From contig NZ_HF952018.1 of NCBI RefSeq assembly GCF_000430995.1, forward strand, positions 1,533,523-1,574,891: a stretch of 41,369 nucleotides of DNA, written 5' to 3'. Position numbers and translations under genes: made by a program. Positions within the stretch are counted from its first letter, which is position 1; the number at the start of each line of letters is the position of its first letter. This document shows, piece after piece, positions 1 to 41,369 of the stretch. Origin of the DNA: Thermobrachium celere DSM 8682. GTDB lineage: Bacteria; Bacillota; Clostridia; Clostridiales; Caloramatoraceae. The notes below the pieces were generated by a model. That model ran no database searches. It saw only the letters and a list, made by a program, of their open reading frames with translations, and was not told the origin of the DNA.

Positions 1-369
<369 letters not shown>

Positions 370-412
370 TTTTAATATTTTTTATCTGTTGCATTTAATT
401 TTACAATGAACC

Positions 413-588
413 TTGTATGAAATTTAATTAACCTTTATTTATGTATTGACCATTCAGTATAATTTTTATGTTAATTTAACTGTTAAATTTATCCATAATA
501 TTGTTTTAGTAGTATAATTATTATAAGGTGTATAATTTTTAATTTTATTTAATATATATTGAATAGTAAAATATGGGAGGGGTTTTAA
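413..588. other. AT-rich intergenic region before the radical SAM gene
   Basis: About 175 bases of very AT-rich DNA between the IS end and the next gene. A TATAAT at 513-518 is a candidate -10 box on the plus strand, but no convincing -35 lies 16-18 bases upstream. A good ribosome binding site, GGGAGGGG, precedes the ATG at 589. I see no ORF or structured RNA here. Confidence 0.4.
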
Positions 589-1944
589 ATGAATTTAGCC
601 AAAACAAAACTTGGCGAAGCCGCAATTAAAGAGGCTGTTAAGTATATTTTAAGAGACCCTGAAAAAAATATTCCAAAATTAATACGTTGGGGTGAAAAAA
701 TTGCAATACGTGAACAGGATAAAAAATACATCGCTTCTATAAAAAAATATTTAGATGATCCAAACAGTAACTGGTACAAGTACACATACAAACTTTTAAC
801 TGAACTTCATCCTAATGTTAGAGAAAAAGTAGGAATAAACTACTTTTTAAATGCGACTATGTTTGGAATACCGATTCAACTTGAAAATGAAAAAAAATAT
901 GACTGTAATATACCTTGGGCTATATTAATTGATCCTACTTCTGCATGTAACCTTAAATGCAAAGGATGCTGGGCTGGTGAATACAAGCCTTGGAATTTGT
1001 CCTTTGAAGATTTAGATAGAGTAATTACAGAAGGAAAAGAACTTGGAATATACATGTATATATTCTCAGGTGGAGAACCTCTCATGAGAAAGGATGATAT
1101 AATAAAACTTTGTGAAAAGCATAGTGAATGTGCCTTTCTATCCTTTACAAATGGTACATTAGTAGATGAAGAATTTGCTAAAGAGATGCAAAGAGTTGGT
1201 AATTTTGCCCTAGCTTTTAGTATTGAAGGGTTTGAAGAAGAAACAGACATGAGACGTGGAAAAGGTTGTTTCAATGCAGTAATGAGGGCAATGGATATAT
1301 TAAGAAGTTATGGATGTGCCTTTGGCTTCTCAACCTGTTATCATAGATATAATACTGAAGTTGTAGCTTCAAAGGAATATATTGATCTTATGATTCAAAA
1401 AGGATGTAGATTTGGCTGGTACTTCACTTATGTTCCTGTTGGAAGCGATAGTGATGTAAACTTTATGGCTACAGTTGAGCAGCGCGAATATATGTATAGG
1501 AGAATAAATGAAATTAGAGCTACTGAGCCTATATTTGTGCTGGATTTTTGGAATGATGGTGAATTTTCAAATGGATGTATTGCTGGGGGAAGAAGGTATT
1601 TCCACATAAATGCAAATGGAGATTGTGAACCATGTGCATTTATCCACTATTCTAACATGAACATAAAGGAACACAGCTTAATTGAGGTTCTTAAGTCACC
1701 TCTTTTTATGGCATATAGAAGAAATCAACCATTTAATAATAATATGCTAAGACCTTGTCCTATGATAGACAACCCTGATGCATTAAGAAAAATGGTTAAA
1801 GAATCTGGAGCATATTCAACACAATTAAATGACAATGAAACTGTTGATGAACTTGCTGATAAGCTTTTAGAATATGCAAAATCTTGGGGAGAAAGAGCAG
1901 ATAAAATAATGATGGAAAAACAACAAAAAAATACATGTGCATAA
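589..1944 (+). CDS. Radical SAM protein with SPASM-like C-terminal cysteines
   Basis: A 451-residue radical SAM enzyme. The SAM-binding [4Fe-4S] motif CxxxCxxC is at C120, C124 and C127 within DPTSACNLKCKGCWAGEY, followed by the glycine-rich FSGGEPL strand that contacts SAM. A later run with NANGDCEPCAF and RPCPMIDN supplies extra cysteines of the kind used in SPASM or twitch domains for auxiliary clusters. Roughly 105 residues precede the radical SAM core and look like a helical family-specific extension. ATG follows GGGAGGGG. It stands alone and converges on the DUF362 gene. The substrate is not apparent; no precursor peptide gene was found beside it. Confidence 0.85.
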   Translation: MNLAKTKLGEAAIKEAVKYILRDPEKNIPKLIRWGEKIAIREQDKKYIASIKKYLDDPNSNWYKYTYKLLTELHPNVREKVGINYFLNATMFGIPIQLENEKKYDCNIPWAILIDPTSACNLKCKGCWAGEYKPWNLSFEDLDRVITEGKELGIYMYIFSGGEPLMRKDDIIKLCEKHSECAFLSFTNGTLVDEEFAKEMQRVGNFALAFSIEGFEEETDMRRGKGCFNAVMRAMDILRSYGCAFGFSTCYHRYNTEVVASKEYIDLMIQKGCRFGWYFTYVPVGSDSDVNFMATVEQREYMYRRINEIRATEPIFVLDFWNDGEFSNGCIAGGRRYFHINANGDCEPCAFIHYSNMNIKEHSLIEVLKSPLFMAYRRNQPFNNNMLRPCPMIDNPDALRKMVKESGAYSTQLNDNETVDELADKLLEYAKSWGERADKIMMEKQQKNTCA

Positions 1945-1949
1945 ATTAT

Positions 1950-1984
1950 ACAAGTGCCATGAACAATTGTTCAATGGCACTTGT
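1950..1984 (+). terminator. Hairpin between convergent genes
   Basis: ACAAGTGCCATGAACA pairs with TGTTCAATGGCACTTGT (one bulged base), ending in TTGTTCTTTATTT on the plus strand. It sits between two convergent stop codons and probably ends the radical SAM transcript. Confidence 0.75.
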
Positions 1985-1987
1985 TCT

Positions 1988-3130
1988 TTATTTAAAAATT
2001 CTTCTTAATATCCATGGTCTTTTTATATTAACTGCTTTTTTAGGACAAAGTTCATGGCAGCAAAAACATCTTATGCACTTTTTATAATCTATACTTGGTA
2101 TTTTGTCACCCATTTTAAGAGCTTTTGGTGGGCAACTTTCAACACAAACACCACACCTTACACAAATATCTTTTGAAAACTCTGGCCTTGGGGATAAATA
2201 AAAGGTTAAAAAGTCCTCTACTCTTTTTGGAACTCTTCCTCTGAAAAAATTTACACTTCTAATATTAGGTACCCTAAATTTAGTTACATACTTTTCTATA
2301 TCTTCTCCAACTATTTCTAATTTTTCTATACCACCTTTTATTAACCCTCTCTCTAAACTTCTTTTTATTGTAGGAACATCATCGACTTTTAATCCCATAA
2401 TATGTGCTCCACATACGTCTAATTCATAAGGGTTATCTGAAGCTAAAAGTAAACCTACATGTTTTGGAACACCGGCGGTTGGTCCATCCCCCTCCATAGC
2501 AACTATTCCATCAATAATTGAAAATGAAGGTTTTACAGTCTCACATATATCAACTAATAAATTAGAAAAATCATATATCTCAGGCATTTTAAAATGATAC
2601 TCTACCTTTAACACCCCAGGTATCATACCAAATAATACTTTTACAGCCCCAGTATAAACAGCCATACTATGTGTTTTAAGCTTTGAAATTGTAATTATTT
2701 TATCACATTTAAAGGGTGGATCAATCATAGTTAAAACCTTAGATATACAGCCATCGGAGGTTTTATAATCACTATAAGAACAATCAAAGTTCAGTTCGGC
2801 TCCGCTATTTTTGGCAGCCTCCTCTATCCCACATACCTTATAGAAGCTTCTAAGTATCTTCTCATTATATGGCCCACCTGGACTATCTCCTATAATCACT
2901 CTACACCCGTTTTCAACAAGTCTTTTACTTATCGCCTCTATAACCATTGGATGAGTTGTTGCTGCCTCATCTGGATGCTTTTTTATTACTAAATTAATCT
3001 TTAAAAAAACTGTTTCACCTTTTTTGGCTATTTTATCTATTCCACCATAGTGTTTTATCAATTCATCAACAGCCCTATACACATTTTCTCTTTCATAATC
3101 ATTGCATTTAATTGCATAAACCTTTCCCAT
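1988..3130 (-). CDS. DUF362 domain protein with C-terminal 2x[4Fe-4S] ferredoxin
   Basis: 380 residues. Residues about 1-300 match the DUF362 family (KINLVIKKHPDEAATTHP, VIIGDSPGG, ISKLKTHSMAVYTGAVKVLFGMIPG). Residues about 315-375 form a bacterial ferredoxin domain with two CxxCxxCxxxCP clusters, CVRCGVCVESCP and CIRCFCCHELCP, each able to hold a [4Fe-4S] cluster. DUF362-ferredoxin fusions are common in anaerobes and are assumed to be redox proteins; the reaction is not established. Start ATG follows GAGGTGAT. It is divergent from the spore photoproduct lyase gene with only 65 bases between them, so the two share a promoter region. Confidence 0.85.
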   Translation of the reverse strand: MGKVYAIKCNDYERENVYRAVDELIKHYGGIDKIAKKGETVFLKINLVIKKHPDEAATTHPMVIEAISKRLVENGCRVIIGDSPGGPYNEKILRSFYKVCGIEEAAKNSGAELNFDCSYSDYKTSDGCISKVLTMIDPPFKCDKIITISKLKTHSMAVYTGAVKVLFGMIPGVLKVEYHFKMPEIYDFSNLLVDICETVKPSFSIIDGIVAMEGDGPTAGVPKHVGLLLASDNPYELDVCGAHIMGLKVDDVPTIKRSLERGLIKGGIEKLEIVGEDIEKYVTKFRVPNIRSVNFFRGRVPKRVEDFLTFYLSPRPEFSKDICVRCGVCVESCPPKALKMGDKIPSIDYKKCIRCFCCHELCPKKAVNIKRPWILRRIFK

Positions 3131-3195
3131 TCTATCACCTCAGTACATATTTTTTGACTTTTTACCTATTCTAATTTATAAAGGAGGGTTTTCAT

Positions 3196-4215
3196 ATGCT
3201 TTTTTATCCAAAACGTGCCTTTTTTGAACCTAAAACATTAGACTATCCAACAGGAAAATACATATACAATAAATTAAAGGAACTAAACATACCTGTATTT
3301 ATTGAAAATAAATCCGTTAGTTTTGAAAAGGACTTTGATGACATAAAAGAATACTATGCTTACGCTAAAAGCTCTCTTGTAGTTTCAATTAAAAAAAGCA
3401 TGAAACTTGAAAGTTGCAGACCTTCTGCAGATTATCAGTTTCCACTAGTTACAGGTTGTCCTGCTAGCTGTCAATACTGCTATTTACAGTCTAACCCAAA
3501 TATTAAACCATTTGCAAGGGTATATGCTAATGTTGAAGAAATTTTACAAAACAACGAAAAATATATAAATCAAAATAAACCCAAAATTACATCATTCGAG
3601 CTTGCAAGCACTAGCGATCCCTTATCTGTTGAACATCTAACTGGTTCTGTAAAAAAGGCAATAGAGTTTTTTGCAGATCAAGAATACGGTAGACTAAGGC
3701 TTGTAACTAAATTTGCATATGTTGACTCACTACTTAATATAGATCACAAACAACATACAAAAATAAGATTTAGTATAAATTCAAAATATGTGATAAATAA
3801 ATTTGAATTCAATGTTAGCCCACTAAACGAAAGACTAGAGGCTGCACAAAAAGTTTATGACGCAGGATATCCATTAGGATTTATTATTGCACCAATATAC
3901 TATTATGATAATTACAAGCAAGAATATGCTGAACTTCTAGATATGTTAAGAGATAAAATTAAAAATCCAGAAAAAGCTGAAATAACTTTTGAACTGATAC
4001 AGCATAGATTTACAACAAAGGCTATGGACACAATATTAGCTCGTTTTCCAAATACAGAGATAGACTTTTCAATGGAAAATAGACAGCAGAAATGGGGACC
4101 CTATGGAGTTTATAAATATGTATATAAAAAAGATATATCAACAGAAATGAAGGACTTTATAATTTCAGAAATAAAAAAGAGATTTCCTAAGGCTGAAGTT
4201 GAATACTTTACATAA
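3196..4215 (+). CDS. splB: Spore photoproduct lyase (radical SAM DNA repair enzyme)
   Basis: 339 residues, the normal length. This enzyme reverses 5-thyminyl-5,6-dihydrothymine lesions in germinating spores. The radical SAM triad is C88, C92 and C95 in TGCPASCQYCYLQSN, and the tyrosines flanking the third cysteine (Y94, Y96) are kept. ITFELIQHRFT, the RFSIN strand and KWGPYGVYKYVY near the C-terminus are also typical. The position equivalent to Bacillus subtilis C141, the hydrogen donor in FEASCTSD, is serine here (FELASTSD, S138). A cysteine is present at residue 74 instead, where B. subtilis has serine. AAGGAGGG precedes the ATG. The gene implies a spore-forming host; forespore (sigma-G) control would be expected but I could not read a clear promoter. 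Confidence 0.95.
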   Translation: MLFYPKRAFFEPKTLDYPTGKYIYNKLKELNIPVFIENKSVSFEKDFDDIKEYYAYAKSSLVVSIKKSMKLESCRPSADYQFPLVTGCPASCQYCYLQSNPNIKPFARVYANVEEILQNNEKYINQNKPKITSFELASTSDPLSVEHLTGSVKKAIEFFADQEYGRLRLVTKFAYVDSLLNIDHKQHTKIRFSINSKYVINKFEFNVSPLNERLEAAQKVYDAGYPLGFIIAPIYYYDNYKQEYAELLDMLRDKIKNPEKAEITFELIQHRFTTKAMDTILARFPNTEIDFSMENRQQKWGPYGVYKYVYKKDISTEMKDFIISEIKKRFPKAEVEYFT

Positions 4216-4219
4216 CTAA

Positions 4220-4288
4220 AGTGCCACCCAGGTGAAATGTGATATTATACACAAAACGGAAAATGTCACATTTCACCTGGGTGGCACT
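4220..4288. repeat. Palindromic repeat, copy A (two 23-bp arms)
   Basis: Perfect 23-bp inverted repeat: AGTGCCACCCAGGTGAAATG... at 4220-4242 and its complement at 4266-4288, around a 23-base loop containing GGAAAATG. The same arm recurs singly at 31846-31876 and 32775-32804. It starts five bases after the splB stop and may also terminate that transcript, but repetition elsewhere marks it as a mobile or MITE-like unit. Confidence 0.85.
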
Positions 4289-4291
4289 ATT

Positions 4292-4382
<91 letters not shown>

Positions 4383-4391
4383 ATATTTAAT

Positions 4392-4466
4392 TGGTGACCC
4401 CTAGGGGATTCGAACCCCTGTTACCACCGTGAAAGGGTGGTGTCTTAACCACTTGACCAAGGGGCC
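4392..4466 (-). tRNA. tRNA-Glu (UUC)
   Basis: On the minus strand the 75-base sequence starts GGCCCCTTGGTCAAGTGG, has the anticodon loop CTTTCAC (UUC), T-loop GGTTCGAATCC, acceptor end AGGGGTCA and an encoded CCA. It is the first tRNA behind the promoter at 4487-4515. Confidence 0.97.
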
Positions 4467-4486
4467 ATGCCTTAAGCACATGTATT

Positions 4487-4515
4487 AATATATCATGTAT
4501 TATGACATATGTCAA
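4487..4515 (-). promoter_or_regulatory. Sigma-A promoter of the tRNA-Glu/tRNA-Ser pair
   Basis: A perfect -35 box TTGACA (4510-4515 on the minus strand) is separated by exactly 17 bases from TATATT (4487-4492). The -10 box ends about 20 bases upstream of tRNA-Glu, as expected for a strong stable-RNA promoter. Confidence 0.85.
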
Positions 4516-4603
4516 CATATTTTTTTAAATTTTTTTAAGTTGAATTCCTCATTTACTAGTAATAAAATCAAAATATATTACTTTTATTAAAGAAGGTGTA
4601 AAT

Positions 4604-5199
4604 ATGAAAAAATTTATACACACTCTATACTACATATCTGGTAAAATATATATACCATCATCTCTTCTAAAGGTTAGAAATACTATTTTGCACATTAGCG
4701 ACACACCTTCAAACATCTATCCAGAATTGATTAGACTTGTGAAAAAATTATCACCAGATTATATTATACATACAGGCGATGTGGTAGATAATATAAAGCT
4801 TGAACTATACCCCTTTAAACTAAAAGAATATGAAAAATTATCTATTAACTTTATTAAAAGCTTAACGCCTTTAGTAAAAAAGAAGTTATAATAGTACCTG
4901 GAAATCATGATTATCCTTATTTACTAAAGAATATTCCAAAAGTTAAACTAATAAATGAAGGAGAAACTATATCCATTAATAGTACAACAATTGGTCTTGC
5001 ACATAAATTTGATAAATTGCCTTCTAAGGAATGTTCTTTCTATCTTTATGGACATGATAAAAGTACATCATCTAAAAAATTTTTAAATGGAATAAAAAAT
5101 ATACATGTAATAGAATTAGATACACATAAGGTATTTCATCTTAAATATCCTATCAATACAGATAGCTATAGATTGTTAAGAACAAAAATCGGTATGTAG
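4604..5199 (+). pseudogene. Metallophosphoesterase-like gene split by a -1 frameshift
   Basis: The first frame runs from ATG 4604 to TAA 4889-4891 and carries HISDTPSN and HTGDVVDN, motifs I and II of calcineurin-like phosphoesterases. The -1 frame continues without a stop from the tract A-AAA-AAG (4876-4882) to TAG 5197-5199. It supplies VPGNHD (motif III) and a late YGHDKS where the family has GHxH. Joined, they give about 198 residues, a normal size. The histidine of motif I (usually DxH) is missing, and so is the last histidine, so the product may be inactive or a divergent subfamily. The break lies on a classical slippery heptamer, so programmed frameshifting, phase variation and plain decay are all possible. 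The gene sits 16 bases before the next one, likely in one operon. Confidence 0.7.
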
Positions 5200-5215
5200 T
5201 GTGGGGGGAAAATTT

Positions 5216-6217
5216 ATGCTTTCACTTTTTAGATTGGGTCCAAAGATGATTGTAATAGGTAGTGAAAAACCAGAAGAGTTTACAAATTTATTGTTAAGTA
5301 ACTTCGAAGCTGTAAAGACAAGTATTGTGGATGCTCTAAATACTTCATATGAAAATTCAACTATAGTTTTTATAACAAAACCAGGAATAAAAATTGCACA
5401 CATTAAAGATATTATTGCAACAATTTATATAAATTTATCTGCTGATGAATTTTATACAACATTAATAAATAAAAGGTTATATGATCATATAAATGACATA
5501 CGTAGTGCACCTGGAATGTTGATTATGAGAACTCAAGGAGATAAAGATAAAATCATAAGTTCTGTTGCCTATGAATACAAAGCAAATATGTATTCAATAT
5601 TTGAAAGTTTGGACAATGGGTCATCTAATCAAACAATAATATTTTTTACAGACAGACCGCTTAACAGTAGGTTAACATTAAACTCCTTTGAAACAACAGC
5701 CCTATTAATTGATGAAAATATTAACACTGTATCAACTAAAATGCGAACCCAAGCTCTTAGATTTTTAAATGAAGGTCTTGTTGATAGAAATTGGTATGAA
5801 GTTAAAATACGCATTTATGATAGATATAGTGAATATGATTTACACTATAAAAGACTATCAGTTGCCCTTGATAACCTTGACATAGGACTTATATTGGGAG
5901 AATCATGGACAAAAGATACACCAAGATTTTTATTATCTGTACTAGTTTATCAGGTTAAACTTTTTACACTACTACCACCAACTGAAATTAAAAAAATATT
6001 ATTAGGTTTAGAATATGCTGATGATGGCACAAGAATAGTTGATTTAGATTTAATATATAAAAATAAAAAAATTGATTGGACAGATGTAAAAATAAATAAT
6101 ATGGAAAGAAAAGAATTAGGCATGATGTTTAGACAAGAAATATTAAACAGTTTAAACAATGAGTCAAAAAAGAAACTGCTAGATCTTGAAAATGTAATTT
6201 TAAATACTCGAAGCTAA
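5216..6217 (+). CDS. Unrecognised protein of 333 residues
   Basis: I do not recognise this family. ATG 5216 is chosen because GGGGGG lies 7 bases upstream; a GTG at 5201 would also be in frame but overlaps that site. The sequence is soluble-looking, with no signal peptide or membrane segment, and has alternating beta strands and helices (MIVIGSEKP, STIVFITKPGIKIAHI, GMLIMRTQGD, QTIIFFTDRPL). The C-terminal half is charged and helical. It follows the disrupted metallophosphoesterase by 16 bases and is followed by a strong terminator, so the two probably form a two-gene unit. Composition is AT-rich like its neighbours and gives no sign of recent transfer. Confidence 0.75.
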   Translation: MLSLFRLGPKMIVIGSEKPEEFTNLLLSNFEAVKTSIVDALNTSYENSTIVFITKPGIKIAHIKDIIATIYINLSADEFYTTLINKRLYDHINDIRSAPGMLIMRTQGDKDKIISSVAYEYKANMYSIFESLDNGSSNQTIIFFTDRPLNSRLTLNSFETTALLIDENINTVSTKMRTQALRFLNEGLVDRNWYEVKIRIYDRYSEYDLHYKRLSVALDNLDIGLILGESWTKDTPRFLLSVLVYQVKLFTLLPPTEIKKILLGLEYADDGTRIVDLDLIYKNKKIDWTDVKINNMERKELGMMFRQEILNSLNNESKKKLLDLENVILNTRS

Positions 6218-6220
6218 AAA

Positions 6221-6260
6221 CAATGCCCATGAATAGATCACAATCTATTCATGGGCATTG
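6221..6260. terminator. Bidirectional terminator
   Basis: A perfect 18-bp stem (CAATGCCCATGAATAGAT and its complement) with a CACA loop between two convergent genes. On the minus strand it is followed by TTTTTAG, so it can end the HAD gene; on the plus strand it ends the 5216-6217 gene. Confidence 0.9.
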
Positions 6261-6273
6261 CAATCTTTTAATA

Positions 6274-7116
6274 CTATTTATTTAGTACAAACTTCTCTAT
6301 AGCCTTTGCAACTCCATCATTATCATTTGTGTCTGTTACATATGCTGCTATTTTTTTAATTTCCTCTTCTGCATTTCCCATAGCAACTGGAAAACCTGCA
6401 AATTCAAACATAGTTTTGTCATTTTCATTGTCACCAAAACAAATTATCTCCTCTTTATTTATACCAAAATATTCTGCAAGTATTTTAAGTGCTCTTCCCT
6501 TTGATACCTCTTTATCCATAACTTCAAAATTATTAACGTATGATGAAAAAACAGATACATCCATATTTTCCCTAATATATTTTTTCAATCCCTGAAGCCT
6601 CTCTATTTGATCTTCATCTGCCATAACAACTACCTTTAAAAAATTTTCTCCCTCTTTATTTACAACATCCTCTAATCTATCTACTATTTTTATATTTATT
6701 TTTTCATCCTCAGGAACTGTTTCATTCCACCTTGTATAATTTAAGGATGAATGAATAAGCTTTTCTGAATATATTGTATCAGTTGTGTATATGTGAGGAT
6801 AAAATCCCCATTCTCTTGAGACTTTTATTATTTTAATCAATGTATCTTTATTTATGTACTTTTCATATATAACCTCTTCTCTATCTTTTTCACGAATATA
6901 TGCACCATTTGATGCAATTATAGGCGCCTTGGTACCTATTATTCTTGCGTAGGATTTTGCAGAGGTAAAAATTCTACCTGTACATACAACAAGTTTTACT
7001 CCCTCTTTAGCTGCCCTTCTTAAAACATCCTTTGTATATTCTGTTACTTCTTTTTTACTATTAAGAAGTGTCCCATCCATATCCATGGCAATAAGTTTGT
7101 ATTTCAAAATCATCAT
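6274..7116 (-). CDS. Cof-type HAD-IIB phosphatase
   Basis: 280 residues, typical for the Cof/YidA family of sugar-phosphate and flavin-nucleotide phosphatases. Motif I is MDMDGTLLNS near the N-terminus, with the nucleophilic first Asp. Motif II is VCTGR, the cap domain occupies roughly residues 85-195, motif III is the lysine of SKGRALKI, and motif IV is FGDNENDKTMF. Substrate cannot be told from sequence. ATG codons at 7116 and 7113 follow AAAGGATG closely, so the exact start is uncertain by one to three codons. It faces the unrecognised gene across a shared terminator and is not obviously linked to the B12 operon upstream of it. Confidence 0.9.
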   Translation of the reverse strand: MMILKYKLIAMDMDGTLLNSKKEVTEYTKDVLRRAAKEGVKLVVCTGRIFTSAKSYARIIGTKAPIIASNGAYIREKDREEVIYEKYINKDTLIKIIKVSREWGFYPHIYTTDTIYSEKLIHSSLNYTRWNETVPEDEKINIKIVDRLEDVVNKEGENFLKVVVMADEDQIERLQGLKKYIRENMDVSVFSSYVNNFEVMDKEVSKGRALKILAEYFGINKEEIICFGDNENDKTMFEFAGFPVAMGNAEEEIKKIAAYVTDTNDNDGVAKAIEKFVLNK

Positions 7117-7178
7117 CCTTTCGTTTTTAGTCCATAAAAAATTATACTATAAAATAATTTTTTATCAACCAACAACAT

Positions 7179-7207
7179 AAAAAAGGATAGGCTACTTTAG
7201 CCCATCC
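7179..7207 (-). terminator. Terminator of the cobalamin-uptake operon
   Basis: On the minus strand GGATGGGCTA, loop AAG, TAGCCTATCC (one G-T pair) followed by TTTTTT. The stem overlaps the last codons of the 7192-7848 gene, closing the five-gene operon. Confidence 0.85.
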
Positions 7208-7848
7208 TCAAGATACTTCCATTCTAATATATCTCCATTCTTCAATATATACCCTCCAGCACCAACAGGTGCCTTAACACCATTTACATAGTAACACCAT
7301 CCACTTTTTTCACCATAGTCCCTCTCCCTTAATCCTGCAATTGAGGAGAAGTATATGCTACTTCCAGTACCCTTTGTTCTATAGGATATTTTGTTTTCTA
7401 TTAATACCTTAAGCGTCACCTCTGCTGCTGTCTTAGAATTTATTTCTACATACCCTTTATAAATCACTTTGTTATTTATTGTATCAATAATATATACATT
7501 AGGCTTTTTAATGGTGTTTCTGCTTTCTAAAGTATTTTTTTTGTTGTCAGTTAATGTTGAAACCCCATTACTTTTTTGTTGTTTAGCTGTTTGTTTATTT
7601 TCGATTTGTTTTTGATTATTCTTCTCTTTTATGTTTGAGCTTTGCTTACTATTTTTGTTATCTGGTTTAGTTTGCTTTTGTATGTCCTCTTTTTTTACTT
7701 CTTTATTTTCCAATTTACTTTGTTTATTACTTTCAACTATCTTCTTACTATCTTTACCCTGCAGTTTATTCTGTAGACTTCCTGCAAATGAAATAGCTGA
7801 TATTGAAATCACAAGCATTGCTACTATTAAAAGCAGCTTCTTTTTCAT
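7192..7848 (-). CDS. Secreted DUF4430 (transcobalamin C-terminal-like) protein
   Basis: 218 residues. Signal peptide about 1-22 (MKKKLLLIVAMLVISISAIS) with no lipobox cysteine and no sortase motif. Residues about 28-98 form a very polar Lys/Asn/Gln-rich linker. Residues about 115-218 form one DUF4430 domain (VYIDTINNKVIYKGY-like start, GLRERDYGEKSGWCYYVNG, GAGGYILKNGDILEWKY), the fold of the C-terminal beta domain of transcobalamin and intrinsic factor. It is the last gene of the riboswitch-controlled ECF operon; AGGAGG overlaps the stop of the gene before it. It is probably a second extracellular cobalamin-binding or relay protein. The basic linker may let it sit in the anionic cell wall; that part is inference. 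Confidence 0.8.
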   Translation of the reverse strand: MKKKLLLIVAMLVISISAISFAGSLQNKLQGKDSKKIVESNKQSKLENKEVKKEDIQKQTKPDNKNSKQSSNIKEKNNQKQIENKQTAKQQKSNGVSTLTDNKKNTLESRNTIKKPNVYIIDTINNKVIYKGYVEINSKTAAEVTLKVLIENKISYRTKGTGSSIYFSSIAGLRERDYGEKSGWCYYVNGVKAPVGAGGYILKNGDILEWKYLEDGLK

Positions 7849-7859
7849 CTTCTTTCCTC

Positions 7860-10220
7860 CTAAGCCCTTGTTTGCTTTCTAACCATTATTACCCCTAAAA
7901 CAATCATAATCACTGCTGAAGCTAAAATTACATTTAAATCAAACATTCCACCTGTTTTTGGCAGAAGCTTAGTAACCTCAACCTTATCTTCCTCTATTTC
8001 ATAAATCTTTAATTTGCTAACGTCTATAGTATTTTCAAAGAAATTATATCTTCCTGTCTTTTTAAACTCTCTTATTGCAATTAATGCTCTAAGTGCCTGT
8101 TCTGTTGCCATATAGTCTGCCTTTTTTCCTATCTCATGGGCAAATTGTCCATTATCAAGTCTAAAACTTAATAATGCAGAATATAAGTCTCCATTTTTCT
8201 TTGTAAATTTTATTCCCTCTGGATTTACTCCAACAGCAGTTAATCCCAATATAACAAAGGATAATGTTTCACTATACGCTCCAAAACTATCTGGTATATA
8301 TCCAGAATCAAGTTGCATCTTTGATAAACTATCAACTGCCTTATCTACTGCTACCTTTACCTTACTATTTGACATATAAGGTGATAATGCAGCAAGTGTA
8401 ATACCTGTTATATCTGGGTTAATTCCCATTTGACTATTTAATGTCCAACCATAAAGCTCTATACCGTTTTTATTTACTGTAACTGCCTTATTAAGTATAA
8501 AATCCACAAGTTTTTCTCTTGTTATTTTATAATCCTTTCTATCGCCTGTATAGTCTAAAGCAAGAAGTGCAAATATTGCATCGTTTATAAGGAATTTATC
8601 TAAACTTCTTTTGTTATAAAGCTCATCCATTAAATTGTAACCTGCAAAATCATATGGGCTGTATCCTGCTGCTGTTAATGTTAGAATTAATTTTTCAATA
8701 TCAGTATTAGTATATTCATCTATACCATAAGCTTTAAGTTCCTTTGCAGCTTCATCTACAAGGCCTTTATCTATTGATTTGCCCATTTTGGCTAAACTTA
8801 AAAATGCCCACATATCTAGCTGATTCTTTTCTATATAATTTAATGTTAATTTAACATCCTCTTCAATATTCTTATTGATTAAATTATTATTCTTTGAAAC
8901 AAATTCTAAATACGCACTATCTCTATAATCTATATTTGGGCTATGAACTCCATCTATTGTAAATACACCCTCATCTTTAACAACAGTAGGTAATTTATCC
9001 ACATTATACCCACTAATTCTGTAGCTGTGTACTCCCTCTTTTAATCCCTCTACACTAATTTCTCCATTTGCATCTGTTATATAATTCTTTTCATCTATAG
9101 TAACAATTGCTGAATCAATAGGAATTGTTACATTTTTATTTTGATACCAGTCAAAATAAGTATATGCAAATTGAATCTTTAAAGGTTTATTAGGCTCTAC
9201 TATATCAGGCGTAAACTTTATTGTATTTGCATATGCTGTTGTAAAATCTCCATAGAATACAACTATCTCATCGCCTTCATTTGGAATATATGAGTCTATT
9301 CCCACCATAGGAGTCTCTATTTTATTCCTGCTCTTTATATAGTACATCCATCCATCATATCCACCAAATTTTCCTGCCTTTAGTCCATTTATTTCTTCAA
9401 TATATTTACCCCACTGACCATCTATTACCTTATATGAAATCCCATTCTTATTTAGAAGTTGTTCCACTCCAGATAGAGCATTTACTCCTTCTACTTCTCC
9501 TCTTACTACTGTATCATGTAATCCTTCTACCCTTACAGTAAACTTAGGCCTTTTAATTTCAAATGTGATAGTATCTGCAACAATGTTAGGTATATCATTT
9601 CCTTCTTTAAAATCATAAAACTTAAGTTCATGTACTCCCTCTTGTAATCCCTGAGGAATTTCTATTCTATTTTCTACAACTTGTACACTTTTACCATCAA
9701 TTTCAGCTTTAAATCCCTCTATCTTAGTTACTGTTCCATCCCAACCAATATTGTTGAATGTTATTGTAAGTGATTTGTTTGGGCTTAATGTTGAAAAACT
9801 AATATCATTTGCTAAATATGGCTTTGGATAACACACGTAGTAGAGTAATAGTTTATCGCCACTTTTTAACTCTGTTGAATCTATTGAATTCGGTATTTCA
9901 TACTTGCCATCCCTTTGTATTGCATACATCCAACCTGAATATAAACCTAAATCATTTTCCTTAAGTCCATTTACTTCTGATATATATTTGCCATAACTAC
10001 TGTCCTTTACTACATAAGTAATTCCCTTTGCCTTTAAAACTTCATCTAATGCCTCTAGTGCATTAGTTTTTGTTGTAGTACCTTCTGCAACTATACCTTG
10101 ATTGCTTTGAACTACTACATAAACCTTTTGTGTATCTGCTAATACTTGTTTTGGTATAATAGATAGAAATTGTAATAATATGAAAATAGAAAGCATTAAT
10201 TTTGATACTAATTTTTTCAT
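7860..10220 (-). CDS. Wall-anchored intrinsic-factor-like cobalamin-binding protein (DUF4430 x2 + alpha/alpha barrel)
   Basis: 786 residues. Signal peptide 1-28, cut after VLA. There are two DUF4430 domains at about 30-130 and 228-327, each with the GW core (SGWMY 95-99; DGWMY 289-293). Each is followed by a beta-rich Ig-like module with an EGVH motif. Residues about 435-745 are a helical-repeat alpha/alpha region of the prenyltransferase/squalene-cyclase type (MDEL..DKFLINDAIFALLALDY, GWTLNSQMGINPDITGITLAAL). LPKTG at 753-757, a hydrophobic stretch and VRKQTRA form a sortase signal. Human intrinsic factor and transcobalamin combine the same two domain types in the reverse order. ATGA overlap with the S-component gene shows translational coupling, and the riboswitch upstream ties it to B12. 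Ligand binding itself is inferred. Confidence 0.85.
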   Translation of the reverse strand: MKKLVSKLMLSIFILLQFLSIIPKQVLADTQKVYVVVQSNQGIVAEGTTTKTNALEALDEVLKAKGITYVVKDSSYGKYISEVNGLKENDLGLYSGWMYAIQRDGKYEIPNSIDSTELKSGDKLLLYYVCYPKPYLANDISFSTLSPNKSLTITFNNIGWDGTVTKIEGFKAEIDGKSVQVVENRIEIPQGLQEGVHELKFYDFKEGNDIPNIVADTITFEIKRPKFTVRVEGLHDTVVRGEVEGVNALSGVEQLLNKNGISYKVIDGQWGKYIEEINGLKAGKFGGYDGWMYYIKSRNKIETPMVGIDSYIPNEGDEIVVFYGDFTTAYANTIKFTPDIVEPNKPLKIQFAYTYFDWYQNKNVTIPIDSAIVTIDEKNYITDANGEISVEGLKEGVHSYRISGYNVDKLPTVVKDEGVFTIDGVHSPNIDYRDSAYLEFVSKNNNLINKNIEEDVKLTLNYIEKNQLDMWAFLSLAKMGKSIDKGLVDEAAKELKAYGIDEYTNTDIEKLILTLTAAGYSPYDFAGYNLMDELYNKRSLDKFLINDAIFALLALDYTGDRKDYKITREKLVDFILNKAVTVNKNGIELYGWTLNSQMGINPDITGITLAALSPYMSNSKVKVAVDKAVDSLSKMQLDSGYIPDSFGAYSETLSFVILGLTAVGVNPEGIKFTKKNGDLYSALLSFRLDNGQFAHEIGKKADYMATEQALRALIAIREFKKTGRYNFFENTIDVSKLKIYEIEEDKVEVTKLLPKTGGMFDLNVILASAVIMIVLGVIMVRKQTRA

Positions 10221-10834
10221 ATGTCTCCCCCCGCTTCTTTAATATATGTCACCTCAAGCCTATCCTTAAATCGTTTTAATATCTTATACATCTCATCATA
10301 GAACAGAACAGAAAAGACAAAGTTTGAACTTGCATGCAATATATCAAATACCAATCCTGTTAGATAGGCTAAGGCTATAGTTTTTATATTAATAGGCCTA
10401 ATAAAGCCTATTACATGCCATAAATTCATTATCCAATCAAATAAAAATCCATAAACAAAACAGATTATAGAGAAATATTCCATTTTAATCTTTTTCCTTA
10501 CTAGTCCTGAAGCTGCACCTATAATTCCCCATGCAAACATCTGCCATATAGTCCATGGTCCATGTCCTAAAAATATATTGGAAATAAAAGCAGCTGTACA
10601 TCCAACTATAAATCCCACAAAGGATCCAAAAACATTACCTACTACAGCAACTATAAAAGTTGTGGGTTGAACATTAGGAATTGCCCCAAATGGTATCCTA
10701 AAAACTCCTGCAATAGCACCTAACGTTGCAATAAGGCTTATTTCCTTTGTTCCCATTTTACTTTTTTCAAAGTAAACAAATATAGTAAATATAAAAATTA
10801 TAACAAACAGATTTATTAAAAACTCAATATTCAC
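10217..10834 (-). CDS. ECF transporter S component, probably cobalamin-specific
   Basis: 205 residues, about six membrane segments. IATLGAIAGVFRIPFGAIPN and QPTTFIVAVVGNVFGSFVGF, then IFLGHGPWTIWQMFAWGIIG, are typical of the membrane-embedded substrate-binding S components of ECF transporters. It would bind vitamin at the outer face and deliver it by toppling in the membrane with the T component. GTG start at 10834 lies within a GTGA overlap with the ATPase stop and follows GGAGGG. Cobalamin (a CbrT-like role) is inferred from the riboswitch and the DUF4430 partners, not from residues I can name. Confidence 0.85.
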   Translation of the reverse strand: MNIEFLINLFVIIFIFTIFVYFEKSKMGTKEISLIATLGAIAGVFRIPFGAIPNVQPTTFIVAVVGNVFGSFVGFIVGCTAAFISNIFLGHGPWTIWQMFAWGIIGAASGLVRKKIKMEYFSIICFVYGFLFDWIMNLWHVIGFIRPINIKTIALAYLTGLVFDILHASSNFVFSVLFYDEMYKILKRFKDRLEVTYIKEAGGDI

Positions 10835-12444
10835 CTATTTCCCTCCAAAGCATTTAAAAACTGATTAAATGTAAAAACTCCACTTATAAACTCTCTAGTT
10901 AGCTTGTTAATTTCAGTTGTGTAAAAGATACAATCCTCTAATACTCTGCTATCACCAATATCAACTATTTCTCCATCAAACATTAGCATAAACTTATCGG
11001 CACAATCTGTTGCAAATTCCATATCGTGAGTTATAAGTAAAATTGAAACCCCATCCCTTGATAAATCCCTTATTATCTTTGAAATTTCACTTTTAATATT
11101 TACATCAATCCCCCTTGTAGGTTCATCTAAAAGCAAAAGTTTAGGTTTTAAAATCAAGGTATTTGCAAGTGCTAATCTCTGTTTTTCTCCACCACTTAAA
11201 TCTCTTGGATTTTTGTCTTTATGTTTATATAAATCAAGCTTTTTTAAAATTTCATCTATAATACTTTTATCTTGTATATTAAAATTATTTAATGTAAATA
11301 AAAGCTCTTCATACACAGTATCTTTAGTAATATAATCATTAGGATTTTGGGAAAGATATCCAATATATTTTGCTCTTTCCTTTACCTTTAATCTATCTAT
11401 CTTTTCTCCCTCTAATATAATAGTTCCCTTATAATCTAAAAGCCCCATAATCGCTTTTAAAAGTGTTGACTTACCAGCTCCATTGGCACCTATTAAGGCA
11501 GCTACTTCTCCCTTTTTTAAATTAAAACTTACTCCCTTAACTGCTGTTTTACTTTCATATTTTACCTTAACATCTTTAACTTCAAGCATATTGCTTTCTT
11601 TTTTTTCTTCTCTAGTTATTTTTTTAAATTCAATATTTTTTAACCCAATTTTTATACTTCTACTATCCTTTGGATATTCAATAATTCCTATCTTTTTGGC
11701 TAACTTTAATCTTGATGGAATGAGGTCCTCTATAGCATTTAAGTTACTCAAATATGCTTCTTCCTTCTTTCCACTAAATTCAATTTTTCCATCATTCATA
11801 ACTACTAATCTATCTATATGATCAAACCATCTTGATACCCTCTGTTCAATAACAATAACATTAATCATAAGCTCTCTATTTATCTTCCTTACAATATTTA
11901 AAACCTCATCAGCACTAATTGGATCAAGCTGTGATGTTGGTTCATCCAATATAATACACTTTGGCATAAAAGAAAGAGCAGATGCTATTGCAACCTTTTG
12001 CTTTTGTCCTCCAGATAAAGTTGATATATCCCTATCATAAAGATCTGTAATACCACAGAACTCTAGAGATTCCCATATCCTTTTTTTTATTGTTCCTTCA
12101 TCAAGTGCTATATTTTCTAATCCAAATGCTATCTCCCTATATACCTTATTCATTAAAATCTGCTTTTCTGGATCTTGAAATACCATTGTAACTAAACTCG
12201 ATCTATTTTTTTGATTTAATTTAAATACATCTTCACCATCTAAAAAAACTTGACCACCAATTTTCCCACCATAAAAATTAGGTATAGCTCCTGTTATACA
12301 CTTTGCCAAAGTTGATTTTCCTGAACCTGAGTACCCCACAACAAGTACAAACTCCCCATCATCAATATTTAAATTTATATTGTCTAACGCTTTTCTATTT
12401 GAGTTTGGATAATAATAGTTTAGATTGCTAATTTTAATCTGCAT
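10831..12444 (-). CDS. Fused ECF ATPase (two ABC domains in one chain)
   Basis: 537 residues holding both nucleotide-binding domains of an ECF transporter. Domain 1: Walker A GYSGSGKST (37-45), signature TLSGGQKQK, Walker B CIILDEPTS. Domain 2, from about residue 287: Walker A GANGAGKST, signature DLSGGEKQR, Walker B LLLLDEPTRG and the switch histidine in LLITHD. Many ECF systems use two separate genes, EcfA1 and EcfA2; here a linker of about 60 residues joins them. It powers the EcfT and S components beside it. Start ATG at 12444 overlaps the end of the EcfT gene by 11 bases, indicating coupled translation. Confidence 0.92.
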   Translation of the reverse strand: MQIKISNLNYYYPNSNRKALDNINLNIDDGEFVLVVGYSGSGKSTLAKCITGAIPNFYGGKIGGQVFLDGEDVFKLNQKNRSSLVTMVFQDPEKQILMNKVYREIAFGLENIALDEGTIKKRIWESLEFCGITDLYDRDISTLSGGQKQKVAIASALSFMPKCIILDEPTSQLDPISADEVLNIVRKINRELMINVIVIEQRVSRWFDHIDRLVVMNDGKIEFSGKKEEAYLSNLNAIEDLIPSRLKLAKKIGIIEYPKDSRSIKIGLKNIEFKKITREEKKESNMLEVKDVKVKYESKTAVKGVSFNLKKGEVAALIGANGAGKSTLLKAIMGLLDYKGTIILEGEKIDRLKVKERAKYIGYLSQNPNDYITKDTVYEELLFTLNNFNIQDKSIIDEILKKLDLYKHKDKNPRDLSGGEKQRLALANTLILKPKLLLLDEPTRGIDVNIKSEISKIIRDLSRDGVSILLITHDMEFATDCADKFMLMFDGEIVDIGDSRVLEDCIFYTTEINKLTREFISGVFTFNQFLNALEGNR

Positions 12445-13276
12445 ACCTATTCTCCTTATAATAGTAATTAATTACAGCAGTAAGTAAAAAAATCATAAAG
12501 GTAATTATAAGTGTTTCTAAGTTTAAACTTAATCTATAATCTTCATATGCGTTGTAGTCAATGATTTTTCTTAATAACAAAACAAGTATAAAAGCTACTA
12601 GGCTTAAAATAGATATAGCATAATCAACCAATTTAAACTTCTTTTTATTAAAAATACTTCTTCTACCCGATAGAAATCCCCTAACATAGCTTGACTCTGC
12701 AATATCAAAGGATGACTCTAAAGATTCCTCTATTAAAACCATCATCAAAGGAATTTGAGCCTTAATCCTTTCAAATCTACTCTTACTTTCAAACTCTACA
12801 CCTCGAATTAAGTATATATCCTTTAAATCCTTAAGTTTATTTTTCATAGTAGGTATTAACTTTAAACACACCATAAAAATTAGCCCTGTCTTTGGCATTT
12901 TAGATAAAATAAATGTTAACGCTGAATCCGAATCAATAAGCATTTCCATTATGTAAAAGGCATATATTATAATTAATAGTTTTACTGCAAACAAAACAGA
13001 ATATATTAAACTTTCAAGGGTGACATACTTATTAAAAAGTCTAAATAAAACTACAACTCCAGCACTTGAAAAAAACATATTAATCAATATTGTTATAATT
13101 ATCAGTGGTAAAAAAACTTTAATTGTTACTAATATAATCCTTCTTTTTTTAAAATATAAAAACATCCCAAGTTCACATATCAATATACTCAATAGCAAAA
13201 TTGGATTTAATGTTAAAAAGGATATACTAATTAGCATTACTGTATATAAAACCAAAGATAAAACATGTAATTCCAT
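12434..13276 (-). CDS. ECF transporter transmembrane (T) component, CbiQ/EcfT family
   Basis: 280 residues with about five hydrophobic segments and a cytoplasmic region carrying the coupling helices. The family arginine signature appears as IYLIRGVEF and SYVRGFLSG, equivalent to the two A-R-G coupling motifs that contact the ATPases. First gene of the operon, starting at ATG 13276 behind GGAG, about 15 bases after the riboswitch terminator. It connects the fused ATPase to the S component in the membrane. Confidence 0.88.
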   Translation of the reverse strand: MELHVLSLVLYTVMLISISFLTLNPILLLSILICELGMFLYFKKRRIILVTIKVFLPLIIITILINMFFSSAGVVVLFRLFNKYVTLESLIYSVLFAVKLLIIIYAFYIMEMLIDSDSALTFILSKMPKTGLIFMVCLKLIPTMKNKLKDLKDIYLIRGVEFESKSRFERIKAQIPLMMVLIEESLESSFDIAESSYVRGFLSGRRSIFNKKKFKLVDYAISILSLVAFILVLLLRKIIDYNAYEDYRLSLNLETLIITFMIFLLTAVINYYYKENRYAD

Positions 13277-13291
13277 ATAATCAACTCCATC

Positions 13292-13315
13292 AAAAAAAGG
13301 CCCGGTTAGGGCCTT
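13292..13315 (-). terminator. Riboswitch expression-platform terminator
   Basis: On the minus strand AAGGCCC, loop TAACC, GGGCCTT, then an unbroken T run. It lies between the cobalamin aptamer and the first gene, where B12 binding would favour it and stop transcription of the uptake operon. Confidence 0.88.
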
Positions 13316-13368
13316 AAAATACTCTTTAAATATTTTAAGTCTCCCTTCCCTCCGAAGGTAACTTTCCT

Positions 13369-13521
13369 CTTTACAGGCAGGTTTCCTGGCTTGTGGTTCA
13401 TCCTCTGCCTAACCTTCCCAAAAAGGTGGTATACCTAGGCTTCGTCACCACTCACAGTAGCGGGGGCTGCAACGGATTCTAACCGTTTTCCCTTTTAACC
13501 ATATACATGGCACCTGTAAAG
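13369..13521 (-). promoter_or_regulatory. Cobalamin (B12) riboswitch
   Basis: The minus strand carries the family hallmarks in order. The 5' P1 strand is CTTTACAGGTGCC. Next come GGTTAAAAGGGAA, the core GCAGCCCCCGCTACTGTGAG and GACGAAGCC. The conserved B12 box GCCAGGAAACCTGCC (13376-13390) follows, and the 3' P1 strand CTGTAAAG closes the aptamer at 13369. A terminator follows, so control is by premature termination when cobalamin is plentiful. It governs the five genes down to 7192. Confidence 0.97.
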
Positions 13522-13678
13522 CTATTTACTTTTTCATCTATAAATATATAACAATTATAGAAAATAATCAATGCTTTTTTCAAAAATTTTCTTTAAATTT
13601 ATATTGAATAATATTTAGTATTTACTTAAATATATTTTTAATATAAACTATTTACAAATAGTCTATCGGGGGGATAGT
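13522..13678. other. AT-rich intergenic region with divergent promoters
   Basis: This 157-base stretch must hold the riboswitch promoter on the minus strand and the promoter of the 2Fe-2S gene on the plus strand. It is almost entirely A and T, so several TATAAT-like strings occur and I cannot choose among them. GGGGGGATAGT just before 13679 is the ribosome binding site of the plus-strand gene. Confidence 0.4.
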
Positions 13679-14116
13679 ATGACAAATATATGTCCTATGT
13701 GTAAAAAAGAAGGTGACCTAGTTCAAAGAATAACAGTTGAAAGCCTTGTTAACGACCATTTTAAAAAGCATCTTAAATCATTTGAATATGGACTATGTAA
13801 AAATCCTGATTGTGACATAGTGTACTTTAATAATGAAACATCTGAAATATATTTTCAAAGAGATATAAAGGTTCCTGTTTGGTATAAAAATCAAGAAAAT
13901 CCCATTGTATGCTACTGTGCCAATGTGACGTTAAAGGATGTAATAGATCTAGTAGTGGAAAAACAAAAAATTAAAACTTTTCAAGAACTTGTTGATTTAA
14001 CAGGTGCAATGAAAAGCTGTAGATGTAAAACACAAAACCCTTCAGGCAAATGCTGTAAAGAAGTACTAGAAGATGCCTTCAATTACGCATTAAGCTTAAT
14101 TGATACTGAGATATAA
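13679..14116 (+). CDS. CopZ-N-terminal-like 2Fe-2S/zinc protein (Csac_0668-type)
   Basis: 145 residues, cysteine-rich. The N-terminal part has CPMCKKEG and LCKNPDCDIVYF, a likely zinc site. Then come PIVCYCANVT and, about 35 residues on, MKSCRCKTQNPSGKCC, the spacing of a BFD-like [2Fe-2S] domain. This matches the N-terminal half of Archaeoglobus CopZ and a stand-alone clostridial family that includes selenoprotein members; this copy uses cysteine. Proposed roles are metal handling or redox; the exact function is unknown. GGGGGG precedes the ATG. It converges on a heavy-metal-type permease gene, which fits a metal-homeostasis neighbourhood. Confidence 0.8.
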   Translation: MTNICPMCKKEGDLVQRITVESLVNDHFKKHLKSFEYGLCKNPDCDIVYFNNETSEIYFQRDIKVPVWYKNQENPIVCYCANVTLKDVIDLVVEKQKIKTFQELVDLTGAMKSCRCKTQNPSGKCCKEVLEDAFNYALSLIDTEI

Positions 14117-14131
14117 TTAAGTATAAATATT

Positions 14132-14172
14132 ACCCCATGATGAATTTTAAGGTATTCATCATGGGGTGTTTT
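14132..14172 (+). terminator. Rho-independent terminator
   Basis: ACCCCATGATGAAT pairs perfectly with ATTCATCATGGGGT around an 8-base loop, then GTTTTTGTG. It ends the 2Fe-2S protein gene. Confidence 0.88.
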
Positions 14173-14198
14173 TGTGATTAATTACTAAAACATTTATG

Positions 14199-15050
14199 TT
14201 ATTTTAAAAATGCAAATAACAACATTCCCGTTAATGAACTTATAAGATATAGTAAACCTATAATCTTTAAAGCATCAAGTTTACTTTTTGACTCTTTTAC
14301 TAAATATATTAATCCTAAACCAGCATTTGCACAAAGACCTGCAATTGTACTTGAAAAACTTAAAATTCCTAATACAAAGGCCTGTATTATACCAACCGAA
14401 ATAGCACAGTTTGGTATAAGACCAATTAATGATACAAATACAGGCTGTATAGCTGATGATTTACTCAAAACTCCTACACTTTTATCAATATGAAACATAT
14501 CAACCAAATAAGCTAAAACTATGTTTATTAAAAACATGTATATAAATATTCTAAAACTCTTTCTTGCTGAATGTATTAAAACTTCCTTTAAATTAAAATG
14601 CTCTGTTAAGCACTCGTCTGCTACAGCAAGTTCAGCACCAGCATCCTCAATTTCAGATGTTTTTGATTTTAAAACATAATCAATTATATATCCCCAAACT
14701 ACAGCTATGCTAAACTTAATAAGTATAAAAGGTAATACTTTATCCATAGCCTCTGGATGAGAAACAAGAACTGGAAGGGCTTCATCTGATGTTGCTAAAA
14801 ATATTGAAAGCAGTGTACCTAAAGTAATATATCCTTGTAGATAAAACATAACTCCAAGTATTGAAAAACCACACTGAGGTATAATTCCTAAAGCTGCACC
14901 AATTATAGGACCAAATTTACCAGCACTCTTTATTTTATAGTCATATTTTTTACCCATCCTGTGTTCAATAAACTCAATGAAAACAAAAGCAACAATCAAT
15001 ATAGGCAATGCAATTATTGTATCATGAAGAGCTTCATGTATAAGTTCCAT
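14199..15050 (-). CDS. Putative heavy-metal or arsenic exporter (10-TM, ArsP_2-like)
   Basis: 283 residues, eight to ten hydrophobic segments, consistent with the '10TM heavy-metal exporter' family that databases label arsenic efflux or putative manganese transporter. An internal duplication is visible: GIIPQCGFSILG in the first half and GLIPNCAISVGI in the second, each with Pro-x-Cys in a membrane segment. ATSDEALPVL is a third family motif. A polar loop at about 130-155 separates the halves. The paired cysteines suggest a soft-metal path, which is inference. Its promoter is overlapped by a perfect small palindrome, so it is probably repressed by a metal sensor. Confidence 0.78.
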   Translation of the reverse strand: MELIHEALHDTIIALPILIVAFVFIEFIEHRMGKKYDYKIKSAGKFGPIIGAALGIIPQCGFSILGVMFYLQGYITLGTLLSIFLATSDEALPVLVSHPEAMDKVLPFILIKFSIAVVWGYIIDYVLKSKTSEIEDAGAELAVADECLTEHFNLKEVLIHSARKSFRIFIYMFLINIVLAYLVDMFHIDKSVGVLSKSSAIQPVFVSLIGLIPNCAISVGIIQAFVLGILSFSSTIAGLCANAGLGLIYLVKESKSKLDALKIIGLLYLISSLTGMLLFAFLK

Positions 15051-15067
15051 AGTCTCCCTCCTCTATT

Positions 15068-15117
15068 TGCAAATAATTTGCATTTTCTATTATAATATTA
15101 TTCCCAATATATTTCAA
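15068..15117 (-). promoter_or_regulatory. Promoter with overlapping operator dyad for the metal exporter
   Basis: On the minus strand TTGAAA (15112-15117), 17 bases, TATAAT (15089-15094). Directly downstream, where transcription should begin, is the perfect dyad TGCAAATAATTTGCA (15068-15082, 7-1-7). A repressor bound there would block initiation. No regulator gene is adjacent, so the binder is unknown. Confidence 0.7.
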
Positions 15118-15147
15118 TATATACATTATTTAAGCAAAATAATAAAT

Positions 15148-15189
15148 AAAGGCCTTATCAAAACAAATAAAAGTCTTGATAAAGCCTTT
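15148..15189 (-). terminator. Terminator of the ArsB/NhaD-type transporter gene
   Basis: AAAGGCTTTATCAA and TTGATAAGGCCTTT (minus strand, one mismatch) form a 14-bp stem followed by ATTTATTATTTT. Confidence 0.75.
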
Positions 15190-15195
15190 AAAATT

Positions 15196-16464
15196 CTATA
15201 ACCATATAAACCAAGCAATGATATAACCTGAAAGAACAGCTGATAGCGTAAATGGAACGCTTAACTTCATAAAATCCCTTGCTTTTACTTGATATCCTTC
15301 ATTCTTTAGTATTCCTAATGTTGTAATGTTAGCTGATGCACCAATTGGTGTTATATTTCCTCCAAGAGTTGCACCAATTAATAGTCCATAATATAAAATA
15401 TATGGCTGAATTCCCATACCTGCAGCCACCTTTGCTGCAACTGGAAGCATTGTAGCAGTATATGGTATATTGTCTATAAAAGCTGACACTAAAACTGAAA
15501 ACCATACAAATAGCGAATAAACTGTAAAAAGTCCTCCATTTCCAAATTTCAAAAACAGTCTACTTATGTCATTTATTACTCCAACCTCAGTTATTCCCCC
15601 TATTATTATAAAAAGGGACATTAAAATTAATATTGTTTGATAATCGATTTGAAGAAGTGTTACATTTAATGCATTTCTATTTTTATTGATTAAAAGTTCT
15701 TTAACTAAACCTATTTGTAAAAGAATAACGCAAATCAGTCCATTTGTTATGGATGGCTTATTTGGTATAAATGAAGCTAGTATTAAAAGCACTACCATTG
15801 CTATTATAAGATATGTTGGAAACATATCTTCAACCTTTTCCTTTTCTTCTAAATGGATAGGCTGGTTGTATTTTCTAAAGAAAACTATAAGCACTAAGCT
15901 TGATACTATAGCTCCAAGTTGAACAATAAAAAACAGCCCTATTCTCCCTTTAAAAAAGAAAAAGTCTAAAAAGTCCATATTGGCAAATCCACCAAGTAAT
16001 AAAGATGTTGTATCACCTACAAGGGTAGCAGCTCCCTGAAGGTTTGAAGAAATTGAAATTGCAATAAGCATATACACAGGTGATATATTTATCCTCTTTG
16101 CTAAGTTTAATGCCACTGGAGCTACTATTAAAACAGTTGCAACATTGTCTATAAAAGCAGATATTATACCTGCAAATAAAGATAATGAAATTATAACCCA
16201 CTTTACAGATCCTACCCTATCTATTATAAAATCAGCCATAGCTGCAGGCATTTTAGATTCTATAAACAAAGATACTATACCCATAGTACCAGAAATCATA
16301 AGTATTACGTTCCAGTCTATAGTAGTTAATACCTTATTAAATGGGAGTATACCTAAAGCTACAAATAAAATCGCAACAACTACAGCCGTCTGAGTTCTAT
16401 ATTTAGGTAAAAGTATTAACAATAAATATGTTAATAAGAATAATACTAATGCTAATGTTTTCAT
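15196..16464 (-). CDS. ArsB/NhaD (SLC13-like) ion permease
   Basis: About 422 residues with 11-12 membrane segments and the inverted-repeat layout of the ion transporter superfamily. Each half carries the same re-entrant motif: SAFIDNVATVLIVAPVA in the first and SAFIDNIPYTATMLPVA in the second. Paired helix breaks GDTTSLLLGG and GGNITPIGASANI follow them. Arsenite (ArsB), sodium/proton (NhaD) or dicarboxylate substrates are all possible; the sequence does not decide. Two adjacent ATGs follow GAGGGGG; 16464 has the better 7-base spacing over 16467. Its upstream neighbour, the RNA methyltransferase, ends only about 12 bases earlier, so they may be cotranscribed. Confidence 0.85.
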   Translation of the reverse strand: MKTLALVLFLLTYLLLILLPKYRTQTAVVVAILFVALGILPFNKVLTTIDWNVILMISGTMGIVSLFIESKMPAAMADFIIDRVGSVKWVIISLSLFAGIISAFIDNVATVLIVAPVALNLAKRINISPVYMLIAISISSNLQGAATLVGDTTSLLLGGFANMDFLDFFFFKGRIGLFFIVQLGAIVSSLVLIVFFRKYNQPIHLEEKEKVEDMFPTYLIIAMVVLLILASFIPNKPSITNGLICVILLQIGLVKELLINKNRNALNVTLLQIDYQTILILMSLFIIIGGITEVGVINDISRLFLKFGNGGLFTVYSLFVWFSVLVSAFIDNIPYTATMLPVAAKVAAGMGIQPYILYYGLLIGATLGGNITPIGASANITTLGILKNEGYQVKARDFMKLSVPFTLSAVLSGYIIAWFIWL

Positions 16465-16476
16465 CATATGTCCCCC

Positions 16477-17403
16477 TCATTTTAAAACACATTTGAAAAT
16501 ATATCTTTTGAAATGCTTTTTAGGTACTACAGCATAGTCAACCGTTTTAAAGCCTACTTCTGCTAAATCCTCTCTTATGTCGCTTACGGCAGCTATTACT
16601 GCTTCTTTTGTTATATTTGTCGCTGATTTTAATATGTGCATAATCTCTTCATGGGAAGTTACTGATAGTATTCCATAGGGTAAATCAATTATTGCCAAGT
16701 CAAACTTTTTTTCTATTTGTGATATATCCTTATTTTGAACTTTAATATCATATCCAAAAAACTCAATATTTTTTATTGCGTTTTCAACCACCTTATCATT
16801 TAAATCATATCCTTCTATATCAACACCTAAAACTGCAGCTTCAAGTAGGACTGTTCCAACTCCACAACAAGGATCTACTACTTTTTTATTTAAATCATCT
16901 CCTAGACCTATATTAAGCATTGTCCTTGCTATTCTAACTGGCAGTGCATTACAATAATATACAGGTTTATGTTCGTGTTTATGCCACTCACCACTATTTT
17001 TTATGTACTTACCAAATATCCAACTGCCTTCAACATATGTCAATGCATAAATGGTACTTGGCTTATAGACATCAACATCTCCTTCTATTTGTTCGCCTAT
17101 AATTCCCTCTAATCTATGTTTTTCATTAAACTCAACCTTAACATCATCATCCACATCGTAGTATTTAACTTTATATCCTTGAGTAGCTAAATTCAACTCC
17201 CTAACTTTAGTTACTAGATCCTCAAATTCTTTAGATTGTGCCAATATATCAATTTTGTACTTAATAAAAACACTTCTATTAATATCAAAATTTTTATCAC
17301 TAAAAAAATATTTTTTATCTGGATTAACATCAAAAATAACTCTCATCTCTAATCTGCATAGTTCTGTTTCATCTGGCCTGTAATTTATGAAATACAAATA
17401 CAT
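16477..17403 (-). CDS. TRM11/UPF0020-type RNA guanine methyltransferase
   Basis: 308 residues. The C-terminal half is a class I SAM methyltransferase: VDPCCGVGTVLLEAAVLGVD (SAM loop), GYDLNDKVVENA, and IIDLPYG, the D/N-PP-Y-type catalytic motif used for N2-guanine methylation. The N-terminal half is a beta-rich RNA-binding region (MYLYFINYRPDETELCRLEM) in the place of a THUMP domain. It probably modifies tRNA or rRNA; the target base is unknown. Start ATG follows GAGGTGAT. A GNAT gene lies 43 bases upstream in the same orientation with a small hairpin between. Confidence 0.85.
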   Translation of the reverse strand: MYLYFINYRPDETELCRLEMRVIFDVNPDKKYFFSDKNFDINRSVFIKYKIDILAQSKEFEDLVTKVRELNLATQGYKVKYYDVDDDVKVEFNEKHRLEGIIGEQIEGDVDVYKPSTIYALTYVEGSWIFGKYIKNSGEWHKHEHKPVYYCNALPVRIARTMLNIGLGDDLNKKVVDPCCGVGTVLLEAAVLGVDIEGYDLNDKVVENAIKNIEFFGYDIKVQNKDISQIEKKFDLAIIDLPYGILSVTSHEEIMHILKSATNITKEAVIAAVSDIREDLAEVGFKTVDYAVVPKKHFKRYIFKCVLK

Positions 17404-17422
17404 ATTATCACCTCAAAATATA

Positions 17423-17441
17423 AGGCTGCATAGTGCAGCCT
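17423..17441 (-). terminator. Small intergenic hairpin
   Basis: AGGCTGCA, 3-base loop, TGCAGCCT between the GNAT gene and the methyltransferase gene. It lacks a good T run on the minus strand, so it may attenuate or protect the transcript instead of stopping it. Confidence 0.5.
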
Positions 17442-17445
17442 AAAT

Positions 17446-17955
17446 TCAATGCTTTATATTATCCCATACATAGGCTATTTTTCCAACTTTTCTACCATCA
17501 ATCTCAACAACGATTTCCTTAAATACCTTTCCACCCATTTTTTCATAAAAAACTCTATTTTTATTATCTTTATATGTCCAAACTATAAGATTTAATATAT
17601 CTTCCTCAACAAGCTTATCTAAAGCTGCATTAAAAAGCATGGTTCCTATACCTTGACGTTGGTAGTCTTCATAAACATAGATAGATTTAATAACTCCTCT
17701 ATATCCTTCATCACCATCTGTAGCAACTACTATAAAACCTACAATATCTCCATCATCATTTTCTGCTACAAGCATAAATTCCTTAGTATCAGGATCTTCA
17801 AATAGTCTGTCTAACCAACTGTCCTCTAGTTCATCATATGTTCTTTGACTCAATACTTCACTAGGAATTATTCCCTCATAGGTATCTTTCCATACATCCA
17901 TATGGATTTTGGCGACCGACGGGACATCGCTTGGAATAGCTTCTCTAACCACCAT
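17446..17955 (-). CDS. GNAT-family N-acetyltransferase
   Basis: About 169 residues, the size of a single GNAT domain. VREAIPSDVPSVAKIHMDVW is the usual first strand and helix; IKSIYVYEDYQRQGIGTMLF contains the acetyl-CoA pyrophosphate loop Q/RxxGxG. FYEKMGGKVF is the fourth conserved motif. Acceptor substrate is unknown. ATG 17955 is preferred over the in-frame GTG at 17958 because GGAGGAG then has a 5-base spacing. Probably the first gene of a short unit with the RNA methyltransferase. Confidence 0.88.
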   Translation of the reverse strand: MVVREAIPSDVPSVAKIHMDVWKDTYEGIIPSEVLSQRTYDELEDSWLDRLFEDPDTKEFMLVAENDDGDIVGFIVVATDGDEGYRGVIKSIYVYEDYQRQGIGTMLFNAALDKLVEEDILNLIVWTYKDNKNRVFYEKMGGKVFKEIVVEIDGRKVGKIAYVWDNIKH

Positions 17956-17958
17956 CAC

Positions 17959-18111
17959 AACTCCTCCAAAATATAGTCTTATTATATTTATATTATCTTA
18001 CAGACTAATTTTACATTTTTAATGATAAAAAGTAAAGAAAATATAATTTAAATAAACTTATATTTTCCTAATATAATAATATTTATTTCAAAATTTCTTT
18101 TTATTTTTAAA
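17959..18111. other. Intergenic region, nothing recognised
   Basis: About 150 AT-rich bases between two minus-strand genes. It should contain the GNAT promoter, but no clear pair of boxes stands out. I see no strong terminator for the LysM gene, whose stop is at 18112. Confidence 0.35.
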
Positions 18112-19521
18112 TCACATTCCAGCTGCTATATTTATATTCCTATAGTGCATCTCAACATAACTTGATGATGTATCTTGACTGTGTGGCAGACTATTCTTTA
18201 AATATAAATCAAAATGTCCCGTTACACCATTATTGGTTATGGTTTGTGCTCCATGAGGCATTCCTGATAATGAAGCTGCTATATTCATGCCATCTTTAAA
18301 TACTACAACTGGCCTTGGATTCCACTCCCATGTACCAAATAAACTTCTCATTATTTCTGTATCTTGAGAAGTTAAAGGCTCAACGTCACTATGGTTATAA
18401 CCACCCATCATTTTAACTTTAAATTGTCTTCCTGTTTGAACATCTACAATTGTAAATATATCGCCCCTTTTTAATATATACTGGCCCTCCAAAAACCAAT
18501 CCACAATTTTGCCTCTAGTTGATGGTGAAGTTGATTCACCTGGAGTTACTGTGTAAACTCTTGGTGCATATCCTGATATTGCAATTTTATCACCAGCATC
18601 TAACCAATCATCTGGAGACATATAATTATATCTTAAAATGTTATCTACAGTAGTATTAAACTTTTTAGCAACAGAATAAACTGTATCTCCTGGCTGAACT
18701 ATATAAGTTACTGCTGGCCATTCGTATACTGGGGTTGGTGTTGTTACTTTGGGCTTAATTTCCTCTGAAGTCTTTTCAGGTATAAATAATCTTTGACCGA
18801 TATTTATTATATCAGTTGTTAGTTTATTTATTCTCTTTATCTCATCAACTGATACACCAAAGCTTTGAGCTATCTTCCATAGGGTATCACCTGATTTTAC
18901 GGTATAATAAGTTCCATATATAACTGTTTCTTTTACCTTTAAAACTTGACCTGGATATATAGTATCGGATGTTAAGTTGTTTAAAGCTTTTAGTTGAGAT
19001 ACAGAAATATTGAAACTCTGTGCTATTTTCCATAGAGTATCTCCTGCTTTTACTGTATATGTATCTGTAAGTGTTATTGAATCCTTTTGTGCTGCTCTTA
19101 GCCTTAGCGTCTGACCTACATATATAGTATCACCAGTTAAGTTATTTAAATTTTTTATAGTTTCTACGGAAATCCCAAAGGTCGTTGCAATCTTCCATAA
19201 TGTATCTCCTGCTTTTACTGTATAAAATTCTGGTATCTGCTGTGCGGTTGTTTGTGCAGATGCTTTTGTATTAAAAGGATTTATACCAAGTGGAACAGTA
19301 GCAAGAAGCATTGTACCAAGCATTATTTTGGCTGACGAGATCTTTATATTAGGAAACTTATCATCTATAATCTTCTTAACATACTCTCTTAAGTCTTCGG
19401 AATTCTTTTTAATTATTTCTCCAAGTTCACTTGATATTTCTGTTGAATTTGTATTAACGTATAATATAAGTGTATATTCATCACCATGTCTTTCTAAGTT
19501 ATATCCACGAAAAATTGACAT
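18112..19521 (-). CDS. Secreted or membrane-tethered protein with four LysM domains
   Basis: 469 residues. Residues 1-60 are charged and helical, followed by a hydrophobic stretch (SAKIMLGTMLLATVPLGI, about 63-80) that can act as an internal signal anchor. Three near-identical LysM domains follow (YTVKAGDTLWKIA, YTVKAGDTLWKIAQSF, YTVKSGDTLWKIAQSF), then a Thr/Pro linker and a fourth, more divergent LysM (YIVQPGDTVYSVAKKF). LysM domains bind N-acetylglucosamine in peptidoglycan. The last 140 or so residues (GKIVDWFLEGQYILKRGDIF to the C-terminus, with GHFDLYLKNSLPH) form a conserved clostridial domain I know only as uncharacterised. ATG 19521 follows AAAGGAGGTG, and that site is inside a hairpin. 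Confidence 0.85.
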   Translation of the reverse strand: MSIFRGYNLERHGDEYTLILYVNTNSTEISSELGEIIKKNSEDLREYVKKIIDDKFPNIKISSAKIMLGTMLLATVPLGINPFNTKASAQTTAQQIPEFYTVKAGDTLWKIATTFGISVETIKNLNNLTGDTIYVGQTLRLRAAQKDSITLTDTYTVKAGDTLWKIAQSFNISVSQLKALNNLTSDTIYPGQVLKVKETVIYGTYYTVKSGDTLWKIAQSFGVSVDEIKRINKLTTDIINIGQRLFIPEKTSEEIKPKVTTPTPVYEWPAVTYIVQPGDTVYSVAKKFNTTVDNILRYNYMSPDDWLDAGDKIAISGYAPRVYTVTPGESTSPSTRGKIVDWFLEGQYILKRGDIFTIVDVQTGRQFKVKMMGGYNHSDVEPLTSQDTEIMRSLFGTWEWNPRPVVVFKDGMNIAASLSGMPHGAQTITNNGVTGHFDLYLKNSLPHSQDTSSSYVEMHYRNINIAAGM

Positions 19522-19529
19522 CTTAACAC

Positions 19530-19563
19530 CTCCTTTTATTTAGTTTTTCCAAAATAAAAGGAG
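19530..19563 (-). promoter_or_regulatory. Hairpin enclosing the LysM gene ribosome binding site
   Basis: A perfect 12-base inverted repeat, CTCCTTTTATTT at 19552-19563 and AAATAAAAGGAG at 19530-19541 (minus strand), separated by 10 bases. The second arm is most of the Shine-Dalgarno sequence just upstream of ATG 19521, so folding would hide it. This could be translational control. Confidence 0.6.
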
Positions 19564-19609
19564 TTATAAATAATAAAAATCCACCCATTTATTATTATTG
19601 ATATTTAAA

Positions 19610-19639
19610 AAGCCCCATGATGTTTACATCATGGGGCTT
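19610..19639 (-). terminator. Terminator of deoD
   Basis: AAGCCCCATGATG and CATCATGGGGCTT form a perfect 13-bp stem with a 4-base loop; the minus strand continues TTTTTAAATA. It lies 13 bases after the deoD stop. Confidence 0.9.
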
Positions 19640-19652
19640 AATATTTACTGAA

Positions 19653-20351
19653 TTATACTATATTTAATGCAATATCTATCATTTGTGTAAATGTTGTTTG
19701 TCTTTCTTGTGCTGTTGTTTCTTCACCTGTTACTACGTGATCTGATACAGTTAAAATTGTTAATGCATTCACACCATATTTTGCAGCAAGTGTGTATAGA
19801 GCTGTAGTTTCCATTTCAACAGCTAATACTCCATATTTTGCCCAAATCTTATAAAACTCTCTATCATCATGATAGAATGAGTCTTCTGTTAGTATATTTC
19901 CAACTTTTACGTTTATTCCATTCTTCTTTGCATATTCGTATGCCTTATATAAAAGATCAAAACTTGCTGCTGGAGCATAATCTAATCCATTAAATGTTAT
20001 TCTATTAATATTTGATGTAGTACATGATGTCATTGCTAGTATTACATCTCTAACCTTAACATCTTCTTTTATTGCACCACATGTTCCTATTCTTATTAAA
20101 TTCTTAACACCATAGCTGTTTATCAATTCATTTACATATATTGAAATTGAAGGTACACCCATACCAGTTCCTTGAACTGATACTCTTTTACCCTTATAAT
20201 ATCCTGTAAATCCGTACATTCCTCTAACTTCGTTATAGCATTCAACATTCTCTAAAAAGTTTTCTGCTATAAACTTTGCTCTAAGTGGGTCACCTGGTAG
20301 AAGAACTGTTTCTGCTATTTGACCTTCCTTTGCACCAATATGTACGCTCAT
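19653..20351 (-). CDS. deoD: Purine nucleoside phosphorylase, DeoD type
   Basis: 232 residues from the chosen start, the standard length of the hexameric trimeric-fold enzyme that phosphorolyses purine (deoxy)nucleosides to base and (deoxy)ribose-1-phosphate. Seen: [20 protein letters not shown] (phosphate loop), [34 protein letters not shown] (ribose/base binding) and [11 protein letters not shown] with the catalytic Asp. Start ATG 20351 has AGGAGG at ideal spacing and gives the usual MSVHI N-terminus; a longer open frame to 20411 has no family counterpart. Single-gene unit with its own promoter and terminator. Confidence 0.96.
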
Positions 20352-20435
20352 GCTCTTCCTCCTATTCATAATGTTTTTGTAATCATTCCACTTTTGCGAA
20401 TTGTGTAACAAATCCTTTAATTGAGTCTATTTTAA

Positions 20436-20464
20436 ATATTATCATATATAAAAAACCTTCTCAA
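20436..20464 (-). promoter_or_regulatory. Probable sigma-A promoter of deoD
   Basis: On the minus strand TTGAGA (20459-20464), 17-base spacer, TAATAT (20436-20441), about 85 bases upstream of the deoD start codon. Confidence 0.6.
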
Positions 20465-20523
20465 TATAAATTTTATTAAATTATTAGAACATATTTAGAA
20501 TAAAATGGAATATATTAAATTAC

Positions 20524-20554
20524 CCTCGTCCCCTTATAATTTTAGGTGACGAGG
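20524..20554 (-). terminator. Weak terminator-like hairpin after the HMA-like gene
   Basis: CCTCGTC and GACGAGG at the base of a hairpin, 9 bases after the stop of the 72-residue gene. The following T run is poor, so function as a terminator is likely but not certain. Confidence 0.5.
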
Positions 20555-20563
20555 AGTTTTATA

Positions 20564-20773
20564 TTAATCATCTACTTTAAATCCTTTTTTTTCAACTGTA
20601 TATTTAATTTTATCCTTTATAACTTGATTTTCATCATAGTAAACATTTACTGTACCCTCTTGATAGTCTACATCAACATCTTGAATACCTCTAATTCCAC
20701 TTATTATACTTGCAATTTCCTTTGCAGAAGTTTCATCATGCATTGATGGCACCCTAAATGAATATTCCTTCAT
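20564..20773 (-). CDS. HMA-like small protein without the metal-binding CxxC
   Basis: About 69 residues, one heavy-metal-associated ferredoxin-like fold by pattern: YSFRVPSMHDETSAKEIASI, GIQDVDVDYQEGTVNVYY, IKYTVEKKGFKV. The metal loop is MHDETS where copper chaperones have MxCxxC, so it cannot bind metal by the usual cysteines. ATG 20773 is chosen because AGGAGG lies 8 bases upstream. It follows the phosphoesterase gene by 37 bases and is probably cotranscribed. A structural or regulatory role is more likely than copper transfer. Confidence 0.75.
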   Translation of the reverse strand: MKEYSFRVPSMHDETSAKEIASIISGIRGIQDVDVDYQEGTVNVYYDENQVIKDKIKYTVEKKGFKVDD

Positions 20774-20810
20774 ACTATGCACCTCCTATTTTTATTTTTC
20801 CCAAAACAAT

Positions 20811-21494
20811 TTATAAAATCCTAACTGGATTAAAATTAATTATATCGCAGGAGGTACATATGTATTCTATTCCATCAATTAAACCATTTTCACAAATATA
20901 TCTTGCATCATAGTGAATATGACCATAAACAACCTTTTCAACTTTGTATTCCTTTAACAAATCTACAAACTCCTGATTTACTGCAATTTTAGTTACAGGT
21001 GGATAGTGCATCATAACTATTATTTTGGATAGTCCAGTTTTTACAGCACTATCAAGAGACATTCTAAGCCTTATAAGTTCCCTTTTATGAACTTTAACAT
21101 CATGCTCATCATCGGTAGATTCTAAATTAATCCATCCTCTTGTGCCACATATAGCATAATCATTATAGGCATAATGAGTATTTTGGATAAAATACATATC
21201 TTCAAAAAGGGAATTGATTTTAGTTATTGAGCTCCACCAATAATCGTGGTTACCTTTTATAAAAACTTTCTTTCCATTCAAGTTATGTATAAACTCTAGA
21301 TCCTTATATGCATCCTCAAGCTTCATAGCCCAAGATATATCACCTGCAACCAAAACTAAATCATCACTTCCTACTTTACTATTCCAATTCTCCATTATCT
21401 TTAGATGATGATCCTTCCACATCTCTCCAAAGACATCCATGGGTTTGTCTGCAGATAAAGATAAATGTAAATCTGATATTGCATATATTGCCAC
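20811..21494 (-). CDS. Metallophosphoesterase (calcineurin-like)
   Basis: 227 residues with every motif of the metallophosphoesterase fold intact: AISDLHLS (I), VAGDISWAMK (II), IKGNHDYWW (III), MMHYPPV (IV) and YGHIHYDA (V). These supply two metal ions and the catalytic histidine. GNHDYWW and the size match a family of predicted phosphohydrolases widespread in Firmicutes; the substrate is unknown. It starts at GTG 21494; an overlapping ATG one base upstream is out of frame. It contrasts with the degenerate relative at 4604. Upstream, a divergent FliK-like gene begins 80 bases away. Confidence 0.9.
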   Translation of the reverse strand: MAIYAISDLHLSLSADKPMDVFGEMWKDHHLKIMENWNSKVGSDDLVLVAGDISWAMKLEDAYKDLEFIHNLNGKKVFIKGNHDYWWSSITKINSLFEDMYFIQNTHYAYNDYAICGTRGWINLESTDDEHDVKVHKRELIRLRMSLDSAVKTGLSKIIVMMHYPPVTKIAVNQEFVDLLKEYKVEKVVYGHIHYDARYICENGLIDGIEYICTSCDIINFNPVRIL

Positions 21495-21573
21495 ATTACC
21501 ACATCCTAATTTATTATTTTATATTCCTATTTATTTTATAACATTTTTTCCGATAATTTAATAGGTGATTTGT

Positions 21574-22740
21574 ATGAGAATAGAAGCTTTAGAAAAACTA
21601 TTAAACAAATATCAAGATAACACTAAAAGACTATATGAAGGTTCGATTATTAGTGCTAAAATTATTGCTCTTGAAGAAGGAAAAGGAGCAATTAAACTTT
21701 ATGATGGAACAGTTATACCTGCAATATTTATATCAAAGGATATCGACAAGAAGGATCAGTTTCTAAAATTTAAAATTGAAAAAATTGAAGATAACACAGT
21801 TATTTTAAGAGCTATTGAAAAAAATCAAGTTGAAAGGGAATATTCAAACATAAAACAGATTTCAGACAAGCTGTCAATTCCCATAAAGGATGCTGAAGAA
21901 ATAATTAAATCTCTTATTAAATTTAGTTTACCAGCAACAGATGAAAATATTATGTTCATTTATAATTCTTCTAAAGCAGTTGATTCAATAAAAAGGTTAA
22001 CTGAAGAGGATATAAAATCTTTACTTAATAATCTATTTAAAATAGATATTTCAAACGAACAGTTAAATGAAATAAAACAATATCTTAAAGAAATAAATGA
22101 TATAGATACTGATTTTTTGACCTTCATGTTGGAAAATAAGCTTAAATTATCTTTACAAAATTTAATTGGTGCAAAGCATTTTTTAAATGAAAGTAAATTT
22201 ATAAATGAAATAATTCAAAGTATAAACAAATTAAACGACGGCAAATTAACTAAAATTTTCACTCTTGAAGATATATCTAGGGAACTCTTAAAAAACTCTG
22301 ACATACTAAAAACTTCTAATGAATTTATTGAAAAATTTGATATAATAAGATTGTTAAATAAAAATTACAATTTCTATTTTTTTAATACAAATATAAATAA
22401 CCATACCTACAGCAACAGCATTATCATTAAAAATAAATATAAAAATAAAAATTTATTGGATGCCAACAATATAAAGTTTTATATTAAAGTAAATACTCAA
22501 AATCTAGGTACTGTTGAAAGCTATATTCAAAAATACAACCAAAACATGGTTATAAATTTAAAATGTGAAAAACAACACATACACTACATTAAAAATAATT
22601 TAAATCTATTAAGTTCAGCACTAGATGAAATTGGTATTAAGCTTATAAACGTAAATGTTGAAGAGATAAAAGAAAGCCATAAAAACATAATAAACTTTTT
22701 CAATGATTTCATAGTAAACGAACTGGATGTGAAGGTATGA
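21574..22740 (+). CDS. FliK/YlqG-like protein paired with an FlhB C-terminal homologue
   Basis: About 388 residues, acidic, Lys/Asn/Ile-rich, no signal peptide. The N-terminal part (EGSIISAKIIALEEGKGAIKLYDGTVIPA) looks like a small beta-barrel. The last 100 residues (IKFYIKVNTQNLGTVESYIQ to the C-terminus) resemble the FliK C-terminal domain in pattern. I assign it mainly from context: the next gene is an FlhB-C protein, and in B. subtilis the ylqG-ylqH pair has the same order. ATG 21574 is preferred over GTG 21565 because AGGTGA fits it better. Its TGA overlaps the next ATG (ATGA), so translation is coupled. Function in flagellar export is uncertain. Confidence 0.6.
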   Translation: MRIEALEKLLNKYQDNTKRLYEGSIISAKIIALEEGKGAIKLYDGTVIPAIFISKDIDKKDQFLKFKIEKIEDNTVILRAIEKNQVEREYSNIKQISDKLSIPIKDAEEIIKSLIKFSLPATDENIMFIYNSSKAVDSIKRLTEEDIKSLLNNLFKIDISNEQLNEIKQYLKEINDIDTDFLTFMLENKLKLSLQNLIGAKHFLNESKFINEIIQSINKLNDGKLTKIFTLEDISRELLKNSDILKTSNEFIEKFDIIRLLNKNYNFYFFNTNINNHTYSNSIIIKNKYKNKNLLDANNIKFYIKVNTQNLGTVESYIQKYNQNMVINLKCEKQHIHYIKNNLNLLSSALDEIGIKLINVNVEEIKESHKNIINFFNDFIVNELDVKV

Positions 22741-23003
22741 AAAGAAAAAAGGCAGTTGCACTAAAATATAAAAAAGAATTTAATGCCCCTATTGTAACCG
22801 CAGTAGGATTTGGTGAAATTGCAGAAAAAATATTAAATAAGGCAAAAGAAAGTAATGTACCCATTGTTGAGGATGAATCTTTAGTAAATGAACTTTCCAA
22901 AATTGAACCTTCCTCTCCAATACCTTATGAGCTTTATGAAGCTGTTGCAAGGATTATAGCATTTATTTACCACTTAGACGAGAAACAAAATATCAAGGAG
23001 TGA
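22737..23003 (+). CDS. FlhB C-terminal-domain-like protein (YlqH/EscU-type)
   Basis: 88 residues matching only the cytoplasmic C-terminal domain of FlhB/YscU, the export-substrate switch of flagellar and type III secretion systems. Seen: AVALKYKKEFNAPIVTAVGFGEIAEKI and PIVEDESLVNELSKIEPSSPIPYELYEAVARIIAFIY. The NPTH autocleavage site of FlhB is absent; FNAPIVTA sits at that place. Such stand-alone proteins (B. subtilis YlqH) occur widely in Firmicutes, often away from flagellar operons. Translationally coupled to the FliK-like gene by an ATGA overlap and followed 6 bases later by the DUF2225 gene. Confidence 0.85.
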   Translation: MKRKKAVALKYKKEFNAPIVTAVGFGEIAEKILNKAKESNVPIVEDESLVNELSKIEPSSPIPYELYEAVARIIAFIYHLDEKQNIKE

Positions 23004-23008
23004 TATAA

Positions 23009-23779
23009 ATGTCAGATCTTTTTTCAGGACTTGAAGATTTAGGATTTAAAGATATCAAATTAAACATATATGAAAAGGAGCAAGAGGCAAGAAAAAATAC
23101 TGAAACTACTGTTAAAACTACAGATACATTTTTATATGAAAAGACTTTTGTTTGCCCTGTTTGTGAAAAGGAATTTAAATCAAAGGCATTAAAAAATGGT
23201 AAAACAAGAAGGATTGGGAGCGACACAGATTTAATGCCCATTTATCAAGGACCAAATCCTCTCTTTTATGACGTACACATATGTCCAAACTGTGGATATA
23301 GTGCACTAAATCAATATTTTGATAAAATTAAGCAGGAACAAGCTTTATTAATAAAAGCAGTTATTTCTCCTAAATTTAGACCTAAAACTTATCCAGAAAC
23401 ATATGATGAAAATATAGCAATAGAAAGGTATAAACTTGCTCTTTTAAATGCTGTTGTAAAAAAAGCAAAGACAAGCGAAAAGGCCTTTATATGTTTAAAA
23501 ATTGCATGGATGTATAGGCTATTAAAAAACTTTGAAGAAGAAAAAAAGTTTTTAGAACAGGCTTATATTGGTTTTAAAGAAGCCTTTGAAAAGGAAGCAT
23601 TCCCTATTTGTGGAATGGACAACTATACCCTATCCTACTTAATAGGAGAATTAGCAAGACGATTAGGAAATAATGAAGAAGCTCTTCTTTGGTTTAGTAA
23701 GGTTATTGTAACCCCAGGAGTAAATCCTCGTCTTAAAGAAATGGCAAGGGATCAGAAGGATTTAATAAAAGGAATGTAA
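23009..23779 (+). CDS. DUF2225 protein
   Basis: 256 residues. Two zinc-ribbon-like cysteine pairs near the N-terminus (FVCPVCEKEFKSK and HICPNCGYSA), with the RIGSDTDLMPIYQGPNPLFYDV segment that defines DUF2225. The C-terminal half is helical and repeat-like (ICLKIAWMYRLL, YLIGELARRLGNNEEALLWFSKVI), consistent with TPR units. Likely a protein-binding scaffold; function unknown. AAGGAGTG precedes the ATG. It is the third gene of the FliK-like/FlhB-C operon, ended by the terminator at 23793. Confidence 0.85.
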   Translation: MSDLFSGLEDLGFKDIKLNIYEKEQEARKNTETTVKTTDTFLYEKTFVCPVCEKEFKSKALKNGKTRRIGSDTDLMPIYQGPNPLFYDVHICPNCGYSALNQYFDKIKQEQALLIKAVISPKFRPKTYPETYDENIAIERYKLALLNAVVKKAKTSEKAFICLKIAWMYRLLKNFEEEKKFLEQAYIGFKEAFEKEAFPICGMDNYTLSYLIGELARRLGNNEEALLWFSKVIVTPGVNPRLKEMARDQKDLIKGM

Positions 23780-23791
23780 ACTATTTTTAAA

Positions 23792-23827
23792 GCCCCATTA
23801 ACAGATTTTGCAATCTATTAATGGGGT
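23792..23827 (+). terminator. Terminator between convergent genes
   Basis: GCCCCATTAACAGAT pairs with ATCTATTAATGGGGT (one mismatch) and continues CTTTATAAA. It ends the DUF2225 operon and may also serve the thioredoxin-like gene from the other side. Confidence 0.8.
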
Positions 23828-23837
23828 CTTTATAAAA

Positions 23838-24326
23838 TCACTTAGTCATTAATATCCTTACAATTTCTTCTTCAATCAACTTTATGTACTTACCTTCTCT
23901 GTACTTGTTTATTCTATCCTTCATTTCTTCGTAGGACAAATTTATAAGCAAATTTTTAAATTCTTGTGGAAATTCAACTATAATACCTCTTAAAGTATCA
24001 TCTTTATTTATAAATATAACTGTAGGTATTCTTGCTTCACCTGTTAATTGCTTTAAAAGTTCCTCATTTCCCTGTCTTTTAAGAATTTTTACATCTATAC
24101 CCATTTGATCATTTAAAAAACTTATAAATGGGAATAATATTAAACAATCAGGACAGAAGGATTCTGAAAACATCAGTATTCTAAAATCCAAATTTTCCTT
24201 CTTTAGATTATTTAGAAGGCTTGATCTATAAATTTCTTTAGCAAGTTCTCTGTGTTTATTTAATTTTTCTTCATCATAAGTTTTTAAATATTCTTCTACT
24301 GTTAATGCATTTATTAATTCTAACAT
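23838..24326 (-). CDS. Thioredoxin-like protein with CPDC motif
   Basis: 162 residues. The thioredoxin fold covers about residues 45-115: FRILMFSESFCPDCLILFPF gives a CxxC (CPDC) active site in place of CGPC, and ARIPTVIFIN holds the cis-proline. N- and C-terminal helical extensions lie on both sides. This matches the thioredoxin_9-type family common in Firmicutes, predicted thiol-disulfide oxidoreductases of the cytoplasm. No signal peptide. ATG follows AGGTGGTG. Monocistronic by context. Confidence 0.85.
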   Translation of the reverse strand: MLELINALTVEEYLKTYDEEKLNKHRELAKEIYRSSLLNNLKKENLDFRILMFSESFCPDCLILFPFISFLNDQMGIDVKILKRQGNEELLKQLTGEARIPTVIFINKDDTLRGIIVEFPQEFKNLLINLSYEEMKDRINKYREGKYIKLIEEEIVRILMTK

Positions 24327-24406
24327 AAAAACACCACCTATTTACAATATCTGTATTTAATTATACAATAAAAATAAAAAATATTCTATAAAGGGGACAA
24401 TCAAAT

Positions 24407-25225
24407 ATGTACTACGAATTTAAATCAAGTTTTATAAGCAACGAAATAAATTTATATAAGATAGCCAGTCACTTTGGAATAAATAAAAAATTTAAATGGG
24501 AAGAACCTCTCATTTTAGATGATAGAAATCTTAAAGGTATAATTCCGCATCCTAATAATAAATACGTATATATATTCCACTTTGGATGTATAGTCTCTGC
24601 CAATCTCGCCTTCCACGAACTTAGAGATGTAATAGAATATATTAAAAAAGTTGACACAACCTTGAAAAACAACACGCCATTTAATTATATTGAAGATTTC
24701 AGAATGGTTGTAGATAATCGTATTAAGGAAATGGAACTTAGTTATGATTCTATAAAAGTAAATAGTTTAAAACCATACTATATGGAGATTGTTGCAACTG
24801 TACTTGCAAAATCAGTTGCTCTTAAAAAAATTGAAGTTGATATAGACAATTTGCTTGATGAAATTGAAAACATAATAGTCTACTTAGACAACGGAAAACT
24901 ACACCTTAGTGATAATCATCTTGCTAAAATGTCTGCAAAGGTACTTAGATTTAAATATAATACGATATCATATATAATGCTTTTAGATAAACCTGATATT
25001 GCTTGGAAATTAGAAGATGCTGAGGAATTTTTCTTAACACTTTCTGATTTTTATGAACTAAAGGATAGATATGAAAAAATACGACATAAAACTGAAGTTC
25101 TGCTTGATATTACTGAAGTATTCACTAGCCTAACCCATGCCAAAAGAGGAACCAAACTTGAATGGATGGTTATATTACTATTTATAATTGAAATAATTAT
25201 GTCAATACTTGAAAAAATATTTTAG
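24407..25225 (+). CDS. RMD1/YagE (DUF155) family membrane protein
   Basis: 272 residues. KYVYIFHFGCIVSANLAFHELRDVI is the DUF155 signature strand, and a helical middle region (about 120-240) precedes TKLEWMVILLFIIEIIMSIL, the C-terminal membrane anchor typical of this family (yeast Rmd1, mitochondrial Rmnd1). The eukaryotic proteins affect microtubules or mitochondrial translation; the bacterial role is unknown. AAAGGGGACA precedes the ATG. Its TAG stop overlaps the stem of the next terminator. Confidence 0.85.
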   Translation: MYYEFKSSFISNEINLYKIASHFGINKKFKWEEPLILDDRNLKGIIPHPNNKYVYIFHFGCIVSANLAFHELRDVIEYIKKVDTTLKNNTPFNYIEDFRMVVDNRIKEMELSYDSIKVNSLKPYYMEIVATVLAKSVALKKIEVDIDNLLDEIENIIVYLDNGKLHLSDNHLAKMSAKVLRFKYNTISYIMLLDKPDIAWKLEDAEEFFLTLSDFYELKDRYEKIRHKTEVLLDITEVFTSLTHAKRGTKLEWMVILLFIIEIIMSILEKIF

Positions 25226-25243
25226 GCACCATTATAGGTGCCT
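25224..25243. terminator. Short hairpin overlapping the DUF155 stop codon
   Basis: AGGCACC, loop ATTATA, GGTGCCT, five bases before the stop of the convergent oxidoreductase gene. It probably serves both genes; T runs are weak on both sides. Confidence 0.6.
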
Positions 25244-25248
25244 ATAAT

Positions 25249-27702
25249 TTATATGAACAGATTTACATTTGATTGTTCTGCTTCTCCAAGGTATGCTGCA
25301 ACTCCACCAATTTCTACACCGTCAATTAATTCTTCCTTCTTTATTCCCATAACATCCATTGACATTGAGCAAGCAACAAGCTTTACACCATTTGCCTTTG
25401 CTTGTTCTATTAGCTCTTCAAGAGATGCTATATTCTTCTTCTTCATTATTCCACGAATCATCTTTGCACCAATTCCACCCATATTCATCTTAGATAGTGC
25501 AAGCTTTTTGCTTCCTCTTGGCATCATCTTAGCAAACATCTTTTCAATGAATGTTTTATTAACCTTAACTGCTGTATCCTTTCTTAGTATATTTAATCCC
25601 CAGAATGTAAAGAACATTGTAACAGGTCTTCCCATTGCTGCTGCACCATTTGCAATTATAAAGGATGCAATAGCCTTATCTAAGTCACCACTGAATACAA
25701 CTATTGTCTTGCCCTGTGGCAGTTCTACATTTACTGGCTGGGCATTTGTCTTTTCTTTTCTTCCCTTCATAACATAAGCAACGTAATCGCAACAAGTCTT
25801 TTCAACTCCAATTAGGGTATTACCTGTTCTTTCACACCATGCCTTAATATCCTTTGTAAATCCTGCATCTGTTACATGTACTTCTAGTACATCTCCCTCA
25901 TTTATCTTTTCTATTTCAGTCTTTACCCTCATTATTGGCCCTGGGCATTGAAGACCACAAGCATCTATCTTTATTGTATTTCCACTTGGCTTAACTTCCT
26001 TTTTTTCCTCCATTGGTTCAAATCTTGTCATCTCATCATTTAGCTTTAGTCCTTCTCCATACTTCATTTGATAAGCTAAAACTAAATCATATCCTCCGCT
26101 TAAGTTATATACATCATATCCATTTTGAACTAATATTCTATATGCTATATATCCTCTTAAACCAATCTTACAGTAAACAATTATCTTTTTGTCCTTTGGA
26201 ATTTCATTCATTCTCTTTCTTAACTCATCAACTGGAATGTTTACTGCTCCTTCTAAGTGTCCACCTTCAAATTCTACATCTGTTCTAACGTCTACTATAA
26301 AGTATTCATCTGGATTAATATTCTTTAATTCATCAGCATGTATAATCTTCATATCTCCCTTTAGTATGTTTGCTGCTGTAAAACCAGCCATATTTACTGG
26401 GTCCTTAGCTGATGAATATGGTGGTGCATATGCAAGTTCTAATTCTTCTAGATCATATACTGTCATTCCAGCTCTTATTGCTGTTGCTATAACATCTATT
26501 CTCTTATCAACACCATCTCTACCTACTATTTGTGCACCAAGTATCTTTCCATCCTCTGGTGAGAAAAGTAGCTTTATTGTCATTGGGAATGCTCCTGGAT
26601 AATATCCAGCATGTGAGCCTGAATGTGTATAGGACTTAATATATGGTATTCCTTGTCTCTTTAGTATCTTTTCATTATTTCCTGTTGATGCTGCAGTTAA
26701 ATCAAACACCTTTATGATTGAAGTTCCTTGTGTTCCCTTATATACACTTTCTCTACCACAAATATTATCTGCAGCTATTCTTCCTTGCTTATTTGCTGGA
26801 CCTGCAAGTGGAATTAGTGTATTTGTACCATTAATATAGTCTTCAACTTCAATAGCGTCTCCAACTGCATAAATATATGGGTCTGATGTTCTCATGTGAG
26901 CATCAACTTTAATTCCACCACGTTCACCAATTTCAAGTCCTGCTTCCTTTGCAAGCTTAACCTCAGGTCTTACCCCTATTGCCATTATAACCATATCCGC
27001 ATTAAGCTTCTTACCACTCTTTAAAGTCATCTCTAGTCCGTTATTCTTCTCAAATCTTTCAACAGCATCACCAACTATTAGGTTAACACCGTTGTCTATC
27101 ATATGCTTTTCTATCATTTTTGCCATTTCAAAGTCAAGTGGTCCCATAACTTGATCTGCAGCTTCAACTAGAGTAACATCTACTCCAATATGCTTTAGGT
27201 TTTCTGCCATTTCTATACCAACATATCCGCCACCTATTACAACTGCCTTATTTGGCTTATTCTTTGTAACGTGTTCTTTGATTCTATCAACATCTTCCAT
27301 GTTTCTTAAAGTATAAATCCCATCTAAGTTTACTCCTTCAATTGGCGGAACAAATGGGGCTGCACCTGGTGATAAAATTAAATAATCATATTTTTCTCTA
27401 TAAGTTTTACCATTTGATACAACTTCAACTTCCTTTGTATCTCTGAATATCTTTGTAACTTCACTGTGAGTTCTTACATCGATGTTAAATCTTTGTTCCA
27501 TTCCTTCTTCTGTTTGAACAAGAAGGTTTTGTCTCTCCTTTATAGTCTCACCAATGTAGTATGGAAGACCACAGTTTGCAAAGGAGATATATCCTCCTCT
27601 TTCAAACATTATAATTTCTATATTCTCGTCAAGTCTTCTAAGTCTTGCTGCAGCGCTAGCGCCACCTGCAACTCCACCTACTATTAAAACTCTCTTTGAC
27701 AT
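25249..27702 (-). CDS. CoA-disulfide reductase/rhodanese/TusA/DsrE four-domain fusion
   Basis: 817 residues. 1-445: FAD/NAD-dependent CoA-disulfide or persulfide reductase, with VLIVGGVAGGASAAARLRR (FAD), single catalytic C44 in SFANCGLPYY, VIGGGYVGIEMAENL (NADH) and YAVGDAIEVEDY. About 455-545: rhodanese with active-site loop YCKIGLRG. About 570-650: TusA-like domain with IDACGLQCPGP (CPxP). About 665-817: DsrE/DsrF-like domain (VVFSGDLDKAIASFIIANG, late cysteine in LVACSMSMD). All four parts move sulfane sulfur: persulfide reduction, sulfur transfer and relay. AGGAGAGG precedes the ATG. The promoter carries a dyad like those of persulfide sensors of the CstR/CsoR family, so polysulfide or elemental-sulfur handling is the likely role. 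Confidence 0.93.
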   Translation of the reverse strand: MSKRVLIVGGVAGGASAAARLRRLDENIEIIMFERGGYISFANCGLPYYIGETIKERQNLLVQTEEGMEQRFNIDVRTHSEVTKIFRDTKEVEVVSNGKTYREKYDYLILSPGAAPFVPPIEGVNLDGIYTLRNMEDVDRIKEHVTKNKPNKAVVIGGGYVGIEMAENLKHIGVDVTLVEAADQVMGPLDFEMAKMIEKHMIDNGVNLIVGDAVERFEKNNGLEMTLKSGKKLNADMVIMAIGVRPEVKLAKEAGLEIGERGGIKVDAHMRTSDPYIYAVGDAIEVEDYINGTNTLIPLAGPANKQGRIAADNICGRESVYKGTQGTSIIKVFDLTAASTGNNEKILKRQGIPYIKSYTHSGSHAGYYPGAFPMTIKLLFSPEDGKILGAQIVGRDGVDKRIDVIATAIRAGMTVYDLEELELAYAPPYSSAKDPVNMAGFTAANILKGDMKIIHADELKNINPDEYFIVDVRTDVEFEGGHLEGAVNIPVDELRKRMNEIPKDKKIIVYCKIGLRGYIAYRILVQNGYDVYNLSGGYDLVLAYQMKYGEGLKLNDEMTRFEPMEEKKEVKPSGNTIKIDACGLQCPGPIMRVKTEIEKINEGDVLEVHVTDAGFTKDIKAWCERTGNTLIGVEKTCCDYVAYVMKGRKEKTNAQPVNVELPQGKTIVVFSGDLDKAIASFIIANGAAAMGRPVTMFFTFWGLNILRKDTAVKVNKTFIEKMFAKMMPRGSKKLALSKMNMGGIGAKMIRGIMKKKNIASLEELIEQAKANGVKLVACSMSMDVMGIKKEELIDGVEIGGVAAYLGEAEQSNVNLFI

Positions 27703-27770
27703 ATTATCCTCTCCTTAACATTGTTATAAACTTCACTAATTTAATCATTATATTGCTATACTGTAATTTT

Positions 27771-27799
27771 ATAATATTACAAGTTTCGTCAATTGTCAA
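27771..27799 (-). promoter_or_regulatory. Sigma-A promoter of the sulfur-transfer oxidoreductase
   Basis: On the minus strand TTGACA (27794-27799), exactly 17 bases, TATTAT (27771-27776). The -35 is perfect. The start codon is about 70 bases downstream. Confidence 0.78.
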
Positions 27800-27801
27800 T
27801 A

Positions 27802-27816
27802 TACCCTGTAAGGGTA
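27802..27816. promoter_or_regulatory. CstR/CsoR-like operator dyad
   Basis: TACCCTGTAAGGGTA, a perfect 6-3-6 inverted repeat, two bases upstream of the -35 box. CsoR/CstR proteins recognise TACCC...GGGTA dyads, and CstR controls rhodanese/TusA/persulfide genes in Staphylococcus. The match in both sequence form and gene type is the basis; no such regulator gene is in this window. Confidence 0.55.
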
Positions 27817-27881
27817 ACAAAAATTTTATATTTATATTATTTGCAGTTTTTGAGAAAATAATTATAAGGAGGTGTTTTAGT

Positions 27882-28031
27882 ATGACCAGAATTGCAGTTG
27901 ACAGCAGTCTAAAAAGTATAAAGGAAGCTTTGGAACAAAATGGTATAAATTATACTGTTGTTCCTCAGAAGAATATAGGTCAGATAAAACCCTCTGATTT
28001 TGACATATTGATTGTATCGGAAGAAGATTAG
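27882..28031 (+). CDS. Short UPF0180 (YkuS-like) protein
   Basis: 49 residues. TRIAVDSSLKSIKEALEQNG followed by INYTVVP and DFDILIVSEED matches the N-terminal pattern of UPF0180/YkuS proteins (usually about 80 residues), so this one is short but has a clean stop and its own terminator. ATG 27882 is chosen for the AAGGAGGTG at good spacing; the longer open frame upstream lies in promoter DNA. Function unknown. It is divergent from the CoA-disulfide reductase gene. Confidence 0.75.
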   Translation: MTRIAVDSSLKSIKEALEQNGINYTVVPQKNIGQIKPSDFDILIVSEED

Positions 28032-28056
28032 GCGTGCCTCTTTGCACGCCTTTTTA
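28032..28056 (+). terminator. Rho-independent terminator
   Basis: GGCGTGC, loop CTCTTT, GCACGCC, TTTTT immediately after the TAG of the UPF0180 gene. Confidence 0.95.
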
Positions 28057-28095
28057 TGTTATAATATTAAAGAATAAAATATGTGAGGTGATAAA

Positions 28096-28755
28096 ATGCT
28101 AAAAGACATAAAGGCCGTAATATTTGATATGGATGGTACATTAATTGATTCTATGTGGGTATGGAAGGAAGTTGATGTAGAATTTTTAAAAAAGAGAGGA
28201 ATAGAACTTCCTGAAGATCTACAAAGAGCAATAGAAGGACTAAGTTTTAAAGAGACTGCTGTATATTTTAAAGAAAGATTTAATCTTAAAGAGAGTATTG
28301 AAGAGATAATGAATGAGTGGATGGAAATGGTAGATCATTATTATAGAAATGTAATTGAAGCTAAAAAGGGAGTACATAAATTTCTTGATTATTTAAAGGA
28401 AAATGGATATTTAATAGGTATGGCAACCAGCAACAATCGTCAACTTGTAGAGGCTGTTCTATCTAGAAATAATATACTTCACTATTTTGATGAAATAGTA
28501 ACAACCTGTGAAGTACCAAGGGATAAATCCTTCCCTGATGTGTTTTTAGAAACAGCAAAAAGACTAAATGTTTCTCCTCAAGAATGCATTGTTTTTGAGG
28601 ATACTGTTCCTGCTGTTCGTGGTGCTCGTGCTGCAGGTATGAAGGTTGTGGGTGTATATGATGAACATGGTACATGTACACCTGAGGAACTTAAAGAAAT
28701 TACTGACCACTTAATTGAGGATTTTGAGAACATTGTAGAAGAGCTAAAAAGATAA
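28096..28755 (+). CDS. HAD-IA hydrolase (beta-phosphoglucomutase/phosphatase-like)
   Basis: 219 residues. Motif I VIFDMDGTLIDS with both catalytic Asps, helical cap about 17-85, motif II MATSNNR, motif III lysine in PRDKSFPDVF, motif IV VFEDTVPAVRGARAAGM. The pattern fits the phosphoglycolate phosphatase/beta-phosphoglucomutase group; the substrate is not determined. GAGGTGAT precedes the ATG. It lies downstream of a terminator and before another, so it is monocistronic. Confidence 0.9.
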   Translation: MLKDIKAVIFDMDGTLIDSMWVWKEVDVEFLKKRGIELPEDLQRAIEGLSFKETAVYFKERFNLKESIEEIMNEWMEMVDHYYRNVIEAKKGVHKFLDYLKENGYLIGMATSNNRQLVEAVLSRNNILHYFDEIVTTCEVPRDKSFPDVFLETAKRLNVSPQECIVFEDTVPAVRGARAAGMKVVGVYDEHGTCTPEELKEITDHLIEDFENIVEELKR

Positions 28756-28776
28756 CCTATTTAAATTAACTTTAAA

Positions 28777-28798
28777 AGCCCCAATGTTTATTGGGGCT
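28777..28798 (+). terminator. Rho-independent terminator
   Basis: AGCCCCAAT, loop GTTT, ATTGGGGCT after the HAD gene; weak T run (AATATTG) on the plus strand, A-rich on the other side (so TTTT on the minus strand), suggesting it also ends the convergent operon. Confidence 0.75.
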
Positions 28799-28846
28799 AA
28801 TATTGTTCAACTACATCTAATCTATTATGTTAAGTCCCCTTAAAAG

Positions 28847-29176
28847 TTAAAAATGCTCTCCATTTTCATAGTATCTCTTCTCTTTATATTTTATAAAAAC
28901 AACATCTACAGTTTCTGCTCCTGTTACATCTTTAACCTTTTCAGTTATCTTCTTTGCAACCTTATCCTGAACTTCACTTCCTCTATCAAACCAAGCAACT
29001 TCAATAAAGGGATACATTTTTACCTCTTCACCATCAAATATAAAATCTGAGTTTATCACTTCTAATACAAAATAGTCTCTAGGACATCCTATGATTTCTT
29101 GTAGGTTATCTACTAAATCTTTGCTTATTGCCTTAACCTTATCTTTCTCTACGCCTCTAAATCTTAAATGTGGCAT
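28847..29176 (-). CDS. DUF1904 (tautomerase-fold) protein
   Basis: 109 residues. PHLRFRGVEKDKVKAISKDL, with proline directly after Met as in tautomerases, then FIEVAWFDRGSEVQDKVAKK and VDVVFIKYKEKRYYENGEHF, define DUF1904. No reaction has been shown for the family as far as I know. AGGAGGGA precedes the ATG. It lies 10 bases after the methyltransferase gene, so the two are an operon. Confidence 0.85.
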   Translation of the reverse strand: MPHLRFRGVEKDKVKAISKDLVDNLQEIIGCPRDYFVLEVINSDFIFDGEEVKMYPFIEVAWFDRGSEVQDKVAKKITEKVKDVTGAETVDVVFIKYKEKRYYENGEHF

Positions 29177-29186
29177 TATATCCCTC

Positions 29187-30341
29187 CTAAATATTTATAT
29201 ATCTTTCAAGGTATGGAGTTATGTTGAATTTTTCCTTTAAAGCCTTGTATTCATTTATAGCCTTAATGTTTTTATCTGAAACCTTTACTGCTCTAATAAG
29301 CAAGTTCTTTGGAGTTTCAAGTGGGGATATATATTCAACTACTGAAACCTTATATCCTTGAGTTTCAAGTAGAAGAGCTCTAACACCATCTGTTAGAATA
29401 TCTGAAAATCTTGCTCTAAACACTCCATGTTTTAGTACAGAATTGAATTCATCAAATCTGTACTGATCTAGAAGTTCTCTATGACAACAAGGAACACACA
29501 TTATTGCCCTTGCATTTACATTTATTGCAGTACCAAGTGCCATATCTGTTGCAATATCACAGGCATGAAGGCTGATTACTATATCAATCCTTCTATCTGG
29601 TATATATTCATTTAGATCCATACACAAAAACTGCATATTTTTGTAATTTAACCTTTTTGCAATTTCCCTGGAGGTATTTATTACGTTCTCTGATCTATCA
29701 ATTCCGATAAAGAAGCAATTCTTCTTTTTTACTTCCTTTATGTAATAGTTTAATACAAAGGTTAAATAGGACTTACCACAGGCACAGTCTAAAACGTTTA
29801 TAGTGTCTACATCGCCAAGTTCATCTATCATTGAATCTACAAGCTCAACAAAATGGTCTATCTGATTGTATTTTCTTATCATATCATTTTTTACTTTGCC
29901 GTCTTTAGTGAGTATTCCTATCTCCTTTAAAAGCTCATCTGCCTCTCCTACTCTAATTAAATAGTTTCTATTTAAAAGAGTTGACTTGGTAAATGCGTGT
30001 TCATCGCTTTTCTCTTCTCTGCTGTCAACCTGCTTAGTCTTAACATTTTTATTATCTGCATTTAATATAAACTTTTTGCCTCTTTCATTTATTACAAATT
30101 CTAGTTCATCATATTTTAAAGCATGTTCAGATATGTAGCTTGGTATATCATCTATTTTTAGTTCTTCATCCTTACCATTAAAATTAACCTTTTCATCATC
30201 AATATAGATAATTCCTATATAATTCTTTGTACCTGATTTGAATTTAAATGTAACATCGTTTATAAAATCTTTATTCTCCTTAAGTCTTGATGTCATTCCC
30301 CAAAGCATAAACTTTATCTTATCGCATATTCCTTTATTCAT
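29187..30341 (-). CDS. SAM-dependent methyltransferase (Methyltransf_32/TRM13-like)
   Basis: 384 residues. Catalytic class I fold about 165-300: VLDCACGKSYLTFVLNYYI (SAM loop), FIGIDRSENVINTS, ISLHACDIATDMAL and IMCVPCCHREL, the Cys-rich motif of this family. The first 150 residues form a separate domain rich in charged residues (KFKSGTKNYIGIIYIDDEKV). RNA is the likely substrate by analogy to TRM13-type proteins, but that is uncertain. GGGAGG precedes the ATG. Operon with the DUF1904 gene downstream. Confidence 0.85.
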   Translation of the reverse strand: MNKGICDKIKFMLWGMTSRLKENKDFINDVTFKFKSGTKNYIGIIYIDDEKVNFNGKDEELKIDDIPSYISEHALKYDELEFVINERGKKFILNADNKNVKTKQVDSREEKSDEHAFTKSTLLNRNYLIRVGEADELLKEIGILTKDGKVKNDMIRKYNQIDHFVELVDSMIDELGDVDTINVLDCACGKSYLTFVLNYYIKEVKKKNCFFIGIDRSENVINTSREIAKRLNYKNMQFLCMDLNEYIPDRRIDIVISLHACDIATDMALGTAINVNARAIMCVPCCHRELLDQYRFDEFNSVLKHGVFRARFSDILTDGVRALLLETQGYKVSVVEYISPLETPKNLLIRAVKVSDKNIKAINEYKALKEKFNITPYLERYINI

Positions 30342-30405
30342 CTATCTTCCTCCCTTTTGTTTTGCATCCTAATTATAGCAAAAAAATAAAGGGAGAAAAC
30401 TCCCC

Positions 30406-30813
30406 TTATACAGCCATGTACTCAATATTTAATCCTTCCTGAGCAGTTTGTTCACACTTTGCTCCTATTACAAACTTAACTGAGTTTAATTCTGCGAATT
30501 TTTTTGCATCTACAAAGAAGCGCACTATATCATCGTTTGATATAATCGCATTAAGGTTGTCTATAAATATTGTTTCTATATCGTAATCTTCGGAAATCAT
30601 GCCGTACAGGAAACCTATGAAGCTGTCATAAGAGGAAATGGGGAACTCTGAGATATTCACAAGACGGATTTTTGAATTTAATTGATACATACCTTCAGAA
30701 GAATTGCTAAGATACACAATGTGACCCTTTGCATCTTGAACAAGTTCATTTGCCATTGAAATTAATTTTTTGGTCTTTCCGGCTCCTTTGTCACCGGTTA
30801 ATACATGAACCAT
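30406..30813 (-). CDS. Small P-loop ATP-binding protein
   Basis: About 135 residues. MVHVLTGDKGAGKTKKLISM carries Walker A (GxxGxGKT), and IETIFIDNLNAII is a Walker B-like strand. The C-terminal part (FAELNSVKFVIGAKCEQTAQ) completes a compact RecA-like fold. Similar short clostridial proteins are annotated only as ATP-binding or, loosely, twitching-motility proteins; I would not assign a role. ATG 30813 is chosen over GTG 30822 because GGGGTGA then sits 5 bases upstream. Stands alone; no partner is evident. Confidence 0.75.
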   Translation of the reverse strand: MVHVLTGDKGAGKTKKLISMANELVQDAKGHIVYLSNSSEGMYQLNSKIRLVNISEFPISSYDSFIGFLYGMISEDYDIETIFIDNLNAIISNDDIVRFFVDAKKFAELNSVKFVIGAKCEQTAQEGLNIEYMAV

Positions 30814-30822
30814 CTTAATCAC

Positions 30823-30957
30823 CCCATTTTTTTATTTACCCTTAATATTAGGATACTATATTCTGAAAATTTTTGCAATTGAAATAAGTAATTTTTTTAA
30901 TCTATTTTTATTCTTATCAAATACGCTTTTTTTATACAGTTAAACTTTATTTTTCTC
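30823..30957. other. AT-rich intergenic region
   Basis: About 135 bases between the P-loop gene and the terminator of the stress-protein gene. Nothing beyond the expected promoter of the P-loop gene is likely here, and I cannot pick clear boxes. Confidence 0.3.
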
Positions 30958-31007
30958 AAATAAAAAAGTGTTGTAACAACTAGTAGCTACACTAGTAATT
31001 ACAACAC
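30958..31007 (-). terminator. Terminator of the universal-stress-protein gene
   Basis: On the minus strand GTGTTGTAATTACTAGT pairs with ACTAGTTGTTACAACAC (two mismatched positions) followed by TTTTTTATTTG. Strong terminator 10 bases after the stop. Confidence 0.9.
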
Positions 31008-31017
31008 CCTATTTATA

Positions 31018-31398
31018 TTATGATACAAGATAAAAATTTACATCCTTCATGCTTTCCTTTAAAAGATCCACTATGCTTTCCTGTTGACATCCCTTTGGAG
31101 GCTCTCCTAAAACTATATGTCCCACACCATTTTCAGTAGCAAACTTTGTAATAGCAGCACATACATCATTTGAACGCAAAACTGTCATATCTGCGCCTAC
31201 TGACTTTGAAATACCATATAAATATTCTATTGCATCTGCTTGTTTGCTATTACCTAAAAAGTTTTCATCTTCACGTGCAACATGAACAACATGTAATTCA
31301 CCATCTATCTTATCCTTTAATTCTTTACCCTTTTTTATCAATCTTTCACATGTTTTTTGTTGTGTAACACATACCATGATATTTTTATCTTTTTTCAC
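31018..31398 (-). CDS. Universal stress protein family (UspA/KdpD-like)
   Basis: 126 residues, one Usp domain: NIMVCVTQQKTCERLIKKGK at the N-terminus as in KdpD-type Usp domains, ELHVVHVAREDENF, and AITKFATENGVGHIVLGEPP, a G-rich loop near the nucleotide site. It probably binds ATP or acts in stress or potassium signalling; no sensor kinase is adjacent. The start is GTG 31398 behind GGGGAA; the ATG one base upstream is out of frame. Confidence 0.85.
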   Translation of the reverse strand: MKKDKNIMVCVTQQKTCERLIKKGKELKDKIDGELHVVHVAREDENFLGNSKQADAIEYLYGISKSVGADMTVLRSNDVCAAITKFATENGVGHIVLGEPPKGCQQESIVDLLKESMKDVNFYLVS

Positions 31399-31497
31399 AT
31401 TAATTCCCCTTTCTGGGTATATTATTTCTACTATTATTATACTTCATTTATTGCACTAACAATACAATTTTATCAAATTTTAATTAATTATTCAAAA

Positions 31498-31830
31498 TTA
31501 ATCTGTAATTACAACCTTTGTTCCTATAGGAACGAGAGGAAATAACCTTTCAATATCTCTATTATACATTCTAACACACCCATTTGTAACAGCATAGCCT
31601 ATAGATGAAGGATTGTTTGTACCATGAATACCATAACCCCTGTAAAATCCCATCCACCTTGTTCCAAAAACTCCTCCAGGATTAACAGCCTTATTTAATA
31701 TTCTAAAAACTCCCTTTGGAGTTGGAGTTGTTCTTTTACCTACCGCTATCCTAAAAGCCAAGTATACTTTACCATTTACAATTAAATAAAGCCTTCTCTG
31801 ATTTAATCTTATTAAAATATATTTATTCAA
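31498..31830 (-). CDS. L,D-transpeptidase (YkuD domain), short form
   Basis: About 110 residues from the chosen start. YLIVNGKVYLAFRIAVGKRT, TPKGVFRI, and GIHGTNNPSSIGYAVTNGCVRMYN show a complete YkuD catalytic core with His and the active Cys in NGCVRM, where the usual form is SHGCIRL. It makes or attaches L,D (3-3) peptidoglycan crosslinks. A TTG at 31830 with GGGGGG 7 bases upstream is the likely start. The longer open frame from ATG 31878 would begin with 13 residues translated from palindrome copy B, so I do not accept it. There is no signal peptide from the TTG start, so export is unexplained. Confidence 0.8.
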   Translation of the reverse strand: MNKYILIRLNQRRLYLIVNGKVYLAFRIAVGKRTTPTPKGVFRILNKAVNPGGVFGTRWMGFYRGYGIHGTNNPSSIGYAVTNGCVRMYNRDIERLFPLVPIGTKVVITD

Positions 31831-31845
31831 AATAGATCCCCCCAA

Positions 31846-31876
31846 AGTGCCACCCAAGTGAAATGTGACATTCTCC
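31846..31876. repeat. Palindromic repeat, copy B (single arm)
   Basis: AGTGCCACCCAAGTGAAATG... with CATTCTCC at its inner end. One mismatch in 23 to the arm of copy A. It lies immediately upstream of the L,D-transpeptidase ribosome binding site and points inward toward copy C, 900 bases away, as terminal inverted repeats would. Confidence 0.85.
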
Positions 31877-31926
31877 ATATTTTTCTAATTTATTATATTA
31901 AATACATAATTTTTATGTGTAATAAA

Positions 31927-31968
31927 AATAAACACCACATATATTCAATTTGCTATGTGGTGTTTATT
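31927..31968 (-). terminator. Terminator of the MetH-activation-like gene
   Basis: AATAAACACCACATA and TATGTGGTGTTTATT form a perfect 15-bp stem with a 12-base loop; the minus strand continues in T-rich sequence. Six bases after the stop at 31974. Confidence 0.88.
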
Positions 31969-31973
31969 TTTAC

Positions 31974-32627
31974 CTAAAATATACCTTTTGCCTTTTCCTT
32001 TATAGCTCTTATACTACAGCTAATATTAGTGCATTCTCTACAGGAATGCCTTCTCTTTATCTTTTCAAGCTTCTCATCCACTCCATGCACATAAGTTAAA
32101 GATTTTGGTGGATGAACTGCATAACCTTTTATAGTGTATATGCCATAAGGCTTTGCAGCCTCTAACCTATCGATTATATCTGACTGATACTCGATAGGTA
32201 TTTCACCATCACCCGGTGCAACTCTACATGTTATACCAAATCCTAAATTATAAAAATAGTTAAAGATGTGTTCATACATTTGACTATTATATTCAAATAA
32301 AAGTGTGCTAGCCATTACATCCAACATTACAGCATCTACAAATTTATTCTCATTAAATAAATTATCTATCTTATCAGTAATCCTAGAACCTAATGTTATA
32401 AGACAAGGAGCTATTTTGCTGCATTCTTTAAAGGATTCAAAATCATATTCCTTTGGTTTATCTATTAGCTTAAAAAATCCAATAGGATCTATGTTATCAT
32501 AAAGTTCATTAATTAGTGTATCATAAATCTTGCTTCTATCTTCCCCACTTGAGGGAAGATATGTTTCAAGAACTTCAAGTACATGCTGTTTATCTAAATT
32601 AAATGTAAAATCTTTAATAAGCTCCAT
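31974..32627 (-). CDS. Methionine synthase activation-domain-like (cobalamin-linked) protein
   Basis: About 217 residues. FGITCRVAPGDGEIPIEYQ followed by GIYTIKGYAVHPPKSLTYVHGVDE matches the B12-dependent methionine synthase activation domain (which binds SAM), in the form that clostridia encode separately. The C-terminal HSCRECTNISCSIR adds a small cysteine cluster. It may reactivate a corrinoid enzyme or stand alone as a methyltransferase accessory; no metH gene is adjacent. ATG 32627 is chosen with AGGGGTG 6 bases upstream; ATG 32633 and GTG 32636 are in frame. It is enclosed by palindrome arms B and C. Confidence 0.82.
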   Translation of the reverse strand: MELIKDFTFNLDKQHVLEVLETYLPSSGEDRSKIYDTLINELYDNIDPIGFFKLIDKPKEYDFESFKECSKIAPCLITLGSRITDKIDNLFNENKFVDAVMLDVMASTLLFEYNSQMYEHIFNYFYNLGFGITCRVAPGDGEIPIEYQSDIIDRLEAAKPYGIYTIKGYAVHPPKSLTYVHGVDEKLEKIKRRHSCRECTNISCSIRAIKEKAKGIF

Positions 32628-32655
32628 TAGCATCACCCCTTAATTTAATTATTAT

Positions 32656-32701
32656 ATATCAAAAAAATAAAAAAGTCTTCTATATAAAACATAGAAGACT
32701 T
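32656..32701 (-). terminator. Terminator downstream of the thiolase gene
   Basis: AAGTCTTCTAT and ATAGAAGACTT around a 7-base loop, followed on the minus strand by TTTTATTTTTTTGATA. It ends the CoA-transferase-to-thiolase operon, 106 bases past the thiolase stop, and insulates the MetH-like gene. Confidence 0.88.
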
Positions 32702-32774
32702 CAAAATTGACTAATTATAAAATATAGCAAAAGTGATTAATAGAGATCTTTAAAAATCTTATTACTAATAAATA

Positions 32775-32804
32775 GAAAATGTCACATTTCACCTGGGTGG
32801 CACT
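32775..32804. repeat. Palindromic repeat, copy C (single arm)
   Basis: GAAAATG then TCACATTTCACCTGGGTGGCACT, identical over 23 bases to the right arm of copy A. It starts four bases after the thiolase stop, reading leftward, and is opposite in direction to copy B. Confidence 0.88.
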
Positions 32805-32807
32805 TTT

Positions 32808-33998
32808 TTATTTGATTCTAACAAGGACTGATGCTATGTTGGTTGCTCCGCTACCACCTATATTTAATGTTAAACCAGCCTTTGCGTTTTCAACTTGAAG
32901 TCCTATTGCTTCACCTAAAAGCTGTTTTGCAACTAAAACATGCATTGAAACACCTGTTGCACCAACTGGATGTCCTTTAGCCTTCAATCCTCCTGATGGG
33001 TTAACAGGTAATCTTCCTCCAACATAAACATCACCATTTAATATGGCATCAAATCCTCTTCCTTCCTTTGCAAGTCCCATAGCTTCGTATATTAATAGTT
33101 CTGTTATAGTAAAGCAGTCATGAACTTCTGCTACGTTTATATCGTTTATTGTCATATTAGCATCCTTTAATGCCCTTTGAATTGCAACTTCTGCTGCTTC
33201 TAGCTTATAATTTGGCCTCTTTCCTTCAACAATAGATAGATAGTCTGATGTATGTGCAAGTGATCTTATTTCAACTACTTTATCCTTAAGAGAAAGTGCT
33301 GTTTCTGTCTTAGTTAATACAACTGCAGCTGCACCATCTGAAACAAGTGAGCAGTCTGAAAGTTTAAGTGGATCTGCTATAAGTGGGTTCTTTTCCTGTA
33401 TAGTCCTTACATACTCTCTTTCATATTCAACGTGCATTTGAGCAAGTGGATTTGCCATAGCATTTTTATGTGCCTTAACTGTAATATAGGATAGCATATC
33501 CCAAAGTTCTTCCTTGGAATATCCATACTTTGCCATATATCCCTTTGCATATTCTGCATAAAGCCCTGGGAAGGAGTATCCCTTTCCACCTTCTTCTGGA
33601 TAGTAGGAAGCCATTGCTAGAACCTCTGTAACTCCAGCAGTTTTTAGGGATGTCATCTTTTCAACGCCTATTACAAGAGCATTTTTTATTCTACCAGATT
33701 CTATCGCAAACATTGCTTGTTCAATTGCTGTAGACCCAGAAGCACAGGCATTTTCAACTCTTATACAAGGCTTAAATCTTAAGTCAGGATGAATCTCAAC
33801 TGCAAAAGGAGCTATATGTTCTTGCTTATTAAATCCGCCACCACTATAATTTCCAACAAATATAGCATCAATATCCTTAGGTTCAAGTCCTGAATCTTCA
33901 ATTGCTCTTCTACCAGCTTCTACTAACAAGCTGTATATAGTTTCATTCTCTAATTTTCCTACCTTTGAATGATAAAATCCTATCATTGATACTGACAT
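32808..33998 (-). CDS. Thiolase (SCP2-type acetyl-CoA acyltransferase)
   Basis: About 396 residues. Nucleophile C85 in RVENACASGS, then VSDGAAAVVL, the HDCF motif (VAEVHDCFTITE) and the C-terminal catalytic GHPVGATG. HDCF places it in the SCP2/lipid-transfer thiolase group, not the NEAxA biosynthetic type, so the substrate may be longer or branched compared with acetoacetyl-CoA. It would cleave 3-ketoacyl-CoA to acetyl-CoA in the cytoplasm. ATG 33998 is preferred to GTG 34007 because AAGGGGTG is then correctly spaced. Last gene of the operon led by the CoA-transferase. Confidence 0.92.
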   Translation of the reverse strand: MSVSMIGFYHSKVGKLENETIYSLLVEAGRRAIEDSGLEPKDIDAIFVGNYSGGGFNKQEHIAPFAVEIHPDLRFKPCIRVENACASGSTAIEQAMFAIESGRIKNALVIGVEKMTSLKTAGVTEVLAMASYYPEEGGKGYSFPGLYAEYAKGYMAKYGYSKEELWDMLSYITVKAHKNAMANPLAQMHVEYEREYVRTIQEKNPLIADPLKLSDCSLVSDGAAAVVLTKTETALSLKDKVVEIRSLAHTSDYLSIVEGKRPNYKLEAAEVAIQRALKDANMTINDINVAEVHDCFTITELLIYEAMGLAKEGRGFDAILNGDVYVGGRLPVNPSGGLKAKGHPVGATGVSMHVLVAKQLLGEAIGLQVENAKAGLTLNIGGSGATNIASVLVRIK

Positions 33999-34046
33999 TC
34001 TAAACACCCCTTTATCTTATTATTCTTTAATATAAATCATACATGT

Positions 34047-34067
34047 GAGGACAGCCAAGCTGTCCTC
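34047..34067 (-). terminator. Intercistronic hairpin after fabG-like gene
   Basis: GAGGACAGC, 3-base loop, GCTGTCCTC between the reductase and thiolase genes, without a T run. Likely mRNA stability or partial attenuation. Confidence 0.5.
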
Positions 34068-34072
34068 AATTA

Positions 34073-34813
34073 TTAAAGAACAATTCCTCCATCTACACTT
34101 AAAACAGCACCAGTTATAAAGCTTGCCTCATCTGATGCTAAAAATGCATATGCATTTGCTATATCCTCAGGCATACCTAGTCTCTTAAGTGGAGCCTTAT
34201 CCTTCATCATTTCAAGAACCTTCTCTGGCATCTTTTCTGTCATAGGTGTTAGTATAAATCCAGGTGCTACTGCATTTACTCTTATTCCCTTCTTTCCAAG
34301 TTCCTTTGCCCAAGTCTTTGTCATACCTATAACTCCCCACTTAGTTGCAGCATAATTTGTTTGTCCATAATTACCATATAGGCCTACAACAGAAGTTGCA
34401 TTTAATATAACTCCACTTCCTTGGTCCACCATAACCTTAGCAACAGCTTGACCACAATTAAATACTCCCTTTAAATTTATGTTTATTACTCTATCCCATT
34501 CCTCTTCAGTCATTTTAAGCAGTGTATTGTCTGCTGTTATACCTGCGTTATTTACAAGGCAGTCTATTCTACCAAACTTTTCAAGTGTAAACCTTACCAT
34601 TTCATCTACTTCAGCTCTATTTGTTACATCAACTTTAATCCCTGCAATGTTTTCACTTATAGCCTTAAGTTCATTAACTGTAGCATCAACTTGTTCCTGA
34701 CTAATATCACAGATTACAACACTTGCTCCTTCCTTTAAAAATTTTTCTGCAGTTGCCTTACCTATACCTCTTGCTGCTCCTGTAATAATTGCCACCTTTC
34801 CATTTAATCTCAT
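34073..34813 (-). CDS. SDR family 3-oxoacyl reductase (FabG/PhaB-like)
   Basis: 246 residues. TGAARGIGKA binds NAD(P)H; NNAG at 88-91, and the catalytic set S141, Y154, K158 in NATSVVGLYGNYGQTNYAATK. The C-terminal FITGAVLSVDGGIVL is typical of FabG. Interconverts (R)-3-hydroxyacyl and 3-oxoacyl thioesters. Set between a permease and a thiolase with a CoA-transferase, it more likely serves acyl-CoA catabolism (as PhaB or hydroxybutyryl-CoA dehydrogenase) than fatty-acid synthesis. ATG 34813 has GGAGGT correctly placed; an ATG at 34828 overlaps that site. Confidence 0.92.
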   Translation of the reverse strand: MRLNGKVAIITGAARGIGKATAEKFLKEGASVVICDISQEQVDATVNELKAISENIAGIKVDVTNRAEVDEMVRFTLEKFGRIDCLVNNAGITADNTLLKMTEEEWDRVININLKGVFNCGQAVAKVMVDQGSGVILNATSVVGLYGNYGQTNYAATKWGVIGMTKTWAKELGKKGIRVNAVAPGFILTPMTEKMPEKVLEMMKDKAPLKRLGMPEDIANAYAFLASDEASFITGAVLSVDGGIVL

Positions 34814-34888
34814 AATAATTACCTCCATTCTTTAATTTTGATTTAATGTTAAATTTGTTTAATTTTTATCATTGTATATATACTACTA

Positions 34889-34918
34889 AAGGACAGTACC
34901 AAAATCGGCACTGTCCTT
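34889..34918 (-). terminator. Intercistronic hairpin after the GntP gene
   Basis: AAGGACAGT pairs with ACTGTCCTT across a 12-base loop (further GCC/GGT pairing inside). On the minus strand the tail is TTAGTAGT, so it is likely partial termination between permease and reductase genes. Confidence 0.55.
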
Positions 34919-34927
34919 GTATACTAA

Positions 34928-36307
34928 TTAAACTATTCCAAAGCTTGCTAGTATTAATGCTACAACTAATGCAATTAATGGAATAACAACACTTACCATA
35001 CCAATATCCTTATATGATTCCTTATGTGTCATTCCACAAATTCCAAGCAATGTTACAACTGCACCATTATGTGGAAGTGAATCTAATCCACCACAGGCAA
35101 TTGTTGCAATTCTATGAAGTGCTTCTGGATTAATTCCCATTTGTGTTGCCATTTCCATATATTGTTTTCCAAGTGCACCAAGTGCAATACTCATACCACC
35201 AGAAGCTGATCCTGTAATACCTGCAAGAATATTAACTGATATTGCTTCTGAAATAAGTGGGTTTGATGAAATTCCAAGTATTGCATTCTTGATAATTACA
35301 AATGATGCAAGTGATGCAATAACATTACCATATCCAACCTCTGATGCTGTATTTAATATTGGTAAGAATGATCCAAATATACCATTGTTTAATGTCTTTA
35401 AAATATTATCTATTCTATTTCTATGGATTACAAAGGCAGTTATAATAGCTATAACTAACGCTATTATTAAACTCCAAATACCTGCAACACTCTTTAGAGA
35501 TGTTTTATATGGTTCTTGTGCTAAGTAGTCTGCATTAATTCTTGGGAAGTAGTATTTTGAAAGTATAAAGTTAATAACAAGAACTAATATAATTGGAACT
35601 AGTGCTACCCAGAAGCTTGGAAGCTTGCTTTCGTCTATTTCTGTAAAGGATTCATTTGGATGATATCCATAACCTTCGCCTTCAGCCATTGCCTTTTTAG
35701 CTCTTGTTTGTAGCCACCAAATTCCAAGACCAGCCATTATGATTGCTGCTACTATACCAAGTATTGGAGCTGCATATGCGTTTGTTCCAAAGAATGGCAT
35801 AGGAATAGCATTTTGAATTTGTGGTGTTCCTGGAAGAGCTGTCATTGTAAATGTAAAGGAACCTAATGCAATAGCACCTGGTATTAATCTCTTTGGAATG
35901 CCTGCTTCTTTAAATAGGTGTGCTGCAACTGGATAAACAGCAAAAGCAACAACGAAAAGTGATACTCCACCATATGTTAAGATAGCACATGATAAAACAA
36001 CTGCCATTATAGCCTTTTCTTTACCTAATTTGCTTGCAATGTAATGTGCAATAGCCTTAGCACTACCTGAATCTTCCATAACCTTACCAAACAATGCACC
36101 TAACATAAATACAGGGAAGTACAATTTTACATAGTTAGCTAAGTTCTTCATAAAAACTTCTGTATAGGTTGCCATAAGAGGTGTTCCACCTGTAAATAGT
36201 GCAGCAAGTAAAGCTAATAGTGGAGCAAGTACAAGAACTGTAATACCTCTATAAGCTAAATACATAAGTAGGGCAAGCGATAATATAATACCTATTACTC
36301 CTAACAT
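34928..36307 (-). CDS. GntP-family proton symporter
   Basis: 459 residues with about 12 membrane segments. LGALFGKVMEDSGSAKAIAHYI, YGGVSLFVVAFAVYPVAAHLF, TMTALPGTPQIQNAIPMPFFGT and SASGGMSIALGALGKQY are GntP motifs. The family carries gluconate, but members paired with ketone-body enzymes are annotated as 3-hydroxybutyrate permeases. With a CoA-transferase just upstream (16 bases) and reductase and thiolase downstream, uptake of a short hydroxy- or ketoacid is the best reading. Start ATG follows AAAGGGGGAT. Confidence 0.9.
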   Translation of the reverse strand: MLGVIGIILSLALLMYLAYRGITVLVLAPLLALLAALFTGGTPLMATYTEVFMKNLANYVKLYFPVFMLGALFGKVMEDSGSAKAIAHYIASKLGKEKAIMAVVLSCAILTYGGVSLFVVAFAVYPVAAHLFKEAGIPKRLIPGAIALGSFTFTMTALPGTPQIQNAIPMPFFGTNAYAAPILGIVAAIIMAGLGIWWLQTRAKKAMAEGEGYGYHPNESFTEIDESKLPSFWVALVPIILVLVINFILSKYYFPRINADYLAQEPYKTSLKSVAGIWSLIIALVIAIITAFVIHRNRIDNILKTLNNGIFGSFLPILNTASEVGYGNVIASLASFVIIKNAILGISSNPLISEAISVNILAGITGSASGGMSIALGALGKQYMEMATQMGINPEALHRIATIACGGLDSLPHNGAVVTLLGICGMTHKESYKDIGMVSVVIPLIALVVALILASFGIV

Positions 36308-36323
36308 ATTAATCCCCCTTTAT

Positions 36324-37874
36324 TTATTTAATTTTCAATCCCATAACCTCGTCCTTAAATATCCTTTCATCCATAATCTTTAAGTGTTCATCAATGATTG
36401 GCTTAAAGTCCATTAAATTTAATACATCCTTTTCTAAGTCAACACCTGGTGCTATTTCCTTTAATACCATTCCATCCTTTGTTAGCTCAAATACAGCTCT
36501 TTCTGTAATATAAAGTACCTTTTGACCTACTTCTCTTGCATAATCACCACTGAAGGTTATTTGTTCTACATGCTTTAAGAACTTCTTAACCTTTCCCTCT
36601 GATTTTATAACTAGCTTTCCATTATCTACGCCTACCTCAAGTCCTGATGCTGTAAATGTTCCGCAGTAAACAACCTTTTTAGCATTTTGAGTTATGTTTA
36701 TAAATCCACCACATCCTGCTATCTTTGGTCCAAACTTACTTACGTTAACATTACCCTTTTCATCACATTGTGCAAGTCCTAAGAAGGCAACATCTAGTCC
36801 GCCTCCATCATAGAAGTCAAACTGACAGTTTTGATCAATTATTGCATCTGGATTGATAGTTGCTCCAAAGCTCAATCCTCCTGCTGGAACTCCTCCAATT
36901 CCACCTGCCTCAACAGTAAGTACCATGTCATTTATTCCCTCTTCACTTGCAACCATAGCAACACCCTCAGGCATACCTATACCTAAGTTTGTTACTGCAT
37001 TAGGTATAAGTTCCATAGCTGCTCTTCTTGCTATTATCTTTCTTTCATCAAGAGGCATCTTTGGAATTTGTCCAACAGGAATCTTAATTTCACCTGTGTA
37101 GCTTGGGTTGTATTGTTCTGCAAATGTCTGCATATGGTTTTTAGCTTCTGCTACAACAATTGCATCAACAAGTATACCAGGTATCTTTACAAGCTTTGGA
37201 TCAAGTGATCCATATTTTACTACCTTTTCTACTTGTAAAATAACTATTCCACCTGAATTCTTAGCAGCCTGTGCCATTGCTAGAGAATCTAATGTAACAG
37301 CTTCTTTTACAAGTGTTGCATTTCCGAATTCATCTGCATATGTAGCTCTAATTAAAGCAACATTTATAGGAAATGCTCTGTAGAAAAGGTATTCTGAACC
37401 ATGAATATTAATAAGTTCAACTATATCTTCCTTTGTAACTTCATTTATTTTTCCGCCCTCAATTCTTGGGTCAACAAATGTTTTAAGTCCAACCCTAGTT
37501 ATAGTACCTGGTTTACCTGCTGCTATGTCTCTAAATAGATGGCTTATAACTCCTTGTGGTAGGTTGTAAGCTTCAATTTTGTTCTCAATTGCTAACTTTT
37601 GAAGCTTTGGAGCAAGTCCCCAGTGTCCACCTATAACCCTTTTGATAAGTCCTTCATGAGCGATATGATTTAGTCCTCTTTCCTTTCCATCACCTTGACC
37701 TGCAGCATAAACCAATGTAATATTTCTAGGTTGTCCCTCTTCTAAGAAGCGCTTTTCAAGTGCAATGGTGAGCTCCTCAGGATGTCCATTACCAACGAAT
37801 CCCCCTGTTGCAACAACATCTCCATCCTTTATAAGCTTTACTGCTTCATAAGCTGTCATAACCTTGTTTCTCAT
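36324..37874 (-). CDS. Acyl-CoA:carboxylate CoA-transferase (propionate CoA-transferase type)
   Basis: 516 residues, alpha and beta halves fused as in Pct/YdiF. N-terminal [18 protein letters not shown]; catalytic E322 in [15 protein letters not shown], which forms the glutamyl-CoA thioester; [18 protein letters not shown] and GCGGFINI later. It transfers CoA from acetyl-CoA or another donor to a short carboxylate, activating it without ATP. First gene of the operon with the GntP permease, reductase and thiolase. GGAGGGGAGACT precedes the ATG. A sigma-54 promoter lies about 50 bases upstream. Confidence 0.94.
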
Positions 37875-37924
37875 AGTCTCCCCTCCACATCATTCGAATA
37901 AATCTTTAGTCACAATTAATTAAA

Positions 37925-37940
37925 GCAAAATATATGCCAA
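37925..37940 (-). promoter_or_regulatory. Sigma-54 (-24/-12) promoter of the CoA-transferase operon
   Basis: Minus strand TTGGCATATATTTTGC: TGGCA and TTGC with the exact consensus spacing (TGGCAC-N5-TTGC). It lies about 50 bases upstream of the CoA-transferase start and beside a sigma-54 activator gene. Confidence 0.88.
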
Positions 37941-38038
37941 TTCTTTTATGTTTTAAGTTCCATAAAAAGTTATCTGCTTTTTTATTATTCTGAATTTTTG
38001 TATTATTTTTCGAACACTTTTGCCTTAAACATATAAAA

Positions 38039-38062
38039 TGGTGTCCTAATTTTAGGACACCA
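38039..38062. promoter_or_regulatory. Dyad 1: possible activator site, also terminator-like
   Basis: TGGTGTCCTAA, 2 bases, TTAGGACACCA, a perfect 11-bp inverted repeat. The core TGTCCTAATTTTAGGACA (38042-38059) is related to dyad 2. On the minus strand it is followed by TTTTATATG, so it may also terminate the regulator gene. Confidence 0.65.
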
Positions 38063-38083
38063 TTTTTGACATATTTTTAACAT

Positions 38084-38101
38084 TGTCCTGATTTTTGTAC
38101 A
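38084..38101. promoter_or_regulatory. Dyad 2: possible sigma-54 activator site
   Basis: TGTCCTGATTTTTGTACA shares TGTCCT.ATTTT..GACA-type layout (TGT-N12-ACA) with dyad 1; centres are 42 bases apart, about four helical turns. Both lie 100-175 bases upstream of the sigma-54 promoter, the usual place for enhancer sites. Confidence 0.55.
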
Positions 38102-38115
38102 CATTTAATACTTAA

Positions 38116-39861
38116 TTATCTTTTTACTTCTTCATTCAGATTATATTTTTGTAACTTTTCATAAAAATTAGATCTACTTATCTTTAAAAGCTTTGCTGCT
38201 TCGCTTTTGTTACCTTTTGTATACTTTAAGGCATCAATCAAAACATTCCTTTCTGTTTCCCTCAAAATATCATCTAAAGGCTTTATGTATGTCATCCTGC
38301 TTATTCCTGAAATCTTGCTAGGTAGATGATGAAGATCAAGCTCCTGTTCATCTTCAATTATATTAACCGCTCGCTCAATTACGTTTATAAGCTCTCTAAT
38401 GTTACCTGGCCAGCTGTATTCTACTAGCTTCTTTAGAGCATTTTTGGATATACTCTCTACCCTTTTATTATATTTAGCCGAAAGTTTATTTAAATAATAA
38501 TAAGCAAGCTCGCTTATATCCTTCTTTCTTTCACGAAGTGGAGGTATATTTAGCGTTATTACGTTTAGTCTATAATACAAATCTTCCCTAAATTTGCCTT
38601 GAGCTACAAGTTCCTCAAGATTTTTATTTGTTGCTGCAATTATTCTAACATCAATCTTTTTAGGTGTTGTACTTCCAACCCTTTCAATTTCCTTTTCCTG
38701 AATTACCCTTAAAAGTTTTGCCTGCATATTTAAAGGCATGTCTCCTATTTCATCTAAAAAAATAGTTCCTCCATCTGCTATTTCAAACTTACCAATTTTT
38801 CCACCCTTTTTAGCACCTGTAAAGGCTCCTTCATCATATCCAAAAAGTTCAGCCTCAAGAAGTTCATGAGGAATTGCTGCACAGTTTACCTTAACAAAAG
38901 CTGAATAACATCTCTTGCTGTTTCTATGTATAGCATGGGCAAATAGCTCCTTACCTGTCCCACTTTCAGCCATGATTAAAACATTTGAGTCTGTTAGCGA
39001 TGCCTTCATGGCTAATTTTTTCACTTCAACTATTTTTGAACTACTTCCAATTATATCTTCAAAGTTATACTGTGATTGATTTAAGTTCTTAAGTTCTCCT
39101 TTATACTCCTTAAGCTCATTTTCAAATCCTCTTATTTTGTTATGTAAATCCTCAAGTTCATCTAAATTTCTAAATAGGACCTTACCAACTACCCCCATTA
39201 TTTTACCATCTTTAAATACAGGTATTCTTGTCGCCACCATGTAATTTCCATTTATCTTTTGAATATGAGCATACTCTGGAATACCAGTTTTTGCAACAAT
39301 ATGCATCCTAGTGTTTTCAATTACCTGCGTAACGTGTTTGCCTACTACTTCCTCCTCTTTTACTCCTAAAAATTTACAGTATGCTTTACTTATAAATTTT
39401 ATATATCCTTCTGCGTCAACAACTAGTATTCCATCATATACTGTCTCTAGTATAGTATTTAATACAAAGGAATAGTCCATCTGCTTATCAAACTCATCTA
39501 TAATTTCTTTAAAACCAGCTCCTAACTTGTCATAATCAATCATTCCTAAAAATTCATCTTTTTCATCTAAAACAACTGTTTTATATATATTGCTTACTAT
39601 CTCTTTTATATTTGTTTCTCTTTTTGCTATGATAACTTTACTTAAATCCTTATCAATCATTTTGCAAAATTCTTTATCCTTTAAGCATTTAAAAATATCC
39701 TTTCTTTCAATAAATCCTATAAATTTCTTTTTTGAATTTATAACTGGTAATATATCATACCTGCTTTCTATAAACTTCTCAATAACATCTTGATTATCCT
39801 CATAATCCTTTAAACACAGTGAGTTTTCATTTATATAATTTTTTACTTTAAATTGAACCAA
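38116..39861 (-). CDS. Sigma-54-dependent activator (CBS-PAS-AAA-Fis)
   Basis: 581 residues. 1-115: CBS-like pair (DILPVINSKKKFIGFIERKD, TVVLDEKDEFLGMIDYD). About 130-235: PAS domain (ILETVYDGILVVDAEGYIKF). 235-262: coiled coil. About 268-500: AAA+ with Walker A ESGTGKEL, GAFTGA loop at 345-350 that contacts sigma-54, and Walker B IFLDEIGDMP. About 540-577: Fis-type HTH (GNKSEAAKLLKISRSNFYEKL). CBS and PAS suggest it senses a nucleotide or acyl-CoA-related ligand. TTG start at 39861 behind AAGGGGGA. It sits directly upstream of the sigma-54 promoter of the CoA-transferase operon, its most likely target. Confidence 0.95.
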   Translation of the reverse strand: MVQFKVKNYINENSLCLKDYEDNQDVIEKFIESRYDILPVINSKKKFIGFIERKDIFKCLKDKEFCKMIDKDLSKVIIAKRETNIKEIVSNIYKTVVLDEKDEFLGMIDYDKLGAGFKEIIDEFDKQMDYSFVLNTILETVYDGILVVDAEGYIKFISKAYCKFLGVKEEEVVGKHVTQVIENTRMHIVAKTGIPEYAHIQKINGNYMVATRIPVFKDGKIMGVVGKVLFRNLDELEDLHNKIRGFENELKEYKGELKNLNQSQYNFEDIIGSSSKIVEVKKLAMKASLTDSNVLIMAESGTGKELFAHAIHRNSKRCYSAFVKVNCAAIPHELLEAELFGYDEGAFTGAKKGGKIGKFEIADGGTIFLDEIGDMPLNMQAKLLRVIQEKEIERVGSTTPKKIDVRIIAATNKNLEELVAQGKFREDLYYRLNVITLNIPPLRERKKDISELAYYYLNKLSAKYNKRVESISKNALKKLVEYSWPGNIRELINVIERAVNIIEDEQELDLHHLPSKISGISRMTYIKPLDDILRETERNVLIDALKYTKGNKSEAAKLLKISRSNFYEKLQKYNLNEEVKR

Positions 39862-39908
39862 CTTAATCCCCCTTTACCCTTTATCTAATAATATTTTATC
39901 TTTAGAAA

Positions 39909-39939
39909 ATTAAAAATAAAAGAGGGCAAAGCCCTCTTT
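39909..39939 (-). terminator. Terminator of the etfA-maoC operon
   Basis: AAAGAGGGC, 3-base loop, GCCCTCTTT and then TTATTTTTAATTTTC on the minus strand; the stem overlaps the MaoC stop codon. Confidence 0.92.
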
Positions 39940-40360
39940 ATGCTTTTTTAGGTGGCATTACAGTAGCAATACCATCTATTACAACCTTACCCTCTTGATT
40001 TATGCATTGTGTCTTTAATTTAATTCTATTCTTTTCCTCTATCTTTTCTATAACCTCAACCTCTGCCCTTATAGTGTCACCTATTCTAACTGGAGCTAAA
40101 AATTTCAATTCCTGTCCTAGATATATTGTTCCAGGTCCTGGCAAATACATTCCTAAAACAGTTGAAATCAACCCTGAAACTAATATCCCATGAGCTATTC
40201 TTCCTTTAAACATGCTCTTTTCAGCTTCAACTTGATCTATATGTGCTGGATTTAAATCCCCTGTAATACCTGCAAATAAATATATGTCTGTTTCTGAAAT
40301 TGTCTTTTCAAAGGATGCCCTATCCCCTAAATTAATTTCATTAATTGATTTACCTAACAT
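39938..40360 (-). CDS. MaoC-family (R)-specific enoyl-CoA hydratase
   Basis: 140 residues, single hot-dog fold like PhaJ. FAGITGDLNPAHIDQVEAEK carries the catalytic D-x(4)-H dyad, and GRIAHGILVSGLISTVLGMYLPG is the next conserved strand. It hydrates crotonyl-CoA-like substrates to (R)-3-hydroxyacyl-CoA, the stereoisomer that FabG-type reductases use, so it links to the reductase at 34073. AGGGGGGA precedes the ATG. It follows etfA by 52 bases and ends with a strong terminator, the last gene of an ETF operon. Confidence 0.92.
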   Translation of the reverse strand: MLGKSINEINLGDRASFEKTISETDIYLFAGITGDLNPAHIDQVEAEKSMFKGRIAHGILVSGLISTVLGMYLPGPGTIYLGQELKFLAPVRIGDTIRAEVEVIEKIEEKNRIKLKTQCINQEGKVVIDGIATVMPPKKA

Positions 40361-40412
40361 AGTCTCCCCCCTATTTTATATTAAAGGTCAACTGCCAATA
40401 TGGTCAGCTGCC

Positions 40413-41369
40413 TTACATTACTTCACAGGACTGCTTATAGGCTTTAATTTCATTAATAAGTTCAGGAACAACTTTATATAGGTCTCCAACAATAGCAAGG
40501 TCTGCAACAGACATAATTGGAGCATCTCCATCCTTGTTTATAGCCACTATATACTCACTCTCCTGCATACCAGCAAGATGCTGAATAGCACCTGAAATAC
40601 CGCAGGCAATGTAAAGCTTTGGTCTTACTGTCTTTCCTGTTTGTCCTACTTGTCTGTCCTTTTCTATCCATCCTGAGTCAACAGCTGCTCTTGAACCTGC
40701 AACTATTCCTCCAAGTACATCTGCAAGCTCCTTAAGTAAATTAAATCCTTCCTTATTTCCAACTCCACGTCCACCTGCAACTATAATATCTGCTTCAGTT
40801 ATATCTATCTTTTCCTTCATTGACTTTACAATCTCTTCAATCTTAACCTTTATATCATCTTCCTTTATGTCAACATTAAATCTTTCAACTTCTCCCTTTC
40901 TTGCATAATCAGCACAAGGAACATTAAACACCCCTGGTCTTACAGTTGACATTTGAGGTCTATGGTTTGGACACTCAATTGTTGCCATAATATTTCCGCC
41001 AAAGGCTGGACGAGTCATAAGAAGGTTCTTTGTTTCATCATCTACATCAAGGCCTGTACAGTCTGCTGTAAGTCCTGTTTTTAGCCTTGCGGCAACTCTT
41101 GGACCAAGGTCACGTCCTATATATGTTGCACCTATAAATATGATTTCAGGTTTCTTTTCATTTGCTAGTTCACAAATTGCCTTAGTGTAGGCATCTGTTG
41201 TATAGTGTTTTAAATTGATGTTATCTATTAATATAACCCTATCTGCACCATGGTGGATTAAGGTATCTGTTAACTTGTCTACTTCATATCCTAATAAAAC
41301 TGCAACAACTTCACCATCAAGCTTATCTGCAATCTCCCTTGCCTTACCTAAAAGCTCAAGGCTAACCTT
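40413..41369 (-). CDS. etfA: Electron transfer flavoprotein alpha subunit (5' end outside window)
   Basis: The frame is open from its stop at 40413-40415 to the window edge, giving 318 residues without the true start. The first residues seen (KVSLELLGKAREIADKLDGE) are those of the EtfA N-terminal domain. The C-terminal FAD domain is complete: VAGGRGVGNKEGFNLLKELA, GGIVAGSRAAVDSGWI, RQVGQTGKTVRPKLYIACGISGAIQH and INKDGDAPIM. EtfA with EtfB carries electrons for acyl-CoA dehydrogenases; etfB and bcd would be expected just beyond the window. An internal ATG at 41018 is not the start, since family sequence continues upstream of it. Confidence 0.97.
   Translation of the reverse strand, partial: KVSLELLGKAREIADKLDGEVVAVLLGYEVDKLTDTLIHHGADRVILIDNINLKHYTTDAYTKAICELANEKKPEIIFIGATYIGRDLGPRVAARLKTGLTADCTGLDVDDETKNLLMTRPAFGGNIMATIECPNHRPQMSTVRPGVFNVPCADYARKGEVERFNVDIKEDDIKVKIEEIVKSMKEKIDITEADIIVAGGRGVGNKEGFNLLKELADVLGGIVAGSRAAVDSGWIEKDRQVGQTGKTVRPKLYIACGISGAIQHLAGMQESEYIVAINKDGDAPIMSVADLAIVGDLYKVVPELINEIKAYKQSCEVM

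Follow-up and report, generated by a model that had tools for sequence, protein, structure and literature searches.

A predicted CsoR-family operator at the gene of a four-domain sulfur-relay enzyme in Thermobrachium celere, and its candidate thiol/sulfur-redox regulon

The CsoR-family proteins CstR and YrkD are described as responding to sulfane sulfur or related species, and in the same accounts direct control by Staphylococcus aureus CstR is believed to concern a single operon (PMC5480029, PMC9918477). In Enterococcus faecalis, the gene of a CoA-persulfide reductase is reported to be controlled by CstR, a two-cysteine repressor of this family, and it has been argued that the rhodanese cysteine of the enzyme, together with a CoA swinging arm, serves persulfide reduction (PMC9405070). 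TTHA1953 from Thermus thermophilus is reported to control the Sox pathway and to recognize the palindrome TACNNTACNNNNGTANNGTA, from which it was not released by NaHS (PMC10318464). A survey covering CsoR in Clostridiales treats it, in the text cited, as a copper regulator (PMC4938975). Moreover, BF638R_0572 from Bacteroides fragilis, a four-domain protein studied in the context of thiol/disulfide balance, is reported to be 50-fold upregulated when the MarR protein BmoR is absent (PMC6158253).

The window considered here, i.e., the whole stretch of DNA that was analyzed (41,369 nucleotides), belongs to the genome of the thermophilic anaerobe Thermobrachium celere DSM 8682 (2.64 Mb over 55 contigs). 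It encodes an enzyme in which CoA-disulfide-reductase-like, rhodanese, TusA and DsrE2 domains follow one another in a single chain of 817 residues, each with its own cysteine, as the original prediction had proposed. The named records nearest to this enzyme are from Caloramator, with 96% identity to C. proteoclasticus, C. sp. mosi_1 and a Caloramator MAG among the best 80 of 195 matches. The gene has the following features:

25249..27702, minus strand: coding sequence of the four-domain enzyme, 817 amino acids, stop codon included
26374..27693, minus strand: CoA-disulfide-reductase-like FAD/NAD(P)H domain, residues 4-443 (Pfam; TIGR03385 at 530.5 bits, below its cut-off of 578.8)
27571-27573, minus strand: codon of Cys44 (reductase domain)
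26086..26331, minus strand: rhodanese domain, residues 458-539 (PF00581, 68.9 bits)
26170-26172, minus strand: codon of Cys511 (rhodanese)
25771..25974, minus strand: TusA domain, residues 577-644 (PF01206, 73.9 bits)
25945-25947, minus strand: codon of Cys586 (TusA, CPGP)
25255..25710, minus strand: DsrE2-type domain, residues 665-816 (PF13686, 232 bits; structure 3pnx)
25369-25371, minus strand: codon of Cys778 (DsrE2)
25223..25244, no strand assigned: terminator-like stem-loop, usable from either side, directly past the stop codon of the enzyme

The Pfam matches on the enzyme, all exceeding their own gathering scores, are Pyr_redox_2 (4-294), Pyr_redox_dim (330-432), Rhodanese (458-539), TusA (577-644) and DrsE_2 (665-816), while two more CoA-disulfide reductase models stayed below their cut-offs, as did TIGR03385 from NCBIfam. 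In an alignment of 18 homologues, C44 (SFANCGLPYY), C511 (YCKIGLRGY), C586 (CPGP) and C778 (ACSMS) are invariant. Among solved structures, residues 2-540 are most closely related to CoADR-RHD, Npsr and CoA-persulfide reductase: reductase and rhodanese align over their full length with Bacillus anthracis CoADR-RHD (3icr, 654 bits), residues 3-539 with Npsr-type structures, and residues 4-541 with CoA-persulfide reductase. C44 and C511 match the corresponding residues in 3icr and in the Npsr-type structures 3nta and 3ntd; in addition, C778 aligns with the cysteine of the DsrE structure 3pnx, in a match covering residues 666-817. The AlphaFold model of the enzyme (mean pLDDT 75.8, pTM 0.61) falls below a pLDDT of 50 in two of the four cysteine loops (41-46 and 583-588), and was not used. 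This four-domain architecture is not new, as it is already known from BF638R_0572, and the same single-chain order is shared by Halanaerobium, Clostridium, Bacteroidota and other loci. Many loci from Bacilli have these modules distributed among separate genes, and often also contain a CstR-like gene.

We then considered the DNA upstream of the enzyme, where the dyad TACCCTGTAAGGGTA precedes a TTGACA-17-TATTAT promoter:

27802..27816, no strand assigned: 15-bp dyad TACCC-N5-GGGTA, predicted CsoR-family operator
27771..27799, minus strand: enzyme promoter, -35 box TTGACA at 27794-27799 and -10 box TATTAT at 27771-27776, 17-bp spacer, 11 of 12 matches
27883-28031, plus strand: small UPF0180-like gene, divergent from the enzyme, its ORF starting 67 bp from the dyad

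The dyad lies exactly where the original prediction had placed it, but it does not quite abut the -35 box, from which it is separated by 2 bp. Being upstream of that box, it is outside the message, and should therefore act as DNA. Within the window alone, allowing up to 3 mismatches, the dyad had 4 matches as to 0.92 expected, with 4 or more reached in 2 of 100 shuffles; this enrichment is less striking than the conservation of the dyad in the family.

To describe that conservation, 17 genomes from 8 genera of the family of the window (Caloramatoraceae) were searched, 16 of which contain the enzyme. The pattern TACC-N7-GGTATATTGAC was found in 15 of the 17 genomes and in 6 of the 8 genera, the reversed control pattern in none. 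In each of these 15 genomes a site is located at the enzyme promoter, directly before TATTGAC, so that operator and -35 box occur together in 15 of the 16 genomes having the enzyme. The pattern is absent from G016, in which the search did not detect the enzyme, and from G012, in which the enzyme has only 60% identity; the latter, with the enzyme present and the promoter site absent, counts against explaining the dyad as a CsoR operator. Across the family, the arms of the dyad are constant, being part of the search pattern, and the central bases vary; the inner C/G positions have drifted in more distant species. When 3 to 8 bases were allowed between TACC and GGTA at the enzyme, only a spacing of 7 was found. 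As a side observation, one genome (G000) has a second copy of the site on a duplicate contig, and another (G007) has one extra site.

Upstream regions of the enzyme were also scanned in 80 loci, taking 700 bp before the match and allowing spacings from 4 to 6 with no more than one mismatch. N5 sites were found in five Caloramator loci (L008, L009, L010, L012 and L015) and N4 sites upstream of enzyme homologues in many Bacilli, while the listed loci of Halanaerobium, Clostridium and Bacteroidota had no dyad of these spacings. Outside the family, no homologue had an N5 dyad upstream at this threshold, save for one near match in Bacillus (L033).

Other occurrences of the dyad point to further candidate targets. 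In the window's genome, the strict pattern TACCC-N5-GGGTA gave 5 matches, which correspond to 3 distinct places once two contig duplicates are removed: the enzyme, trxA (with a thioredoxin-reductase-like gene behind it), and a gene for a membrane protein with a 4Fe-4S motif. The dyad is located behind the -10 box at trxA and inside the 17-bp spacer at the 4Fe-4S membrane protein gene. Among 16 trxA promoters of the family, it is strict in 11 and relaxed in 4 more, either by the relaxed pattern (G007) or, as judged by eye, as a shifted CCC..GGG dyad at the same place (G005, G006 and G008); shuffles averaged 0 for the strict and 0.065 for the relaxed form, and the reversed control gave 0. The remaining promoter, from G014, has no dyad, which counts against the CsoR-operator explanation, and in G002 no trxA match was obtained at the search threshold.

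Allowing one mismatch, the window's genome has 30 matches (25 with exactly one mismatch) as to 19 for the control. From these 25 sites, 24 were inspected: 14 are within ORFs, 6 in promoter regions, 3 before other ORFs, and 1 has no clear gene. The promoter-region sites belong to a CcdA/DsbD_TM protein, a 66-residue ferredoxin, an FmdB-type zinc ribbon, a HesB-like gene, an SBF/ACR3-like permease and the copper csoR; the HesB-like target was named by eye, and the families of the other targets in this genome come from searches. The 3 further sites precede a small, a lipoprotein-like and a flavodoxin-like ORF. The 25th site, at 31405-31419 of the window, lies 7 bp before the ORF 31018-31398 (minus strand) and overlaps its likely ribosome-binding site. 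Elsewhere in the family, strict sites were found at CcdA (G009 and G010), ferredoxin (G002, G009, G010 and G011) and an FmdB-type gene (G010), with the gene recognized by eye from its first codons in three of these cases.

Across the 17 family genomes, there are 47 strict dyads as to 36 for the reversed pattern, a result counted against the CsoR-operator explanation. The whole-genome count was thus rejected as proof, and only placement in the promoters of the same genes was considered. In this regard, by our reading, 29 of the 47 sites precede the enzyme (8, including one contig duplicate), trxA (11), ferredoxin (4), CcdA (2), the 4Fe-4S membrane protein (2, including one contig duplicate), the FmdB-type gene (1) and a C_GCAxxG_C_C gene (1). 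The remaining sites are inside genes or before unrelated genes, and not all dyad sites in these genomes are meaningful.

The original prediction depended on the presence of a CsoR-family gene in the genome, and our search found two, L001 and L002. The former is the candidate regulator:

L001:1486-1749: C-Y-C CsoR-family protein, with two aligned cysteines and a tyrosine at the position of the copper-ligand histidine

L001 has a PF02583 domain (96 bits; cut-off 22.8) and, as is expected of a CstR, two cysteines and no histidine ligand. Of the proteins with solved structures, it is most closely related to Geobacillus CsoR, InrS and the one labelled csoR in 7mq1. The gene is flanked by a ThiF-type and a glyA-like gene (by eye), with no adjoining sulfur-relay genes. 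L002 is of the C-H-C copper type, and the ORF behind it, of 811 residues, begins like a copper ATPase (by eye). The promoter of L002 carries the near match TACCCCCACAGGGTG, one mismatch from the pattern, and given this sequence the copper protein could bind similar sites.

L001-type genes are present in all 17 family genomes and, at E <= 1e-18, in 129 of the 194 genomes and 41 of the 49 genera of the order (Clostridiales). The C-Y-C combination, which lacks the copper ligands C-H-C, was found in 17 of 17 family rows and in 104 of 113 other L001-type rows, where the exceptions include 3 without the first cysteine and 1 with cysteine replacing the tyrosine. In a tree of 165 rows, all 126 L001-type rows are on one side of a branch (100/83), and 25 Bacilli CstR rows stand apart from them (100/99); with only 85 columns, the deeper order of this tree is unsure. 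Two family genomes, G003 (Pfam search, 96% complete) and G016 (protein search, 94% complete), showed the L001 type only and no copper type; both keep the trxA dyad, and G003 also the enzyme dyad. No CsoR gene was found beside the enzyme in the Caloramator loci L008-L015. Among the papers listed by our literature search, none concerned a C-Y-C CsoR clade, or control of a thioredoxin regulon by a CsoR-family protein in Clostridia; work from 2021 on persulfide sensors of the CsoR family may contain such a description.

The dyad was also sought in front of regulator genes. Outside the family, 109 of the 112 places with L001-type genes were scanned over 200 bp upstream (G111, G139 and G174 were left out). 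With at most one mismatch, TACCC-N5-GGGTA is upstream of 28 of these 109 genes (2 strict) and the N4 form upstream of 4 (all strict), the other spacings yielding 1 (N3), 0 (N6), 2 (N7) and 0 (N8). For the reversed control there was no match at N3 to N6 or at N8, and there were 2 at N7. In 30 sets of dinucleotide-shuffled upstream regions, N5 sites averaged 0.33 with a maximum of 2, and the 200 bp downstream of the same genes contained no N5 and one N4 site. The 28 genes are spread over 9 genera (10 with the N4 cases), so that the number of independent events is below 28. Six loci have a strict N4 or N5 site, and in 5 of them TATAAT stands shortly before it, as expected for self-repression of L001-type genes. 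Within the family, none of the 17 L001-type promoters has the dyad; this counts against the CsoR-operator explanation, and self-control is thus seen only outside the family. Regarding the Bacilli, 23 of 33 CsoR-family loci have a strict N4 site and 1 an N5 site (N4 control, 0), and an N4 site is present in 7 of 47 loci without a Bacilli CsoR-family gene.

Altogether, a CsoR-family operator at the enzyme is well supported, and its regulator is probably of the L001 type. The site had originally been read as an operator of the CstR type: the family holds, the dyad being tied to one type of CsoR protein, but CstR itself is likely not the regulator, because L001 is an orphan, its gene being distant from that of the enzyme, and stands on a separate branch, the dyad is N5 and not N4, and several targets are predicted as to one operon for CstR. 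Based on the domains and conserved cysteines, the conservation and placement of the operator, its recurrence in front of redox genes, the regulator clade, and the presence of the dyad in promoters of this clade in other families, we consider it likely that a CsoR-family repressor uses the dyad as its operator and controls a scattered thiol/sulfur-redox regulon, the best candidate being the orphan C-Y-C protein L001. Besides the enzyme, this predicted regulon would include thioredoxin together with a thioredoxin-reductase-like flavoprotein, a membrane protein of the CcdA type and a small ferredoxin, among others.

In the mechanism that we propose, reduced L001 on the dyad would block RNA polymerase, next to the -35 box at the enzyme and at the transcription start in trxA. 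Oxidation or persulfidation of its two cysteines would release it from DNA and open the promoter, with CstR, YrkD and TTHA1953 as precedents (even if NaHS did not release the latter). Sulfur or thiol stress, perhaps persulfide, may be the signal, and induction by polysulfide would be expected. In the enzyme, sulfane sulfur could be passed via C778 of DsrE2, C586 of TusA and C511 of the rhodanese to CoA, with TusA and DsrE2 as tethered sulfur carriers, and the CoA-bound sulfur would be reduced at C44 with FAD and NAD(P)H to sulfide; CoA would here act as the swinging arm, as in the proposal for the E. faecalis enzyme (PMC9405070). Binding by L001, its signal, the relay via TusA and DsrE2, the direction of sulfur flow and sulfide as the product are inferred.

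Other explanations have to be weighed against this one. The copper sensor L002 might bind the dyad, placing the enzyme and thioredoxin in a copper or metal-thiol stress response, as the near match in front of its own C-H-C gene would allow; this is improbable, since G003 (by Pfam search) and G016 (by protein search) show no copper-type gene and yet keep dyads, and the dyad is carried by 28 of 109 C-Y-C genes themselves. A regulator of another family, e.g., an Rrf2-type sensor, could also recognize the dyad, and the ferredoxin and HesB-like candidate targets would suit an Fe-S regulator too, but the site recurs in promoters of CsoR-family genes, as N5 with the C-Y-C type and as N4 in the Bacilli loci (23 of 33, against 7 of 47 without such a gene and none for the control), making this quite improbable. 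Finally, the dyad lies between two divergent genes and may serve the small UPF0180-like one instead of the enzyme; we give hardly any credit to this, as the dyad stays fixed beside the enzyme's -35 box across 15 genomes from 6 genera, while other upstream DNA changes.

As to the role of the enzyme, it could be mainly dissimilatory, with polysulfide or sulfur being reduced to dispose of surplus reductant, and not one of detoxifying persulfide. Fermentative thermophiles can profit from sulfur reduction, and an NAD(P)H polysulfide reductase has been reported for Thermotoga (PMC9431562). However, an operator common to thioredoxin, CcdA and other redox genes suits thiol repair better, and BF638R_0572 was studied, as described, in relation to thiol/disulfide balance (PMC6158253), so that we regard a mainly dissimilatory role as unlikely.

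What is new is the predicted regulon together with the distinct C-Y-C regulator clade, the architecture of the enzyme being known. Possibly, though we suggest it only tentatively, the C-Y-C proteins are a separate, cysteine-only class of CsoR-family sensors present in about two thirds of the sampled genomes of the order, acting in these anaerobes as a general thiol or persulfide switch, whose regulon would comprise thioredoxin, CcdA, ferredoxin, selenoprotein and sulfur-relay genes. Sensing of persulfide and disulfide stress in anaerobic Clostridia-type bacteria seems little described; a regulator, an operator and a target list with coordinates make the question testable, and a widespread four-domain enzyme is placed in one regulatory context with thioredoxin.

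Compared with known systems, the enzyme is like BF638R_0572 in its four domains, their order and the single chain, but the B. fragilis protein is described as being under the MarR protein BmoR, unlike the CsoR-family control predicted in Thermobrachium (PMC6158253). It shares reductase and rhodanese, with matching cysteines, with E. faecalis CoA-persulfide reductase (8a56), CoADR-RHD (3icr) and Npsr (3nta), which do not have the TusA or DsrE extension. Regarding the regulators, Bacilli CstR/YrkD, as described, and L001 are CsoR-family proteins with two cysteines, no histidine ligand and sulfur-relay targets, and TACCC..GGGTA dyads are found in related loci of both. However, CstR/YrkD have N4 dyads and are encoded with their targets, whereas the L001 type forms a separate branch, has tyrosine replacing asparagine, N5 dyads and scattered predicted targets. 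TTHA1953 is, according to its description, also a two-cysteine CsoR-like protein with targets distant from its own gene, thioredoxin among them, and it differs from the L001 system in its palindrome and in its control of the Sox pathway (PMC10318464).

The gene for the four-domain sulfur-relay enzyme (CoA-disulfide-reductase-like, rhodanese, TusA and DsrE2) has the following neighbours in the window, as assigned with Pfam:

23838-24326, - strand, Thioredoxin_9 family protein, two genes from the enzyme
24407-25225, + strand, DUF155 (RMND1/Sif2-Sif3/Mrx10 family) protein, adjoining the enzyme

None of the four matches to the predicted CsoR-family operator dyad found in the window with up to three mismatches lies close to the Thioredoxin_9 gene. 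In the T. celere genome, two small contigs, C14 (locus L003) and C51 (locus L007), carry second copies of main-contig sequence surrounding the two dyads concerned, and since this sequence is repeated and L003 contains runs of N, both small contigs look like assembly duplicates.

In the family genomes, the enzyme is encoded in G010 by two adjacent ORFs, with the break between rhodanese and TusA (L153 and L157), the match in G004 (L150) stops prematurely and contains a TAG codon in frame, and that in G011 (L146) carries an in-frame TGA. An enzyme with 90% identity is found in a record of Alkalithermobacter thermoalcaliphilus (L011), where the -35 box is present and the dyad is absent, which may reflect either a transfer or a question of the record's identity.

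In-frame TGA codons were also observed in two further genes. In T. celere, a HesB-like gene, named by eye (L235, ORF start 1017, - strand; contig C32, dyad at 1426736), has a conserved-looking stretch interrupted by such a codon (AGIG-TGA-GGPSYG), and the gene may therefore possibly encode a selenoprotein. In the family genome G007, the combined operator and -35 pattern occurs at one additional place, before an ORF that by eye is glutaredoxin-like (L203, from 1545, + strand), in which TGA occupies the position of the expected first active-site Cys (TPT-TGA-PWC).

Regarding genes of the type of L001, the orphan CsoR-family gene of T. celere, four genomes of genus g25 encode a tandem pair of L001-type CsoR domains within a single ORF of 195 to 205 residues (L265, L266, L328 in G057, and L325 in G169).
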